Shown here in pieces: positions 1-64,000 of a DNA stretch of 64,000 nucleotides. Below the pieces are notes generated by a model. The model was not told where the DNA came from. It was given only the letters and a program-made list of their open reading frames with translations, and made no database searches. Each line of letters begins with the position of its first letter. Position 1 is the stretch's first letter. The position numbers and the translations under genes were made by a program. This DNA comes from Deltaproteobacteria bacterium RIFCSPHIGHO2_02_FULL_40_28 (GTDB taxonomy: Bacteria; UBA10199; 2-12-FULL-40-28), in assembly GCA_001798135.1 (NCBI GenBank), contig MGRJ01000009.1, positions 39,345 to 103,344 on the forward strand, given 5' to 3'.

Positions 1-1215
1 ATTTATGTAAGCATTGAGCAGAGCACAGTAGTTACCTTTTGCTCTGCCATTACAGCTTTTTCTGATCCTGCTTTTGCGAGTCAACATCCTGCCCTTGTTT
101 ATGTACCTGCCTCTGATGATGATAAAAAGGATGTAAAGGATAGCAAGACATTGCCCAAGGCCATTAAATTACTTCAGAACTTAAATATTAATAATCATCC
201 CTATGATGCTTCTCGTATGTTAGTTCAAGCAGCATCTTTTAAAGACAAGGCTACTGCTGCAGGTGCTGCTACTGCTGTTACTCCTCCTAGTGCTGCTGGT
301 GCTGGAGTAGTAATAGATCGCATTACTAAGGGTGGTAAGGGGGCTTTGAAGGATGCTCTTGCTGCTGCTGCTGATTCCTCTGAAGATGGCGTGGGCATTA
401 TGTATGATAGGGTAGATACTGCAGGTACAAATCTCTACTATACATGGTTAACAGAAGATCAATTAGCATGTGCAAGCATGGCTGCACAAACAGTGGCTGG
501 TACTTCTTCCCCTGTCACTACGGTTACCAATCTCACTCTAGATCATTATGTTCAAACTTGTGATCAGGTGAACGAACATCCTCATTCTTACTATCCTTCC
601 AATAAGGATGCTTCTTTTGCAGATCGTACAGATAGTGTGACCACTCCTCCGGATGTTATTTATCGCCGTATAGAAGGCAGTACCTCTTATCCTACTCATT
701 TACATGATATTACAACGACAGCTCCAGATTGTTCAACTTCATCTGCATCCGATCCAGCAGCTCCATCTGCTGAAGAAGTTCCTGCTGAGGAAGCTCCTTC
801 TGAAGAAGCTGCTGCTGCTGTGGCTGCTTCCTGTGCTGATGCAGGGTGGTCTAGTAAGCAAATTTCCTATGACACTTACCGTGGCTTAGTACAAACAGGG
901 AGCACCCCTGTTGCTGTTACCTTTCTAGATGGAACCACAGCCTATGCCTCGTTAATTGATGGAGAGATTTATTATGATGCAACGCCTGATGCCTTAACTA
1001 AAACCGCTGCAGCTGTTACTGCTGGTAATCTTGCTTCAACTGAGGGTGTTGCCTGTGCCTCCAATAAAGCAGATGACGGTGCTTATGGAAGCGGATGTGC
1101 TTCTCTCAATCCTGGCCAAAGATCACCTGATGGAAGCTTGGTATTAGCAGTTCTTCTGGTGCTTGGAAGCGTGCCACAAATAACCCGAAGATTAGTCAAA
1201 CATCGTTCAAAATAA
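1..1215 (+). CDS. Ala/Ser-rich probable surface protein with C-terminal anchor-like segment (5' end cut by window)
   Basis: The frame is open from base 1, so the start lies upstream of the window; the TTG at 151 is only an internal codon. The visible part is low-complexity, rich in Ala, Ser, Thr and Pro, with a Glu/Ala/Pro stretch near bases 770-820 and several scattered Cys. An Ala-rich hydrophobic run ending in FAS near bases 55-83 might be a signal-peptide end, but this is uncertain. The C-terminus has a Cys (GSGCAS), a short polar stretch, about 17 hydrophobic residues and a basic tail (RRLVKHRSK). That tripartite layout resembles MYXO-CTERM-type sorting tags. No enzymatic domain is recognised. 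A strong terminator follows. Confidence 0.6.
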   Translation: MYVSIEQSTVVTFCSAITAFSDPAFASQHPALVYVPASDDDKKDVKDSKTLPKAIKLLQNLNINNHPYDASRMLVQAASFKDKATAAGAATAVTPPSAAGAGVVIDRITKGGKGALKDALAAAADSSEDGVGIMYDRVDTAGTNLYYTWLTEDQLACASMAAQTVAGTSSPVTTVTNLTLDHYVQTCDQVNEHPHSYYPSNKDASFADRTDSVTTPPDVIYRRIEGSTSYPTHLHDITTTAPDCSTSSASDPAAPSAEEVPAEEAPSEEAAAAVAASCADAGWSSKQISYDTYRGLVQTGSTPVAVTFLDGTTAYASLIDGEIYYDATPDALTKTAAAVTAGNLASTEGVACASNKADDGAYGSGCASLNPGQRSPDGSLVLAVLLVLGSVPQITRRLVKHRSK

Positions 1216-1249
1216 CCCTGAGGCTTTTAATTCCTCGAACTTAGAAGTT

Positions 1250-1276
1250 AGCCCCCCACCTGGGGGGCTTTTTTTA
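1250..1276 (+). terminator. Rho-independent terminator after the surface-protein gene
   Basis: A GC-rich hairpin (AGCCCCCC / GGGGGGCT around a short loop) is followed at once by a run of T. It lies 35 bases after the stop codon and separates the first gene from the xseA operon. Confidence 0.9.
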
Positions 1277-1316
1277 TGCTTGCGAAGTAAACACTAATCC
1301 TGTGAGAATCTTTCTC

Positions 1317-2531
1317 ATGGAGATTCTAAAAATTAAAAGCGTGGCGTCTATCCACGATGCCCGAAAAATTTATTCTGTTTCTGAAGTTACTTCGGATCTT
1401 AAAACGCTTCTTGAAGATAATTTTCCATCACTGTGGGTTAAAGGTGAAATTTCCAATTTCAAAGAATCCCCCAATGGGCATTATTATTTTGTTTTAAAAG
1501 ATGAATTTTCCCAAATGTCTCTGGTGATGTTTCGGGGACAAAATCGCCTTCTTAAATTCCAATTAGAAGATGGAATGGAAGTTTTAGTTCATGGTCATCT
1601 TACTGTTTATCAGCCCAGAGGTCAGTGTCAGATGGCGTGCGATCATGTAGAGCCTTGTGGTGTTGGAGCTCTTCAATTAGCTTTCGAACAACTTAAAAAA
1701 AAATTAGAAGCCGAAGGCCTTTTTGATAGCAAGCGTAAGAGAGAACTTCCCTTACTTCCCAGAAAAGTAGGAATTATTACTTCTCCCAAGGGAGCTGTTT
1801 TTCATGACATGAAAAATGTAATTAAAAGGCGGTTTCCCAATATGGATCTTGTTTTTTTTCCAGTTCAGGTTCAAGGAGAAGGAGCTTCAGCTCAGATTGC
1901 CCACGCCATTTTTCTTGCCAACCAAAGAGATGACATTGATGTTCTTATTGTAGGAAGAGGAGGGGGCTCTATCGAAGATCTTTGGGCTTTTAACGAAGAA
2001 ATTGTTGTTCGTTCTATTGTCTCATCAAATATTCCTGTAGTTTCTGCTGTGGGGCATGAAACAGATTATACCCTCGCTGATTTTGCAGCTGATTTGCGTG
2101 CTCCCACTCCTTCAGCAGCAGCAGAATTAGTAGTTCCTGAAAAAGAACAGCTTCTTCTTGATTTGAAACGATTAGAGTTGGCCCTACCTCGTTTTTTAGA
2201 AGGCCCCACCTTACGATTGAGTTTGCTTTCCAAACAAATTATTTCACCGGGGCAAGTTCTTGATCGCTTGGATTTTAAAAGGCAAAGAGCCATGGATTTT
2301 CTCATCAAAGTTTTTCCCAGATACTTGAAAGGGGTAGAACAAGACTTTCAAAAATTAGTTGCCCATTTAGAGCATCTTTCTCCCTTGGCTCCCTTGGCTC
2401 GTGGGTATTCCCTTGCTTTAAATGTTCTTACTGGTCAGCCCATTAAAAGTAGGAATGAAGCTACACAATTTCCTGTTTTTGATTTAAAGTTTTCAGATGG
2501 TACATTAAAGGTGAAACAGGCCGCTGATTGA
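1317..2531 (+). CDS. xseA: Exodeoxyribonuclease VII large subunit
   Basis: Catalytic subunit of exonuclease VII, which degrades single-stranded DNA to oligonucleotides in the cytoplasm. An N-terminal OB-fold (about residues 15-110, with WVKGEISNFK and GHYYFVLKD) precedes the catalytic domain, which carries GRGGGSIEDLW near residue 213, SAVGHETD near 244 and DLRAPTPSAAA near 259. About 404 residues is a little short of the E. coli protein. ATG 1317 is chosen because GAGA lies about ten bases upstream; an in-frame GTG at 1302 is possible and would add five residues. It is the first gene of a run with xseB and ispA, a common bacterial arrangement. Confidence 0.95.
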   Translation: MEILKIKSVASIHDARKIYSVSEVTSDLKTLLEDNFPSLWVKGEISNFKESPNGHYYFVLKDEFSQMSLVMFRGQNRLLKFQLEDGMEVLVHGHLTVYQPRGQCQMACDHVEPCGVGALQLAFEQLKKKLEAEGLFDSKRKRELPLLPRKVGIITSPKGAVFHDMKNVIKRRFPNMDLVFFPVQVQGEGASAQIAHAIFLANQRDDIDVLIVGRGGGSIEDLWAFNEEIVVRSIVSSNIPVVSAVGHETDYTLADFAADLRAPTPSAAAELVVPEKEQLLLDLKRLELALPRFLEGPTLRLSLLSKQIISPGQVLDRLDFKRQRAMDFLIKVFPRYLKGVEQDFQKLVAHLEHLSPLAPLARGYSLALNVLTGQPIKSRNEATQFPVFDLKFSDGTLKVKQAAD

Positions 2532-2562
2532 CACCTGTGTTTATTCATATTAACCAAGGCTT

Positions 2563-2814
2563 ATGGCAAAAAAAAATAAGGAATCCCAAGAGATCAGGTT
2601 TGAGGATGCCATTCTTCGTTTGGAAAACATTGTCCAAAAATTAGAAGATGGTAAATTAAATCTGGATGATTCACTCAAATATTTTGAGGAAGGGGTTAAA
2701 CTTTCCAGAACTTGTGAAGCCAAACTTTCTGAAGCCAAAGGACGTGTAGAAATTTTGATGAAGGGCATAGCAAAAGCCAGTAAAGAATCCCCCGAGGAAG
2801 AAAATGTCTCTTGA
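2563..2814 (+). CDS. xseB: Exodeoxyribonuclease VII small subunit
   Basis: Small helical subunit that binds the XseA C-terminal region. The 83-residue protein has the family pattern: FEDAILRLENIVQKLEDG, then LDDSLKYFEEGVKLS and a C-terminal helix with EILMKG. A weak AAGG motif precedes the ATG. The last eleven bases overlap the start of ispA (ATG 2804), so translation of the two is probably coupled. Confidence 0.95.
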   Translation: MAKKNKESQEIRFEDAILRLENIVQKLEDGKLNLDDSLKYFEEGVKLSRTCEAKLSEAKGRVEILMKGIAKASKESPEEENVS

Positions 2815-3685
2815 GACTTATTTCAAAGAAAAAGGCCCTGTTATTGAGGCTGCCTTAAAAAATACTCTCGAATCTAACAGTTACATCCCTGACAATTTGC
2901 GTTCCTCTATGCTTTATAGCTTAATGGCTGGAGGTAAAAGATTGAGACCCCTTCTTTGTTTGGCTGCTTGTGAAGCTTGTGGGGGAGATCATCAATTAGC
3001 CATGGCTCCTGCTGTTGCCTTGGAAATGATCCATACATTTTCACTGATCCATGATGATTTGCCGGCCATGGATAACGATGATTTGAGAAGAGGAAAACCC
3101 ACCAACCACAAAGTTTACGGTGAGGCCATGGCTATTTTAGCTGGTGATGGGATGTCTCTTTTTGCTTTTGAAGTTTTAATTCAACTTGGAGCAAAAATTC
3201 CTGCTCCTCGTCTTGTGGCTCTTGTTGCAGAAATTGCAAAAGCCTCTGGTCCTACCGGAATGGTTGGAGGCCAGGTTTTAGATATGGAAGCCGAGGGTAA
3301 AAAAATTAATTTGGATCACTTAAGGCAATTACACCATAAAAAAACAGCCTGTCTTATCATGGCTTCTGTGGTTTGCGGGGCACTCACTGTAACAGATGAT
3401 AAAAAGAGTATTGAAAATTTACGTTCTTTTGGAAATCAAATTGGGCTCGCCTTTCAGATTGCTGATGATATTTTAGACATTGAAGGTGGCGAAGAAATTG
3501 GTAAGGACTTAAAAAGTGATCTCAAAAAAGGGAAAATGACTTATCCAGCCCTGATGGGTTTAACAGAGGCTAAAAAAGAAGGTCGGCTTGTCCTTGATTC
3601 TGCGCTTAAATCTTTGGATAGCTTTGGAAGCAAAGCTCATCTCTTGCGTGAGATGGCTTATTTTGTCATTGAAAGAAAAAAATAA
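2804..3685 (+). CDS. ispA: Polyprenyl (farnesyl/geranylgeranyl) diphosphate synthase
   Basis: Condenses IPP with allylic diphosphates to make the C15 or C20 isoprenoid precursor. The 293-residue protein has both aspartate-rich motifs: DDLPAMD at residues 84-90 and DDILD at 221-225, plus GGKRLRP at 43-49 and GKMTYPAL near 243. Chain length (farnesyl or geranylgeranyl) cannot be fixed by eye. In many bacteria dxs follows ispA; here it does not. The stop overlaps the next start as TAATG, and yjbQ, a RuBisCO-like gene and an aldo/keto reductase follow with similar overlaps. Confidence 0.93.
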   Translation: MSLETYFKEKGPVIEAALKNTLESNSYIPDNLRSSMLYSLMAGGKRLRPLLCLAACEACGGDHQLAMAPAVALEMIHTFSLIHDDLPAMDNDDLRRGKPTNHKVYGEAMAILAGDGMSLFAFEVLIQLGAKIPAPRLVALVAEIAKASGPTGMVGGQVLDMEAEGKKINLDHLRQLHHKKTACLIMASVVCGALTVTDDKKSIENLRSFGNQIGLAFQIADDILDIEGGEEIGKDLKSDLKKGKMTYPALMGLTEAKKEGRLVLDSALKSLDSFGSKAHLLREMAYFVIERKK

Positions 3686-4110
3686 TGCGTCATTCTGTTT
3701 TTACATTTGAAGTTGCAACTCAAAATCATTTTGATTTAATCGATGTGACTGATGAAGTTTTGAAGTGGTGTGAGAAGGAAAAATTTTTGGATGGGCATAT
3801 GTTGATTCAATCAGCGCATACCACAACTGCTATTCGTATTAATGAAAGTTGTGACGAACTCAAAAAAGATCTCACCCTGTTATTAGAAAAGTTGGTGCCT
3901 CAAAAAGGAAACTATTTTCATAATCATTCTGCAGTTGATGGAAGAAATAACGCTCATAGTCACTTGGTTAGTTATCTGATGGGAGCAAGCGAAGGTGTTG
4001 TTGTACAAAAGGGCAAACCTCTTTTAGGCAGTTGGCAGAGAATTTTTTTTGTTGAATTAGATGGCCCTCGTAAAAGAAGGCAAATTATTTTTAGTTTCAT
4101 TGGTTCATGA
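3685..4110 (+). CDS. yjbQ: YjbQ/UPF0047 family protein
   Basis: Small single-domain protein of the YjbQ (UPF0047) family; the E. coli member has weak thiamine-phosphate synthase activity but the true cellular role is unclear. The 141 residues include the conserved QSAHTTTAIRINE segment, the central HNHSAVDGRNNAHSH region with several His, and the C-terminal GSWQRIFFVELDGPRKR motif. It is coupled by TAATG to ispA and by ATGA to the RuBisCO-like gene, so it belongs to this operon. Its link to isoprenoid or sugar-phosphate chemistry is not known. Confidence 0.9.
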   Translation: MRHSVFTFEVATQNHFDLIDVTDEVLKWCEKEKFLDGHMLIQSAHTTTAIRINESCDELKKDLTLLLEKLVPQKGNYFHNHSAVDGRNNAHSHLVSYLMGASEGVVVQKGKPLLGSWQRIFFVELDGPRKRRQIIFSFIGS

Positions 4111-5423
4111 TTTATCTTTCTGACATACCAGGTTTTGAAACCCAATTAGAAAAACTTTCTAAAGATAATTATATTTTTTGCGATTATTTTTTTGAAACTT
4201 CGGAAGATCCAAAATGGGCTTGTGCCTCTCTTTGCAGCGAAGCAACAACTGCTCAATGGGTAAGTTCTAAAAGTACCGAAGATTTGAGAAATATTTATGG
4301 AGCAAAATTTTTTAATTTAAAAATTGAAGGAGAATTTTCCACACCCCTTTATCCTCAACCTTGGATTCAAGGTTCTCGTTTTTTCAGATGTCACATGACC
4401 ATGGCTCTTCCACTTATTAATCTTAATGGAAGTTTGGCCGTTCTTTTATCTACCTTGGCAGGAGAGGGGGCTTTTTATTGTCCGGGACTCACAACAGTAA
4501 AACTTTTGGATCTCCATTTTCCTTCTTCCTATCTCAAACTTTTTAAAGGACCACCATTTGGCATTAAAGGATTAAGAGATTATCTCAAAATTTATGATCG
4601 TCCTTTTTTTATTGGTGTTGTTAAACCTAACTTAGGGTTAAAGCCTGCAGATTTTTCTACTTTGGCTTTTGAAAGTTGGTTAGGCGGTTTAGATATTGCC
4701 AAGGATGATGAAATGTTTACTGATGTACAATACAATCCATTAATCGAGCGTTTAACTCTTTGTGCTCAAAAAATGAAAGAAGCTATAGATTTTACAGGGC
4801 AAAAGAAAATGATGATAGCAAATTTTTCGGCTAGTTATTTTTCTCTTCTTTCTGATTATCATTCTTTAACTAAGCTGGGTGTAAATGGGTTTATGATCAA
4901 TACTTTTTTTTCTGGGTTTTCTGCTCTCCAGCATTTATGCCATATTTCAACACATCCTGTGATGGGGCACTTTACAGGAATGGCCCTTTGGGATCGTATG
5001 CCCCATTTTGGTATTGAAGGTTCTGTTTTAATTAAGCTTCAAAGATTGGCAGGAGCTGATATGATCGTTTTTCCTGGTTTTGGAGATCGAATGCAAACAA
5101 CGCCTGAAATTGTTTTAAAAAACATTCAAGCTTGTTTAGCCCCCATGGGTTCTATTTCCCCTTCACTTCCTGTGCCTGGAGGCAGTGATTGGGCGGGTAG
5201 TCTTCCCTTCATTTTTAATAAACTGAAAAATGTTGATTTTGGTTTTATTGCCGGTCGTGGAATTTATGATCATCCCATGGGGCCACAAGGTGGTGCCCAA
5301 AGCCTACACCAAGCTTGGGAAGCTATTTCAAAGGAAGAAAAACTTTCTGATTATGTGCAAAATAATTCTGGTTGTCTCGCTTTGAAGTCAGCCCTGGATT
5401 ATTTTGGAAAGAAAAAAACATGA
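4107..5423 (+). CDS. RuBisCO-like protein (form IV)
   Basis: A 438-residue member of the RuBisCO large-subunit superfamily. GGLDIAKDDE (193-202) keeps the Lys/Asp/Glu metal ligands (K199, D201, E202), and VKPNLGL (172-178) keeps the Lys equivalent to RuBisCO K175. The loop-6 Lys is absent: FPGFGDR (322-328) stands where carboxylases have GKLEG, and the catalytic His-Arg pair reads HF at 288-289. It is therefore very unlikely to fix CO2. Known form-IV enzymes are enolases, isomerases or decarboxylases of phosphosugar-like compounds. Both ends overlap neighbours by four bases (ATGA), tying it to yjbQ, ispA and the downstream aldo/keto reductase. The substrate cannot be assigned. Confidence 0.88.
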   Translation: MIYLSDIPGFETQLEKLSKDNYIFCDYFFETSEDPKWACASLCSEATTAQWVSSKSTEDLRNIYGAKFFNLKIEGEFSTPLYPQPWIQGSRFFRCHMTMALPLINLNGSLAVLLSTLAGEGAFYCPGLTTVKLLDLHFPSSYLKLFKGPPFGIKGLRDYLKIYDRPFFIGVVKPNLGLKPADFSTLAFESWLGGLDIAKDDEMFTDVQYNPLIERLTLCAQKMKEAIDFTGQKKMMIANFSASYFSLLSDYHSLTKLGVNGFMINTFFSGFSALQHLCHISTHPVMGHFTGMALWDRMPHFGIEGSVLIKLQRLAGADMIVFPGFGDRMQTTPEIVLKNIQACLAPMGSISPSLPVPGGSDWAGSLPFIFNKLKNVDFGFIAGRGIYDHPMGPQGGAQSLHQAWEAISKEEKLSDYVQNNSGCLALKSALDYFGKKKT

Positions 5424-6532
5424 TTCCACCTAAAGGAGCCACAACCGAAGCAACGATGGATTGGGTGTCTTCTCAGAAAAAAAATATTCATTCTGAGAAA
5501 AAAAGATCCCTGGCAGATTTTTATGTGTCAGTTTTGGGGGTGGGAACTTACTTGGGTTCTTATGATGAAGTCACAGATAAACTTTATGAGGACACCATTG
5601 AGTTAGCACTTTTAAGTGGAGTTAATTTGATTGACTCCGCCATTAATTATCGTTGTCAGCGCAGCGAGAAACTTATAGGGCGAGTTTTAAAGAAACTGCA
5701 GGATCAAAAAAAGATTTCTCGTGATGAAATTGTTGTTTGTACCAAAGGTGGATTTATTCCCTTTGATTTGGTACCTCCCGAAAGTCTTCCTGGGCATATT
5801 AAAAAAAATTGGCTGAATACGGGCATTGTAAGTGAAGAAGATATTGTTTCGTCTTGTCATTGTCTGCATCCTCGTTTTCTTCAGGGGATGATTGATCAAA
5901 GTCTTGCTAATTTGGGACTAGATACCATTGATATTTATTATTTGCATAATCCAGAAACTCAATTGTCAGGGGCCCAGCCTGATGTTTTTTATTCCAGACT
6001 TTATGAAGCCTTTTGCCTTCTTGAGGAAAATGTTTCCAAAGGCAAGATTCAGTTTTATGGTTTGGCAACATGGACTGCTTTTCGAACTGAAGGAAATGAA
6101 TCAATTTCACTTAAAACTATTCTCGATTTAGCTCTCAAAGCAGGTGGGGAATCTCATCATTTAAAAGTGATTCAACTTCCCTATAATTTGGCAATGCTTG
6201 AGGCTGTGGGGATTCATAACCAAGAATACAAAGGGGAACTCTATCCTATTCTGTCAGCGGCTTCTTTTTATGGAATTGATGTTGTGATTTCTGCACCTCT
6301 TTTACAAGGGCAACTAGGGCATCTTCCCCAACCCCTCATGCACAAACTACCAGGGTCACTCATGGCGCCTGGGAGGGCTCTTCAATTTGTTACTTCTACA
6401 CCAGGAGTTGCAGCTGCTCTTGTAGGGATGAAAACCAAAGCCCATTGGGAACAAAACAAGATAGTTCTTACCGAAGCTAACTGGGACTTGAAAGTGTTAG
6501 AAGAAGTGTGTCGTTATTTAATCAAGGGCTAG
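5420..6532 (+). CDS. Aldo/keto reductase family protein
   Basis: NAD(P)H-dependent oxidoreductase fold. The classic tetrad is visible: Asp in NLIDSAINYR, Tyr four residues on, Lys in VCTKGG and His in IYYLHNPE. The 370-residue length is long for the family because of insertions after the Lys strand. ATG 5420 overlaps the RuBisCO-like stop as ATGA and has GGAAAG upstream; an in-frame TTG at 5372 would reach back inside that gene and is unlikely. The coupling suggests it acts on the substrate or product of the RuBisCO-like protein. The 3' end overlaps the convergent gene by 15 bases. Confidence 0.88.
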   Translation: MIPPKGATTEATMDWVSSQKKNIHSEKKRSLADFYVSVLGVGTYLGSYDEVTDKLYEDTIELALLSGVNLIDSAINYRCQRSEKLIGRVLKKLQDQKKISRDEIVVCTKGGFIPFDLVPPESLPGHIKKNWLNTGIVSEEDIVSSCHCLHPRFLQGMIDQSLANLGLDTIDIYYLHNPETQLSGAQPDVFYSRLYEAFCLLEENVSKGKIQFYGLATWTAFRTEGNESISLKTILDLALKAGGESHHLKVIQLPYNLAMLEAVGIHNQEYKGELYPILSAASFYGIDVVISAPLLQGQLGHLPQPLMHKLPGSLMAPGRALQFVTSTPGVAAALVGMKTKAHWEQNKIVLTEANWDLKVLEEVCRYLIKG

Positions 6533-7228
6533 CTCTAAATACAAAATACGTCTACAACGGGGGCAACTAATCAAGCTATTTAAACGGTGAAGATCGTTAA
6601 AAATCTGAGGTGGAATTTTGGTATTGCATTCGCAACAAAAACCATTTTTTGCAAGAGCTAAAGCTGGATTAATCTTTTGACGAATAAGATTATAATGGTG
6701 TATCATTGTAACTTCTACTCCCTCTAAGAACTGCTCTCTTTCAAGGGATTTGGCTTGTCTTTTTTCTTCAATACTTTTTAATTGTTCCTTCATTTTTTCT
6801 ACTTCAGTACTTGTTGTATTTTTTTCACCCTCTACCTTATTTTCGGATTCGCTTATACGATTTTGTTCGTTTTGAATGGCATCAGTCAACTTTGTAATTT
6901 GTTCTTCCAAAAGGTTGATTGTTTTTTTTGCAAGTGAGATTTCTTTTAAGAGGGCATGGTATTCTTTGTTGGTTTTAATGGCTTTAAGTTTTTCTTCACC
7001 TTTAACAATCCAATCTTTTTTTTCTGTAAGATCAGATTCTTTTGATCTTTTTTCAGATTCTAAATTAGCCAGGATGGTTTTATAATTTTCGAATTCATGA
7101 ACTCTATTTTTTTGTTCTGCTTCGAAGGTAAGTATTGCTTGAGGGAGGCTTAAAAGAAGCTCTTCTAATTCGAGAAGCTCTGCATCAATTTGAGAGAGCC
7201 CAACCAGTTTTTTAAGTTTATCTTTCAA
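6518..7228 (-). CDS. Coiled-coil protein with C-terminal zinc ribbon (COG1579/CT398 type)
   Basis: The 236 residues form a long helical hairpin, about 1-175, rich in Glu and Lys with heptad character, followed by a C4-type zinc ribbon: CCECNTKIPP, then CPRCRRILY near the C-terminus. Families of this architecture are predicted to bind nucleic acid or to act as adaptors; no reaction is known. It starts 124 bases upstream of, and divergent from, ileS, and converges with the aldo/keto reductase gene, overlapping it by 15 bases. Confidence 0.85.
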   Translation of the reverse strand: MKDKLKKLVGLSQIDAELLELEELLLSLPQAILTFEAEQKNRVHEFENYKTILANLESEKRSKESDLTEKKDWIVKGEEKLKAIKTNKEYHALLKEISLAKKTINLLEEQITKLTDAIQNEQNRISESENKVEGEKNTTSTEVEKMKEQLKSIEEKRQAKSLEREQFLEGVEVTMIHHYNLIRQKINPALALAKNGFCCECNTKIPPQIFNDLHRLNSLISCPRCRRILYLELALD

Positions 7229-7293
7229 AGTAGCCTCCGGTCACCTACTTACAAGAGGGATCTCCAATTGTAAATCATCTTTTTTAACATGGG

Positions 7294-7336
7294 TTGACAA
7301 GATACTCTCTTAATGGATTGACAAGATACTCTCTTA
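7294..7336 (+). repeat. Tandem 19-bp direct repeat in the ileS promoter region
   Basis: TTGACAAGATACTCTCTTA occurs at 7294-7312 and again at 7318-7336, with a period of 24 bases. Each copy begins with a perfect -35 hexamer, TTGACA. From the second copy, 17 bases lead to an AT-rich hexamer at 7341 that could act as a weak -10, which would put the start of transcription almost on the ileS ATG. Confidence 0.8.
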
Positions 7337-7352
7337 TGGTTTTTAAGTAAAA

Positions 7353-10208
7353 ATGATGGATTACAAAGATACACTTAACCTTCCTAAAACTGATTTTCCC
7401 ATGAAGGCCAACCTGCCAAATCGTGAACCCCAGTTTTTACAATTGTGGAAAGAAAAGGATGTTTATCAAAAAAGAACAAACCAAAATACAAACCGTCCTT
7501 CTTTTATTTTGCATGATGGGCCTCCCTACGCCAATGGGCATATTCATTTTGGCCATATTTTAAACAAGGTTTTAAAAGACATCATTGTGAAATATAAAAA
7601 CATGGCAGGATTTAAAAGTATTTATATTCCAGGCTGGGATTGCCATGGGCTTCCTATAGAGCAGGGGGCTATTAAGGCACTGTATGGGGAAAAAGCGTTT
7701 CGTTTTGGTGAGGAAAACTCTGTTGCTAAAAGAGAAGCTTGCAGAAATTATGCCGTTGGTTTTATTAAGGCTCAAAAGCAAGAATTCCAACGCTTAGGTA
7801 TTTTTGCTGATTGGGATCAATCCTATCTCACTTTAAGTAAAGATTATGAAGCCCAAATTGCTCGTGAGTTTTTAAAGCTCTATCTGAAGGGCTATATTTA
7901 CAGGGGTTTAAAACCAGTTTATTGGAGTTGTGCTTATCAAACGGCTTTGGCTGAAGCCGAAGTAGAATATGAAGATCACCAGTCCCCCTCTATTTATGTT
8001 AAATTTTCCTTAGCACCCTCTAGTATTGAAAAGTTAAGTCAAAAAAACTTGGGCAAAAAAATTTCTTTTGTTATTTGGACAACTACTCCCTGGACCTTAC
8101 CTGCCAATATGGCTTTAGCTCTTGGGGAACATTTTATCTACGATGCTCTCAAAATAGGTGATGAAGTTTTCATTGTAGCCAGAGAAAGGGTATCAGAACT
8201 TCTTTCTGTGATGAAAAAAGCCGCACCTGCCGGGCAGGATGACAGGGAGGTTTTAGCCTCTTGGAATGGTGCTGAACTGGCCAAATTAAATTTAGAATGT
8301 GACCATCCCTTCATTAAGAGATTATCCAAAATTGTCCTGAGTGCACATGTTACCTTGGAATCTGGAACAGGAGTGGTTCATATTGCTCCAGGACATGGTT
8401 TAGAAGATTATCAAGTGGGGCTTGCCTATGGCCTTGCCATTTTGAGCCCTGTTGATGCATCAGGATGTTTTGAGAAGGGAAGTTTTGATGAAGCCAGAGA
8501 TGAAAATCTTAAAAAATGGGAGGGGCTTTTTGTTCGCAAAGTAAATCCTTTGATCATCGAACACTTGCTTAAAACAGGATATCTTTTAAGTGATCCCGCG
8601 CTTACCTTAAAACATAGTTATCCTTTTTGTTGGAGAAGCAAACAGCCCGTTATTTTTAGGGCTACACAGCAATGGTTTCTTTCTTTAGAACATGATGACT
8701 TAAGGAAAAAAGCCCTGCGAACCATCACTGGGCAAGTGCGTTGGGTTCCTACATGGGGGCAAGATCGCATTTATGGAATGATAGAACAAAGACCCGATTG
8801 GTGTTTATCGAGACAAAGAATTTGGGGTGTTCCCATTATTATTCATTATTGTAGCCAATGTGCCAAGCCTTTTCTCAATGAAAAAGCAGGTGAGATGATT
8901 TGCCAAGCATTTGAAAAGGAAGGGGCTGATGCTTGGTGGAAAGACGACAAACCACTTCTTCCGCCTTACACAGAGTGCTCTTGTGGTTCAAAAAATTTTA
9001 CCAAGGAAAAAAGTATTTTAGATGTTTGGTTTGATTCGGGTGTGTCTTATGCTCAGGTGCTCGAAAAAAATCCTGATCTTAGTTTTCCGGCAGATCTTTA
9101 CTTAGAGGGATCAGATCAATATCGTGGTTGGTTTCATTCTTCTCTTCTCACTTCTCTTGCAACAAGAAATACAGCTCCGTATCGTGAAGTTCTAACCCAT
9201 GGTTTTGTGGTAGATGGACAGGGGAAAAAATATTCTAAATCAGCTAAAAATTATGTTCCCCCAGATCAAATCATTGATCAATTAGGTGCAGAATTGTTGC
9301 GGCTTTGGGTTGCAGCTGAAGATTACCGAAATGACATTCGTGTTTCCCAAGAGATTATGAAAGTTTTGTCTGAGGTTTATCGTAAGATCAGAAACACTTG
9401 CCGATTTATGTTAGGCAATCTTTCTGATTTTGATCCAGCCAAAGATTTTGTGCCTTTAAAATCAAGAACAGAAATCGATTGCTATGCCCTTGATCGCACG
9501 GCCCGGTTGGTACAAAAAATAGTTAAGGCTTATGAAGCTTACGAGTTTCATGCTGTATTTCATGGGCTTAATCGTTTTTTTACCGTTGATATGTCTGCCT
9601 TTTATTTGGATATTCTAAAAGATCGTCTCTATTGTGGAGCTAAAAAAGGGGATTTACGGAGGTCGGCACAATCAAGCATCTACGATATTTTAATTACTCT
9701 TATTCCTTTCATGAGCCCCATTCTTTCGTTTACTGCTGAGGAAGTTTGGCAGATGATTCCCAATAAAGTGCGGGAGCCCGATTCAGTTTTCTTGGTTGAT
9801 TTAAAGACAGAACATCCTACTTGGATGGATGATGAGTTAAGCCATCGCTGGGAACGTATTGCACATATTCGTGATGAGATTTTAAAAGTTTTAGAACAAG
9901 CGAGACAAAAAAAAGAAATAGGTCATTCGCTTGATGCTCGTGTGCTTATTACGGCTAGTGGTGAAACCTTAGCTTTTCTCAAAAAATATGAGAAAGATTG
10001 GTCTCAAATTTTAATTACATCACAAGTGGAGCTTGTTTCTGAAATTCAAAATCCACATTATGTCAGTAAAGAAATTCCTGCTCTTTCTATTGCAGTAGAA
10101 AAAGCTCTTGGAATAAAATGTGAACGATGTTGGAATTATTCTTTGGAAGTTGGAAGTATTGAAACTCATCCCACTATTTGTGGACGTTGCCATGAGGCTG
10201 TTTTATGA
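7353..10208 (+). CDS. ileS: Isoleucyl-tRNA synthetase
   Basis: Class I synthetase that charges tRNA-Ile. The 951 residues start with MMDYKDTLNLPKTDFPM, matching the family N-terminus. The HIGH motif is HIHFGH at 63-68 and the second signature reads KYSKS at 626-630, with Tyr in place of the usual Met. The editing (CP1) domain includes the TTTPWTLPAN region, and a C-terminal zinc ribbon (CERCWNY, CGRCHE) closes the protein. ATG 7356 is an alternative start. No Shine-Dalgarno is visible. lspA follows with an ATGA overlap, a common gene pair. Confidence 0.97.
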   Translation: MMDYKDTLNLPKTDFPMKANLPNREPQFLQLWKEKDVYQKRTNQNTNRPSFILHDGPPYANGHIHFGHILNKVLKDIIVKYKNMAGFKSIYIPGWDCHGLPIEQGAIKALYGEKAFRFGEENSVAKREACRNYAVGFIKAQKQEFQRLGIFADWDQSYLTLSKDYEAQIAREFLKLYLKGYIYRGLKPVYWSCAYQTALAEAEVEYEDHQSPSIYVKFSLAPSSIEKLSQKNLGKKISFVIWTTTPWTLPANMALALGEHFIYDALKIGDEVFIVARERVSELLSVMKKAAPAGQDDREVLASWNGAELAKLNLECDHPFIKRLSKIVLSAHVTLESGTGVVHIAPGHGLEDYQVGLAYGLAILSPVDASGCFEKGSFDEARDENLKKWEGLFVRKVNPLIIEHLLKTGYLLSDPALTLKHSYPFCWRSKQPVIFRATQQWFLSLEHDDLRKKALRTITGQVRWVPTWGQDRIYGMIEQRPDWCLSRQRIWGVPIIIHYCSQCAKPFLNEKAGEMICQAFEKEGADAWWKDDKPLLPPYTECSCGSKNFTKEKSILDVWFDSGVSYAQVLEKNPDLSFPADLYLEGSDQYRGWFHSSLLTSLATRNTAPYREVLTHGFVVDGQGKKYSKSAKNYVPPDQIIDQLGAELLRLWVAAEDYRNDIRVSQEIMKVLSEVYRKIRNTCRFMLGNLSDFDPAKDFVPLKSRTEIDCYALDRTARLVQKIVKAYEAYEFHAVFHGLNRFFTVDMSAFYLDILKDRLYCGAKKGDLRRSAQSSIYDILITLIPFMSPILSFTAEEVWQMIPNKVREPDSVFLVDLKTEHPTWMDDELSHRWERIAHIRDEILKVLEQARQKKEIGHSLDARVLITASGETLAFLKKYEKDWSQILITSQVELVSEIQNPHYVSKEIPALSIAVEKALGIKCERCWNYSLEVGSIETHPTICGRCHEAVL

Positions 10209-10696
10209 CACGGTTTAAATATATGGTTTTATGTTTGGTTACTCCTTTTATTTTGATTTTGGATCAAATATCCAAAGCCTTTATTGTGAAATATCTTCCT
10301 CTTGGTGGAAAATTTACCATTTGGCCTTTTTTTGATATAGTGCATGTTCGAAACCGCGGAGCTGCTTTTGGAATTCTTTCTGGGTGGAATTCTCATTATC
10401 GTGATATATTATTTTATATTTTTGCTCTTTTAGCTTTTATTTTCTTAGTGCATTACCTGATCAGTATTAAAGAAAAACATCGTTGGCAGATGTTTCCTGT
10501 TGCCATGATTTTAGGTGGTGCCTTAGGAAATGTAAGTGATCGTGTTTTTAGAGGATCGGTCGTTGATTTTCTTTCTTTCCATTGGTATGATTTGGCTTGG
10601 CCTTCTTTTAACGTGGCAGATAGCGCTATTTCTGTAGGAGTAGTGGGGCTTATGATTGCCATGATGCGCGAATCCAAAACACAAAAAGGGGTTTAA
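10205..10696 (+). CDS. lspA: Lipoprotein signal peptidase (signal peptidase II)
   Basis: Inner-membrane aspartyl protease that removes the signal peptide of prolipoproteins after lipidation. The 163-residue protein has four predicted membrane segments and the signatures NRGAAFG, GNVSDR with the first catalytic Asp, and FNVADSAI with the second. It overlaps ileS by four bases and lgt by one base (TAATG), so lipoprotein maturation genes are co-transcribed. Confidence 0.96.
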   Translation: MTRFKYMVLCLVTPFILILDQISKAFIVKYLPLGGKFTIWPFFDIVHVRNRGAAFGILSGWNSHYRDILFYIFALLAFIFLVHYLISIKEKHRWQMFPVAMILGGALGNVSDRVFRGSVVDFLSFHWYDLAWPSFNVADSAISVGVVGLMIAMMRESKTQKGV

Positions 10697-11484
10697 TGTT
10701 TCCTTTTATTATCCATTATAAAAATATCTACATCCCTACATTTTTTTTCATGATTATGGTCGCATCTCTTGCGACTACTTTTTATTGCTATTGGCAAGCA
10801 GGCAGAAAACACATGTCTCAAATCGCCATTCTTGATATTTCTCTTTTTGGAACCATGGTGGGTATTGTAGGAGCCAGGCTTTTTCATGTTTTTGTAGAGG
10901 CGCCCCAATATTATTGGGAAGATCCAATTCGTGTTTTTTATTTCTGGCAAGGTGGTTTTGTAGGATATGGGGCTTTTATTGGTGTTGCCCTGTCTGCCAT
11001 TATTTATCTTAAAATGAAAAAATTATCCGTTTTAGAGTATGGTGATTTAGTTGCCCTGGGGTGTCCCCTGATTATCTTTTTTGTTCGTGTAGGTTGTGTG
11101 GGGGCAGGGTGTTGCTATGGAAAACCAACAGATTTTCCCATCCATTTTGTTTTTCATAATCCAGCATCTGATGGTGGGCACGATTTTCCTGGTCAAAAAT
11201 TACATGCCACCCAAATTTATGACATGATGAATGCCATTTTTACTTTTATTGTTCTTCATATCGTTGATAAACGTAAAAAATTTAGTGGGCAATTAATTCT
11301 CATTTTTTTCTCCATGTATGCCTTTTTTAGATTTTTTATTGAATTTTTAAGAGGGGATGAAGATCGGGGGGTTTATTTTAATAAAGCCATTTCCACATCA
11401 CAGATTACCGGACTTGTTATTCTTGCTATTTGTACCATTCTTTATTTTTTCTTAAGAAAAAATGGGCGACAAAAAACTTTATAA
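10696..11484 (+). CDS. lgt: Prolipoprotein diacylglyceryl transferase
   Basis: Transfers diacylglycerol from phosphatidylglycerol to the lipobox Cys at the inner membrane, the step before LspA. The 262 residues contain about seven membrane segments. The Lgt signature region reads RVGCVGAGCCYGKPTDFP, and the C-terminal RFFIEFLRGDEDRG matches the conserved Arg/Glu block. The position of E. coli His103 (GGLVWHGG) is Tyr here (GGFVGYGA). The assignment rests on these motifs and the lspA neighbour. It overlaps the next gene by 23 bases. Confidence 0.88.
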   Translation: MFPFIIHYKNIYIPTFFFMIMVASLATTFYCYWQAGRKHMSQIAILDISLFGTMVGIVGARLFHVFVEAPQYYWEDPIRVFYFWQGGFVGYGAFIGVALSAIIYLKMKKLSVLEYGDLVALGCPLIIFFVRVGCVGAGCCYGKPTDFPIHFVFHNPASDGGHDFPGQKLHATQIYDMMNAIFTFIVLHIVDKRKKFSGQLILIFFSMYAFFRFFIEFLRGDEDRGVYFNKAISTSQITGLVILAICTILYFFLRKNGRQKTL

Positions 11485-12121
11485 AGAACTCGTTTTCTTT
11501 TGGTTTATCGTGGTTTTGGCTACCCACTTGATGGTTCGTTTTTCATCATGGCCTTTTTTAAGAGATTATTCTGGTATTTTTTCAGCTTTACTCATGATTT
11601 ATCTCCCTCATTTTTCAAGGAGGTCAAAGGAAGCCCTTCTTTCCCTGGATTTAAATTGGAATAAATTTTATCTTTCTTTCAAAGACGTTTTGCTTGTTTC
11701 TTTCATTATTTTTCCGCTTTCATTTATTGTTAACCATTTCTATCAAACCTTTTTGGGCCGATATTATGTGTCAGGACTTTTTTTACATTCTTTTCTTAAT
11801 CATGGGCTTTATCAAATTTTAGTTGTGGCACTTCCGGAAGAATATTTTTTTCGTTCTTATCTGCAAGAAAACCTTAATTCTTGTTGGACAAAAAAGTGGA
11901 TGATAAAAGGAATCAGCTTTGGCCCGGCTCTTTTTATTACTTCTCTCGTTTTTGCCCTTTCTCATAGTTTGATTTATTTTCAATGGTGGCATGGATTTAT
12001 TTTTTTCCCATCTCTTGTATTTGGACTTTTGTATGAAAAAAGGAAAACCATTACCGCTTCGGTTATTTTTCATGCTTTGTGTAATCTTTTTTCTGCTTGG
12101 GTGTTTCAGCATTACAGATAA
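11462..12121 (+). CDS. CPBP family intramembrane glutamic protease
   Basis: The 219-residue membrane protein has the CPBP (Abi/Rce1-like) motifs: LPEEYFFRSYLQ with the paired Glu (about 126-127) and Arg, FALSHSLIYF with the first His and IFHALCNLF with the second. Such proteases cleave membrane-proximal C-terminal or CAAX-type sites; a subset (myxosortases) processes MYXO-CTERM tags. It begins inside lgt and converges on aguA with a seven-base gap. Its substrate is unknown; the tagged protein at the left edge of the window is one candidate, but this is only inference. Confidence 0.82.
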   Translation: MGDKKLYKELVFFWFIVVLATHLMVRFSSWPFLRDYSGIFSALLMIYLPHFSRRSKEALLSLDLNWNKFYLSFKDVLLVSFIIFPLSFIVNHFYQTFLGRYYVSGLFLHSFLNHGLYQILVVALPEEYFFRSYLQENLNSCWTKKWMIKGISFGPALFITSLVFALSHSLIYFQWWHGFIFFPSLVFGLLYEKRKTITASVIFHALCNLFSAWVFQHYR

Positions 12122-12128
12122 AGACTCC

Positions 12129-13154
12129 TCACCTGTCTGGTTGCTGCTGGGTTAGGCAGTGGCATGCCCCCAATCCAAAAACTAAATCTCTGGCAGGAAT
12201 TTCAATAATTTTACGGGTAGAAAAACAAGATGCAATGATTTCTAGGGCATGCTCATCATTTTTATCTTGGAAGGTAGGCACTAAAACAACCTTGTTACCG
12301 ATGTAAAAATTAGCATAAGAGGCTGGAAGTCTTACTCCTTGATTGATTACAGGTTTGGGCATGGGAAGAAGGATAATTTCTAAAGAACGATTTTCGGCAT
12401 CTTTCATTTTTTCTAAGAGTTTAATATTTGTACGAAGAGGAATATAGTTTGCATCTGAAGTATGATCTTCAATAATGCTGATCACTTTTCCTGGAGCTAC
12501 AAAGCGGGTTAAATCATCGATGTGGCCATCGGTATCATCCCCTACAATTCCATCTTTAAGCCATAAGATTTTTTTAACACCTAAATTGTCATAAAGAATT
12601 TTTTCAATTTGATTTTTTTTGAGATGAGGATTTCGATTGGGATTTAAAAGACAGGATTCTGTTGTAAGGAGGGTTCCGCAGCCGTCTGCCTCTATGGATC
12701 CTCCCTCTAAAATCATTCCAGGTGAAAATTTTTTAAATTCAAGAAATTGAGCAATCCGGGATGGAATTTTTTCATCTAAATCCCATGGAGGGTACTTTCC
12801 TCCCCACATATTAAAGCCCCAATGAATGAGAGCTAGCTCGGATGCATTTTTAACAAAAGTGGGGCCGTAATCCCTGATCCAACTGTCATTGGTTGGAAAA
12901 GAATGAATGGTAAAATTTTGAACACCTTCATCTGTTAAAAGTTTTTGGATCTTTTGAGGATTAAGATTGTGGTTGATGTTGATATGAACATGCTCTCCTA
13001 GAGACAAGGCTTTAACCATTTCTACATAAACTTTTTCTATCTGGGGAAGTTTGCCAGGCCAGGTTTCTGGATTATGTGGCCAGGTAAGCCATGTAGCCTG
13101 ATGAGTTTCCCATTCTGCAGGCATGGTAAATCCAAGCTCGGTGGGGGTATTCAT
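12129..13154 (-). CDS. aguA: Agmatine deiminase
   Basis: Converts agmatine to N-carbamoylputrescine and ammonia in the arginine-decarboxylase route to putrescine. The 341 residues show the guanidino-modifying-enzyme features: WIRDYGPTF, EGGSIEADGCGTLLTTESCLLNPNRNP region, HIDDLTRF with the catalytic His, and a C-terminal CHCLTQQQP with the nucleophilic Cys at about 333. The ATG overlaps the aguB stop by four bases, so the two are translationally coupled. Confidence 0.95.
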   Translation of the reverse strand: MNTPTELGFTMPAEWETHQATWLTWPHNPETWPGKLPQIEKVYVEMVKALSLGEHVHININHNLNPQKIQKLLTDEGVQNFTIHSFPTNDSWIRDYGPTFVKNASELALIHWGFNMWGGKYPPWDLDEKIPSRIAQFLEFKKFSPGMILEGGSIEADGCGTLLTTESCLLNPNRNPHLKKNQIEKILYDNLGVKKILWLKDGIVGDDTDGHIDDLTRFVAPGKVISIIEDHTSDANYIPLRTNIKLLEKMKDAENRSLEIILLPMPKPVINQGVRLPASYANFYIGNKVVLVPTFQDKNDEHALEIIASCFSTRKIIEIPARDLVFGLGACHCLTQQQPDR

Positions 13155-14026
13155 GTTTTTGTTTGAGTTAAAGGTTTGAAAGAATCAGAACGGCGGCAAT
13201 CAAGAAAGGGCCAATCATTTTGCACTTCTTGGATGAGGTCTAGATCGCAATTGACTATAAGAGTTTCTTCCTTATCGTGCGAAGCTTGGGTTAAAATTTT
13301 TCCAAAAGGGCCACAGAAAAAAGAGCCTCCCCAAAAATCAATTTGATTTTCTTTTCCACATCGGTTGGTAACACCAACAAATACTGTATTGGCAATGGCA
13401 TGAGATCTTTGAATGGTAACCCAAGCCTCAAATTCAATTTTTCCCTGGGATGTTTTACTTTCCTCCCCAGGCCATCCAATGGAAGTGGGATAAAAAATAA
13501 TTTGAGCTCCCTTTACCGCTAACATTCTTGCGGCTTCAGGATACCATTGGTCCCAACATACTAAAACTCCAATTTTCCCATAAATGGTTTCAAACACAGG
13601 ATAGCCCAGATCTCCTGGTGTAAAGTAATACATCTCAGAATAATGATTTTTTAAATCATCGGGGATGTGCATTTTTCGATATTTGCCTAAAAGTTTCCCT
13701 TCCTGATCTATCACAATGGCTGTGTTGTAATAATGGGTTTCCTCTTTTTCAAAAAGAGAAGCAATAAGTACCACCTTATTTTGCTTGGCACATTGGGCTA
13801 ATTTTTCAGTTGTAGGTCCTGGAATATTTTCTGCCAGTGAAAAATATTTTTGATTATTGGTTTGGCAAAAATAAAGGGATGAAAAAAGTTCTTGAAGACA
13901 AACAATATGAGCACCTTTTGAAGCTGCTTCTTGAATGCGAGAGATGGCTTTGTTTAAATTGGCATCCACATTCTCCTCACCTGTCATTTGAACAAGGCCA
14001 ACAGAAATTTTATTTTGTTTCAGCAT
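13151..14026 (-). CDS. aguB: N-carbamoylputrescine amidase
   Basis: Nitrilase-superfamily enzyme that hydrolyses N-carbamoylputrescine to putrescine, CO2 and ammonia. The Glu-Lys-Cys triad is visible: E46 in CLQELF, K118 in KYRKMH and C157 in VCWDQWYPE. The 291-residue length is normal. It is the first gene of the aguBA pair, so the cell can make putrescine from agmatine; no arginine decarboxylase is in the window. Confidence 0.95.
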   Translation of the reverse strand: MLKQNKISVGLVQMTGEENVDANLNKAISRIQEAASKGAHIVCLQELFSSLYFCQTNNQKYFSLAENIPGPTTEKLAQCAKQNKVVLIASLFEKEETHYYNTAIVIDQEGKLLGKYRKMHIPDDLKNHYSEMYYFTPGDLGYPVFETIYGKIGVLVCWDQWYPEAARMLAVKGAQIIFYPTSIGWPGEESKTSQGKIEFEAWVTIQRSHAIANTVFVGVTNRCGKENQIDFWGGSFFCGPFGKILTQASHDKEETLIVNCDLDLIQEVQNDWPFLDCRRSDSFKPLTQTKT

Positions 14027-14181
14027 ACACTTGTATTATTTTTACAATGTTATTTTTGTACGCGCCATCATTTTTTTATAAAAGGAATTTCTTTTGAGAT
14101 TGTACACTTGCGGAATTTTCGCTACCATTGTAATAAATTATAATAAATGAGTGTCTTGATAGCCATCCTGCTCATAAAATT

Positions 14182-15012
14182 ATGTTGAACACTATAACTG
14201 CAGAAGATACAAAAGAAAAAATTGTTCATTCTCCATACTTTGAGGCAGACAATCTTTTGATATACAAAGACGATATTTTAAAAATTACCTCAATCCCAAA
14301 CAGCTCAGTTGATTTGATTGTTACTTCGCCTCCCTATAATGTAGATATTCACTATAATTCTCACGCTGACAATTTAACTTATGAGAATTATTTAGAATTT
14401 ACCCAAAAATGGATCAAAAAATGTTTTGATTTAGCAAAAAATGAGGGGCGATTTTTGCTGAATATCCCTCTGGATAAAAATAAAGGTGGCCAAAAGTCTG
14501 TTGGAGCAGATTTTACACAAATCGCAAAAGATATTGGTTGGAAATATCACTCAACGATTATTTGGAATGAAGGAAATATATCTCGCCGTACCGCGTGGGG
14601 TTCCTTTATGTCCGCTTCTGCCCCTTATGTTATTGCTCCAGTAGAATTGATATTAGTTTTGTATAAAGATAGTTGGAAAAAAACGGGTGGTAGTAGGAAG
14701 AATGATATTACCAAACAAGAGTTTATGGATTGGACAAACGGTATTTGGACATTTAACGGCCAAAGTAAAAAAGGAGCTGGTGGACACCCGGCGCCGTTTC
14801 CAATTGAATTGCCTAGGCGATGTATAAAATTATTTAGCTTTATAGGTGATACTATTTTAGATCCATTTTTAGGTAGTGGTTCAACATTGATTGCTTCTTA
14901 CATGCATGGAAGAAAGGGAATTGGTGTTGAAATTGATGAAAAATATTGCAATATCGCCATGGATCGATTGCAATGGGAAACAAAATTAAACGAATTACCT
15001 TTATTGGAATAA
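14182..15012 (+). CDS. Site-specific DNA methyltransferase (beta-class, N6-adenine or N4-cytosine)
   Basis: The 276-residue protein has methyltransferase motif IV TSPPYN at 48-53 before motif I DPFLGSGST at 227-235, the circularly permuted order of beta-class amino-methyltransferases. GVEIDEKYCNIA follows as the next SAM-binding element. It modifies adenine N6 or cytosine N4; the target site cannot be read from sequence. The HNH gene starts two bases after its stop, so the pair is probably a type II restriction-modification system. The upstream 155 bases are very AT-rich and no ribosome-binding site is clear. Confidence 0.9.
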   Translation: MLNTITAEDTKEKIVHSPYFEADNLLIYKDDILKITSIPNSSVDLIVTSPPYNVDIHYNSHADNLTYENYLEFTQKWIKKCFDLAKNEGRFLLNIPLDKNKGGQKSVGADFTQIAKDIGWKYHSTIIWNEGNISRRTAWGSFMSASAPYVIAPVELILVLYKDSWKKTGGSRKNDITKQEFMDWTNGIWTFNGQSKKGAGGHPAPFPIELPRRCIKLFSFIGDTILDPFLGSGSTLIASYMHGRKGIGVEIDEKYCNIAMDRLQWETKLNELPLLE

Positions 15013-15013
15013 T

Positions 15014-15613
15014 GTGTCACAGGACAATAAAAAATCTAATCATCTCCAAAAAGATCTAGTCGTTGAGTTTTTTAGAAAAAATCAAAAACGAGATATTAAA
15101 CACCCTGAAGTTGTTGATTGGGTGGTGGCAACCTACAGGAAGAGAACGGGAAATGTTTTTCGTGATCCTGATAGAGCTATCCGTCATTTAGCCCAAAGTG
15201 GGTTTTTAATCAAAATAGCGAAAGGAATTTATAGATACGATCCTGAAAAAGTGAATCAGCGAGAGCTTTATGATTTTACTTCCGCACAAAAAAAGGAAAT
15301 TCTTGAACGAGATGGGTTCAAATGTGTTGTTTGTGGAAAAGGATTAAAGGATGGTATTGATTTACATGTTGATCATATCAAGCCAAAGGATTTCGGAGGC
15401 GAAGCAACGATAGTAAATGGCCAAGTACTTTGTTCACAGCATAACTTCATCAAGAAAAATTTTAAGCAAACTGAAACTGGCAAGAAAATGTTCATTCGCC
15501 TTTATGAATTAGCCAAAAGTGAGAAGAACGAAGAATTGATGAGATTTTGTGCAGATCTTTTGGGAACTTACCAAAAATACAACATAAATGGACATATTGT
15601 TTGGAAAAAATAA
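15014..15613 (+). CDS. HNH endonuclease, probable restriction enzyme partner
   Basis: The 199-residue protein has an N-terminal winged-helix-like region (about 10-80, basic) and then an HNH nuclease domain: Cys pair CVVCG (104-107), HVDHIKP (118-124) and the VLCSQHN end motif (139-144). It starts with GTG two bases after the methyltransferase stop, so the two are co-translated. Function as a type II restriction endonuclease is inferred from this pairing; no homologous specificity is recognised. Confidence 0.8.
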   Translation: MSQDNKKSNHLQKDLVVEFFRKNQKRDIKHPEVVDWVVATYRKRTGNVFRDPDRAIRHLAQSGFLIKIAKGIYRYDPEKVNQRELYDFTSAQKKEILERDGFKCVVCGKGLKDGIDLHVDHIKPKDFGGEATIVNGQVLCSQHNFIKKNFKQTETGKKMFIRLYELAKSEKNEELMRFCADLLGTYQKYNINGHIVWKK

Positions 15614-15642
15614 TGGGAGGGAATATAAATCTTTTATGGACA

Positions 15643-15675
15643 ATACTCCAAATTTAGTATTAAAATATGGAGTAT
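15643..15675. promoter_or_regulatory. Imperfect inverted repeat over the ATPase start codon
   Basis: ATACTCCAAATTTA at 15643-15656 is mirrored by TAAAATATGGAGTAT at 15661-15675, reaching into the ATG at 15674. Its position over the start suggests an operator or translational control hairpin for the DUF4143 ATPase gene, possibly autoregulatory. Only the dyad is seen; the role is inference. Confidence 0.5.
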
Positions 15676-16843
15676 GTTTCATAGAATCATAACCCCATTG
15701 AAATCATCCAGTTTTTTTCTGTTTGGTGCCAGAGGAACCGGTAAAACAAGCTTTTTAAAGCAGTTTTTTCATACTGACGCCACTTATTGGGTGGATTTGT
15801 TGGAACCGGAAATAGAGACGCTTTTCAGTAAAAATCCCTCGCAACTCAAGCAGGGAATTCTTGCCAAACCCAAAACAAAATGGGTGATACTGGATGAAAT
15901 ACAAAAAGTCCCCAAACTTTTGGATGTGGTGCATCAACTCATTGAATCCACCAAAATCAAATTTGCCCTCACGGGTTCGAGTGCGCGCAAACTCAAGAGA
16001 GGTGGGGCCAATCTTTTGGCCGGAAGGGCTTTTTTAAACACGCTTTATCCGCTAACTTTTTTGGAGTTGGGTACCACTTTTGATTTGGTCCAGTCCTTGA
16101 AATGGGGTGGATTGCCAAAAATATATTCACTGACAACAGACGACGAAAAAAAAAGTTATCTTAAAACTTATGCTCATACTTACCTCAAAGAAGAAATCAT
16201 GACTGAGCAAATTATTCGTAGGCTTGATCCTTTTCGTTGTTTTTTGGAAACAGCTTCCCAGGGAAACGGTGAAATCATCAACTACAGCAACATTGCCAAA
16301 GATGTTGGAGCAGATACCAAAACGGTACAATCGTATTACCAGATTTTAGAAGATACACTGATTGGGTTCCATCTGCCGGCTTATCATAAATCAATTCGCA
16401 AACAGCAGCGGCACAACCCCAAATTTTATTTTTTTGACACCGGTGTTAAAAGAGCTTTGGACAACACATTAACCATGGAATTACTCCCAAACACCTATGC
16501 TTTTGGCAAAGCGTTTGAGCATTTTCTGATAATTGAATTGATTCGTCTGAATGATTACTACCACAAAGATTTTCGTTTTTTTTATTTGAGAACCCAAAAC
16601 CAGCTTGAAATTGATTTGATTGTGGAACGGCCAGGTTTGCCCACGGCACTCATTGAAATAAAATCTGCCTCACAAGTTGATGAGCGCGATACAAAAACAG
16701 TACAACTTTTTCTCAATGATTTTAAAAAGGCAGAAGGATTTTGCATGTCCAACGATCCTAAACCAAAATTGATCGATGGTATTCATTGCTTACCCTGGCA
16801 AGAAGGCTTGCAAAAAATATTTTCTGCACCACGAAAAAAGTGA
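15674..16843 (+). CDS. AAA-type ATPase with DUF4143 domain (COG1373)
   Basis: The 389-residue protein has an N-terminal P-loop ATPase domain with Walker A GARGTGKT at 18-25 and Walker B VILDEIQK near 80, an [10 protein letters not shown] sensor-like segment, and a C-terminal DUF4143 region with [12 protein letters not shown] and LEIDLIVER, which resembles a PD-(D/E)XK nuclease core. The family is patchily distributed and of unknown role, often in accessory regions. It is the last gene of the island and ends ten bases from the 3' end of tRNA-Leu. Confidence 0.85.
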
Positions 16844-16852
16844 ATAAAATAA

Positions 16853-16937
16853 TGGTGCCCAGGGCGGGAATCGAACCCGCACGGGTTTCCCCATACGCCC
16901 CTTAAGCGTACGTGTCTGCCAGTTCCACCACCTGGGC
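16853..16937 (-). tRNA. tRNA-Leu (anticodon AAG)
   Basis: The reverse strand folds as a class II tRNA: acceptor GCCCAGG / CCTGGGC, D-arm with GGCAGAC as in bacterial tRNA-Leu, anticodon stem TACGC / GCGTA around loop TTAAGGG, a long variable arm, and T-loop GGTTCGAATCC. The discriminator A is followed by an encoded CCA. Loop positions 34-36 give AAG, which reads CUU/CUC leucine codons. Confidence 0.92.
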
Positions 16938-16940
16938 TTT

Positions 16941-17085
16941 CGGATTTTGTATGCAGGGCATCTATCCCAAAGGGACCCCTTCGGGGCTGCGTTGCCTTTC
17001 TCTCGGCGCTCCTTGCGGCGTACCTTTAAGTACGCCTCAGTCGGCCTCGTTCAGGCGCCTTGTATCTGCCCCACCTCCAAAATCC
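16941..17085 (-). repeat. Type-2 core element with inverted arms, upstream of tRNA-Leu
   Basis: Read on the minus strand, a GC-rich core (16987-17060) contains AGGCCGACTGAGGCGTA, TACGCCGCA and GCAACGCAGC in order. The same blocks occur at 49345-49421. Outside the core, the flanks are imperfect inverted copies of each other, with GGATTTTG and GGGCA in both arms, but these arms do not match those of the other copy. The element lies between secG and tRNA-Leu. Confidence 0.75.
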
Positions 17086-17104
17086 TTCCTAAAAAAGTTT
17101 TTAA

Positions 17105-17425
17105 TCATTTTGTTTCAGTAGGAGCGGAGGTGCTTTCTACTTGTTTAGGTACCACTGATTTATCAAAACCATCCACGCGGGATTTATGAATGCCTGCTAA
17201 AGAAAGTGAGGTGATTAAAAAAATCATAGCAGCTAAAGTTGTTGTTTTTGCTAACAGGGTTGTGGCCCCTCTGGCTCCAAAAAGAGATTGAGATCCTCCA
17301 GCCCCAAAAGCAGCTCCCATGTCGGCGCCTTTTCCTGCCTGCAACAAGATGACTGAGATTAGAAAAAAACACACCACTAAATGGACAACTAAAATTAAAT
17401 TATAAAAGGGGGCAATATAGCTCAT
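17105..17425 (-). CDS. secG: Preprotein translocase subunit SecG
   Basis: Small inner-membrane partner of SecYE that aids protein export. The 106-residue protein has two membrane segments, about 7-28 and 56-80, separated by the characteristic LLQAGKGADMGAAFG and SQSLFGARG loop. It is the last gene of the gap-pgk-tpiA-secG run, a widespread order, and lies seven bases after tpiA. A repeat element follows its stop. Confidence 0.95.
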   Translation of the reverse strand: MSYIAPFYNLILVVHLVVCFFLISVILLQAGKGADMGAAFGAGGSQSLFGARGATTLLAKTTTLAAMIFLITSLSLAGIHKSRVDGFDKSVVPKQVESTSAPTETK

Positions 17426-17432
17426 AAATTCC

Positions 17433-18197
17433 TCATTTTATTTCATGATAATTAATCATTTGCAAAAAAGAGTCAACCTCTAGAGAAGCGCCACCAATTA
17501 AAGCTCCATCAATGTCTTTTTCGCGCATTAATTCGTTGATGTTTGTAGGCTGAACAGAACCTCCATAAATAATTCTTATTTCATGAGCCAGATTTTGGTT
17601 TGCAATTTTAACTAGAAGCCCTCTGATATGTTGATGTGCTTCGCAAGCCTGTCCTGGAGTTGCATTTTGTTTTGTGCCTATAGCCCATATGGGTTCATAG
17701 GCAATAACAATTTTTCCTAAATCTTTTTTATCTACCAGACTTATGGCTTGTTTCAGTTGGTTTTCGATGACACCAAGTGTTTTGCCATCATTTCTTTCGT
17801 TAATTGTTTCTCCAATGCAAATAATGGGTTTCATATTACAGGCCAGAACAGATTGAACTTTTTGGCTGATTAATTCATCAGTTTCTCCAAAGAGATTTCG
17901 TCTTTCAGAATGCCCCACAATCACGTAACTAACGCCTAATTCTGCAAGAAAAACAGGGCTGATTTCTCCAGTAAACGCACCCGATTCACCATAGTAGCAA
18001 TTTTGTGCTCCTAAAATGAGGCCTTCTTTTTCTTGTATGAGAACCGAGAGGGAATAAAGAGCTGTATACGGCGGACAAATAACAACTTCTGCATGGGATT
18101 TAAAGGTCAGCTTATTTTGGAGAACGGTAATAAATTTTAATGAATCCTCTATGGAGTGATTCATTTTCCAATTTGCTATAATTAATGGTTTTCTCAT
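17433..18197 (-). CDS. tpiA: Triosephosphate isomerase
   Basis: Interconverts dihydroxyacetone phosphate and glyceraldehyde 3-phosphate. The 254-residue barrel shows IANWKMN with the substrate-binding Lys, VGHSERR with the catalytic His, AYEPIWAIGT with the catalytic Glu, and IIYGGSVQP near the end. It lies one base after pgk. Confidence 0.97.
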   Translation of the reverse strand: MRKPLIIANWKMNHSIEDSLKFITVLQNKLTFKSHAEVVICPPYTALYSLSVLIQEKEGLILGAQNCYYGESGAFTGEISPVFLAELGVSYVIVGHSERRNLFGETDELISQKVQSVLACNMKPIICIGETINERNDGKTLGVIENQLKQAISLVDKKDLGKIVIAYEPIWAIGTKQNATPGQACEAHQHIRGLLVKIANQNLAHEIRIIYGGSVQPTNINELMREKDIDGALIGGASLEVDSFLQMINYHEIK

Positions 18198-18198
18198 T

Positions 18199-19377
18199 TT
18201 AATTCTCTAACACTTTGAGTCCTGGTAGTTCGGTACCTTCTAAAAATCTCATGGAAGCTCCTCCGCCAGTTGAGAGATGGGAGAAGTTTTTTTCTAAACC
18301 CGAAGCTTTAATGGCAGCCAGCGAATCTCCGCCGCCTACAACGCTTACACTTTTACCTTCTGCAATAGCATGGGCAACTCCCAGGGTGCCTTTTTGAAAA
18401 GCAGACATTTCATAAACACCCATGGGGCCATTCCAAAAAATAGCCCCGGCTTTTTGAATATATTCTTTAAATAACCCGAGAGTTTTTGGTCCAATATCTA
18501 AGGCCATTCCATTATGCCAATTTACTCCAACGGGCAAGCATTCGTACAAGGAGTGAGCTTCAAAATTTTGAGCTATCAGGGAATCTACAGGAAGTACAAT
18601 TTTAATTCCCTTTGTTTCAGCTCGAGATAAAATTCTTTTAGCCTGTGCTACTTTGGTTTCTTCAACAAGTGATTTCCCAATAGAATGCCCCATGGCTTTT
18701 AAGAAAGTGTAGGCCATGCCGCCCCCAATTAAAAAAGTGGGAGCATGATTCATCATTTTTTCAATCATGCTAATTTTATCAGAAACTTTTGAACCCCCTA
18801 AAATCACCAAAAATGGTTTGGGTGCCGTGGTTGTTAACATGGATAAAAATTTGATTTCTTCTTGCACTAAAAAACCAACTCCTTTTTCTTTAAAAAAGGG
18901 AACCATGCCATGGGTTGAAGCATGAGCTCTATGCAAAGTGCCAAAGGCATCGTTGATGTACACATCGGCAAAGCTGGCTAGTTTTTCAGCAAAGTGGGAT
19001 TGATTAGCTTCTTCCTCAGGATGAAAGCGGAGATTTTCTAAAAGCATAATCCCGCCTTCAGGCAAATCTTGAATCAATTTTTTTACAGAATCTCCAATGC
19101 AATCTTCAGGGAAAACAACTTCTTCATCTAATAATTCAGAAAGACGCTCTGCCACAGGAAGAAGACTACAGGCTGCAACCACCTGTCCTTTTGGTCTTCC
19201 CAAATGAGAAGCTAGAATGATCTTTGCTTTTTGAGTGAGGGCATAGCGAATGGTAGACAGTGAAGACACAATGCGTCTGTCATCAACAATAACGTCTTCC
19301 TTTAAAGGCACGTTAAAATCAACACGGATGAAAACCCTTTTTTCTTGAAGTGGAATCTGATCAATGGCTCGAAACAT
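18199..19377 (-). CDS. pgk: Phosphoglycerate kinase
   Basis: Transfers phosphate from 1,3-bisphosphoglycerate to ADP. The 392 residues begin with the RVFIRVDFNVPL signature, then SHLGRPKG, INDAFGTLHRAHAST, ILGGSKVSDK and the C-terminal VVGGGDSLAA and STGGGASMRFLEG motifs. The normal bacterial length and position between gap and tpiA support the call. Confidence 0.97.
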   Translation of the reverse strand: MFRAIDQIPLQEKRVFIRVDFNVPLKEDVIVDDRRIVSSLSTIRYALTQKAKIILASHLGRPKGQVVAACSLLPVAERLSELLDEEVVFPEDCIGDSVKKLIQDLPEGGIMLLENLRFHPEEEANQSHFAEKLASFADVYINDAFGTLHRAHASTHGMVPFFKEKGVGFLVQEEIKFLSMLTTTAPKPFLVILGGSKVSDKISMIEKMMNHAPTFLIGGGMAYTFLKAMGHSIGKSLVEETKVAQAKRILSRAETKGIKIVLPVDSLIAQNFEAHSLYECLPVGVNWHNGMALDIGPKTLGLFKEYIQKAGAIFWNGPMGVYEMSAFQKGTLGVAHAIAEGKSVSVVGGGDSLAAIKASGLEKNFSHLSTGGGASMRFLEGTELPGLKVLEN

Positions 19378-19384
19378 TTAGGAA

Positions 19385-20395
19385 TTACGAAAGTTTTTCT
19401 CCAATATACTTGGTGACATCAATCATGCGATTTGAAAATCCTGATTCGTTATCGTACCAGGCTAGAATTTTTACCAGTGTGCCATCAATGACTTTGGTAG
19501 AAAGAGCATCAACAATGGCAGAGCGGGGGTCTCCATTGTAATCGCATGAAACTAAGGGCTCTTCGCTGTAACCCAAAATGCCTTTTAAGGTAGTTTCTGA
19601 GGCATCTTTTAAAGCTTTGTTTACTTCGTCTCCTGTTGTTTGTTTTTTTACTGTGCATACAAAATCAACACAGGAAACATTGGGAGTAGGAACGCGAATA
19701 GCCATGCCATCAATTTTTCCTTTTAATTCTGGAAGCACCAAACCCACAGCCTTGGCTGCTCCTGTCTGGGTTGGAATTTGTGAGATGGCTCCGGCTCGGG
19801 CTCTTCTTAAATCTTTATGGGCAATATCTAAAATAACTTGGTCATTGGTGTAAGAATGAATGGTGGTCATGAGGCCATGTTCGATGCCAAAAGTTTCATG
19901 TATTACTTTGGCTACAGGGGCCAAACAATTGGTGGTACAAGAAGCATTGGAAATAATGTGATGATTTGTTGGGTTGTATTGTGAAAGGTTGATACCATAG
20001 GCCACAGTTAAATCGGGATCCTCTGCAGGAGCTGAGATAATTACTTTTTTAGCTCCACCCTGAAGATGGAGAGCTGCTTTTTCTTTTTTGGTAAAGCGTC
20101 CCGTACATTCAAGGACAATATCTACCTTGGCTTGCCTCCATGGAATTTGCGCTGGATTTGATTCGGCTGTCATTTGAATAGAACGATCAGCAACGATGAG
20201 TGTTTTTTCTTTTGTGGAAACAAGTTGAGGAAAGCGTCCATGAACAGAATCGTAACGAAGCAAATGGGCATTAGTTGCCAAATCGCCTAGTTCATTGATC
20301 ATGACAATATCGAAGGGAAAATTTTGTTTAGCCCAAAAACGCAGGATGGTTCGTCCAATTCGACCAAAACCGTTAATTCCAACCCTAATTCCCAT
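19385..20395 (-). CDS. gap: Glyceraldehyde-3-phosphate dehydrogenase, type I
   Basis: Phosphorylating NAD(P)-dependent glycolytic enzyme. The 336 residues have the dinucleotide-binding GINGFGRIGR at 7-16, the catalytic Cys153 in SNASCTTNC, and NDQVILDIAHKDLRRAR and WYDNESGFSNRM further on. A strong Shine-Dalgarno (AAGGAG) stands before the ATG. It is the promoter-proximal gene of the glycolytic run. Confidence 0.97.
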   Translation of the reverse strand: MGIRVGINGFGRIGRTILRFWAKQNFPFDIVMINELGDLATNAHLLRYDSVHGRFPQLVSTKEKTLIVADRSIQMTAESNPAQIPWRQAKVDIVLECTGRFTKKEKAALHLQGGAKKVIISAPAEDPDLTVAYGINLSQYNPTNHHIISNASCTTNCLAPVAKVIHETFGIEHGLMTTIHSYTNDQVILDIAHKDLRRARAGAISQIPTQTGAAKAVGLVLPELKGKIDGMAIRVPTPNVSCVDFVCTVKKQTTGDEVNKALKDASETTLKGILGYSEEPLVSCDYNGDPRSAIVDALSTKVIDGTLVKILAWYDNESGFSNRMIDVTKYIGEKLS

Positions 20396-20424
20396 GGAAA
20401 CTCCTTAGTAATTTTGCAAGGATC

Positions 20425-20453
20425 AAGATAAAATTATTAAAGCGTGGTATCAA
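20425..20453 (-). promoter_or_regulatory. Putative sigma-70 promoter for gap-pgk-tpiA-secG
   Basis: On the minus strand TTGATA (20448-20453) is followed after 17 bases by TATCTT (20425-20430), about 30 bases upstream of the gap start. Spacing is ideal and the hexamers are near consensus. Confidence 0.5.
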
Positions 20454-20495
20454 AATGGTTTAGGAGTGTCAATGAATTTGGTCACCTCATTATTC

Positions 20496-20525
20496 TTGAC
20501 AAGTAAGCATTCTTTTTCATATGGT
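20496..20525 (+). promoter_or_regulatory. Putative sigma-70 promoter for rplM-rpsI
   Basis: A perfect TTGACA (20496-20501) is followed after 18 bases by TATGGT (20520-20525), 27 bases before the rplM ATG. Confidence 0.5.
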
Positions 20526-20552
20526 CGCAAGCCTTGAATTTTAGGGGATTTT

Positions 20553-20966
20553 ATGACGAAAACACAGACAAAAAGCAAATGGTATGTGGTTGATTTAACT
20601 GATCGCGTTCTTGGACGCGCTGCAAGTCAAATTGCTCTTATTTTGAGGGGAAAAAACAAGGCTTCTTTTGTACCTTACAAGGGTGGAGATGATTTTGTTG
20701 TTGTTTTGAATGCAGCCAAGGTTAAACTTACTGGAAACAAAAAGGAAGATAAGATTTATTTTCGTCACACAGGTTATCCTGGAGGGATTAAAGAAACTAA
20801 TGCTGCTTTGTTACTTCGCACTAAACCCGAAGAGGTGATCAAGCTTGCTATTCAAGGGATGCTTCCTAAAACTGCTCTTGGCAAGAGGTTGATCAAGAAG
20901 GTAAAAATTTATAAGGATGCCAATCATCCTCACGCGGCACAAATGCCTTGCGAACTTAAAGTTTAA
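20553..20966 (+). CDS. rplM: Ribosomal protein L13
   Basis: Large-subunit protein that binds 23S rRNA early in assembly. The 137 residues match the family: KWYVVDLTDRVLGRAASQIA, FVPYKGGDDFVVVLNA, YFRHTGYPGG and GMLPKTALGKRL. AGGGGA stands about eight bases before the ATG. It is followed by rpsI, its usual operon partner. Confidence 0.97.
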   Translation: MTKTQTKSKWYVVDLTDRVLGRAASQIALILRGKNKASFVPYKGGDDFVVVLNAAKVKLTGNKKEDKIYFRHTGYPGGIKETNAALLLRTKPEEVIKLAIQGMLPKTALGKRLIKKVKIYKDANHPHAAQMPCELKV

Positions 20967-20987
20967 TTTTTTTAAAAAAAGGATACT

Positions 20988-21383
20988 ATGTCTGCTGCTA
21001 AAAAATTTTTTGGAGTTGGAAAAAGAAAAACTTCTGTTGCCCGTCTTCACCTTACACCTGGGGATGGAAAAATTGTTGTTAATGGTCGGGATTTCGAAGC
21101 TTATTTTCCGCGTGAAACTTATCGATTGTCTGTGGTTCAGCCCATGGATGTTACTGGCAATCTAGGTAAGTTTGATATGAGTGTCACTGTGTTTGGCGGG
21201 GGTTTAACAGGACAGGCGATGGCCATTAGACATGGTTTGGCGAGGGCTCTTTTAACTCTCAACCCCGATTATCGAAAACCACTTCATCGCAACGGGTTTT
21301 TAACCCGCGATGCCCGCCGTGTGGAACGTAAGAAGTATGGTCATCGGAAGGCTCGCCGGAGTACCCAATACAGCAAGCGATAA
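20988..21383 (+). CDS. rpsI: Ribosomal protein S9
   Basis: Small-subunit head protein. The 131 residues include [49 protein letters not shown] and the basic C-terminal tail ending in TQYSKR, which contacts P-site tRNA. An AAGGATA motif precedes the ATG. Confidence 0.97.
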
Positions 21384-21446
21384 AACGCTTCATGTTTTTG
21401 TTATTATCTTCTTTTCTCAATCTACAACTTAGTTTATTCTTACAGG

Positions 21447-22481
21447 ATGGCTAAAAAGCAAGTAAGTGTTGGTGTTATTGGTTCAACTGGGTATACCGGT
21501 TTTGAATTAGTGCGTTTGTTAGTGGGCCATCCCAAAGTAACGATAGCAAGCCTGGTTTCAAGAAGCAGTGCAGGAGAAAAATTTTCATCTCTTTTTCCCT
21601 CCTTGTTAGGAAAGATTGATCTTGTTTGTGAGAGTTTGAATGTAAAAAAAATTTCCTCCAGGGTTGATGTCATTTTTTCTTGTCTTCCTCATCACGAATC
21701 AATGACGGTGGTAAAGGCTTTTCGCAGCAGGGGGGTTCCGGTGCTCGATTTGTCTGCCGATTTTCGATTAAAAAAGGCAGCTACTTATGAAGAGTGGTAT
21801 GGCAAGCATACTCAAAAAAATTTGTTAGATGAAGCCGTGTATGGTTTGCCTGAAATTCATCGAAAAGAAATTAAATCAGCCAAGCTTGTTGCAGTTCCGG
21901 GTTGTTATCCAACGAGTATTATTTTAGGGCTAGCTCCTCTTTTAGCCAAAGACATGATCGATAAAAATGATATCATTTGTGATGCAAAATCAGGAGTGTC
22001 AGGGGCAGGGCGAAAGGCTTCGGTTGAAACTCTTTTTGCTGAAGTGAACGAATCGTTTAAGGCTTATAATATTGGGGCTCATAGGCACACCCCTGAGATT
22101 GAACAAGAATTATCTTATGTAGCCAAAGCGCCTGTTAAGGTTCTTTTTTCTCCTCACTTGGTTCCCATGGATCGGGGGATGCATTCTACTCTTTACGTAA
22201 AGCCAGTAAGAAGGTGGTCTACGGAATGGCTTCATTCTTTTTACAAAGATTTTTATAAAAAAGAAATTTTTGTGAAGGTTTTGGATGTGGGGAAATTTCC
22301 CAGTACCAAGGATGTAAAAGAAACAAATCAATGTCACTTGAGTATTCAATTTATTGAGAAAACAGAACGCATTGTCATTTGTTCGGTTATCGATAATCTC
22401 ACCAAGGGTGCTTCGGGTCAGGCTGTTCAATGCCTTAATATCATGCAGGGATGGCCAGAACAATTAGGTTTAGTACGTTGA
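21447..22481 (+). CDS. argC: N-acetyl-gamma-glutamyl-phosphate reductase
   Basis: Third step of arginine biosynthesis, NADPH-dependent. The 344 residues show GVIGSTGYTGFELVRLL (nucleotide binding), the catalytic Cys in VAVPGCYPTS, SGVSGAGRK, and HRHTPEIEQEL followed by FSPHLVPMDRG. No other arg gene is adjacent; pyrG follows. Confidence 0.95.
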   Translation: MAKKQVSVGVIGSTGYTGFELVRLLVGHPKVTIASLVSRSSAGEKFSSLFPSLLGKIDLVCESLNVKKISSRVDVIFSCLPHHESMTVVKAFRSRGVPVLDLSADFRLKKAATYEEWYGKHTQKNLLDEAVYGLPEIHRKEIKSAKLVAVPGCYPTSIILGLAPLLAKDMIDKNDIICDAKSGVSGAGRKASVETLFAEVNESFKAYNIGAHRHTPEIEQELSYVAKAPVKVLFSPHLVPMDRGMHSTLYVKPVRRWSTEWLHSFYKDFYKKEIFVKVLDVGKFPSTKDVKETNQCHLSIQFIEKTERIVICSVIDNLTKGASGQAVQCLNIMQGWPEQLGLVR

Positions 22482-22533
22482 CTTTTTTTTTACTCTCCGT
22501 TAATGTTTTAAGAAGAATTTCTGGGAGGAAGTT

Positions 22534-24237
22534 ACGGTATCAACGGCTAAGACCACCAAGTTTATTTTTGTTACAGGTGGTGTTGTCTCCTCACTTGGAA
22601 AGGGATTGGCTTCAGCCTCTATTGGGGCTCTTCTCGAAAACCGCGGTCTTAAAGTTTCCATTCAAAAACTTGATCCCTACATTAACGTTGATCCTGGAAC
22701 CATGAGTCCTTTTCAGCATGGTGAGGTGTATGTTACTGATGATGGAACCGAAACCGATTTGGATTTGGGGCATTACGAAAGATTTATATCGGCTCGCATG
22801 ACCAAGCTTAACAATGTAACCACGGGTAAAATTTATCATTCCGTGATTCAAAAAGAGAGGGAAGGAAAATATCTTGGGCGCACAGTTCAAGTGATTCCAC
22901 ATATTACAGACGAAATTAAAGGCTGTATTATCCGTGCTGCCAATAAAGAAGATGTTTTGATTGTAGAAATTGGTGGAACGGTTGGGGATATTGAAAGTCT
23001 TCCTTTTTTAGAGGCCATTCGTCAGTTCAAAGCAGATATCGGGAAGCAACATGTACTTTATATTCATTTAACTTTGATTCCCTTTATTTCTGCTGCCGAC
23101 GAATTAAAAACCAAACCCACTCAGCATAGTGTACAAAAATTGCGAGAAATTGGTATTCAGCCTGATATTCTTTTGTGCCGTACCGATCGTGATTTAAGTA
23201 AGGAAATTAAGGCTAAGATCGCTTTGTTTTGTAACATGGATCACGACTGTGTGATGACGGCTAAAGATGTTAAATCTATCTATGAGGTTCCGCTTTGTCT
23301 TCATGAAGAAGGGCTCGATGATAAAATAATTGAGCTTCTTAATATTTGGACCAGAGAACCTGAATTGGCTGAGTGGAAAAGATTGGTAGATCGTATTCAG
23401 CATTTAAAGAAAAAAGTAACAATTGGTATTGTTGGAAAGTATGTCGATTTAACCGATGCCTATAAAAGTTTAAACGAATCTTTGTATCATGCAGGCTTTG
23501 CCTTGGATGCCCAGGTTCATCTTTCGTTTGTCGATTCTGAATCTTTACAGGGAGATGAGGTCGATTTATCCAAAATTTTTTCAGAGTGTGATGGAATTTT
23601 AGTACCCGGTGGTTTTGGAGATCGGGGAATTGAGGGTAAAATTAAGGCCATTCGTTATGCGCGTGAAAATAAAATTCCTTTTTTTGGTATTTGTCTTGGG
23701 ATGCAGCTTGCTGTGATTGAATTTGCTCGTCATGTGGTAGGGCTTACCAAGGCTAATAGCCGCGAATTTGACGCAAAAACACCTTATCCTGTGATTGATT
23801 TGATGGAAGAACAAAAAGCAGTGATGAACAAGGGGGCTACCATGAGATTAGGTGCCTATCCTTGCGTTTTAGAGAAGGGAAGTAAGGCTTTTGAACATTA
23901 TGGCGAGAAAGAGATTTCAGAGCGTCATAGGCACCGTTACGAGTTTAATAATGCCTATCGTGAGAAGCTAACTCAAAAGGGGCTCCTTATTTCAGGTATT
24001 TCTCCAGATGGGAAGTTAGTTGAGATTATCGAGCTTAAAAAACACCCCTGGTTTGTGGCTTGTCAGTTTCATCCTGAGTTCAGATCTAGGCCTATGCATC
24101 CACACCCTTTGTTCTTACATTTCATCGAAGCTGCCCTCAATGCCGGTCTTCAAAAACAATGGCTGCATCTTAAAACCGGAGGGGAAAGTGAGATAACAAG
24201 CCTAGCAGTACAAGAAAAAACAAAGAAAATCATCTAG
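22534..24237 (+). CDS. pyrG: CTP synthase, apparently with a non-canonical start codon
   Basis: Makes CTP from UTP using glutamine. The synthetase domain has [16 protein letters not shown], the P-loop, near the N-terminus, and [15 protein letters not shown]. The C-terminal class I glutaminase has GICLGMQ with the nucleophilic Cys and CQFHPEF. Between the in-frame stop at 22501 and the TTG at 22606 there is no ATG, GTG or TTG. Starting at 22606 would delete the P-loop. ACG 22534 lies six bases after GGGAGG and gives a normal N-terminus and 567 residues, so it is placed there. A base error in an ATG is the main alternative. Confidence 0.9.
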
Positions 24238-24256
24238 TTAATTTATTTTGTAAAAT

Positions 24257-24313
24257 ATGTCAAAAAAATGACATTAATATTTTATTGACATAAAATTGCC
24301 TACTAGTTAATAT
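24257..24313 (+). promoter_or_regulatory. Putative rpoN promoter with upstream inverted repeat
   Basis: TTGACA at 24285-24290 is followed after exactly 17 bases by TAATAT at 24308-24313, about 65 bases before rpoN. Just upstream, ATGTCA (24257-24262) and TGACAT (24269-24274) form a perfect inverted repeat around six A, a possible operator. Confidence 0.6.
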
Positions 24314-24377
24314 ATCAAAAGTGGTATTATTCTTGCATGGTAGCTCTTTTTCGTGTCATTAAAACTACGTAAAACCT

Positions 24378-25847
24378 ATGGCCATCGAACTTAAACAAAG
24401 CCTTAGACTCAGCCAACAGTTAGTTATTACTCCTCAATTGCAACAAGCCATTAAGCTTTTGCAACTTTCTCGTTTAGAGCTTGTTGATCTCATTCAAACA
24501 GAGCTGACTGAAAACCCTATTTTAGAAGAAGCTGCCCAGATTGAAGATGAAGAAGTTCCCAAGGAAATGGCAGCTGAAATCGAAGCGGAGGCTGCCCCCG
24601 ATAAATCACACGAAGCTCAACCCGAAGTTGGAAATGCTGATGGAGAACTTAAAGAGCCTAAGGATTTTGATTGGGAAAATTATATTGGTACCTACAATGC
24701 TCCGGGTGCTGAAGGAAGATCTTTTGTGTCTGCTGATGAAATGCCTACCTATGAAAATGTTGTAACCAAATCCCAAACCTTGCAAGATCATTTAGAATGG
24801 CAATTAAGGCTTTCTGCCATGTCTCAGGAAGAAGAAGAACTAGGACGTCTTATTATTGGCGAGATTGACGACAATGGGTATTTAACTCTTGCCCCAGAAG
24901 ACATCGCACAAAAATATGAAAAAACTGTGGATGAAATAAGCGATGTAATCGAGCTTATCCAAAGCTTTGATCCCCTAGGCGTTTGCGCAAGAGATTTAAC
25001 CGAATGCCTTTTGATTCAAAATAAACATTTTGGCGGCGAACATAAGGATCTCATCAAACAAATTATCCTCGAACACTTATCACTGCTTGAACGCAGAGAT
25101 TATTTAACCCTTTCCAAAAAATTAAAAGTTCCAGTCAAACGTATTATGACAGTAGCAAGAATTATTTCAGAGATGGAACCCAAGCCAGGTCGTCCCTTTG
25201 GAGGTGAACAAACTCAATATGTAACTCCCGATGTCTATGTTTATAAAATGGGTGATGACTATGCCATTGTTTTAAACGAAGAAGGTTTACCCAGGCTTCA
25301 AGTCAGTAATTTTTATCGCAACATGTTAGCCAAAGCCAATGGTCATGATGATAAAGCCAAGGGCTATGTGCAGGATAAACTCAAAAGTGCCCTGTGGCTT
25401 ATTAAAAGTATTCATCAAAGGCAAAGAACACTCTATCGTGTGGCCAAGTGTATCGTGGCCTTTCAAAAAGATTTTCTTGAAAAAGGAATTAGCGTTTTAA
25501 AACCCATGATTTTAAGGGATGTGGCTGAAGAAATTGGTGTTCACGAATCTACAGTAAGCCGGGCTACTACCAGTAAATATATCCATACCCCACAGGGAAT
25601 TTTTGAACTCAAATTTTTCTTTAATAGTGGCGTGTCTGGATCTACAGGCAATGATGTAGCTTCGGAGTCTGTAAAAGAAAAAATTCGTAATCTTATTTCT
25701 TCTGAAAATGCCAAAAAACCTTATTCTGATAAAGAAATTGTAGATCTCCTCAAAGAATCTCATATTGACATTGCCCGTAGAACAGTAGCAAAATATCGCG
25801 AAATGATGGGTGTGCTTCCTTCATCCAAAAGAAAAAGATTCTACTAA
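24378..25847 (+). CDS. rpoN: RNA polymerase sigma-54 factor
   Basis: Directs RNA polymerase to -24/-12 promoters, opened by enhancer-binding ATPases. The 489 residues have the Gln/Leu-rich region I at about 1-50 (LRLSQQLVITPQLQQAIKLL), an acidic region II near 55-110, the core-binding domain, a helix-turn-helix near DVAEEIGVHESTVSRAT, and the RpoN box ARRTVAKYRE at 466-475. It heads a set with hpf, ptsN, hprK and rapZ, the common neighbourhood of rpoN in proteobacteria. A matching sigma-54 promoter is present at 52278. Confidence 0.97.
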   Translation: MAIELKQSLRLSQQLVITPQLQQAIKLLQLSRLELVDLIQTELTENPILEEAAQIEDEEVPKEMAAEIEAEAAPDKSHEAQPEVGNADGELKEPKDFDWENYIGTYNAPGAEGRSFVSADEMPTYENVVTKSQTLQDHLEWQLRLSAMSQEEEELGRLIIGEIDDNGYLTLAPEDIAQKYEKTVDEISDVIELIQSFDPLGVCARDLTECLLIQNKHFGGEHKDLIKQIILEHLSLLERRDYLTLSKKLKVPVKRIMTVARIISEMEPKPGRPFGGEQTQYVTPDVYVYKMGDDYAIVLNEEGLPRLQVSNFYRNMLAKANGHDDKAKGYVQDKLKSALWLIKSIHQRQRTLYRVAKCIVAFQKDFLEKGISVLKPMILRDVAEEIGVHESTVSRATTSKYIHTPQGIFELKFFFNSGVSGSTGNDVASESVKEKIRNLISSENAKKPYSDKEIVDLLKESHIDIARRTVAKYREMMGVLPSSKRKRFY

Positions 25848-25863
25848 AAAATGGGGGGTTGTA

Positions 25864-26220
25864 ATGAATGTAACACTTACCTTTCGGCATTTTGAATCCA
25901 CAGAAACTATCAAAGAACATGTTACAGTTAAACTCGAAAAATTTAAAAAATATCTCATCAGACCTATTGAGGTTCATGTTATTCTTTCAGTAGAAAAGTT
26001 TCGTCAGCAGTGTGAAATTACCATGCATACTAAAGATTTGAAGGCACAAGCTCTTGAGAGTAGTGAAAATATGTATACTTCCATTGATATGGCCATTCAT
26101 AAAATCGAAAGACAAATTCGTAAACATAAGGAAATTATTCGTAACCATAAAGATCAGTTACCCCTCCATCAAACTTCTGCCATGGCAGAGGAACTCTACG
26201 AAGAAAAACTTAAAGAGTAG
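25864..26220 (+). CDS. hpf: Ribosome hibernation promoting factor (short form)
   Basis: Binds the 30S decoding region in starved cells and inactivates ribosomes. The 118 residues have the family fold: NVTLTFRHFESTETIKEHV, then VHVILSVEK and SIDMAIHKIERQIRKHKE. It lacks the C-terminal dimerisation domain of long HPF. ATG 25864 is chosen because GGGGG precedes it and the protein begins at the usual point; the frame is open further upstream. Confidence 0.93.
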   Translation: MNVTLTFRHFESTETIKEHVTVKLEKFKKYLIRPIEVHVILSVEKFRQQCEITMHTKDLKAQALESSENMYTSIDMAIHKIERQIRKHKEIIRNHKDQLPLHQTSAMAEELYEEKLKE

Positions 26221-26287
26221 GTGCGTCAATAATTTGTTGATTTTTGATTTGATCTGGCTTATAGCGACATCCACTGGATGTAGGTAT

Positions 26288-26746
26288 ATGAAATTAAAAG
26301 ATATTCTTTCTCAACAAGGCGTTTGTGGAAATCTTAAAGCTTCAGATAAAAAGGGTGTGCTTGAAGAACTAGCCCAAGTTGCTGCCAAGGTAGTCCCATC
26401 ACTTACAGTTGCAGAAATCATGAGGATTTTAACTGAACGTGAGAAACTAGGATCAACTGGTGTTGGTAATGGGGTTGCCATTCCTCATGGAAAGGTGGCT
26501 GGTCTTAAGTCTATGGTGGTTATTTTTGGAAGATCGAAAAAGGGCATTGAGTTTAGCTCGCATGACCATAAACCCGCCAATCTTTTCTTTGTTCTGTTAG
26601 CTCCTGAAGATGTGGTGGGTAATCATTTGCAAGCCTTGGCTCGTCTTTCTAGGCTTTTAAAAGGGGATGTTATTCGTTCTCGTCTCATGGAAGAACCAGA
26701 CGATCAACTCTACGATTTACTCATCAAAGAAGACGATCAAATCTAG
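26288..26746 (+). CDS. ptsN: Nitrogen-regulatory PTS IIA protein
   Basis: EIIA-Ntr, the terminal phosphoryl acceptor of the regulatory PTS. The 152 residues match the mannitol/fructose-type EIIA fold with the phosphorylated His67 in GVAIPHGKV, preceded by ILTEREKLGSTGVG. ATG 26288 gives the usual start; no strong ribosome-binding site is seen. The rpoN-hpf-ptsN order and the following hprK and HPr/EI genes indicate a regulatory rather than sugar-transport PTS. Confidence 0.95.
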   Translation: MKLKDILSQQGVCGNLKASDKKGVLEELAQVAAKVVPSLTVAEIMRILTEREKLGSTGVGNGVAIPHGKVAGLKSMVVIFGRSKKGIEFSSHDHKPANLFFVLLAPEDVVGNHLQALARLSRLLKGDVIRSRLMEEPDDQLYDLLIKEDDQI

Positions 26747-26788
26747 CTCGTATTTGACTTGATTGCTAGAGGGAGTTATATCTTCTCA

Positions 26789-27745
26789 ATGTTAAGCATT
26801 GAAGTATCTGCACTTCTACAAGATTCAAGACTCGATTTAGAATTATCCCTGGTAGCAGGAAAAACAGGGCTTGATCGCCGTATTAATATTCCCCGAATTC
26901 AAAAACCAGGTTTGGCTTTAATTGGTGATACTTCTAAGCTTCATTCTGGTCGTGTTCAGGTTTTGGGCAAATCTGAAATAACCTACCTTAATTCGTTAGA
27001 TGCAAAAAAACAAAACGAGGTGATTGTAAAGATGTGTAAGGAACACATCACTTGTTTTGTGGTGACCAGAAATATTACAGCTCCGCAAATTTTAGTAAAA
27101 ATGGCTAATCATTATAAAATTCCTCTTTTATCCAGTAAATTGGTTACCTCCACTTTTATTAATCGGGTTACCCGTTTTTTAGAGGAGCAGTTAACGGCTA
27201 CAACTACTGTTCATGGGGTTTTAATGGATATTTTTGGAATTGGAATTTTAATCACAGGGCGAAGTGGTATTGGTAAAAGTGAATGTGCGCTCGATCTCAT
27301 TTTAAAAGGACATCGTTTAGTAGCAGATGATGCTGTGATTGTGAGCAAAATCCCGCCTGCAACTCTCTATGGACAGCCCTCTGATATCTTGAAATATCAT
27401 CTCGAGATTCGAGGTTTGGGTATTTTGAATGTAAAAGATCTTTTTGGCGTAGCTTCTACTTTAAATCGCAAACAAATCAATGTGGTCGTTGAATTAGTGG
27501 AATGGAATCCTGATTATGAATATGATCGCCTTGGTTTGGATGATTTAAAAGAACTTATTTTGGAGGTTCCTGTTCCGTATTTAAAATTACCCGTTTCTCC
27601 AGGAAGAAATGTGAGCACCATTATTGAAGTGGCTGCACGCAATGAGCTTTTAAAGCTGCAGGGTTATCATGCATCACGCATGTTTCAGGATAAATTAAAC
27701 CTTGAACTCTTGACCAATGAAGCCAATGACAAGGACAAAAAGTAA
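26789..27745 (+). CDS. hprK: HPr kinase/phosphorylase
   Basis: Phosphorylates and dephosphorylates HPr on the regulatory Ser. The 318 residues have an N-terminal MurF-like domain and a C-terminal kinase domain with P-loop GRSGIGKS at 157-164, LVADDAV with an acidic pair, and the signature EIRGLGILNVKDLFG. ATG 26789 is preceded by GGGAG; an in-frame TTG at 26759 is less likely. Its target Ser is present in the HPr encoded nearby. The end overlaps rapZ by 29 bases. Confidence 0.95.
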   Translation: MLSIEVSALLQDSRLDLELSLVAGKTGLDRRINIPRIQKPGLALIGDTSKLHSGRVQVLGKSEITYLNSLDAKKQNEVIVKMCKEHITCFVVTRNITAPQILVKMANHYKIPLLSSKLVTSTFINRVTRFLEEQLTATTTVHGVLMDIFGIGILITGRSGIGKSECALDLILKGHRLVADDAVIVSKIPPATLYGQPSDILKYHLEIRGLGILNVKDLFGVASTLNRKQINVVVELVEWNPDYEYDRLGLDDLKELILEVPVPYLKLPVSPGRNVSTIIEVAARNELLKLQGYHASRMFQDKLNLELLTNEANDKDKK

Positions 27746-28634
27746 ACCGAAAGTTTTGCAAGATACTTTTATCCAGTTGGTTATTATGACTGGTTATTCT
27801 GGATCTGGCAAAACTACAGCTATTCAAGCTTTGGAAGATCTTGGTTTTTTTTGTACTGATAATCTGCCGGTTAAACTGCTTCCTGTCTACTTGAATGAGT
27901 TTCACGCTCAAAAAAGATTTAATGTGCAGGCTGTTGATAAGTTGGCCGTAGTCTTAGATGCAAGAGATCGTTTTTTTTATCGTGACTTTGGTCCCATTGT
28001 TCGCGAGCTTTCTCGCAAGTTTCCTTTAAAGGTGCTTTTTTTGAAATCAAGACAAAATGTTTTGGTGGGTCGTTACAAGGCCTCTAGGCGTCGTCACCCG
28101 CTTTCTCCACAAGGATCTGTTATTGAGGGCATTACGCTTGAACAAAAAATTCTGGCCCCTGTTTTAAAAACAGCTGATAAAATCATTGATACCAGTGATC
28201 TTAATGTCCATGAGCTTAAACAGCTCCTGAAAGTTTATTTTCAGTATTTAATTCCCGATCAATCATTACAGATTACATTAGTGAGTTTTGGATACAAGCG
28301 GGGGCTGCCTATTCAGGCTGATCTTGTGTTGGATGTTCGTTTTTTGCCCAATCCTTATTTTGTGCGTGAATTGGGACCTAAAACTGGGCTTCATGCAAGC
28401 GTGGCCCAGTATGTTTTTAAATATAAAACAACTTCCCTTTTTCTTAAAAAAGCAACTTCTCTCCTTTTGTTTTTAATTGATGAATATCGAAAAGAGGGAA
28501 AGGCCTATCTGACCATTGCCGTTGGATGTACAGGAGGCAAGCATCGATCGGTTGCTATGGTTGAAAAATTCAAACAAATTCTACAGAAAGAAAAAATTTC
28601 TGTAACTGTTTTTCATAGGGATTTAAAGGAGTAA
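27717..28634 (+). CDS. rapZ: RapZ/YvcJ family RNase adapter and nucleotide-binding protein
   Basis: P-loop protein that in E. coli presents the small RNA GlmZ to RNase E. The 305 residues have Walker A GYSGSGKT at 26-33, SRRRHPLSP in the middle and the C-terminal IAVGCTGGKHRSV motif. The family is often found with rpoN and ptsN, as here. The start lies inside hprK, so translation is coupled. The RNA role outside enterobacteria is unproven. Confidence 0.93.
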   Translation: MKPMTRTKSKPKVLQDTFIQLVIMTGYSGSGKTTAIQALEDLGFFCTDNLPVKLLPVYLNEFHAQKRFNVQAVDKLAVVLDARDRFFYRDFGPIVRELSRKFPLKVLFLKSRQNVLVGRYKASRRRHPLSPQGSVIEGITLEQKILAPVLKTADKIIDTSDLNVHELKQLLKVYFQYLIPDQSLQITLVSFGYKRGLPIQADLVLDVRFLPNPYFVRELGPKTGLHASVAQYVFKYKTTSLFLKKATSLLLFLIDEYRKEGKAYLTIAVGCTGGKHRSVAMVEKFKQILQKEKISVTVFHRDLKE

Positions 28635-28635
28635 T

Positions 28636-29025
28636 ATGGTTGGTATTGTTGTTGTATCGGAAAATAAAGAAGCATCCGAAATGCTTCGGTCCTTAAAAAG
28701 ACTGTTTGGTCATACAAGTGGCATTATTGCTGTTGCCCTGGGTTCTGCTCAAAATATTCGTGACATGAGAGTAAAAGTCGAGAAAGCTATTGCTAAAGTA
28801 AATAAGGGCAAAGGTGTGGTTGTGCTTACCAATTTGTTTGGCTCTACCCAATGTAATGTGTGCAATTGTTTTTTAAATAAGGGAAGGGTGGAAATGATTG
28901 TAGGGTTTAATTTCCCCCTTCTCATTAAACTCATGTTAGTGAGAGGGGAGATGCCTTTTCATAAACTACTACCCTTTTTAGAACGTTATGGCAAAAAACA
29001 AATTAGATATATTAAGGCACAGTGA
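28636..29025 (+). CDS. Mannose-type PTS EIIA-like protein lacking the active-site His
   Basis: The 129 residues match the mannose-family EIIA fold: a MVGIVVV first strand, MLRSLKRLFG, then VVVLTNLFGSTQCNVC in the place of the usual TDLFGGTP segment. The position of the phosphorylated His near the end of the first strand reads VVSENKE, with no His. The Asp of the second motif is Asn. It is therefore probably not a phosphoryl acceptor, and may be a sensor or binding partner. It starts one base after rapZ and overlaps HPr by 38 bases. Confidence 0.8.
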   Translation: MVGIVVVSENKEASEMLRSLKRLFGHTSGIIAVALGSAQNIRDMRVKVEKAIAKVNKGKGVVVLTNLFGSTQCNVCNCFLNKGRVEMIVGFNFPLLIKLMLVRGEMPFHKLLPFLERYGKKQIRYIKAQ

Positions 29026-29308
29026 AGAAAAAACAGTTCATTTTTTTTCTTCTCAAGTGAAAATTGTGAATGAATTGGGTTTGCACGCCCGAGCTGCAGC
29101 CACCTTTGTTAAACTCGCTTCACGCTTTAAGTCTGAAATTCTGGTTTCCAAGGGCAACACTGAGGTAAATGGTAAAAGTATCATGGGACTTTTAATGTTG
29201 GCTGCTCCCAAGGGCTCTAAAATTAAAATTAAGATCATTGGTGTAGACGCCGCCCTAGCCTTGGAAAAATTAGAGCAGTTGGTAGCCAAGGGTTTTAATG
29301 AGCAATAA
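28988..29308 (+). CDS. ptsH: Phosphocarrier protein HPr
   Basis: Carries phosphate from EI to EIIA proteins. The 106 residues have the active-site His33 in NELGLHARAAATFV and the regulatory Ser64 in NGKSIMGLLML, so it can be a substrate of both EI and HprK. An extra N-terminal stretch of about 20 residues precedes the usual start; no internal ATG offers a shorter form. The ends overlap the EIIA-like gene and ptsI. Confidence 0.93.
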   Translation: MAKNKLDILRHSEEKTVHFFSSQVKIVNELGLHARAAATFVKLASRFKSEILVSKGNTEVNGKSIMGLLMLAAPKGSKIKIKIIGVDAALALEKLEQLVAKGFNEQ

Positions 29309-31073
29309 AAAAACAAAACAGAAAATGACCAAGTTAAAAGGCATTCCCCTTGTGTCTGGGATTGCCATGGGATCTGTTTATGCTTTTGGTTGGGCTAAAA
29401 TTGATTTTCCTAAATACTGGGTTCATGAGGGAGAAATTCAAGACGAAGTTTATCGTTTTATGAAAGCCTTGGGTGCGGCTAAGAGGTTTTATTCAAATAT
29501 CATTTCGAAAATAGGTCGTATACAGGGGCGGGAGCAAATCAATATTCTTGATTCTCATCTTTTGCTTTTACAAGATGAACTTTTGGTGCGGAGTATTACA
29601 GATACAATTCGGCAAAATCATGTAAATGCCGAATGGGCAGTACATAAAACTATTTCTGAATTAAAAGATGCTTTTCTTAAAATTCATCAAGGCTACATGG
29701 CTGAAAGACAATACGATATCGATGATATCGAAAAGGCTTTGCTGGCTCAACTGATGAAAATTACTTTTAAAGATCTAAACAAAGTTCCTTCTGATTCTAT
29801 TGTTGTAGCTTATAATCTCTCCCCTGCAGAGTTAGTTACCCTCTCACGTATTCGTATTGCAGGTTTTGTTACTGAGATTGCTTCTAGTAATTCGCACATG
29901 GTGATTATTGCAAAATCATTGGGTATTCCTTCTGTGATGGGGGTGCCGGATGCTTTAAGAAAACTTTCTACTCATGATAAAATTCTTTTGAATGGGGATC
30001 AGGGTTATGTGATTTGTAACCCCACTGATCAAGTTAAAAAAGTTCATGAGCAATTAAGAAAAGACCGGAAAAAAGAAGAAGATCGTGTGATGGCCAAGGC
30101 TAGAAAAAAGGCTATCACCATAGATGGAAAAATTGTGCATATTTTTGCTAATGTAGAATTGTTGGAAGAACTTTCCCAAGTAACCAGGTATGGAGGAGAA
30201 GGAATTGGTTTATATCGAACTGAATTTATTTTTTTAGATAGAACTTCCCCCCCTTCTTTTGAAGAACAAAAAGAATTTTATGAAAAAGTGTTAGAGAGAA
30301 TGCATAACCATGAGGTTATTTTTAGAACCTTGGATTTAGGTGGAGATAAAATTGATCCCAATGGTGTTGTGGCTGATGAAGAAAATCCAGCTTTGGGCCT
30401 TCGTGCCATTCGTTATTGTCTTCGAGAAAAACATGTTTTTTCTGATCAATTAAAAGCTTTGTTAGCCGCATCTCCTAAGGGTAATCTGAAAATATGTATT
30501 CCCATGGTTACTTCGGTTTCTGAAATGCTGGAAGTTAAATCCATGTTAGCTGACATTAAAAAAGAATTGATCTCCAAAAAAATTCCTTTTCGAGATGATA
30601 TTCCAGTAGGTGTTATGATTGAAACTCCGGCAGCTGCTATGGAAGTAGATCTTTTGGCTCAGCATGCTGACTTTTTTTCAGTTGGTACCAACGATCTCAT
30701 TCAATATCTCTTAGCTGTAGATCGTGGCAATCAGGCCGTGCAGGAACTTTATTCACCTTATCATCCTTGTATTTTCCGAGTTTTAAAAAATGTGTTGGAG
30801 GCAGCCAAGAAATGGAAAAAGGAAATTACCTTGTGTGGTGAAATTGCAGCCGATCCTTCTTGTCTTTTCTTGATGCTGGCTTTAGGTTTTGAAAGATTGA
30901 GTATGACCCCATGGTCTATCCCCCGTGTGAAAGATATGATTCGAAGCCAATCCTTAGAAGAAATGAAGGAATGTTTAAATGAAGTTTTATTGAAAGATAC
31001 AGAGCGCGAGATCCAAAAAGTGGTTTCTCGGTATCTTCAAACAATTGGCGAATCATTTCAAGGGCTTAGATAG
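29298..31073 (+). CDS. ptsI: Phosphoenolpyruvate-protein phosphotransferase (PTS enzyme I)
   Basis: Autophosphorylates from PEP and passes phosphate to HPr. The 591 residues include the swivelling domain with the phospho-His200 in SSNSHMVIIAKSLGIP (the usual GGxTSH context is altered to SSNSH), the PEP-binding barrel with LYRTEFIF, FRTLDLGGDK and FSVGTNDLIQYLL, and the C-terminal LCGEIAADP with the catalytic Cys. No GAF domain precedes it, so it is EI rather than PtsP. It ends the regulatory PTS operon; no sugar permease is nearby. Confidence 0.95.
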   Translation: MSNKKTKQKMTKLKGIPLVSGIAMGSVYAFGWAKIDFPKYWVHEGEIQDEVYRFMKALGAAKRFYSNIISKIGRIQGREQINILDSHLLLLQDELLVRSITDTIRQNHVNAEWAVHKTISELKDAFLKIHQGYMAERQYDIDDIEKALLAQLMKITFKDLNKVPSDSIVVAYNLSPAELVTLSRIRIAGFVTEIASSNSHMVIIAKSLGIPSVMGVPDALRKLSTHDKILLNGDQGYVICNPTDQVKKVHEQLRKDRKKEEDRVMAKARKKAITIDGKIVHIFANVELLEELSQVTRYGGEGIGLYRTEFIFLDRTSPPSFEEQKEFYEKVLERMHNHEVIFRTLDLGGDKIDPNGVVADEENPALGLRAIRYCLREKHVFSDQLKALLAASPKGNLKICIPMVTSVSEMLEVKSMLADIKKELISKKIPFRDDIPVGVMIETPAAAMEVDLLAQHADFFSVGTNDLIQYLLAVDRGNQAVQELYSPYHPCIFRVLKNVLEAAKKWKKEITLCGEIAADPSCLFLMLALGFERLSMTPWSIPRVKDMIRSQSLEEMKECLNEVLLKDTEREIQKVVSRYLQTIGESFQGLR

Positions 31074-31097
31074 GGTATTTTCGAGAGGGGATTTATT

Positions 31098-31126
31098 TTG
31101 ACAAAACGCCATAAAGTCCATTATAA
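31098..31126 (+). promoter_or_regulatory. Sigma-70 promoter for metK
   Basis: Perfect -35 TTGACA (31098-31103), 17-base spacer and -10 TTATAA (31121-31126), about 50 bases before the metK start. The leader between contains a GC-rich patch with CCCGCGGG and two further GGG/CCC pairs that could fold. Confidence 0.75.
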
Positions 31127-31175
31127 GGCCAAAGCCCCGCGGGTAAATCACCCTAAGGGAAAAAAAAGGAGTCTT

Positions 31176-32351
31176 ATGAAGCCACCCTATCTTTTTACTT
31201 CTGAATCAGTCACCGAAGGTCATCCAGACAAAGTAGCTGATCAAATCTCAGATGCAGTTCTTGATGCTTGTTTGAAGCAGGATGAATTATCCCGGGTTGC
31301 CTGTGAAACCCTAGTAACAACAGGCCTGACTGTCATTGCAGGTGAAATTACAACCAAGGCAGTTTTAGATATACAAAACATTGCCAGATCTGTGATTCGC
31401 GAAATTGGTTATACTGATTCATCGATGGGTTTTGATGCACAGAGTTCTGCTGTGGTTGTTGCCCTAGATCGCCAGTCTCCTGATATTTCTCAAGGTGTTA
31501 CTGAAGGGGAGGGGCTTTATAAAGAAATGGGTGCGGGAGATCAAGGTCTCATGTTTGGTTATGCCTGTGATGACACTCCTGAATTAATGCCCATGCCCAT
31601 TGCTTTTGCTCATCGTTTAACACGGGAGTTAGCTCATGCTAGAAAAAGTGGCGAGCTTTCTTGGCTAAGGCCTGATGGGAAATCCCAAGTAACCATTGAG
31701 TATAAAAATAATGAACCTGTGCGTGTAGATACTATTGTTATTTCTACCCAACATGACTCTCAAGTAGAACATGCTCAAATTACCGAAGCTGTAACCAACC
31801 AGATCATCAAAAAAGTGATTCCTGCCGAGCTTTTAAAGGGCACACGTTTTTTAATTAATCCTACAGGTCGCTTTGTTATTGGTGGCCCACATGGTGATTG
31901 TGGACTTACTGGAAGAAAAATTATTGTGGATACCTATGGTGGAATGGGTCGTCATGGAGGCGGAGCTTTTTCAGGCAAAGATCCCAGTAAGGTTGATCGT
32001 TCTGCCTGTTACATGGCCCGCTATGTAGCTAAAAACATTGTGGCAGCAGGGCTGGCTAGAAAATGTGAAATCCAAGTAGCCTATGCCATTGGTTTTCCTG
32101 AGCCGGTTTCTTTGGCGGTAAATACTTTTGATACTGGTAAGGTAGCTGAAGAAAAAATTGAAGCTGCTGTTCGTGAAATTTTTAGCTTTAAGCCTGCTCA
32201 TATCATCAAGTACTTAAACTTAAGAAAACCTATTTACTTTCAAACGGCCAGTTATGGACATTTTGGAAGATCCGATAAGGAATTTTCTTGGGAAAAAACA
32301 GACAAGGTTGATGAACTCAAACAAGTGATCAAAGTAAGACAAGTTGGATAA
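31176..32351 (+). CDS. metK: S-adenosylmethionine synthase
   Basis: Makes SAM from methionine and ATP. The 391 residues begin with [17 protein letters not shown] and contain [12 protein letters not shown], the P-loop-like [17 protein letters not shown] and [18 protein letters not shown] 31176 is chosen because AAGGAG stands seven bases upstream and the protein then has the family N-terminus; an upstream in-frame TTG at 31098 is part of the promoter -35 box. Confidence 0.97.
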
Positions 32352-32352
32352 G

Positions 32353-32376
32353 GAACACCCCTTCGTGTTTTTTAAG
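32353..32376. terminator. Possible terminator between convergent metK and TPR gene
   Basis: AACAC / GTGTT form a five-base stem around CCCTTC, followed by a run of T. The stem is short, so confidence is low, but the place is right for a terminator of metK. Confidence 0.4.
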
Positions 32377-32380
32377 TTTA

Positions 32381-33151
32381 TTAACTTTTCGTACTTCTCA
32401 GAGCTTTTTTCATCAGCTTTGCTTTTTCAACTAAGTCTTTAAATTCTGGTTCTGCCTCCATTTTTTGTTTTTCGAGTACCCGCAAGGCAGAGTCGGGATT
32501 TTTTGAACGTAGGTAGAGAATCATTAAATCTTTAATAATGGCTTTATTATCTGGTTTGTGAGGCAGAATCAGTTCGTAGGTACGCATGAGGTCATCATAT
32601 TCTTTGGCTTGTTTGAAATTATTTGCTAAAATTTCATACTGTTCAATAGCTTCATTGGTCATGCCATTAGCCTGATAAATTTCACCTAATTTTTTTCGAT
32701 TGAGATTAGAGGGATCTAAATCCACAAGTTTTTTACAAATTTCAACAATTTTATCTCTTTGTCCTTTTGTACCATAAAGCTGTATGGCAATACGATATTG
32801 ATTTGCAGCATCAGAAATCATTTCTAATTTTTGATAAAGTTCAGCTAGCTTCAGGTTAATTTCTACTCGGGATGGATCTAGTTTTAAAATATTTTTATAA
32901 ATGGCCACGGCTTTTAAAATGAAGTTTTCTTGGATAAATTGAGAAGCCACAGCATGGTAAATTTCGATAGCACGATCTAATTGTTTGGTTTTAAAAAAAA
33001 GTTCGGCTACTCGAAGTCTGGCTCTCATATCATTGGGACGCGAGGCCGAAACAGCAATGGCTTCTTTTAATGCTTTCTCATACTTATCTTGAAAAAAACG
33101 ACTTGAGATTTCTTTGAGTTTTTTTTGTAGAGAGTTTTGAAAAAAAACCAT
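32381..33151 (-). CDS. TPR-repeat protein
   Basis: The 256 residues are almost wholly tetratricopeptide repeats: successive helix pairs such as ARLRVAELFFKTKQLDRAIE, AVAIYKNILKLDPSR and IEQYEILANNFKQ, with the A-x-x-Y and Pro spacing of TPRs. No signal peptide or catalytic domain is seen, so it is probably a cytoplasmic protein-protein adaptor. It starts four bases after aroQ and is the last gene of that reverse-strand block. The partner is unknown. Confidence 0.85.
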   Translation of the reverse strand: MVFFQNSLQKKLKEISSRFFQDKYEKALKEAIAVSASRPNDMRARLRVAELFFKTKQLDRAIEIYHAVASQFIQENFILKAVAIYKNILKLDPSRVEINLKLAELYQKLEMISDAANQYRIAIQLYGTKGQRDKIVEICKKLVDLDPSNLNRKKLGEIYQANGMTNEAIEQYEILANNFKQAKEYDDLMRTYELILPHKPDNKAIIKDLMILYLRSKNPDSALRVLEKQKMEAEPEFKDLVEKAKLMKKALRSTKS

Positions 33152-33155
33152 TTAG

Positions 33156-33611
33156 TTATCCTGCCAGGTTAAGATAATCCACGAGGGCTTTTAAACCAAG
33201 GGTATAACTGTTGGGCCCGAAGCCAGCAATTTGTCCAAGAGCAACACCTGAAACAAAAGAATGATGCCTAAATTCTTCTCTTTGATAGATATTTGAGAGA
33301 TGCACTTCTACTACAGGTAAATTAATGGCAGAGACGGCATCTCTAATGGCTACACTCGTATGGGTGTAGGCTGCTGGATTAATCAAGATACCATCACATG
33401 GCCCCATGCTTTCCTGGATTTTTTTTACCAGATCTCCTTCTGAATTAGATTGATAGATTTCTAATGTTACCTCAAGTTGTTTTGCTGTTTTTTTCAGGTT
33501 TTTATTAATTTCATCCAGGGTGGTTTTTCCGTAAACAGAGGTTTCACGTACTCCTAAAAGATTTAAGTTAGGACCATGGATAACAAGTATTTTTTTCTTC
33601 TTTTTTGCCAT
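33156..33611 (-). CDS. aroQ: 3-dehydroquinate dehydratase, type II
   Basis: Third step of the shikimate pathway. The 151 residues have [11 protein letters not shown] with the catalytic Arg and Tyr region (RETSVYG), [12 protein letters not shown], and [17 protein letters not shown] with the catalytic His. The length is typical. It lies ten bases after aroB. Confidence 0.96.
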
Positions 33612-33621
33612 GAGGTGTATC

Positions 33622-34680
33622 TTATATGAATTTTGTAATCTCTTCCACTGTTAATGGAATCAAAAAAGCTTTTCCAATTTTTTTGAGAGCCACGTAATTA
33701 ATTTTTTTACCCACGGCCTTTTTATCCAAGCTTAAAACATGCTGATATTTTTTTCGGTTAAGCTTTGGCCATTGAGTGGGCAGGTTCAATTTTTTAAGAA
33801 GTCCCAAAATTCTTTTATGTTCTTCTTTTGTTAACCATCCTTTTTTCAAGGAAAAAAGGGCTGAATAGCCCAAGCCCATAGCTACTGCTTCCCCATGGTG
33901 AATACGAGAATAGTTTGTTAAAGTTTCAATGCTATGGGCTAGGGTATGGCCTAAGTTTAAGAGGGAGCGGAGTCCCGATTCTTTTTCATCATGGCCTACA
34001 ATATGGGCCTTCATGGCACAGGAGGTGGCAATCAATTTTTTGAGAACTTGGGAATTTTTTTTCAAAATAAGGGAATGGTTTTTTTCGATGTATCTGAAAA
34101 AAAGGGCATTACCCAAAAGGCCATACTTTATCACTTCAGCCAAACCACATAAATATTCTCTACGTGGAAGAGTTTTTAAAAATTTTGTATCGATTATCAC
34201 AGCTTGTGGTTGATAAAAAGCACCTACTAGATTTTTCCCGTAAGGTAGATCGATGCCCGTTTTACCTCCAACGCTGCTGTCTACTTGTGCTAGGAGAGTT
34301 GTAGGAATTTGAATATAGGGGATGCCTCTGAGATAAGTAGCAGCAATAAAGCCCCCAATATCACCGACAACACCGCCTCCAAAGGTGATGAGAATGGTTT
34401 TTCTGTCTATTTTTTTTTGGGCTAGCTGTTTATATATTTTTTCGAGAGTAGCACTGTTTTTATATTTTTCTCCATCAGGAATAGTGATCCAACACACTTC
34501 ATATTTTGAAACTTGTTTTTTGAGTAAATGCCCATAAAGTTTGTTTAAAGTAGAATTAGTAAGTATAACAATTTTTTGAGCTTGTTTTTTTTTGAGGAGA
34601 GGGCGCAATTGTCCCAAGGCTCCATTGTCAATGAAAATAGGGTACGAGCGATTTTTTAAAGGGACAATTATTTTTTTCAT
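33622..34680 (-). CDS. aroB: 3-dehydroquinate synthase
   Basis: Second step of the shikimate pathway, NAD and metal dependent. The 352 residues have [41 protein letters not shown], and the metal-ligand region [11 protein letters not shown] and HGEAVAMG. It lies one base after aroK. Confidence 0.96.
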
Positions 34681-34681
34681 T

Positions 34682-35191
34682 CTAACCTTTCAAAAGTCTG
34701 ACAATCTTTTTTGCCACAGCGTAAGGAGTTAAACCATTTGTGTCAATTCGAATTGGAGCTTCATTATAAAGGGGAAGCCTTTTTTTCCAAAGGGTTTCAA
34801 TGGACTCATTTTTTTTTCGTTTGAGAAGAGGACGCGATTGATTGGACTTGAGTCTTTTTTGAATGATGGCAGGGCTTGCAAAAAGATGAATCCATATTTT
34901 TTTTCGAAGGAGGGCCCGGTTTCGTTCTTCTAAAATAATTCCTCCCCCCAGGCTTACCACCATGGGTTGATTATGAGTGATTTGAATGAGAAGCCGATGT
35001 TCTAGATGACGGAATTTTTTCTCTCCTAGTTTTGCAAAAAACCTCAATATGGTTTTGCCTGTTTTTTTTTCAATGATGTGATCCAAATCAATCCAAGGAA
35101 GGCCTAAAAGGGTAGAAATGTTTTTTGCTACCGAGGTTTTGCCGCTGCCCATAAACCCGGTTAGGTAAATTGTTTGATTTTTTTCCCTCAT
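34682..35191 (-). CDS. aroK: Shikimate kinase
   Basis: Phosphorylates shikimate. The 169 residues have Walker A GFMGSGKTSVAK, the WIDLDHIIEKKTG substrate-binding segment, VVSLGGGIILEE and an RPLLKRK lid. It is first of the aroK-aroB-aroQ set. The AT-rich palindrome at 35220-35255 lies just upstream. Confidence 0.95.
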   Translation of the reverse strand: MREKNQTIYLTGFMGSGKTSVAKNISTLLGLPWIDLDHIIEKKTGKTILRFFAKLGEKKFRHLEHRLLIQITHNQPMVVSLGGGIILEERNRALLRKKIWIHLFASPAIIQKRLKSNQSRPLLKRKKNESIETLWKKRLPLYNEAPIRIDTNGLTPYAVAKKIVRLLKG

Positions 35192-35219
35192 GAAAGATCA
35201 GGAAAGACTTTATACACTA

Positions 35220-35255
35220 AATTTTAATATAATTATATATAATTATATTAAAATT
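35220..35255. repeat. 36-bp perfect A/T-only palindrome
   Basis: Thirty-six consecutive bases of only A and T are exactly self-complementary about their centre. The palindrome includes the first two bases of the prepilin peptidase stop codon (minus strand) and lies about 30 bases upstream of aroK. It could be a cruciform, an operator or a weak terminator; nothing in the sequence decides between these. Confidence 0.85.
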
Positions 35256-36072
35256 ATAAAGTGATAGGAACTAGGGGGCGGCCTAGAAGAGAAAAATAAA
35301 AGGCAAGAATTGCAGAACCATAAAAATAATAAATAAGCGCAGCGCCAGAAAGAAAGGGCCCGTAAGGAATAACCAAGGGTTCTTTGGTCTTTCTTTGGGT
35401 CATCAGGGTTATGATTCCATAAAGAAGGGCTAGAATAGAACTAAGAAAAAACACAAAAACCATTCCTTGCCATCCTAAAAAAGCTCCAAGCATGGCACAT
35501 AGTTTAATATCTCCGCCTCCCATTCCTTCACGTTTGCGGATTAAAAAATAAAGTTGGCTCAAGAGCAGTAAAAGGCCACCACCTAAAAGAATTCCACCTC
35601 CAGAGTGAAAAAGGGCGTTTTCCCAATCGGGCCAGCGAAAATACAAGGTGGCTATGATGCCTGTAATAATACTGGGGAGTGACATCATATCTGGGATCAC
35701 GCGATGGTCAATGTCTGTAAAAGTAATTGCTATAAGAGGACATATAAAGAGAAAAAACCAAAGTAGATAGTGTGAAAAAACAAAACCTTCACGATAAAGG
35801 GTTGTTAAGGAAAGAATGGCTGTTAAGATTTCAACTAATGGATAACGAAAACGGATTGGGCCCTTGCATTTACGGCATTTGGTACCCAGGATCAAAAAAC
35901 TCATAACAGGGATGTTGTCATACCAAGCAATAAGGGCTTTGCAATGAGGGCAGAGAGACCTTCCCCCAAGCCCCATTCCTAAGGGAATACGGTAAATACA
36001 AACGTTAAGAAAAGAACCAAACACCAAACCGAGAAGAATGGCATCGATTAAAATCAAGCTTTGAGCACTCAT
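35254..36072 (-). CDS. pilD: Prepilin peptidase (type IV leader peptidase/methyltransferase)
   Basis: Inner-membrane aspartyl protease that cleaves and N-methylates type IV pilin or type II secretion pseudopilin precursors. The 272 residues have several membrane segments, the N-terminal FGSFLNVCIYRIP signature, a zinc-ribbon-like pair CPHCKA and CRKCKG, and the catalytic Asp motifs FTDIDHRVIPD and GMGGGDIKL. No pilin gene is in the window. It shares its strand with the aro genes but is separated by the palindrome. Confidence 0.95.
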   Translation of the reverse strand: MSAQSLILIDAILLGLVFGSFLNVCIYRIPLGMGLGGRSLCPHCKALIAWYDNIPVMSFLILGTKCRKCKGPIRFRYPLVEILTAILSLTTLYREGFVFSHYLLWFFLFICPLIAITFTDIDHRVIPDMMSLPSIITGIIATLYFRWPDWENALFHSGGGILLGGGLLLLLSQLYFLIRKREGMGGGDIKLCAMLGAFLGWQGMVFVFFLSSILALLYGIITLMTQRKTKEPLVIPYGPFLSGAALIYYFYGSAILAFYFSLLGRPLVPITL

Positions 36073-36166
36073 TTTGATTGATTAAACCTTAAATTTCGAT
36101 GAAAGACAATCATTTTGGGCTTTGACAGCAACGATTGGCCTGATAATACTTGTGTAGAGGAAAAAT

Positions 36167-36454
36167 ATGGTTTTAAAAGCAGATGACATCGAAAAAGCAG
36201 CTCTTCTTTCTCGTTTGGCTTTGTCAGATGAGGAAAAAAAATCCATTCAAGAAAAATTGGAACAAATTTTAGGTTATATGGAAAAGCTGGAAGAGCTGGA
36301 TTTAAAAAATGTGGAAGCTACCTCTCACGCTGTTTCTCTTTCTAATGTTTTTAGACCTGACCACGCATATACCTCGAAAGAAATTGAAGATATTTTAGAG
36401 CAGGCACCAGACAAAGCATCAGGCATGTTTCGTGTGCCAAAGGTAATTGGATGA
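36167..36454 (+). CDS. gatC: Asp-tRNA(Asn)/Glu-tRNA(Gln) amidotransferase subunit C
   Basis: Small stabilising subunit of GatCAB. The 95 residues have [21 protein letters not shown] region features, [12 protein letters not shown] and the C-terminal FRVPKVIG. The last four bases overlap gatA (ATGA). Confidence 0.94.
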
Positions 36455-37911
36455 CCGAACTCACAGAACTCACAATTGGCGAAGTAAGTGGTAAGCTTGC
36501 ATCGAAGAGCATTTCTTCAGTAGAACTGACAAAAGCTTATTTGGATCGCATAGCAAAAATTGATTCCAAAGTTTGTGCTTATCTTACTGTATGTTCAGAA
36601 AGTGCTCTCTCCCAAGCAAAAGCGGTTGATTCTAAAAGATCAAAAGGAGAAACATTATCTCCCCTGGCTGGTATTCCTATTGCACCCAAGGATATTTATT
36701 TAACCCGTGGCATTGAAACAACTTGTGCTTCTAAAATTTTAAAAGGTTTTATTCCTCCCTATGATGGCACGGTGATTCAAAAATTAAAAAACGAAGATGT
36801 GGTTATTTTAGGAAAAGTTAACCTGGATGAATTTGCCATGGGATCTTCTACAGAATATTCTGCATACAAAGTAACACATAATCCCTGGGATTTAAAACGT
36901 GTGCCTGGTGGTTCTTCAGGAGGATCTGCTGCTGCTGTTGCTGCCGATCTTTGTGCAGCCTCATTGGGAACCGATACGGGAGGTTCTATTCGCCAACCCG
37001 CCTCCCTTTGTGGCAATGTGGGATTAAAGCCAACCTATGGGAGAGTAAGCCGTTATGGTGTGATTGCCTTTGCCTCAAGCCTTGATCAAATGGGGCCTAT
37101 TACCAAGGATGTTACCGATTGTGCACTTTTGATGAATGCCATAGCAGGATACGATTCTAGGGATTCTACTTCCATTAATTTACCTGTTCCAGATTACACC
37201 CAATTTTTAAATCAATCGATCAAAGGTTTGCGTGTAGGAATCCCCGAAGAATTTTTTGTGGAAGGAATGAATGCCGAAGTAAAAACATCCGTTGAAAATG
37301 CCATCAAAGAACTTCAAAAACAAGGAGCCCTTGTTGATAAGGTTTCTCTGCCTCATACAGGTTATGCCATTGCTGCTTATTATATTATCGCTCCAGCAGA
37401 GGCCAGTTCTAACCTGGCCCGTTATGATGGAGTGAGATTTGGTTTGAGAGCAAAATCAAATTCTCTTTCTGAACTGTATGAAAAATCCAGAACCGAAGGT
37501 TTTGGACCAGAAGTGAAACGCAGAATTCTTCTTGGTACTTATGTGCTTTCGGCTGGATATTATGATGCTTACTACATTAAGGCTCAAAAAACACGCACGG
37601 TGATTAGATCGGATTATGAAAAGGCTTTTCAAAAGTTTGATGTTTTGGTGACTCCAACGTCTCCTACCACTGCTTTTGCTATTGGAGAAAAAACAAACGA
37701 TCCTCTCCAAATGTATTTGGCAGATGCGTGTACCATTCCTGTTAATTTAGCAGGCCTGCCAGCAATGAGTCTTCCTTGTGGTTTTGATTCCAAAGGACTA
37801 CCCATTGGATTTCAACTTATTGGCAAGTCCTTTGACGAAGGCACTTTAATCAAAGTGGCCCATGCCTACGAGCAAACACACACCTTTCCTCAACAAAAAC
37901 CAAAGCTGTAA
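36451..37911 (+). CDS. gatA: Asp-tRNA(Asn)/Glu-tRNA(Gln) amidotransferase subunit A
   Basis: Glutaminase subunit of the amidotransferase that converts misacylated Asp-tRNA-Asn or Glu-tRNA-Gln. The 486 residues carry the amidase Ser-Ser-Lys triad: Lys in [27 protein letters not shown] and [12 protein letters not shown]. gatB is not in the window. The presence of GatCA suggests at least one indirect aminoacylation route, so the AspRS at 50369 may be non-discriminating. A repeat element begins just after the stop. Confidence 0.96.
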
Positions 37912-37917
37912 TAGAAA

Positions 37918-38023
37918 GCGGGATGGGAATTTCTTTCGGTTTCTGCGGAACTCCTTGCCTTGAAGGCTCGTCAGACAGTCCTCGGATTGAAAAAAATAGT
38001 TTTCAAAAAAGTAATCACATCCT
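37918..38023 (-). repeat. Type-1 core element at the end of the hydrolase gene
   Basis: On the minus strand the core (37943-37985) reads GAGGACTGTCTGACGAGCC, then an Ala/Gly-like AAGGCAAGGAG and TTCCGCAG. It matches the cores at 55405 and 56645. The flanks share GC.GGATG.GA in inverted order but are less regular than in the other copies. The element runs into the hydrolase coding region and supplies its last codons and stop. Confidence 0.65.
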
Positions 38024-38705
38024 GCCAATAATCCCCCACTTCATAGAAAAGTTTATGGCCGTCAGTACCGTAGGGGGGATAAACAATGAGTTCCACCTTT
38101 TTTCCTGCTTTTTTCAGGGCCTTATCGATCCGTTTCATGTTGGCCACATGGTCAACTCCCTGATGCACGTTATCATTTTGGGCGACCAAAAGCAGAACCG
38201 GAGCCAAGATCCGAAAAGCCCCTGTTTCAAAATTCCGGTTATCAGGAGGAGGAGCCGCTGCCATAATGACCAGTGCTTTGAGCTCTGGATAACGAGTGCC
38301 ACTGACATATGTGATGAGCCCTCCACTAGAAAAACCAATCATCCCAATCCGATTTCTATCGACTTTGGGTACATTTTGCAGATAGGTGAGAGCAGCGAAA
38401 ATATCGGCCATTCGTCCTGGCATCGATGTGTCAGGACGGCGGATGGGTGAAAAACCGATAAAGCCATCTTTGGCCAAAGCTTGACAAATGCCTTTTGGAT
38501 CCCCTCCAATGATATTCCCTTTTCCCCCATGATTAAAGATCACTGCTGGATAAGGCCCCGTTTCTGATGGCTTGCAAAGATAACCTTTCAAAAGAGGAGA
38601 TTGAGAATAGGTCACCTCGTCATAGGAATTATAGGAAGAAGCAGTCTGGGCTGGGAGAATTCCCGGAAAAAAGAGAAACAAGATAAAAAGTGTTATTTTT
38701 ATCAT
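37971..38705 (-). CDS. Secreted dienelactone hydrolase-like alpha/beta hydrolase
   Basis: The 244 residues begin with a signal peptide (hydrophobic 4-18, cut near PAQTAS). An alpha/beta-hydrolase fold follows with VIFNHGGKGN (oxyanion region), the nucleophile Ser126 in GFSSGG, the acid in VAQNDNVHQG and the His in GTDGHKLF. Substrate is unknown. The last codons (NPRTV and stop) come from the type-1 element. The gene converges with gatA. Confidence 0.85.
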   Translation of the reverse strand: MIKITLFILFLFFPGILPAQTASSYNSYDEVTYSQSPLLKGYLCKPSETGPYPAVIFNHGGKGNIIGGDPKGICQALAKDGFIGFSPIRRPDTSMPGRMADIFAALTYLQNVPKVDRNRIGMIGFSSGGLITYVSGTRYPELKALVIMAAAPPPDNRNFETGAFRILAPVLLLVAQNDNVHQGVDHVANMKRIDKALKKAGKKVELIVYPPYGTDGHKLFYEVGDYWQDVITFLKTIFFNPRTV

Positions 38706-38738
38706 AATTGCTTCCCTCTATCATAAATCAAAGCAGTA

Positions 38739-38978
38739 TTTAAGGGTTTGTTGAAAAATGTCATTCCTCTGTCATCCCTGCACCATTTGTCATCCCTGCG
38801 AAGGCAGGGATCCATCTTAATGAATAAATCCTGGATCTCGCATCAAGTGCGGGATGACAAAAGAAATTATGGGAATGACAGAAGGAACGATGGATTCCCG
38901 CCGGAGTTTACCCTCGCGAAGGCAGGGGCGGGAATGACAGAATTGGTGGGAAACTACATTTTTCAACAGACCCTTTAA
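38739..38978. mobile_element. MITE-like element, 230 bp, with terminal inverted repeats and TTTAA target duplication
   Basis: GGGTTTGTTGAAAAATG at 38744 and its inverted partner (GGGTCTGTTGAAAAATG read on the minus strand) at 38973 end the element. TTTAA lies directly outside both ends (38739-38743 and 38974-38978), as expected for a target-site duplication. The inside is non-coding and made of smaller hairpins of the type CATCCCTGCGAAGGCAGGGATCC-like and GATTCCCGCC...GGCGGGAATGAC. No transposase is present in the window. Together with short flanks this fills the 333-base gap between the hydrolase and the rhodanese-E1 gene. Confidence 0.85.
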
Positions 38979-39038
38979 GGTAATTGAAAAAAAAATAGGT
39001 TTGTATTAAAATAACTCTTTCTTAGTTAAGGAGCATAA

Positions 39039-40214
39039 ATGCCGTCGTCGCGTGATTATTTAAATGAAGTTAAAAAGCAGATCAAAGAAATCTCGGTTGA
39101 GGATGTCAAAAAGAAATTGGATTCTAAGTCACAACCCTTAGTGATTGATGTGCGTGAGCCCGAGGAAGTCCAAAGTGGAATTTTGCCTCATGCTAAAAAT
39201 ATTGTTCGTGGATTTTTAGAATTAAAAATTGAAAACGAAGAACCTAACCGAGATCGTGAGATGATTTTGTATTGTGCGGGTGGAAACCGTTCTGCTTTGG
39301 CTGCCAAAGCCTTGGGTGATTTAGGTTATAAAAATGTTTCTTCCATGAAGGGGGGGTATGGTGCTTGGCAACATGGAGGTTATCCCATTGAACAACGCAA
39401 ATCTCTTTCGGCCGAAAAACTTTCACGTTATACACGCCATCTTTCTATGCCGGAAGTAGGTGAGGAAGGACAACTTAAACTTCTTGATGCAAAAGTATTA
39501 CTCATTGGTGCTGGAGGGCTTGGATCTCCCGCGGGCTTGTATCTTGCTGCTGCGGGAGTTGGAACTATTGGTATTATTGATAACGATGTGGTGGATAAAT
39601 CTAATTTGCAAAGACAAATCTTACACGATGAATCTTGGGAAGGTCGTCCTAAGGTTGAATCAGCCCTTCATCGTATGAAGGGTATTAATTCAGATATAAA
39701 AGTTATTCCTTTTAACACAAGACTTGATCGCACCAATGTACGCGAAATTTTTAGCCAGTTTGATATTGTTGTAAATGGTTGCGATAATTTTGCAACCCGG
39801 TACTTAATTAATGATGCCTGTGTGTTTTTAAAAAAACCCTTGGTTGATGGATCTATCTTTCGTTTTGAAGGGCAGATCACAGTTTTTGATTCTTCCAAAA
39901 GTGGGCCTTGTTATCGGTGTTTGTATCCTGCACCCCCTCCACCTGAAATGGCACCAAGTTGCCAAGAAGCGGGTGTTTTTGGAGTGCTGCCAGGTATTAT
40001 TGGTTCACTTCAGGCGGTTGAGGCTATTAAAATTATTCTTCAAAAAGGTGAAGTGCTTATTGGGAAACTCATTTTGTATGATGCGTTAAAACAAAAGTTT
40101 CGTGAGCTTAAAATTCGTCGTGATAAAGCATGCCCTGTATGTGGAGATCATCCCACAATTAAAGAGCTTATTGATTACGAATGGTTTTGCTCTATGGCAA
40201 ATAAACATGATTGA
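39039..40214 (+). CDS. Rhodanese-E1 (MoeB/ThiF-like) sulfur-carrier adenylyltransferase
   Basis: The 391 residues join an N-terminal rhodanese domain (about 15-118, active Cys79 in LYCAGGNRS) to a C-terminal ubiquitin-E1-like domain (about 130-391) with LLIGAGGLGSPAG nucleotide binding, SNLQRQILH, the CYRCLYP and CPVCG zinc Cys pairs and a conserved Cys in PSCQEAGVFG. Such proteins adenylate and can sulfurate the C-terminus of MoaD or ThiS carriers. The usual MoeZ/MOCS3 order is E1 first, rhodanese second; here it is reversed. No carrier protein gene is adjacent. An AAGGAG motif precedes the ATG. Confidence 0.9.
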   Translation: MPSSRDYLNEVKKQIKEISVEDVKKKLDSKSQPLVIDVREPEEVQSGILPHAKNIVRGFLELKIENEEPNRDREMILYCAGGNRSALAAKALGDLGYKNVSSMKGGYGAWQHGGYPIEQRKSLSAEKLSRYTRHLSMPEVGEEGQLKLLDAKVLLIGAGGLGSPAGLYLAAAGVGTIGIIDNDVVDKSNLQRQILHDESWEGRPKVESALHRMKGINSDIKVIPFNTRLDRTNVREIFSQFDIVVNGCDNFATRYLINDACVFLKKPLVDGSIFRFEGQITVFDSSKSGPCYRCLYPAPPPPEMAPSCQEAGVFGVLPGIIGSLQAVEAIKIILQKGEVLIGKLILYDALKQKFRELKIRRDKACPVCGDHPTIKELIDYEWFCSMANKHD

Positions 40215-40234
40215 ATTTGAGAACGGGGGGAGTG

Positions 40235-40329
40235 GCGGGTGGTGCCAGGAGGAGGGCTTCCGATGGCGCGCAGCTCCCGCTTCAGGCGGGGCGAGCACCA
40301 GCGGGAAACCTCCTGGCGACAGGACCCGC
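40235..40329 (+). repeat. GC-rich core element with inverted arms before hisB
   Basis: Arms GCGGGT..GGTGCCAGGAGG (40235-40252) and CCTCCTGGCG...ACCCGC (40309-40329) are complementary. The centre holds TTCCGATGG, CTCCCGCTTCAGGCGGGG and CAGCGGGAA. The layout (TTCCGA, inner hairpin with TTCR loop, GGCG.., CGCAGGAA-like end) parallels the type-1 elements, though bases differ. It fills the gap between the rhodanese-E1 gene and hisB and is much richer in GC than its surroundings. Confidence 0.6.
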
Positions 40330-40340
40330 TGTATGATTTT

Positions 40341-40931
40341 ATGTTAAAGAGAACTGCAAAAATTAATCGTAAAACCAAGGAAACCGATATCGTTTTAACG
40401 TTAAACGTGGATGGTACAGGGAAGTATTCTATTAAAACCCCCATTCCTTTTTTTACACACATGCTAGAGGCTTTTGCGCGTCATGGTTTATTTGATCTCA
40501 ATTTAAAAGCTACAGGCGATACCCATGTAGACGATCATCACCTGGTAGAAGACATAGGGCTTTGCTTAGGTGAGGCTTTTTCAAGCGCAGTTGGCAATAA
40601 AAAAGGAATGACTCGCTATGGACACTTTGTGCTACCCATGGATGAAGTTCTAACCCTTGCTGCTGTTGATTTTGCAGGTAGGCCATGCCTCGTTTACGAC
40701 AGTAAGGTCAAAGTTGGAAAAATTAAAAATTTTGATATCGAATTGGTCGTTGAGTTTTTTCAAGCTTTTGTCAATACGGCTCAAATTAATTTGCACATTC
40801 ATGTGCTTAAAGTGGGTAATAAACATCATGTAGTCGAATCTGTTTTCAAAGCGGTAACTCGTGCGCTTGATATGGCAACAAAAATTGATCCGCGGCATAA
40901 ATCCATTCCGTCTACGAAGGGGAGTTTGTGA
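40341..40931 (+). CDS. hisB: Imidazoleglycerol-phosphate dehydratase
   Basis: Sixth step of histidine synthesis. The 196 residues have the two metal-binding repeats: FFTHMLEAFARHG with GDTHVDDHHLVEDIG, and later LHIHVLKVGNKHHVVESVFKA regions. It is monofunctional, with no phosphatase domain. ATG 40341 is chosen: the upstream open frame runs through the repeat element and is not coding. It heads the his cluster hisB-hisH-hisAF-hisI. Confidence 0.95.
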   Translation: MLKRTAKINRKTKETDIVLTLNVDGTGKYSIKTPIPFFTHMLEAFARHGLFDLNLKATGDTHVDDHHLVEDIGLCLGEAFSSAVGNKKGMTRYGHFVLPMDEVLTLAAVDFAGRPCLVYDSKVKVGKIKNFDIELVVEFFQAFVNTAQINLHIHVLKVGNKHHVVESVFKAVTRALDMATKIDPRHKSIPSTKGSL

Positions 40932-40965
40932 TTACATTTTCCCCTCCCCCTGCAGGAGAGAATTC

Positions 40966-41574
40966 ATGAGTTTGATTGCCGTTATTGATTATGGAATGGG
41001 TAACTTAAAGAGTGTTGCCAAGGCCCTGCAGAAAGTAGGGGGCAAAGTTATCGTGACCCATGATTCTAAAACTATCCAGCAAGCTGATAAGATTGTTCTT
41101 CCTGGTGTGGGTGCGTATCCCCAGTGCATGAGTAATCTTAAAGCTCATGGTTTGGTGGATGTAGTTAAAGAAGAAATTGCCAAGGGAAAATGGTTTTTAG
41201 GTATTTGCTTGGGCTTTCAACTTCTTTTTGAAGAAAGTGAAGAATTTGGACCATCCACAGGTTTTGGAATTTTAAAAGGAAAGGTAAAACGGTTTCCTCA
41301 ATCTCCCCTTAAAATTCCTCACATGGGTTGGAATGGATTGGCCTTGCGTCATCGTTCCCCTTTATTTGAGGGAATTCCCCACAAAAGTTCTTTTTATTTT
41401 GTGCACTCCTACTATGTAGTGCCAAAAGAAAACGAAATTATTTCTGGAGAAACTTTTTATGGAATTCCTTTTTGTTCCAGTATTCAGAAAAAAAACATTT
41501 TAGCTTGCCAATTTCACCCTGAAAAAAGTCAGTCCCTTGGACTTAAAGTTTTGGAGAATTTTGTACATCTATGA
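40966..41574 (+). CDS. hisH: Imidazole glycerol phosphate synthase, glutaminase subunit
   Basis: Supplies ammonia to HisF. The 202 residues have [11 protein letters not shown], the nucleophilic Cys in [12 protein letters not shown], and the His/Glu pair in [15 protein letters not shown] lies before ATG 40966. The stop overlaps the hisAF start by four bases (ATGA), fitting its partnership with the HisF half of that protein. Confidence 0.95.
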
Positions 41575-43103
41575 TTGTTATTCCTGCCATTGATTTAAAA
41601 GATGGAAATGTCGTTCGTCTTTCCCAAGGCAAGATGGATCAAGACAAAACTTATTCTACGAGTCCAGTTGATATTGCAGGAGATTGGTATAAAATTTTAG
41701 TTCAAGCTCAAAGCTCCGAGTATCGTTTACACCTGGTTGATTTAAACGGAGCCTTTCAGGGTAAACCTATTCATTTTGATATCATCAAAAAAATTGCAGA
41801 AACATATCCTGGATTAGAAATTGAAGTGGGTGGAGGTATCCGTGATTTAGCTACCATCGAACATTATTTTGATGTTGGGGTTACTTATTGTATTTTAGGA
41901 ACTGCAGCTCTTAAAAATCCAAAACTTCTAACCCTTGCAGCTCAAAAATATCCCGGGCGTATTATTTTGGGAATTGATGCCAAGGATGGAATGGTTGCAA
42001 CCCAAGGATGGGATAAGGTAAGCCGCACTCCCGCAACAGAATTAGCGGGACAGTTTGCAAAAGAACCTTTAGCCGCCATTATCTACACCGATATTGCTAA
42101 AGATGGCATGCTTGCTGGAATGAATTTAGAAGAAATAGAAAAAATGGCCAAGGCTGCTTCTGTTCCCATGATTGCCTCAGGTGGTTTAACGAGTTTAAAT
42201 GATATTAAAAAATTAAAAACCATGCCGAATGTGGTTGGAGTAATTGCAGGCAAGGCTATTTATGAGTTGGCTCAAAAAAATTTTTCTGGACGTGTTCTCG
42301 ATTTAGGCTTGTGTGTTAAGGAAGCCAATCGAGATAAAACCAAACATACTTTAACCAAGCGTATTATCCCTTGTTTGGATGTAAAAGATGGACGCGTAGT
42401 GAAGGGGGTTAATTTTGTTGGATTAAAAGATGCCGGAGATCCCGTTGAAATTGCTCTACGCTATGATACAGAAGGAGCTGATGAACTTTGTTTTTTAGAT
42501 ATTACAGCCTCCAACGAAAAAAGAAAAATTATTCTGGATGTTGTTGAAAAAACGGCTTCCCAAGTTTTTATGCCACTTACTGTGGGAGGAGGGGTAAGAA
42601 ATTTAGATGATATTCGTGATCTTTTAAACGCTGGGGCCGATAAGGTGTCTATTAATACCGAAGCTACCAAAAATCCAGCATTTGTAGGATGCGCTGCTGA
42701 AAAATTTGGAAGCCAATGTATTGTAGTAGCTATTGATGCTAAAAAAGTAGGGGATGAATACAAGGTGTTCACTTATGGAGGACGCAATCCCACCGACTTA
42801 GAAGTTCTTTCCTGGGCCAAAAAAATGGAAAAACTTGGAGCAGGCGAAATTCTTTTAACCAGCATGGATCGTGATGGAACCAAAGCTGGTTATGAACTAA
42901 ACCTTACTCGATTGGTTTCGGATGGTGTTTGTATTCCCGTGATTGCCTCAGGAGGGGTAGGAAAACTGGAACATTTTGAAGCAGGGTTAACCACAGGAGG
43001 GGCTATGGCAGTGCTTGCAGCCTCTGTTTTTCATTATCAAGAGCTGACTATTGGAGAAGTAAAGCATTACTTGAAAAAAGTGGGTGTTCCTGTTAGAATT
43101 TAA
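41571..43103 (+). CDS. hisAF: HisA-HisF fusion (ProFAR isomerase and IGP synthase cyclase)
   Basis: One uninterrupted 510-residue frame encodes two consecutive (beta-alpha)8 barrels. Residues 1-247 are HisA, with D8 in PAIDLKDG and D136 in GIDAKDG. A linker at about 248-260 follows. Residues 261-510 are HisF, starting [18 protein letters not shown], with D270 and D389 (VAIDAKK) as the catalytic Asp pair. HisF normally begins with its own Met; here that position is Thr and no start codon or stop separates the halves. The two would perform successive steps, the second with HisH encoded just upstream. Confidence 0.95.
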
Positions 43104-43121
43104 AAACTTTTTGGAGTCATT

Positions 43122-43526
43122 ATGATACTAACTCAAGCAGATTTTTTAAAGAATTTGAAGTACGATGAGCATGGTTTAATTGCTGCTGTTGTGCAAGATA
43201 TTACCAATAATCAGGTGTTGATGGTGGGTTATATGAATAAAGAGGCTGTGGCAAAAACTTTAAAAGGGCCCTTTGTTACTTTTTATTCCAGGTCTCGCCA
43301 AAAAATGTGGGTGAAGGGAGAATCTTCGGGTCATACCCAGGAGGTTTGTGAAATTTATTACGATTGTGATGCTGATTGTCTTTTAATTAAGGCGAAACAA
43401 AATGTAGCTGCCTGCCATGTGGGATATCGTAGTTGTTTTTATAGAAAATATGATTTTGTTTCCCAGTTGGTTAGTATTGTTGGTGAAAAACTTTTTGAAG
43501 AAGAAAAGGTTTACAGTAAGAAATAA
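43122..43526 (+). CDS. hisI: Phosphoribosyl-AMP cyclohydrolase
   Basis: Opens the adenine ring of PR-AMP, third step of histidine synthesis. The 134 residues have QVLMVGYMNKEAV, TFYSRSRQKMWVKGESSGH, the metal-binding YDCDADCLL and a CHVGYRSCFYR end. It has no HisE pyrophosphohydrolase domain. TTGGAG stands before the ATG. Confidence 0.95.
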   Translation: MILTQADFLKNLKYDEHGLIAAVVQDITNNQVLMVGYMNKEAVAKTLKGPFVTFYSRSRQKMWVKGESSGHTQEVCEIYYDCDADCLLIKAKQNVAACHVGYRSCFYRKYDFVSQLVSIVGEKLFEEEKVYSKK

Positions 43527-43547
43527 GTCCTTATATTTATGTTTTTA

Positions 43548-43576
43548 TTGACTTTACCAGGGCTTTAGCGTAACAA
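43548..43576 (+). promoter_or_regulatory. Putative sigma-70 promoter for rpsU-yqeY
   Basis: TTGACT (43548-43553), a 17-base spacer and TAACAA (43571-43576) lie 30 bases before rpsU. Confidence 0.5.
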
Positions 43577-43605
43577 AACAAACCCTTTAAGGAAAAGAGG
43601 ACTTG

Positions 43606-43791
43606 ATGCCAGGTGTTGTTGTAAAAGATGGAGAAAGTTTTGAAAGTGCTTTAAGGCGCTTTAAAAAGCAATGCGAAAAGTCTGGAATTATTGCAGATAT
43701 TCGTAAGCATGAGCACTACGAAAAACCTTCCATTCGCCGTAAGAAAAAGAGTCAGACTGCTAGAAAAAGAGCCATTCGTCGTGTAATCTAA
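43606..43791 (+). CDS. rpsU: Ribosomal protein S21
   Basis: Small basic 30S protein. The 61 residues start [22 protein letters not shown] and end in the basic [13 protein letters not shown] region. AAAAGAGG precedes the start; TTG 43603 is directly upstream of ATG 43606, which is preferred. It begins the macromolecular synthesis operon. Confidence 0.95.
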
Positions 43792-43793
43792 TC

Positions 43794-44237
43794 ATGTCTA
43801 TTTTAACTCAACTTGAACAAGATATTAAAGAAGCCATGAAAGCAAGACAAGAGGCACGGCTGGGTGCTGTTCGTTTGATCAAATCCACTGTGAAAAACAA
43901 GGAAATTGAACTGATTCGCCCCCTATCTGAAGCTGAGTTTTTTGATGTACTTTCTAGCATGGGTAAACAGCGTCGTGATTCTATTGAACAATTTGAAAAA
44001 GCTAATCGCATGGACTTGGTAGCCAAAGAAAAATCTGAACTCGAAATTATCGAATCCTATCTTCCTAAACGCTTATCAGATGAAGAACTAACAGCTGTTA
44101 TTGAAAAAACTATTCAAGCCACTGGGGCCAAAGGAGCTAAAGATATGGGAGTGGTGATGAAGGCCTTAAAAGCCGAAACATCTGGTAGGGTTGATGGCAA
44201 AACGTTAGCCGATCGTGTAAAATCTCATCTCTCTTAG
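43794..44237 (+). CDS. yqeY: GatB/YqeY domain protein
   Basis: The 147-residue helical protein matches the YqeY family: an N-terminal KEAMKARQEARLGAVRLIKS region and a C-terminal ATGAKGAKDMGVVMKALK segment related to the tRNA-binding tail of GatB. It has been linked with amidotransferase-like tRNA interactions but the role is unproven. Its place between rpsU and dnaG is common in bacteria. Confidence 0.92.
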   Translation: MSILTQLEQDIKEAMKARQEARLGAVRLIKSTVKNKEIELIRPLSEAEFFDVLSSMGKQRRDSIEQFEKANRMDLVAKEKSELEIIESYLPKRLSDEELTAVIEKTIQATGAKGAKDMGVVMKALKAETSGRVDGKTLADRVKSHLS

Positions 44238-44268
44238 CAAATTATTAATCTTTAGACGAAAACATTTC

Positions 44269-44298
44269 TTGCTTAGATACGCTTTACCTGCATACAAT
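44269..44298 (+). promoter_or_regulatory. Putative sigma-70 promoter for dnaG-rpoD
   Basis: TTGCTT (44269-44274), 18 bases, then TACAAT (44293-44298), ending 23 bases before the dnaG ATG. Confidence 0.4.
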
Positions 44299-44321
44299 TT
44301 TTGTTTCAAAAAAGAGAGACC

Positions 44322-46070
44322 ATGGCTTTATTTCCAGAACAAATTTTAGATGAGATTCTTTCTCGTATCGATTTAGTAGGTCTTATTTCAGACTATCTCG
44401 AACTCAAAAAAGCAGGAAAAGATTACAAAGGGCTTTGTCCCTTCCACTCTGAAAAAACTCCCTCCTTTATGGTGAGTCCTGATAAAAATATTTATCATTG
44501 TTTTGGTTGTGCCGAGGGTGGAAATGCTTTTACTTTTACGATGAAAATGGAGGGGCTTAATTTTCCAGAAGCCGTAAAAAATCTGGCCGGGCGTTGTGGC
44601 GTGGATTTAAGCCTCTATGAAAAAAGGGATCCTGGAGAGCAAGAAAGCCCCACTGAAATTTTTTACAAAATTAATCGTTATGCCCTTTGGTTTTTTCAGG
44701 AAACTCTTAAATCTTCTTTGGGGAAGGATGCTTCCACCTATCTGCAAAAAAGAAAACTCACAGAGGCTACCATTTCCGAATTTAAAATTGGCTATGCTTC
44801 CAAAGATTGGGATAGTTTGGTCCAATTTTTTAAATCCAAAAATGTTCCTCTTGAGGCAGCCGCCAAACTAGGTCTTATTAAAAAACGAAAAGAAGGAGAT
44901 GGTTTTTACGATTTTTTTCGTGATCGTATTATGTTTCCTATTATGGATCCCGATGGGCGCATTTTAGGCTTTGGTGGAAGGCGCTTAAATGATGGTGGAG
45001 ATGAACCCAAGTATATTAATTCACCAGAATCTCCCATTTATCATAAGGGGCAATCTATTTTTGGTTTGTATCAAACTAAAAAACATATTCGCCATAGCGG
45101 GGAAGTGGTGCTGGTTGAAGGCTACATGGATTTAATTAGCCTCTATCAAGCAGGAATCACTTATCTAGCAGCACCCTTAGGGACGGCAATAACAAATCTC
45201 CAGATTCGATACCTTAAAAAATTAGCATCTCGTTTTTTACTTCTGCTTGATTCAGATGAGGCAGGTAAAAATGCCACACAAAGGGCTCTCGATTGTTTTT
45301 TGGCAGAAGGCATTCATCCTTACTTTGTGAGTTTATCCCAGGGTAAAGATCCAGATGAGGCCATCTCTCTTTTAGGAGTGAGCGGTGTAAAACATGAGAT
45401 TAAAATGGCCAAACCTGCTATCGAACAACTGCTGATTGAGGCTTATTCTACCCAGGGGCTTTCTCCATCGCAAAAAATAGAGAGATCGGCTCCTCTTAAA
45501 GCTTTAATTGATCGTCTTCCCCAAGTGTTAGAAAGAAAAGGGTATCTTGCACGTTTAGAACAAATTTTGGGTATTCATTCCTCTTTTTCGAGGCCAGAAT
45601 ATAGAGTGTCTTTTAAGGGGGGGGCGAAAGTATCCAATTTGCCTCAAAAAATTTCACTTGAAAGAATTCTTGTGCAGCTCTATGTCCACTATCCAACTAG
45701 ATTAGCCAGTATTTTTGACAAAGATTTGATTGAAGACTTTGAAGATGATGTTTTTAAAAATTTGATGCATGCTCTTTGTGAACAAATGGAGAAAGCAGGG
45801 GGGCTTCGTTTAGATCAATTGGTTTTACCAAATGGATCTTTCGAAGAAAAAATAATTTCAGAATTAGCTTTTGGCTCTCCCATAGAATTAGAATCCCAGG
45901 TTGATCAATTAGTAAATGATTGTATGATGCAACTGCGAAAAAATCATTTTAAAAAAGAATTAAAGGAGATTACAACCGCCATTCATGTAGCTGAAATGAA
46001 AAATAATCAGGAAGAGATTTCTAGTTTGATTATGCAGAAAAAAAATTTAGTTTCTAAAAATCCTAGATAG
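44322..46070 (+). CDS. dnaG: DNA primase
   Basis: Makes RNA primers at the replication fork. The 582 residues have the N-terminal CHC2 zinc finger (C39, H42, C60, C63: [18 protein letters not shown]), the catalytic core with GFGGRRL and [10 protein letters not shown], the [14 protein letters not shown] and [10 protein letters not shown], and a divergent C-terminal helicase-binding region. ATG 44322 follows AAAGAGAGA; an in-frame TTG at 44301 is less likely. Confidence 0.96.
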
Positions 46071-46078
46071 GTAAACCC

Positions 46079-47896
46079 ATGGCAAAAGCTGAGAAAAAAA
46101 TTGAGTTAGATAAAAAAGAACTGCAAGATCTTATTGATCGCGGCAAACAAAAAGGTTTTTTAACTTTTGATGAAGTAAATAATGCTCTTCCCCAAAACAT
46201 TATTTCTGCTGCAGCCTTAGATCAAATTTTAGCTATTTTTGATGAGATGGAAATTTCTGTTGTTGAAAGTGATGATGATGCCAAAAAGAAAAAATCTGAT
46301 CCCGATTCTAAATCGGCTTCTGGTGAAGAACAAGATAGTGATGACGATGACGAGGCTGAAGAAGTGGAGGTTGTTGCTACAGATACCTTTGGTAAAGCCA
46401 ACGATCCCGTTCGCCTTTACTTAAGAAAAATGGGTCAGGTGCCTCTTTTAACCCGCGAGGGAGAAGTGCTTATCGCTAAAAGAATAGAAAAATGGGAAGA
46501 CCAAGTTCTTCAAATCATTTTAAGTTCCCCTATTGGAAGATTAGAAATTATCGATTTGGGTGATAAACTTCACAAGGGACAAATTCGTGTTTTTGATATC
46601 ATCAAAGAATTAGATGAAATGGAAACAGCTACCGAAGGGGATCTTTCTAAGATTGAGAACGACCACTATCAAAGAGTGTTAAAGCTGATTGGCAATGTAA
46701 AAAGTTTGGCTAAAGAATATAACCGTTATCATGCAAAACTCATAGGTCGATCCATGAGAGAAACCTTGCGCAAAAAGGCCGAAATAAAACGCAATGATGT
46801 GCAGGCCCGAATGGTAGAGTGTTTACGCGAGATCAATTTTAATCGTGATATGATCAATCGTGTTACTGATCAACACAAAGAGGTTATCGAAGAAATTGAA
46901 AATCTAGAGAGAACAATTCATAAAAATAGAGATAAATTGTGCGTATCACAACAGGAAGTCATGGATGTAGCTAGAAAGCTAAAGAGATCACCTTATCTTC
47001 AACGCAAGATTGTTGGGCAGTCTAAGTTATCTAAAGTAGAAGTTTTAAGTTTAGCTGATCAAATTCTTGAGATCGAAAAAAGTCTGCATAAGTTTGAGAA
47101 AAACTACGAAACTAATGTTCATGATTTAAAAAGAATTTATCGTGAATTAAAATATTCAGAATCTGAAGCCGATCGTGCCAAGGGGGATTTAGTAGAAGCT
47201 AATCTTCGGTTGGTGGTTTCTATTGCCAAGAAATATACCAATCGTGGATTGCAATTTCTCGATTTAATCCAAGAAGGCAATATTGGGCTGATGAAAGCTG
47301 TTGATAAGTTTGAATATAAAAGAGGATATAAATTTTCTACCTATGCCACGTGGTGGATTCGTCAGGCGATTACTCGTGCCATTGCTGATCAAGCGAGAAC
47401 CATTCGTATTCCTGTGCACATGATTGAAACGATCAATAAATTAGTACGTACCTCACGTTACTTGGTACAGGATAAGGGACGTGAGCCAACTCCAGAAGAA
47501 ATTGCTGAAAAAATGGAGATGCCATTAGAAAAAGTACGCAAGGTTTTAAAAATTGCCAAAGAACCCATTTCGCTTGAAACTCCTATTGGAGAAGAAGAAG
47601 ACAGTCATTTGGGAGATTTTATCGAAGACAAATCTGTTGTTTCACCTCAAGATGCTGCTTTTGGCATGAATTTGGGTGACCAAACCAAACATGTACTGGC
47701 AACCCTTACTCCACGTGAAGAAAAAGTACTTCGCATGCGCTTTGGTATTGGAGAAAGATCCGATCATACCTTAGAAGAAGTGGGTCGTGATTTTTCGGTG
47801 ACGAGAGAACGCATTCGTCAAATTGAAGCTAAAGCTCTACGAAAACTAAGACACCCCAGTCGTTCAAAGAAACTTCGTAGTTTTGTTGATTGGTAA
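46079..47896 (+). CDS. rpoD: Primary RNA polymerase sigma factor (sigma-70)
   Basis: Housekeeping sigma factor. The 605 residues have a region 1.1 at the N-terminus, a very acidic stretch near 75-105, region 1.2 at [21 protein letters not shown], regions 2.1-2.4 ([48 protein letters not shown]), region 3 and a region-4 helix-turn-helix ([23 protein letters not shown]). It lies eight bases after dnaG. Confidence 0.97.
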
Positions 47897-49371
47897 TACG
47901 CTTTTTTTTCATTTTATTTTTTTGTCTTCTACCTGCCCCTTTTTTTGCAGCAGATTTTAATTTGTCCAAAGTTTTTGTATGGGATGGAATTACTAGTCAG
48001 CCTTATTTAGCTAGCCTCCATATTCAAGGCGATTCCATTAAAAAAATTGTAAAAGAAACTTCTTCTCCTGTTTCTAAAGGTAAATTTGAAGGAATGTATG
48101 TAATTCCTGGTCTCATTAATGCCCATGTGCATCTTTTAAACACGGCAGCTTGTCGGGCGGGATATGGTTTTACACCTTGGACTGCCTTGGAAAACCTCAC
48201 AGCTTTGCACCAAAGCGGGTTTACAACGGTTGCCGACATGGGAGCATGGCCTGTTTTGCTGGGAAAAATTAGGGTTTGGGCAGATCAAAATCCCCAAAAA
48301 AGTTCTCGTGTGGTTTTTGCCGGACCTGTGATGACCATTGCAAAAGGGTATCCTGATAATTGGATGCCTGCTGTATCTCGTATGGTAGGTGCCATTGCTT
48401 TGGTTGATGCTCAGAATGCAAAACAGGTAGTTCATCAAACAAAACAAAGTGGAGCTTCTCATATTAAAGTAGCTCTTCAAGAAAAAAGTTTCGGAGGAAA
48501 TCCTATTCCCATGATGGATGAAGAAACTCTTTTTACTTTAATTGATGCAGCGCATGGTGAAGGGCTTCCACTTTTTAGCCATGCTTTAACTATACAGGGT
48601 TATGAGGCAGGAATTAAAATGGGTGTGGATGCTTTTATTCATTCTCCTCTGGAAGAATTAACTCCTCAGTTGATAGATCAACTGGCGACGAAACAAATTC
48701 CCATTATTCCAACGGTTTGGATCTGGAAATCTCCTTGGGCTGTGCCCGAAGAAGAAAAAGCCCACTTGAGGTTTTATCAATCTTTTGTGACAAATAAAAT
48801 TGCCAAGCAGAGAGAAAATTATTTGAAAGATTATTTTACAACAGAAGATTTTCCATCTTATCTGATGGAAGAAACAGGAGTGTCAAAAATTGCAGCCAAG
48901 AAAAATTATGAGGCACAAAAAAGAAATTTAGAAAGATTGAGAGGCAAAAATGCCTTTTTTGTTTTTGGAACAGATGCCCCTTATTGTTTCGATATGGCAG
49001 GGGATTCTTACAAGGAAATGTTGGAATTAAAAAAGATTGGTTTTACCAATGAACAAATTCTTTTAATGGCCACACTTCATGCTGCTTTTATGTTAAAACT
49101 TCCTTTGTTAGGAAGTCTTGCGCCAGGACAAAAAGCTGATATGGTTATTTTAAATGGAAATCCCTTAGAGGATCTTTCGGTTTTAAGAGATCCTGTAGCT
49201 GTTGTTAGAGATGGAGAAATTTCCTATGGAAAAAATAAAATTACATGGAATGAAAAAGTAAAATCAATTTTGTTTTTTGCTCAGGCAGCTATTGAAACCA
49301 TAGGAGAAAGATTAAGTGTGAAGGTTTTCGAGAAAGGTCTGGATGCAAGGCGCGCGACAGAGGCCGACTGA
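47890..49371 (+). CDS. Secreted amidohydrolase (imidazolonepropionase-like), C-terminus formed by a repeat
   Basis: The 493 residues begin with a signal peptide ([17 protein letters not shown]). The amidohydrolase fold has the metal motif [17 protein letters not shown], and FGTDAPY with the catalytic Asp; the late [15 protein letters not shown] is typical of the family. TTG 47890 is the only start that keeps the signal peptide and overlaps the rpoD end by seven bases. The last residues ([12 protein letters not shown]) are encoded within the type-2 repeat element, so the original C-terminus has been replaced or extended. The substrate is unknown. Confidence 0.82.
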
Positions 49372-49446
49372 GGCGTAGTTTAATATTACGCCGCAGGGAG
49401 TGCCGATGGAGCGCAACGCAGCAGGCAGGCCTTGATCGGAAACCGT
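49321..49446 (+). repeat. Type-2 core element with inverted arms, upstream of the CAT tRNA
   Basis: The core (49345-49421) has AGGCCGACTGAGGCGTA, TACGCCGCA and GCAACGCAGC in the same order as the element at 16987-17060. The arms, AAGGTTTTCGAGAAAGGTC (left) and the reverse complement ACGGTTTCCGATCAAGGCC (right), agree at most positions with each other and not with the other copy. The left arm lies in the amidohydrolase coding sequence; the right arm ends three bases before the tRNA. Confidence 0.75.
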
Positions 49447-49448
49447 AA

Positions 49449-49522
<74 letters not shown>

Positions 49523-49570
49523 CTTAGGATCATTGGTTCCTTTGGGGTGTTCAGCCAAATGCTGCGCATT

Positions 49571-49597
49571 TGCGGTTCAAGTCCTGGAGGGCCCACA
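49571..49597 (+). pseudogene. Partial duplicate of the tRNA 3' end
   Basis: GGTTCAAGTCC and AGGGCCCAC, in order and in phase, repeat the T-loop and acceptor 3' side of the tRNA about 70 bases upstream (GGTTCGAGTCC, AGGGCCCAC). No matching 5' half is seen. It may be a decayed tandem tRNA copy or one half of an old attachment-site duplication. Confidence 0.55.
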
Positions 49598-49652
49598 TTT
49601 TGATCGTAAAAAAATAGCTTGAAATTATTTTAACCTCATGTTTAAATGAGGT

Positions 49653-49892
49653 ATGGAAAACACACTTTCAATACAAAATCTAAGAGAAAACCTTCCCGCC
49701 GTGATCAAAGACCTCCAAAAAGGGGAATCTTTTGTACTGATTTATCGCAGTCAGCCGGTGGGGCATTTGATGCCTCTCTCAGAAACTCCAAAGAATAAAT
49801 CGGCTTTAAGTCAAATCTTGGTTCGACCATCAAAATCTCTACTATTCAAATCTTCCAAAAGAGCCGTAAAACTGGTTCGTGACGAGAGATAA
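49653..49892 (+). CDS. Phd/YefM-like antitoxin
   Basis: The 79-residue protein has the N-terminal Phd/YefM fold: LSIQNLRENLPAVIKDLQKGESFVLIYR, then QPVGHLMPL, and a basic C-terminal tail that would wrap the toxin. It represses its own operon in known systems. The PIN-domain toxin starts four bases after its stop. The pair lies directly downstream of the tRNA and its partial duplicate. Confidence 0.85.
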   Translation: MENTLSIQNLRENLPAVIKDLQKGESFVLIYRSQPVGHLMPLSETPKNKSALSQILVRPSKSLLFKSSKRAVKLVRDER

Positions 49893-49896
49893 AAGT

Positions 49897-50322
49897 ATGT
49901 ACCTCGTTATTGATACTTCCGTATTCATTACAGCCTGGAATAGTAGTGAAGTTCATCATAGGCAAACTGGATCCTTTTTCGAACAAGCATTAGACGACGA
50001 TGATATTCACCTGATTGTTCCTGAATTAGTTGTTTATGAAGTGGCGAATGTTTTGACTCGACTTGGGTTTGGAAAAAAAATCAGAGAATATCTTTCTGTT
50101 TTTGAGCAGAATGGAATGGAAATCATTCCTTTCAGTTCCGAATTATTTGATTCGTTTATGCATATTTCTACACTTCTCAACCTTAAAACTTCCGACTTGA
50201 TTGTTTGTGCCACCGCCTCTCTTTCAAAGGCCTTTCTTATGAGTTGGGATAAGCGATTTTTGTCTCAGGCTTCCAAGGTTGTTAAAGCGCAAACGCCTTC
50301 TGATTTTTTGAAAAAATTATAA
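49897..50322 (+). CDS. PIN-domain toxin (VapC-like)
   Basis: The 141 residues match PIN ribonucleases: first acidic residue in LVIDTSVF (D6), VPELVVYEVANVL with the conserved Glu, TSDLIVCATASL with the third acidic residue and SWDKRF with the last. ATG 49897 follows GAGAG and is preferred to the GTG at 49879, which overlaps the antitoxin. RNA target unknown. Confidence 0.87.
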   Translation: MYLVIDTSVFITAWNSSEVHHRQTGSFFEQALDDDDIHLIVPELVVYEVANVLTRLGFGKKIREYLSVFEQNGMEIIPFSSELFDSFMHISTLLNLKTSDLIVCATASLSKAFLMSWDKRFLSQASKVVKAQTPSDFLKKL

Positions 50323-50368
50323 CTATTTTATTTGCCAATTTTGTTTATTTGTTTAATCTAGATTTTCT

Positions 50369-52153
50369 ATGTCCGAATTTATTAACAAGTATGTAAGAAC
50401 TCATAGTTGTTGTGCCTTAAATAAGTTTGATGAGGGTAAGGAAGTTGTTCTTATGGGTTGGGTTGCTACCCGTCGTGATCATGGAGGACTTATCTTTGTA
50501 GATTTGCGCGATAGGGAAGGTATGACCCAAATTGTTTTTAATCCCGAAACCGATCAAAGAGTGCACGAACTAGCAGGCCATTTGCGTAGTGAATATTGTT
50601 TGGGCATTACTGGCAAAGTTCATCTTCGTCCTCAGGGCATGAGTAATCCAAAATTAAAAACAGGGGACATCGAAATTATTGTGAACGATTTTGAAGTTTT
50701 TAATAAATCCAAAACTCCACCTTTTCCAATTGAAGATGCTATTGATACAAATGAAGATACTCGTTTACAGTATCGTTATCTCGATTTGCGCAGAAGCCCC
50801 CTTCAAAAAAATATGCGTATTCGTTCTGAGGTAGCCAGGGTAACAAGAGATTATCTTTTCAAAAAAGGATTTTTAGAAATAGAAACCCCCTTTTTAACCA
50901 AATCAACGCCAGAAGGAGCAAGAGATTACCTAGTGCCTTCGCGTGTGCATCATGGACAGTTTTATGCACTCCCTCAATCCCCCCAACTTTTTAAACAATT
51001 ACTGATGGTAGCTGGTTTTGAGCGCTACTTCCAAATTGTGCGTTGTTTTCGAGATGAAGATTTAAGAGCCGATCGTCAGCCCGAGTTTACTCAAATTGAT
51101 TTGGAAATGTCTTTTGTTAATCGTGATCAAGTGATGGAAGTAATGGAGGGATTAATTATTTCTCTCTGGAAGGAAGTTTTGAATATTGAAATTACAGCTC
51201 CCATTCCTCGCATTACCTACGATGAAAGTTTAAGACGTTTTGGTTTAGATGCTCCGGATATGCGCTATGGGCTTGAGTTAGAAGTGGTTACCGATATTTT
51301 TGAAAAATCAGGTTTTAAAGTTTTTCAAACAGTAGCCAGTACGGGTGGGTTAATTCAGGCTTTAAAGATTCCTCAAAAATCAGATTTTACTCGTTCTGAG
51401 ATTGATGAGTTTACAAGTTTTGTAGGAATTTATGGAGCCAAGGGTTTGGCCTACATTAAAATTTTAGAAAATGAATGGCAATCGCCCATCACTAAATTTC
51501 TTTCAGATGCTGAAAAACAAGAACTCAAAAAGAGATTAAGTTTAATCGTGGGGGATATTGTTTTCTTTGGAGCAGGGAAGCAAAAAGTAGTTCACGAATC
51601 CCTGGGACATTTGCGAAAAGAAATTGCACGCAAGTTGGGACTAGCAGATCCTAAAAAACAAAGTTTTGTTTGGGTTGTCGATTTTCCTCTTTTTGCTTGG
51701 GATGAAGAAGAAAAAAGACCCGTAGCTGTTCATCATCCCTTTACAGCTCCCCGTGCGGAAGATATTTCACTCATGGAAAAAGAGCCTTTGAAAGCTAAAA
51801 CAGATGCCTATGATTTGGTGCTTAATGGGAGCGAGATTGGTGGAGGATCTATTCGTATTCATGACAATGCTGTTCAGAAAAAAGTTTTTGATCTTTTAAA
51901 ACTCTCCGATAGCGAGGCTAACGAAAAATTTGGTTTTCTTTTGGAAGCCTTGCAATTTGGAGCTCCCCCCCATGGGGGTTTAGCCTTTGGGCTTGATCGT
52001 ATTGTGATGCTGATGACAAATTCACCCAGTATTCGTGATGTGATTGCCTTCCCTAAAACTCAAAAAGCAACCGACCCCATGACGGAGGCCCCAAGTAGCG
52101 TTAATCCCAAACAACTTCTTGAATTGGGAATTAAAGTTGAAAATAAGTCCTAA
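50369..52153 (+). CDS. aspS: Aspartyl-tRNA synthetase
   Basis: Class II synthetase of the long bacterial type (594 residues). An N-terminal OB-fold anticodon-binding domain (VLMGWVATRRDHGGLIFVDLRD) precedes motif 2 (FRDEDLRADRQPEFTQIDLEMSF region), a GAD insert domain and motif 3 (GLAFGLDRIVML). Because gatCA are present and no asnS is seen, it may also charge tRNA-Asn; this is inference. Confidence 0.96.
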   Translation: MSEFINKYVRTHSCCALNKFDEGKEVVLMGWVATRRDHGGLIFVDLRDREGMTQIVFNPETDQRVHELAGHLRSEYCLGITGKVHLRPQGMSNPKLKTGDIEIIVNDFEVFNKSKTPPFPIEDAIDTNEDTRLQYRYLDLRRSPLQKNMRIRSEVARVTRDYLFKKGFLEIETPFLTKSTPEGARDYLVPSRVHHGQFYALPQSPQLFKQLLMVAGFERYFQIVRCFRDEDLRADRQPEFTQIDLEMSFVNRDQVMEVMEGLIISLWKEVLNIEITAPIPRITYDESLRRFGLDAPDMRYGLELEVVTDIFEKSGFKVFQTVASTGGLIQALKIPQKSDFTRSEIDEFTSFVGIYGAKGLAYIKILENEWQSPITKFLSDAEKQELKKRLSLIVGDIVFFGAGKQKVVHESLGHLRKEIARKLGLADPKKQSFVWVVDFPLFAWDEEEKRPVAVHHPFTAPRAEDISLMEKEPLKAKTDAYDLVLNGSEIGGGSIRIHDNAVQKKVFDLLKLSDSEANEKFGFLLEALQFGAPPHGGLAFGLDRIVMLMTNSPSIRDVIAFPKTQKATDPMTEAPSSVNPKQLLELGIKVENKS

Positions 52154-52277
52154 ATTCCGGCATTTTTTACCCTTGTGTATGTTAATAAATTGACGACACA
52201 CAAACTACTTTCTCCTCATACTATTAAAAAATACATTAAAATCATATAGTTAACAAAATAAAAGCTTATCTTATCTC

Positions 52278-52293
52278 TGGCACATCCCTTGCT
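52278..52293 (+). promoter_or_regulatory. Sigma-54 (-24/-12) promoter
   Basis: TGGCACATCCCTTGCT fits the sigma-54 consensus, with the GG at 52279-52280 and the GC at 52291-52292 at the required spacing. Transcription would start near 52304, 135 bases before the MCE-protein gene. rpoN itself is at 24378. Confidence 0.78.
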
Positions 52294-52303
52294 ATACTTA
52301 ATA

Positions 52304-52380
52304 AGGTCGGGTTGAAGTTTTTTCCACCCCAACGGTAGAGGGGGTTCGGGATTGGGTAGGCCAATCTGGACCTCCTCTTT
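52304..52380 (+). ncRNA. Structured leader or small RNA downstream of the sigma-54 promoter
   Basis: After the predicted start, GTTG (52311) can pair with CAAC near 52330. Then AGAGGGGGTTC (52337-52347) pairs with GGACCTCCTCT (52368-52378), enclosing a second stem ATTGG / CCAAT (52351-52355, 52361-52365). It is more GC-rich than its surroundings. No known riboswitch class is recognised. It may be a leader of the MCE gene or an independent small RNA. Confidence 0.45.
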
Positions 52381-52438
52381 CCATTTCTATCGTCATAATT
52401 TATTGATTCTCTTTTAAAAAATCGCTACAAGTCTGTTA

Positions 52439-53800
52439 GTGCATTGGAAAAATAATTCTCAAGTTAAGGTGGGTTTGTTTGTTTTAGGTGTTCTTGTCAT
52501 CCTCATCTACATCACTTTAAGAATTGGTGGCTCTGGTTTTAGTGCTGGTGGCCATTACACCGTGTATGTAGCCGTCAACTCTGCCGTTGGTCTTACTAAA
52601 AAAGCACCCGTTCAAATTGCAGGAGTTCCTGTTGGTTTTGTAAGTGATATCGAACTTATCGAAAATCAAAAAGCCAGACTTAAACTTAAAATTAAAAGAG
52701 GTGTTCTTGTTTCTTCCGATGCCCAAGTGCAAATTAAAGCTCAGGGATTTTTAGGTGATACCTACATTGAAATTTATCAACCAGGCCCCATCACCACTCA
52801 ACTTGAAACAGGCCAAACGTTAAACAATGTAGCTACCTATGGAGATATTTCACAAGTAGCCGGGCAAGTGGGTGCCATTGCTGAAGATATCAAGGCTGTA
52901 ACGGCTACTCTTAAAACTCTCATGGCAGGGGATGATTCTTCTTTTGCTAAATCTCTTAAAAATATTGAGGCCATTACTAGTTCTTTAGGCCGTGTGTCTG
53001 TTCAAAATGAAGGAAATTTAAATACCATTGTAGCTAATTTAAAAGCCCTGTCTGAAAATTTAAATTTAATTGTAGCTCGTAATACCTCTAACGTTGATCA
53101 AACGTTGGGTGATTTAGCCGATGCTGCTTCTAAAATTCGAAATGGTGAAGGAACTATTGGCCGGTTGATTAATGATGATGAAACCGTTGAAAAACTTAAT
53201 GAGTCACTTGATCAGTTAAATAATGTTTTAGGAACTACCAGTAAAATGCAAATCGATTTAGGTTACAAAACAGAATACCTAGGAACCACAGAAGCTTTTA
53301 AACATTATGTTTCATTAAAATTAAAACCCAAACCTGATAAATATTTTATTTTTGAATTTGTGGATGATCCAGCTCCTGATTCTAGTTTTGAAACACGCCA
53401 AACCACCATTACCAGTGGGGGAGTATCAACAGAAGTTACCGAAGAAATTGAAACAACCCAGGAAGATAAATTTCGTTTTACGGCGCAACTTGCAAAAGAA
53501 TTTTATGGTTTAACTGTGCGTGGGGGCCTTATTGAATCAAGTGGGGGTGTGGGGCTTGATTATGATTATGGTCCTTTTGGTGTCGACTTGTCATTTTTTG
53601 ATCTTGAAACCAAACGAGGTGAAAAACCACATCTCAAAGCTGGTGGTTCGGTTAATCTGACTAAGAATTTATTTTTAACTGGTGGGTTGGATGACATGTT
53701 AAATCCTGACCAAGATACCGATTGGTACATGGGAGCAGGGCTTGAAATTACAGATGAAGATTTAAAATCCATTTTTGGTCTCATGAGTTTAAAACCTTAG
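52439..53800 (+). CDS. MCE (MlaD-type) protein with extra C-terminal beta-rich domain
   Basis: The 453 residues have an N-terminal membrane anchor (KVGLFVLGVLVILIYITL), an MCE domain at about 35-120 (VYVAVNSAVGLTKKAPVQIAG, GDTYIEI), a helical stretch of about 130-275 and a C-terminal region of alternating beta strands ending in GLEITDEDLKSIFGLM, with the look of an outer-membrane sheet. MlaD proteins form hexameric rings for phospholipid transfer between membranes. No MlaE or MlaF gene is adjacent. It starts with GTG and sits behind the sigma-54 promoter. Confidence 0.87.
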   Translation: MHWKNNSQVKVGLFVLGVLVILIYITLRIGGSGFSAGGHYTVYVAVNSAVGLTKKAPVQIAGVPVGFVSDIELIENQKARLKLKIKRGVLVSSDAQVQIKAQGFLGDTYIEIYQPGPITTQLETGQTLNNVATYGDISQVAGQVGAIAEDIKAVTATLKTLMAGDDSSFAKSLKNIEAITSSLGRVSVQNEGNLNTIVANLKALSENLNLIVARNTSNVDQTLGDLADAASKIRNGEGTIGRLINDDETVEKLNESLDQLNNVLGTTSKMQIDLGYKTEYLGTTEAFKHYVSLKLKPKPDKYFIFEFVDDPAPDSSFETRQTTITSGGVSTEVTEEIETTQEDKFRFTAQLAKEFYGLTVRGGLIESSGGVGLDYDYGPFGVDLSFFDLETKRGEKPHLKAGGSVNLTKNLFLTGGLDDMLNPDQDTDWYMGAGLEITDEDLKSIFGLMSLKP

Positions 53801-53809
53801 GAAAATGTT

Positions 53810-55351
53810 ATGCCTAAAATTACACGTGCCATTATGAGTGTTACCGATAAAACAGGCATTGTAGAGCTTGGAAAAGTTTTGCAAGCGTGCCATGTTGAAA
53901 TTCTTTCAACTGGTGGTACCGCAAAAGCCTTAAGGGATGCGGGTATTGCTGTGGTTGATGTAGCGGCCTACACAGGATCTCCAGAGATTTTGGATGGAAG
54001 ATTAAAAACTCTTCATCCCATGATTGAAGGAGGTATTTTAGGAATACGCAGTAATGCAAAACATCAGGAGGAGATGAAAAAAGAAAAAATAAAACCCATC
54101 GATTTGGTGGTGGTTAACCTCTATGAATTTGAAAAAACAACAGCCGATCCCAACTGTAGTTTAGAACATGCCATCGAAAATATCGATATTGGCGGACCTA
54201 CGATGCTTCGGGCAGCTGCTAAAAATCATCCCTTTGTTACTGTGGTTTGTGATCCCGGTGATTATCCTGCCTTAATCAACGAACTTCAAAAAAGTCAGGG
54301 AGTGGTGAGTGAAAAAACTAATTTTACTTTGGCTGTTAAGGTTTTTCAAAAAACAGCTGCGTATGACGGTGCGATTGCAGGTTATCTTGCCAAAAAAGTA
54401 GCAGATCAAGGTTTGGGTTTTTCTGATGTTTTAAGTTTAAATTTTAAAAAAATTCAGGATTTGCGTTATGGAGAAAATCCCCATCAAAAGGCTGCTGTTT
54501 ATAAATCGAGTTTTGAGCATGATGGGATTATCGATGGTATTCAACTTCAAGGAAAAGAACTGTCTTACAACAATTATGCCGATCTTGATTCGGCTTATCG
54601 TTTAGTGAGTATGTTTGCAGAGCCAGCAGTTGTTATTATTAAACATGCAAATCCTTGTGGAGTTGCTATTGCTGAAAAACTAGTCGATGCTTTTATTAAA
54701 GCCCGCGCGGGTGATCCTCTTTCTAGTTTTGGCGGCATTGTAGGGCTTAACCAAACTTTAGATGGACCTACAGCAAAAATAATTTCAGAAACTTTTTTCG
54801 AATGTATTGTAGCTCCCAATTTTGATCCAGAAGCTTTAAATATTTTGTCTAAAAAAACAAATTTAAGATTACTCAAACTTAAAACTTTTCAAAATAAGGG
54901 AAGCCTAGAAATTAAAAAAATTTCAGGAGGGTTGCTTGTGCAAGATGCAGATTGTGGGGTTCCTTCTGAATTAAAGGTGGTTACCAAACGGGCACCAAGT
55001 CTTGCAGAAATGAAAGAACTTCAATTTGCTTGGAAAGTTGTCAAACAAGTAAAATCCAATGCCATTGTTTTTACGCAAAACGGTCAAACTCTTGGGATTG
55101 GGGCGGGGCAGATGAGCCGGGTTGATTCGGTTAAAATTGCAGCGATAAAATCCCAAAAGAGTTTGCAAGGAGCTGTCATGGCCTCGGATGCTTTTTTTCC
55201 TTTTCGTGATGGTTTAGATGAAGCAGCTCGTATGGGCATTAAGGCAGTGATTCAACCAGGGGGATCGGTGAAGGATTCGGAAGTAATAGCAGCAGCCGAT
55301 GAGCATGGGATTGCGATGGTGTTTACGGGAATGAGACATTTTTTGCATTAA
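53810..55351 (+). CDS. purH: Bifunctional AICAR formyltransferase/IMP cyclohydrolase
   Basis: Last two steps of IMP synthesis. The 513 residues have the N-terminal cyclohydrolase ([42 protein letters not shown]) and the C-terminal formyltransferase ([23 protein letters not shown], and [14 protein letters not shown] near the end). AGGAAAATGTT precedes the ATG. A large inverted element starts just beyond the stop. Confidence 0.96.
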
Positions 55352-55361
55352 ATTCCAATAA

Positions 55362-55489
55362 TAAAAATGGGTGGCATGGAGAAGCCTCTTTATTTTTTGA
55401 TTCCGAGGACTGTCTGACGAGCCTTCGGGCGAGGAGTTCCGCAGGAACAAAAAATAAAGAGGCTTCTCCAATGACAGGACCCATTTTTA
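55362..55489. repeat. Type-1 core element with 22-bp perfect inner inverted arms
   Basis: The core (55403-55447) reads CGAGGACTGTCTGACGAGCC, TTCGGGCGAGGAG, TTCCGCAGGAAC. The arms 55378-55399 and 55448-55469 are perfect 22-base inverted repeats, and the match extends imperfectly outward to TAAAAATGGGT at both ends. The same core occurs at 56645 with quite different arms. It lies between convergent purH and the zinc-ribbon gene, where it could also terminate transcription both ways. Confidence 0.8.
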
Positions 55490-55495
55490 GGATGG

Positions 55496-55515
55496 ATCCC
55501 CGCCTACGCGGGGAT
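55496..55515. repeat. Short palindromic repeat next to the type-1 element
   Basis: ATCCCCGC and GCGGGGAT pair around CTAC, followed by GACA. The form (GGATCCCCGC...GCGGGGATGACA) resembles the hairpins inside the MITE at 38739-38978. Confidence 0.6.
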
Positions 55516-55521
55516 GACACT

Positions 55522-55806
55522 TTACATAGATTTCTCTTTTTTTTCTGCCTTAGGTGTTTTTTCTGCTGCTTTTTCGGGAGTGCTTTCTTTTGATTTTGGG
55601 GTCTCAGTTTTTTCTTCTGGTTTTTTTCGTCCCGCAAAATCTGTAACGTACCAACCCGTACCCTTCAACTGAAAAGCAGTTTGTGAAATCAATTTTATTA
55701 ATTTCCCCTTACATTTGGGGCAACGTGTTTTGGGTTTCTCGCTCATGGATTGTTGAAACTCCAAGTGAGACGCACATTTTTGACATTTGTATTCGTAAAT
55801 AGGCAT
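55522..55806 (-). CDS. FmdB-family zinc-ribbon protein
   Basis: The 94 residues start [11 protein letters not shown], with a second Cys pair CPKCKG about 25 residues on, the small regulatory-protein zinc ribbon of the FmdB/CxxC family. A Lys/Glu/Pro-rich low-complexity tail makes up the last third. The function is unknown. ATG 55806 is chosen; an upstream in-frame TTG at 55830 would add residues not seen in the family. Confidence 0.88.
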
Positions 55807-55870
55807 GTTGGAGATAAAATAGTAAACCAAGGATGTTGTGTCAAGCTTGTCAAGGCAAAAGATAAATAGA

Positions 55871-55900
55871 CTTGACTAGTCTAGTCAAGTTAGATAAAAT
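55871..55900 (+). promoter_or_regulatory. Palindromic operator and promoter of the second toxin-antitoxin pair
   Basis: CTTGACTAGTCTAGTCAAG (55871-55889) is a perfect palindrome about a central T. It contains TTGACT (55872-55877), a -35 box 17 bases before TAAAAT (55895-55900). The -10 box ends only seven bases before the antitoxin ATG, so the mRNA may be leaderless or nearly so. The palindrome is well placed for antitoxin binding. Confidence 0.75.
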
Positions 55901-55907
55901 AAAAACC

Positions 55908-56171
55908 ATGAGTGAAGCTTATTCCATTTACGAGGCCAAAACCCATTTTAGCAAACTTGTTAAAAAAGTAAGGGAAGGAAAAGAAATTATCATCAAGGAT
56001 AGGGGAACCCCTGTGGGAAAACTAGTTCCTATCAAGCATGAAAAAAGTTTTAACCAGCGGATGGAGGCCCTTGTAACCCGTGGACTTATTGCTTCTCCCA
56101 AAAGTTCCAAAATTCCCAAGGGAATTAAGAGGGCGGGGGCACTCAAAAGGTTTTTGGAGGACAGGGAGTAG
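55908..56171 (+). CDS. Phd/YefM-like antitoxin
   Basis: The 87-residue protein has the Phd/YefM N-terminal fold (SIYEAKTHFSKLVKKVREGKE, IIKDRGTPVGKLVPI) and a basic C-terminal part. ATG 55908 is preferred to the TTG at 55872, which is inside the palindromic promoter. The toxin starts one base after its stop. Confidence 0.9.
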   Translation: MSEAYSIYEAKTHFSKLVKKVREGKEIIIKDRGTPVGKLVPIKHEKSFNQRMEALVTRGLIASPKSSKIPKGIKRAGALKRFLEDRE

Positions 56172-56172
56172 C

Positions 56173-56565
56173 ATGAAGGCTTACATAGATTCTTCCGCGC
56201 TTGTTGCCATTTTGTTTAACGAACCTCAATCAGCTCATTTCCGGACTTTTTTTCAAAAACATCGTAAACAGGTTTTAAGTGCCTCGTTGTTAGAGGCGGA
56301 AGTGTTTGCTGCTGCTAAAAGGGAAGATATTCCCTTGGAAGAAGCCCTGGGGTTTATCGATTTAATCGCTTTGGTTTTTCCAGATGATTCCTTGCAAAGG
56401 GAGTATTTGAAAATTTTTCAAAAAGGCTATCTTCGTGGGGCCGATGCCTTTCATTTGGCAGTCGCCCTGTACTTGGATCCAGAATGTCAAAACCTTACTT
56501 TCATTACGGCCGATCACAAACAGGCCCAAATAGCCCAATCACTTGGGTTTAAAGTCATTCAATAA
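56173..56565 (+). CDS. PIN-domain toxin (VapC-like)
   Basis: The 130 residues show the PIN pattern: MKAYIDSSALVAILFNEP with the first Asp, LLEAEVFAAAKRE with the Glu, RGADAFHLAVAL with the third acidic residue and FITADHKQ with the last. ATG 56173 is preceded by GGACAGGGAG. It is unlike the first PIN toxin in sequence, so the two pairs are separate systems. Confidence 0.9.
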   Translation: MKAYIDSSALVAILFNEPQSAHFRTFFQKHRKQVLSASLLEAEVFAAAKREDIPLEEALGFIDLIALVFPDDSLQREYLKIFQKGYLRGADAFHLAVALYLDPECQNLTFITADHKQAQIAQSLGFKVIQ

Positions 56566-56597
56566 TTTTAAAACTTTTACACTTACTGAGCAGGTGT

Positions 56598-56729
56598 GGC
56601 ACAGGAGGAGGTCAAGAAGCCAGGGGGAAGTGTTTTTTGAGGAGCGAGGACTGTTTGACGAGCCCTGAGCAAAGCCTTCGGGCGAGGAGTTCCGCAGGGA
56701 CGAAAGAAATATTTCCCCCTGGCCTGTGC
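56598..56729 (+). repeat. Type-1 core element with inverted arms before lysC
   Basis: The core (56645-56699) reads CGAGGACTGTTTGACGAGCC, an 11-base insertion relative to 55403, then CCTTCGGGCGAGGAG and TTCCGCAGGGAC. The arms share GCACAGG/CCTGTGC and CCAGGGGGAA/TTTCCCCCTGG (56620-56640, 56702-56722) in inverted order, with a 14-base gap difference. They are unrelated to the arms at 55362. Confidence 0.75.
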
Positions 56730-56762
56730 GAGAGAATTGCAGGATGCTTTGGTTCCATCCAG

Positions 56763-56791
56763 TTGACTTTCTTCTAAGTGTGCATTAATTC
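56763..56791 (+). promoter_or_regulatory. Putative promoter for lysC-cimA
   Basis: TTGACT is followed after 17 bases by TAATTC, about 28 bases before the lysC start. Confidence 0.35.
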
Positions 56792-56818
56792 TTCATCTCT
56801 TTGGAATTTGAGGAAAAA

Positions 56819-58036
56819 ATGTCACTTATTGTTCAAAAATTTGGTGGTACTTCGGTTCAGGATATAAACCATATTCGCCATGTGGCCCAAAGAGTGATAG
56901 AAACCAAAAAACAAGGCCATGATGTGGTGGTTGTTTTATCGGCCATGGCGGGTGAAACCAATCGCCTGATTAAACTGGCCCATGAAGCTAACCCGGATCC
57001 TGATAGCAGAGAATATGATCAACTGATTTCTACGGGCGAGCAAGTAACCATTGCGCTTTTAGCTCTTTGTCTTCAGTCTCTTGGGCAGCCTGCCCGTTCT
57101 TTTTTGGGACATCAGGTGAAAATTTTAACTAATTCAGTTCACTCGCGAGCTAAAATTCAAAGCATTGATGCCACGCGTATTTTTGAAACCTTAAAACAAA
57201 ATTGTGTGGTTATTGTAGCTGGTTTTCAGGGGAGTGACGAAGCGGGAAATATTACAACCCTGGGGCGTGGAGGTTCAGATACAACCGCAGTGGCAATAGC
57301 AGCAGCACTGAAGGCAAATCTTTGTGAAATTTATACCGATGTTGATGGAGTGTACACAACAGATCCCAGAATTTGTTCTGACGCTAAAAAATTGGATAAA
57401 ATCTCTTTTGATGAAATGATGGAACTGGCCAGCCAGGGTGCTCAAGTATTGCAAATGCGCTCGGTAGTGTTTGCAGCCAAGTATGGTGTTAAATTGGTGG
57501 TGCGTTCTTCGTTTAATAAAAACGAGGGAACCTTGATTTGTAAGGAGGATAAACCTATGGAAGACGTTGTTGTTTCAGGAATTACTCTCGATGAAGGAGA
57601 AGCTAAGTTGGCACTCCGGCGCCTGCCCGATCGCCCTGGGGTTGCCTCGCGTATTTTTTTACCAGTGGCCAAAGCTGGAATTAACGTCGACATGATTGTA
57701 CAAAATATAAGCGCTGATGGTTTTACAGATTTAACTTTTACTGTGCCTTCAAATGTTTTGAAAGAAACCAGAAAACTGATTGAAAAAGTAGGAAGTGAAG
57801 TTGGTTTTGATAAAATTGAAGCCGATGAAGACATTGCTAAAGTGTCTATTGTAGGTGTGGGAATGCGTTCTCATTCTGGAGTGGCAGCCAAGGTTTTTGA
57901 AACTCTTTCACAAAATAAAATTAATATCGAAATGATTTCAACATCCGAAATTCGGATTTCGGTGGTGGTTAAAAAAGACTTTGGAAAAAAAGCAGTGATG
58001 GCTCTTCATAAGGCTTTCGACATGGCTCAAGTTTAA
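56819..58036 (+). CDS. lysC: Aspartate kinase
   Basis: First step of the aspartate family pathway. The 405 residues have VQKFGGTSV at 5-13, [29 protein letters not shown], and two C-terminal ACT domains ([12 protein letters not shown] and [15 protein letters not shown]), the usual site for lysine/threonine feedback. ATG 56819 follows GAGGA; a TTG at 56801 is unlikely. cimA follows one base after the stop. Confidence 0.96.
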
Positions 58037-58037
58037 T

Positions 58038-59627
58038 ATGGCATCAAAAAAGAAACATATTCAGATTTATGATACAACGCTTCGAGATGGTGCTCAGTCG
58101 GAGAATATTACTTTTACCGTGGGAGACAAACTTCGCATTTGTACTCAACTTGATCAAGCCGGCTTTGACTACATTGAAGCGGGTTGGCCAGGGGCCTCAC
58201 CCAAAGACACTGATTTTTTTGATCGGGCAAAAAAGGAATTAAAATTAAAGCATGCCAAACTGGTTGCCTTTGGTTCCACCCGAAAGGCCAGCAATTCTCC
58301 AGAGAAAGATAAAATTTTAAATGATCTCATTGCCGCCCAAACAAAAGTGGTTTGTATTTTTGGTAAAACCTGGGATTTACATGTGCGGTCTGCACTTCGT
58401 ATTTCACTCAAAGAAAATTTAAAACTTATCACCGACTCGGTGGCTTATCTTAAAAAAGCAGGACGTGAAGTGATTTATGATGCCGAACATTTTTTTGATG
58501 GTTACAAGGCCAATAAAAAGTATGCCCTGGACACCCTGCAGGCAGCAGCAAAAGGTGGGGCTGATCGGATTGTACTGTGTGATACCAATGGAGGCACTTT
58601 GCCTGATGAGATTGAAAAATTAGTTAAAGATATTAAATCAAAAATGCGTATGCCCTTAGGAATACACTGCCACAACGATTCGGGGACAGCAGTTGCTAAT
58701 TCAATGGCAGCAGTTAAGGCAGGTGTTACCCAAGTGCAAGGGTGTGTAAATGGTATCGGAGAAAGATGTGGTAATGCCAATCTTGTAACCATTGTGGCTA
58801 ATCTGGAGCTTAAGCTTGGATTTCATTGTATAGGGGCCCCACAACTTAAAAATTTACGTGAACTTTCTCTTTTTGTGGATGAAATGGCCAACAGAGCAAG
58901 CGATGCACGTCAGCCCTATGTTGGACTTTCGGCCTTTGCACACAAAGGGGGAATGCATGTAAATGCTATTTTAAAAAATAGTAAAACCTACGAACATATT
59001 GATCCCACTCGTGTGGGAAACCAGCAGCGTATTTTGCTTTCGGATTATTCGGGTGCTTCGACCATGTTTTATAAATTGAAGAAGTATGGGGTGGATATCA
59101 GTGCCACTGATCCCCATGTTACAAAACTTTTAACCACCTTGAAGGATAAGGAAAACCAGGGCTACCACTATGAAGGGGCCGAAGGTTCTTTTGAAATTTT
59201 GGTTAAAAAAGCCATGGGAGATTATAAGCCTCATTTTGAGCTTAAAGATTTTCGTGTAACCGATGAAGTGGTAAGTGATTCGGGTGGAAAGGCAACTTCA
59301 GAAGCAGAGGTTCATTTAGCAGTTAATGGACACGAAGAAAAAACTACGGCCAAGGGAGTAGGTCCTGTTCATGCTATCGATCAAGCTCTTCGAGGTGCGC
59401 TTGAGCGTTTTTATCCTTCCATTGCTCAAATGAAACTTCTGGATTACAAGGTGAGGGTTCTTCCTGCCAATCTTGAGGGTACAGCGGCCACAGTACGTGT
59501 TTTGATTGAGTTTGGTGATGATAAAACCCAGTGGGGCACCATTGGCGTGTCCGAAAATATCATCCATGCCTCTTATCAAGCCCTGGTAGATGGCATTGAT
59601 TTCAAGCTTTTTAAAGATCGGGTTTGA
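58038..59627 (+). CDS. cimA: (R)-citramalate synthase
   Basis: Condenses pyruvate and acetyl-CoA to citramalate, giving a threonine-independent route to isoleucine. The 529 residues have the HMGL-like barrel (IYDTTLRDGAQSENITF, CHNDSGTAVANS, GCVNGIGERCGNANLV) and a C-terminal LeuA dimer domain. The family's IEAGWPGASPKD segment separates it from LeuA. Pairing with lysC fits branched aspartate-family and isoleucine synthesis. Confidence 0.93.
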   Translation: MASKKKHIQIYDTTLRDGAQSENITFTVGDKLRICTQLDQAGFDYIEAGWPGASPKDTDFFDRAKKELKLKHAKLVAFGSTRKASNSPEKDKILNDLIAAQTKVVCIFGKTWDLHVRSALRISLKENLKLITDSVAYLKKAGREVIYDAEHFFDGYKANKKYALDTLQAAAKGGADRIVLCDTNGGTLPDEIEKLVKDIKSKMRMPLGIHCHNDSGTAVANSMAAVKAGVTQVQGCVNGIGERCGNANLVTIVANLELKLGFHCIGAPQLKNLRELSLFVDEMANRASDARQPYVGLSAFAHKGGMHVNAILKNSKTYEHIDPTRVGNQQRILLSDYSGASTMFYKLKKYGVDISATDPHVTKLLTTLKDKENQGYHYEGAEGSFEILVKKAMGDYKPHFELKDFRVTDEVVSDSGGKATSEAEVHLAVNGHEEKTTAKGVGPVHAIDQALRGALERFYPSIAQMKLLDYKVRVLPANLEGTAATVRVLIEFGDDKTQWGTIGVSENIIHASYQALVDGIDFKLFKDRV

Positions 59628-59655
59628 CGAAAAGCCTTCTTTAAGGTATTGAAAA

Positions 59656-59694
59656 GTCAATTTTAATTGACAATCCTGACATTTAAACTAAAAT
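59656..59694 (+). promoter_or_regulatory. Promoter with overlapping inverted repeat for the OmpA-like gene
   Basis: TTGACA (59667-59672), 16 bases, TAAAAT (59689-59694). GTCAATT and AATTGAC (59656-59671) form an inverted repeat over the -35 box, a possible operator. Confidence 0.55.
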
Positions 59695-59727
59695 ACATGA
59701 CAATACATTACCTTAGGGGGGATCTGT

Positions 59728-61068
59728 ATGAAAAACTGCATAAAAAATAGAACAGGTAAGCGTTTTATCACTCAAGCCTTGTTTCTGCTTTTTTGGCTTG
59801 TAGGAGTTCAGGCAGCACAAGCAGCTTACCAGTCTAGTTTTGATGTGATTACCTTCGAGCCAGCGGTGGATGGAGGTAAGTATGTGAGCATTTATGGTTC
59901 CCAAAATTTAAAAGCCTGGCAGGGAGATCTGGGTATTTATATCGACTATGCAGATAAGCCGCTCCAGTTTGTTGCTACAGGGGCAGCTGTTGGAAGCCAA
60001 TCAGTTGTTGATAAATTAATTGTAGCCGATGTTTTTGGTGCTTTGGGTATGACGGATTGGTTTGAAATTGGAATCAATATTCCCATTATAGCCTACAACG
60101 ATTTTTTCACCGATGATGCTGCTGCCCTATCAGATAATGGTGGAGGCATGGGCGACATCATGATGATGATGAAGTTTCGTCTTGTTGATATTGACAAACA
60201 TAAAGTTGGTTTAGGTTTTATGCCTTTTATTACTCTGCCTAGTGGTGATGTGGTGCGCTACATGGGTAATGGTAGCGTAACTGGAGGTGCTACTATTATT
60301 GGAGATTGGCAAATTCACGAAAGATTTAGTGTTTCAGCAAACGTGGGAGCAGCGCTTAGAGATGATGTAACCAAGCATGGAGTTCGTATTGACGATCAAT
60401 TTATTTACGGTGTTGGTCTTAACCTGAGAATGGCAAAAAATTGGGAAGCGATTGGTGAAGCTTTTGGCCGAACCACCATGAGGGATTTTTATTCTTTTGC
60501 TTCAGAAACCCCCTTTGAAGCAGGTGGTGCTATTAGGCACTTGTTTGGTGAAAGTGGATTTGTAGCTGATGTGGGAGGTACTGTTGGTATTGTTGATGGA
60601 GTTGGTTCTCCCCGTTATCGTATTTATGCAGGCTTAAAGTGGATAGCTCCCATCAAAGATGCCTGTCCTGAGTGTCCGCCGCCCGCACCTCCACCTGATC
60701 CTCGTATTAAGGGTGATAAAATTGTTATTTGGGGAAAAATTTTCTTTGATACAGACAAATCCATTATCAAGCCTATTTCTTATCCTGTCTTGGATGATGT
60801 GATAGATGTGATGCAAAAAAATCCCCAACTTCAATTGGTTGAAGTGCAGGGACATTGCGATATTAGAGGTGGGCACGAATATAATATGGGTTTATCTCAG
60901 CGTCGTGCTGAAGCTGTGCGGGATTACCTAGTTAGTAAAGGAATTGAAGCCTCAAAACTAGTGGCTAGAGGATATGGTTTAACGCGTCCCATTGCAGATA
61001 ACACCACCAAGGAAGGCATGAGCCAAAATAGACGTGTTGAGTTTGTGATTATGCAGCGCGAGTTTTAA
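59728..61068 (+). CDS. OmpA-like outer-membrane protein with N-terminal beta-barrel
   Basis: The 446 residues start with a signal peptide (FITQALFLLFWLVGVQAAQA, cut near residue 32). Residues of about 35-305 form a predicted beta-barrel with alternating aromatic strands. A Pro-rich Cys-containing linker (PECPPPAPPPDP) leads to a C-terminal OmpA peptidoglycan-binding domain (IFFDTDKSIIKP, QGHCDIRGGHEYNMGLSQRRAEAV, NRRVEFVI). The usual HTD of that domain reads HCD here. A strong GGGGGG ribosome-binding site precedes the ATG and a terminator follows. Confidence 0.92.
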   Translation: MKNCIKNRTGKRFITQALFLLFWLVGVQAAQAAYQSSFDVITFEPAVDGGKYVSIYGSQNLKAWQGDLGIYIDYADKPLQFVATGAAVGSQSVVDKLIVADVFGALGMTDWFEIGINIPIIAYNDFFTDDAAALSDNGGGMGDIMMMMKFRLVDIDKHKVGLGFMPFITLPSGDVVRYMGNGSVTGGATIIGDWQIHERFSVSANVGAALRDDVTKHGVRIDDQFIYGVGLNLRMAKNWEAIGEAFGRTTMRDFYSFASETPFEAGGAIRHLFGESGFVADVGGTVGIVDGVGSPRYRIYAGLKWIAPIKDACPECPPPAPPPDPRIKGDKIVIWGKIFFDTDKSIIKPISYPVLDDVIDVMQKNPQLQLVEVQGHCDIRGGHEYNMGLSQRRAEAVRDYLVSKGIEASKLVARGYGLTRPIADNTTKEGMSQNRRVEFVIMQREF

Positions 61069-61090
61069 ACGTTGGCCTTTTTCTTTAAAA

Positions 61091-61119
61091 AAGCCCCGAA
61101 AAATCGGGGCTTTTTTTTT
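61091..61119 (+). terminator. Rho-independent terminator after the OmpA-like gene
   Basis: AAGCCCCGA / TCGGGGCTT form a nine-base stem around AAAA, followed by nine or so T. Confidence 0.95.
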
Positions 61120-61137
61120 ATCTTGAATTGGGATACA

Positions 61138-61192
61138 GGGCAACCACGGGGGGTTGCCCCTACTCACCCTGCACCCCCTGGCCTTCGCAGGG
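61138..61192 (+). repeat. Two short hairpin repeats before the cysteine desulfurase gene
   Basis: GGGCAACC / GGTTGCCC (61138-61159) and CCCTGC / GCAGGG (61168-61192) form adjacent hairpins. The second ends just before the GGGAGG ribosome-binding site of the next gene. Confidence 0.55.
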
Positions 61193-61207
61193 CGGGAGGT
61201 ATTTATT

Positions 61208-62332
61208 ATGCGTTTTTATTTTGATTATAATGCCACAACCCCCTTGTGTGAGAAGGCTCGTCAGGCTTTCACCCAACATATTGATTTGATGAATCCAAGT
61301 AGTGTACACACGGAAGGCAGAAGAGCTAAAGAGTTGATAGAAAAAGCGAGAGGGAAGGTTAGTGGATACTTGGATTGTGATGCAGACCAAATTCTTTGGA
61401 CTTCTGGCACAACAGAATCAAATAATCATCTTTTTACAAGTTTGGCCCAAACTCCAAATTCTAGAAAAAAAATTATCACAACCACTGTTGAACATGATGC
61501 TGTTTTAAAACCCTTAGAAAATTTGGAAAAGAAAGGATTTATTATCAAAAAAATTTCTGTTGATCGTCATGGAAAACTGGATTGGGAAAATTTTCACCAT
61601 GAACTTGATGATCAAACTCTTTTAGTGTCAGTAATGCTTGCTAATAATGAAACAGGAATCATTTTTCCCTTTGAGCGTATTATTTTAGAGGCGCATCAAA
61701 AAGGAGCCTTAGTTCATACCGATGCTGCTTGTGCAGTAGGGAAAATTCCTCTTTTTTTTAAAAAATGGGACCTCGATTTTTTAAGTTTTTCAGCTCATAA
61801 ATTTTATGGTCCTAAGGGAGTGGGAGGGCTTCTTGTTAAAAAGGATTTGACTCACCCCTTACTTTTTGGAGGGCCTCAAGAAAGGGGGCTTAGAGCTGGA
61901 ACAGAAAATGTGCCAGGCATCATTGCAACAGCAGAGGCCATAAGATTTTCTTATGAAAATTTGGAAAAAGAAAATCAAAGGCTTGTAACCTTAAGGAACT
62001 TGCTAAAGAATGGGATTCAAGCTATTGATTTTAAAGCAGTTTTTCATGAGGCAATTGAGGCTCAATTACCTGGCACTTTCAATGTAGGTTTTAGTGATGT
62101 GCAAGGGCAAACCCTTGTTACCCGATTGGATTTAGAAGGAGTGGCCTCCTCAGTGGGTTCGGCCTGTTATTCGGGCACAATGCAAATATCGCGTGTTTTA
62201 CGAGAGATGGGAATTTCTCAAGATGAAGCGAGGGGTTCACTTCGTTTTTCGTTTGGGCGATTTACGACGGAAGAAGAAGTAAAAGGACTGCTAGATATTT
62301 TAAGAAAAATTTTACCGGAGATGAGCCCCTAA
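61208..62332 (+). CDS. Cysteine desulfurase (NifS/IscS-like)
   Basis: PLP enzyme that takes sulfur from cysteine. The 374 residues begin FDYNATTPLCEKA and have ILWTSGTTESNNHLF, TTVEHDAVL with the PLP-stacking His, FSAHKFYGPKGVGGLL with the PLP Lys, and SVGSACYSGTMQISRVL with the sulfur-carrying Cys. ATG 61208 has GGGAGG eight bases upstream; the longer frame to 61154 runs into a repeat. mnmA follows, so this probably supplies sulfur for tRNA 2-thiolation. Confidence 0.93.
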   Translation: MRFYFDYNATTPLCEKARQAFTQHIDLMNPSSVHTEGRRAKELIEKARGKVSGYLDCDADQILWTSGTTESNNHLFTSLAQTPNSRKKIITTTVEHDAVLKPLENLEKKGFIIKKISVDRHGKLDWENFHHELDDQTLLVSVMLANNETGIIFPFERIILEAHQKGALVHTDAACAVGKIPLFFKKWDLDFLSFSAHKFYGPKGVGGLLVKKDLTHPLLFGGPQERGLRAGTENVPGIIATAEAIRFSYENLEKENQRLVTLRNLLKNGIQAIDFKAVFHEAIEAQLPGTFNVGFSDVQGQTLVTRLDLEGVASSVGSACYSGTMQISRVLREMGISQDEARGSLRFSFGRFTTEEEVKGLLDILRKILPEMSP

Positions 62333-62346
62333 AGGTTTTACAGTTC

Positions 62347-62394
62347 GTCATCGCGAGCGACCCTGAGCGGAAGCGAAGGGAAGCGTGGCGATCC
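62347..62394 (+). repeat. Interspersed palindromic repeat before mnmA
   Basis: GTCATCGCGAGCGA opens and GAAGGGAAGCGTGGCGATCC closes a partly palindromic GC-rich stretch of a kind widespread in bacterial intergenic regions. It lies between the cysteine desulfurase and mnmA and ends ten bases before the mnmA start. Confidence 0.6.
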
Positions 62395-62404
62395 AGGTTT
62401 TAAT

Positions 62405-63505
62405 ATGATTAAAAATGAACGAGTTGTTGTGGCTATGTCGGGAGGGGTTGACTCCTCTGTTGCGGCTTATCTTTTAAAAAACCAGGGCTATGAGGTTATC
62501 GGTATTTCATTAAAGCTCTGGGATGGTGAAGGCTTATCTCATAAAGTTGGTCGTACTTGTTGTTCCTTTGAGGATATCAGAGATGCAAGCCTTGTTTGTT
62601 CCAAACTAGAAATTCCTTTTTATTCCTTCAACTATTCAGAAAATTTTCGTGAAAAAGTAGTTGATCGTTTTGCAGAAGAATATTTTGCAGGTCGCACTCC
62701 TAATCCCTGTGTGTTGTGTAATCATCATGTGAAATTTGATCAGCTTTTTTATGAGGCAAAAAAACTGGGGGCTTCTTACCTGGCTACGGGGCACTATGCA
62801 CGGATTGAAAAAAATGAGGAAGGAAACTTTAAACTTTTAAAAGGCATTGATGCTTCAAAAGATCAATCCTATGTTTTATTTCAACTGGGGCAAGAGCATC
62901 TTTCTCGTCTTTTATTTCCAGTTGGAATGTATACCAAGGCAGAAATCAGAAAAATTGCAGAAGAAAATGGGCTTCCCACAGCAGACAAAGCCGAAAGTCA
63001 GGATATTTGTTTTATTCCCAATAGAGATCATGCTGATTTTTTAGAAAAACATTTTAAGGAAAAAATTCCAGGTATAGGAAACTTTATAGATCGTTCTGGA
63101 AAAATTTTAGGTGCGCACAAGGGTTACCATGCTTATACAGTGGGACAAAGAAGGGGTTTAGGTATTGGTTTTGGTACCAGAACTTATGTAGTTGAAATTA
63201 AACCCAAAACTAATGAAGTGGTGCTTGGCATCGCCTCTGATCTTTTATCACAAGGGCTTCTGGCTGTTGATGTAAGTTGGGTTTCCAATCTTTCTTTTTC
63301 TGAACCCATTCATTGTGGGGTAAAAATTAGATATCAAAAAACAGAAATCCCAGCCCAAATTTTTTATGATCAAAAAACCAGACAAGCTCATGTTAATTTT
63401 AATCAACCCAGTGGTGCTGTAGCGCCTGGTCAGGCTGTTGTATTTTATCAGGGTGATCAAGTGTTGGGTGGAGGCTTCATTACTAGGGCGCAGTATGAAA
63501 TCTGA
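62405..63505 (+). CDS. mnmA: tRNA-specific 2-thiouridylase
   Basis: Thiolates U34 of tRNA-Lys, Glu and Gln. The 366 residues have the PP-loop SGGVDSS at 12-18, the two catalytic Cys (C102 in NPCVLC and the one in SQDICFIPN), GHYARI, and the late GQRRGLGIGFGT segment. No strong ribosome-binding site is visible, and the repeat ends just upstream. The stop overlaps mtaB by 11 bases. Confidence 0.96.
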   Translation: MIKNERVVVAMSGGVDSSVAAYLLKNQGYEVIGISLKLWDGEGLSHKVGRTCCSFEDIRDASLVCSKLEIPFYSFNYSENFREKVVDRFAEEYFAGRTPNPCVLCNHHVKFDQLFYEAKKLGASYLATGHYARIEKNEEGNFKLLKGIDASKDQSYVLFQLGQEHLSRLLFPVGMYTKAEIRKIAEENGLPTADKAESQDICFIPNRDHADFLEKHFKEKIPGIGNFIDRSGKILGAHKGYHAYTVGQRRGLGIGFGTRTYVVEIKPKTNEVVLGIASDLLSQGLLAVDVSWVSNLSFSEPIHCGVKIRYQKTEIPAQIFYDQKTRQAHVNFNQPSGAVAPGQAVVFYQGDQVLGGGFITRAQYEI

Positions 63506-63971
63506 AATTCTTGTCAAAAAAAATCCCCGAATTTCTTTTATGACCTACGGTTGCAGGGCTAATCAATATGATACGGCTGTTTTAGAAAAACAGGTTAAAA
63601 TTCGTGGTTGGAAAATTGTTTCTGAGAGTGATCAGGCTGATTATTATGTGGTGAATTCATGTGCTATTACACACAATGCCGATGATGAGGCCAGGCGTTA
63701 TTTAGGGAAAATTCATAGAAAAAATCCTGAGGCTGTTTTGGTAGTTACTGGATGTTCTGCCCAGGTTCAACCTGAATTTTTTAAAAACATTGAGGGAGTT
63801 GCCCTTGTTGTTGGAAATGATCACAAAGTAGATTTGGTGCACTCAATCGAAAAACATCTACAGGGAGATTCAAAAAACCTGGATTGCTTCGCCCAACAAA
63901 GTTGGACTCGCAATAAAAGAATGGACCCGCCCTGGATTTTGGGCTTCGATGAGCCAGAGTTGATCCAATAA
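63495..63971 (+). pseudogene. mtaB: MtaB-like tRNA methylthiotransferase, N-terminal domain only
   Basis: The 158 residues match the MTTase N-terminal domain (UPF0004), with the three auxiliary-cluster Cys: C20 in TYGCRANQYDTA, C56 in NSCAITHNADDEARR and C87 in VTGCSAQVQPE, closest to MtaB (ms2t6A37). MtaB is normally over 400 residues with a radical SAM and a TRAM domain. Here the frame stops at 63971, inside palindromic sequence (ATTGC...CCAAC/GTTGG...GCAAT at 63883-63915 and TTGATCC/GGATCAA at 63961-63980). A new AAGGAGG appears at 63989. It is probably disrupted by a repeat, or the rest is a separate gene beyond the window. Confidence 0.75.
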
Positions 63972-64000
63972 AGGATCAAAACATACCAAGGAGGATCCAT

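Follow-up and report, generated by a model that had tools for sequence, protein, structure and literature searches.

The described systems closest to the element considered here are the GTAG- and CGTC-tagged REPs, which are palindromes of 20-40 bp marked by GTAG or CGTC tags (Di Nocera et al. 2013, PMC3733652). The present element resembles them in being intergenic, multi-copy and palindromic, in often lying downstream of genes, in its preference for convergent or co-directional spacers, in often forming inverted pairs, and in occurring in several phyla. In Proteobacteria it also forms divergent pairs of constant spacing, as do the REPINs/BIMEs with RAYT (Bertels and Rainey 2011, PMC3116915). 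It further recalls MITEs such as ERIC, NEMIS and RUP, which are likewise short, non-coding, dispersed and palindromic, intrinsic terminators, with which it shares a GC-rich hairpin behind genes, and small structured RNAs such as hammerhead-like ribozymes and riboswitch aptamers, in which a conserved internal loop sits on a covarying closing stem. By a small measure, the probable description is that of a REP-like non-coding palindromic element belonging to an apparently undescribed superfamily, in which a core forming an apical internal loop is carried on a long closing stem. The superfamily core is GAGGACTGTYTGAG - P3 - CGAGTTCCGCA, where P3 is the apical stem-loop, and its most conserved part is CTGTYTGAG // CGAGTT, with likely sheared G-A pairs.

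The window, i.e., the whole stretch of 64,000 nucleotides that was analysed, contains the clearest copy at 55362-55489. A preliminary description of this DNA had reported 22-base perfect inverted arms with a longer imperfect extension at this site, and both are present: the 5' arm (55378-55399) and the 3' arm (55448-55469) form the perfect 22-bp closing stem P1, and longer imperfect pairing is seen as well. All parts of this copy are read on the plus strand. Outside the arms lie the two halves of an outer shell, AAAAATGGGTGGCAT at 55363-55377, which is common to L048, L050, L072 and hairpins with a type-2 core elsewhere in the genome, and AATGACAGGACCCATTTT at 55470-55487. Inside them follow the 5' strand of the inner stem P2 (55400-55404, ATTCC with one bulged A), the 5' half of the conserved core (GAGGACTGTCTGACGAGC, 55405-55422), the apical stem-loop P3 (GCC TTCG GGC, 55421-55430) and the 3' half of the core (GCGAGGAGTTCCGCAG, 55429-55444). 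The core as a whole reads GATTCC-GAGGACTGTCTGACGAGCCTTCGGGCGAGGAGTTCCGCAG-GAAC, and the RNA fold of the copy has a z-score of -8.98. Directly 3' of it, at 55491-55518, there is a simple REP-like hairpin (GGATCCCCGCCTACGCGGGGATGACAC) that by eye resembles the CGTC/TGTC-tagged REP type.

The recurrence of the core noted in the preliminary description was confirmed, with exact matches at 56646 (plus strand) and 37966-37983 (minus strand), where 0.01 matches are expected by chance. Its statement that all three copies have inverted arms holds for the first two and fails for the third. The second copy (56613-56729, plus strand) has a type A stem, real but imperfect arms (20 nt, 85%) and an 11-nt insert (CTGAGCAAAGC) in the P3 loop. 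The third (37910-38008, minus strand) is decayed: an inverted-repeat search found no inverted repeat there, 10 outer-stem pairs are broken, partly by deletion, and only the core and the 3' arm are kept, the 5' arm being replaced by the coding end of an open reading frame. This 244-aa frame (37971-38705, minus strand), which we take by eye to be dienelactone-hydrolase-like, runs through the expected position of the 5' arm and has its TGA stop inside the core. Its last codons and stop are thus supplied by the repeat, which thereby alters the end of the protein.

Across the genome (2.16 Mb, 31 contigs), 40 copies were found; the 18-mer GAGGACTGTYTGACGAGC is exact in 39 of them, and a reversed-pattern control of the 18-mer search gave no match genome-wide. 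All 40 are intergenic with inconsistent orientation, and the element measures about 100 bp in this genome and more elsewhere. The fold proceeds from P1 (~20 bp) through a purine-rich internal loop, P2 and the core internal loop to P3, whose loop is frequently TTCG. Subfamilies can be distinguished by the inner stem, namely type A (GAGGAGC or GAGGAACC), type B (GGTTTC/GAAACC) and the AT-rich type to which the copy at 55362-55489 belongs. Several P3 loops carry an inserted palindrome, CTGAGCAAAGTCGAAG; this or a near form is seen at 56664-56679 in the window and in L052, L054 and L068, and resembles CCTGAGCNNNGTCGAAGG, a palindrome common in many bacteria.

The outer shell of the copy at 55362-55489, GGGTGGCAYG...CARTGACAGGACCC, encloses a different core (ACGCGCAGCCGTCACGTGGGCGAGCATCA) in L296-L298 and L300, and in L048 the type-1 core lies inverted inside it. 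Because one shell can hold a different core, none, or an inverted type-1 core, nested exchange at hairpin tips is likely in this genome, and the inversion in L048 is as arm-arm recombination or insertion in either orientation would give. As side observations, hairpins with the second core type, together with a core-less one (L293), occur within this shell (GGGTGGCAYGGGG...CCCCARTGACAGGACCC) at L293, L295-L298 and L300, and comparison of L048 with L041, L050 and L072 indicates that core and arms are flipped together relative to the outer shell.

To account for a constant core between seemingly local arms, the preliminary description had proposed either that insertion or growth of the core copies the neighbouring DNA in inverted form, or that selection keeps a structured RNA or terminator with free choice of stem sequence. 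Complementarity of the flanks beyond shuffles is evident: the alignment of all matches, which was fitted to the model and includes five reverse-strand rows, contained 277 compensatory cells against 75.6 +/- 8.8 in shuffles (covariation score 0.476 vs 0.157), and 15 copies gave 90 against 22.6. At arm positions 20-30 outward, 8.3 of 10 bases pair with the own partner and 5.4 of 10 with the arms of other copies, so the pairing is locus-specific. The arms of different copies had been described as unrelated, which is wrong for this genome. Purines make up 0.85-0.95 of the 5' arm at positions 17-23, 0.3-0.5 at 24-26 and 0.79-0.95 at 27-30, falling to background thereafter; in sequence the outer arms are more alike than shuffled controls up to about position 32 and not farther, and within subfamilies the arms have sequence in common as far as about position 30. 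Arm length is fixed at about 31 nt, 30 of 39 copies having a 5' arm that ends at 27-33 nt. Beyond the arms, sequence is at background identity between copies, the termini are not conserved, and this genome's copies have no target-site duplication (flanking direct repeats 1.51 vs 1.46 +/- 0.26 when shuffled). Judged from sequence, the arms look like diverged copies of one stem, related by common descent with compensated changes, rather than copied neighbouring DNA, since both the purine/pyrimidine pattern and the fixed length are common to them. Insertion into pre-existing terminators is not favoured either, given the same fixed length and common pattern.

With a covariance model the core was also recovered from other families of this class, in the general form CGAGGACUGUYUGAGC-[0-100 nt]-GCGAGUUCCGCAG. 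Helix variants comprise a change of GGA/UCC to CGG/CCG in genome G007 and a core within a longer stem in genome G021 (TTTTCCGACTGTCTGAGC...GCGAGTTTCGGAAAA); both support the helix. In relatives (loci L075, L078 and L085) the P3 loop holds a conserved domain of about 75 nt, CACCTTT...GCCGGGAAGCCCTGGACCAGAG...CGACG, with the look of a structured RNA in its own right. G021 and its congener G043, of the same class, share at least seven orthologous sites, and 7 of 7 are occupied in both, with core differences at 4 of 168 bases. One orthologous pair, L237/L241, aligned poorly. The inserts have diverged by 0-16%, exceeding flank divergence in 6 of 7 pairs. Three clean compensated double changes (GC>AT, TA>CG and AT>GC) were counted in the stems, against an expectation of about 0.6 for independent changes. 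Orthologous copies have stayed in place over at least one species split with the core kept; no empty/filled site pair was seen at base resolution, and no mobility was observed.

Records of some ten phyla also yielded the motif (GAGGACTGTYTGAG ... CGAGTTCCGCA) in the core-based search, with freely varying stems. A scan of GTDB contigs with the pattern GAGGACTGTYTGA-N(3-33)-RAGTTYCGCA returned at least 117 stretches, which by record title include Beta- and Gammaproteobacteria, Nitrospira, Lachnospiraceae, Coriobacteria/Eggerthellaceae, Bacteroidales, Patescibacteria, Myxococcota, Spirochaetes, Chloroflexi and Gastranaerophilales. Many of these records are metagenome-assembled genomes, unlike those of Dechloromonas hankyongensis, Chitiniphilus shinanonensis and Sulfuricella sp. 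T08. In nearly every case inspected the architecture is the same, a constant core on paired stems of differing sequence, and genomes sampled through scan matches mostly hold 7-41 copies; Chitiniphilus shinanonensis DSM 23277 has about 15 and Dechloromonas hankyongensis 7. In a broad sample scanned with reduced sensitivity, 7 of 385 genomes scored, so the distribution is patchy; as scoring was limited to 14 candidates per genome, this prevalence is a weak lower bound. No copies were present in phage records or E. coli, plasmid records contained three partial matches at most, and IMG/VR had matches in 2 contigs. The window elements and 18 other loci matched none of the 4227 families of Rfam 15 at the gathering threshold or at E < 5, and the core strings did not occur as text in the literature searched, which covered one paper collection.

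Arrangements differ between lineages. In Rhodocyclales, divergent pairs lie about 240 bp apart and constant outer loops surround a variable stem, which is thus enclosed by constant sequence on both sides; four composites there (L105, L169, L172 and L114) consist of two divergent copies with flanking TACTTTCTTTTG-GCGAAGC-CAAAAGAAAGTA hairpins, in a unit of about 500 bp crossed by spurious open reading frames. Barnesiella and Nitrospira have arms common to nearly all copies, and arms are shared between copies in Gallionella. Eggerthellaceae copies are built of constant loops and free stems in alternation; in genome G066 the outermost stems of 20-45 bp have a between-copy identity of 0.46, which is background, and pair with themselves at about 0.9 (0.84 against 0.51), and the stems of the copies examined lie mostly clear of neighbouring genes. 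Taken across these genomes, the core hardly varies either within a phylum or between phyla, and the stems are free in sequence but held to pairing.

These comparisons bear directly on how the arms arose. That core insertion or growth copies neighbouring DNA in inverted form, by hairpin-primed or template-switch synthesis, would account for the self-paired outermost stems of G066 that are unrelated between copies, the one lineage in which such copying may have occurred, and template-switch correction could also have caused the excess of double changes in ortholog arms. However, the purine pattern and fixed arm length in this genome, the lack of target duplication, the arms shared between copies in Barnesiella, Nitrospira and Gallionella, the enclosed variable stem of Rhodocyclales and the position of the G066 stems mostly outside neighbouring genes all speak against it, and we consider it very improbable. 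The other half of the proposal, a selected structure with free choice of stem, is supported by the covariation, the fixed arm length, the compensated stems in other phyla and the three compensated pair changes in orthologs; the structured RNA or terminator named there makes up only part of it, and the copies lack orientation to transcription. A bidirectional terminator or protector of mRNA ends, whose stem would be free as only the hairpin matters, fits copies that begin close behind stop codons and prefer convergent genes (42 convergent vs 13 divergent spacers, over all copies in all genomes looked at), very stable stems, and T runs that end some copies. The 8 nt after the 3' arm nevertheless show no general T enrichment (T 0.37 vs A 0.32), and conservation of a core across phyla is not required of a terminator, which makes this account unlikely. 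A structured non-coding RNA or 3' untranslated region motif, with a protein- or ligand-binding internal loop, free stems and selection at every copy, is a possible if rather doubtful alternative. Fixed loops with free stems, purine-rich internal loops on one strand with likely sheared G-A pairs, the extra structured domains in relatives, the core kept at orthologous sites and the hairpin start near stop codons are in its favour; against it stand the copies' indifference to neighbouring transcription (single copies ++25, --28), the narrow gap that this genome leaves between gene end and arm for a promoter of the element itself, the lack of an Rfam match, and tip triloops in other phyla that are GNA in 62 of 74 cases, not GNRA/UNCG tetraloops.

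GNA triloops are of the type found in very stable DNA mini-hairpins such as GCGAAGC (cf. PMC4686876). Together with the random gene orientation, the excess of convergent over divergent spacers and the absence of replication-strand bias (no lagging-strand bias was seen in one complete Nitrospirales chromosome), they favour a DNA-level element, and we think that action as folded DNA is more likely than action as RNA. Which strand folds is fixed. Purine-rich loops on one strand with likely sheared G-A pairs, the TTCG loops of this genome, the complex inserts in relatives and an excess of GT over AC among stem mismatches (45 : 9 overall, partly from one shared site, and 6:6 in the outer arms) count against the DNA reading. 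Covarying stems, by which structured RNAs are recognised, are present and fail to separate RNA from DNA hairpins. Among specific RNA identities, a hammerhead ribozyme, considered from CUGACGAG, was rejected by eye, since GAGG stands in place of GAAA and a cleavage triplet was not apparent; inspection by eye likewise led us to drop Group II domain V.

In a Pfam search, 147 neighbour proteins proved to be ordinary, the 25 most frequent matches including no transposase family, and clustering of neighbouring open reading frames yielded only spurious frames lying on repeats and common families. No complete copy lies within 1.5 kb of 20 Y1 loci; in this genome, a partial element near one Y1 gene is a truncated copy beside rlmE. 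A link to Y1 (RAYT, PF01797) transposases was rejected, as these are absent from several hosts (G060, G062, G063, G065, G066 and G067) and not adjacent to copies.

In genomic behaviour, the element agrees with REPs in its many dispersed intergenic copies and their rarity in divergent promoter regions. Unlike REPs, however, it measures about 100 bp or more, bears no unpaired GTAG or CGTC end tag, showed no flanked tyrosine transposase, and is conserved in an apical internal loop shared across phyla, with free stems and outside sequence at background identity. It differs from REPIN/RAYT systems in that most phyla have single copies and at least six host genomes lack RAYT; from MITEs in that conservation is central and the termini vary, without conserved terminal inverted repeats in this genome; from intrinsic terminators in its conserved core of 30-45 bases and the lack of a general U tract; and from small structured RNAs in having no transcript orientation and no Rfam counterpart. 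We would class it as a new superfamily of palindromic elements that are REP-like, and place it outside the REP/RAYT group; its size and tags do not agree with REPs, its genomic behaviour does.

For this REP-like superfamily, one strand would fold into a hairpin recognised by a putative trans-acting factor. Subfamilies with shared inner stems and the patchy multi-copy distribution across phyla suggest past spread as a non-autonomous DNA hairpin, and the surviving copies may be kept folded by compensatory change or palindrome correction, which would be why their arms look local. What is observed is that copies lie between genes in no consistent orientation and are underrepresented between divergent ones; what weighs against this explanation is that no mobility was seen, that no mobiliser emerged among Y1 transposases, and that L075, L078 and L085 have RNA-like extra domains. 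A broader and more tentative idea, doubtful to a slightly greater degree than the RNA alternative, is that one ancient motif in at least ten phyla is read as a folded strand by a conserved cellular or mobile-element machine, at tens of sites per genome, the stems being continually rewritten and the loops and geometry fixed.

A non-coding motif of 25-30 bases that is kept nearly letter for letter across phyla, with tens of copies to a genome, speaks for a shared recognition partner, and the design of fixed loops on free stems makes the element directly testable. In addition, the element shows that the drift of stems with compensation can mimic a copying of the neighbourhood.
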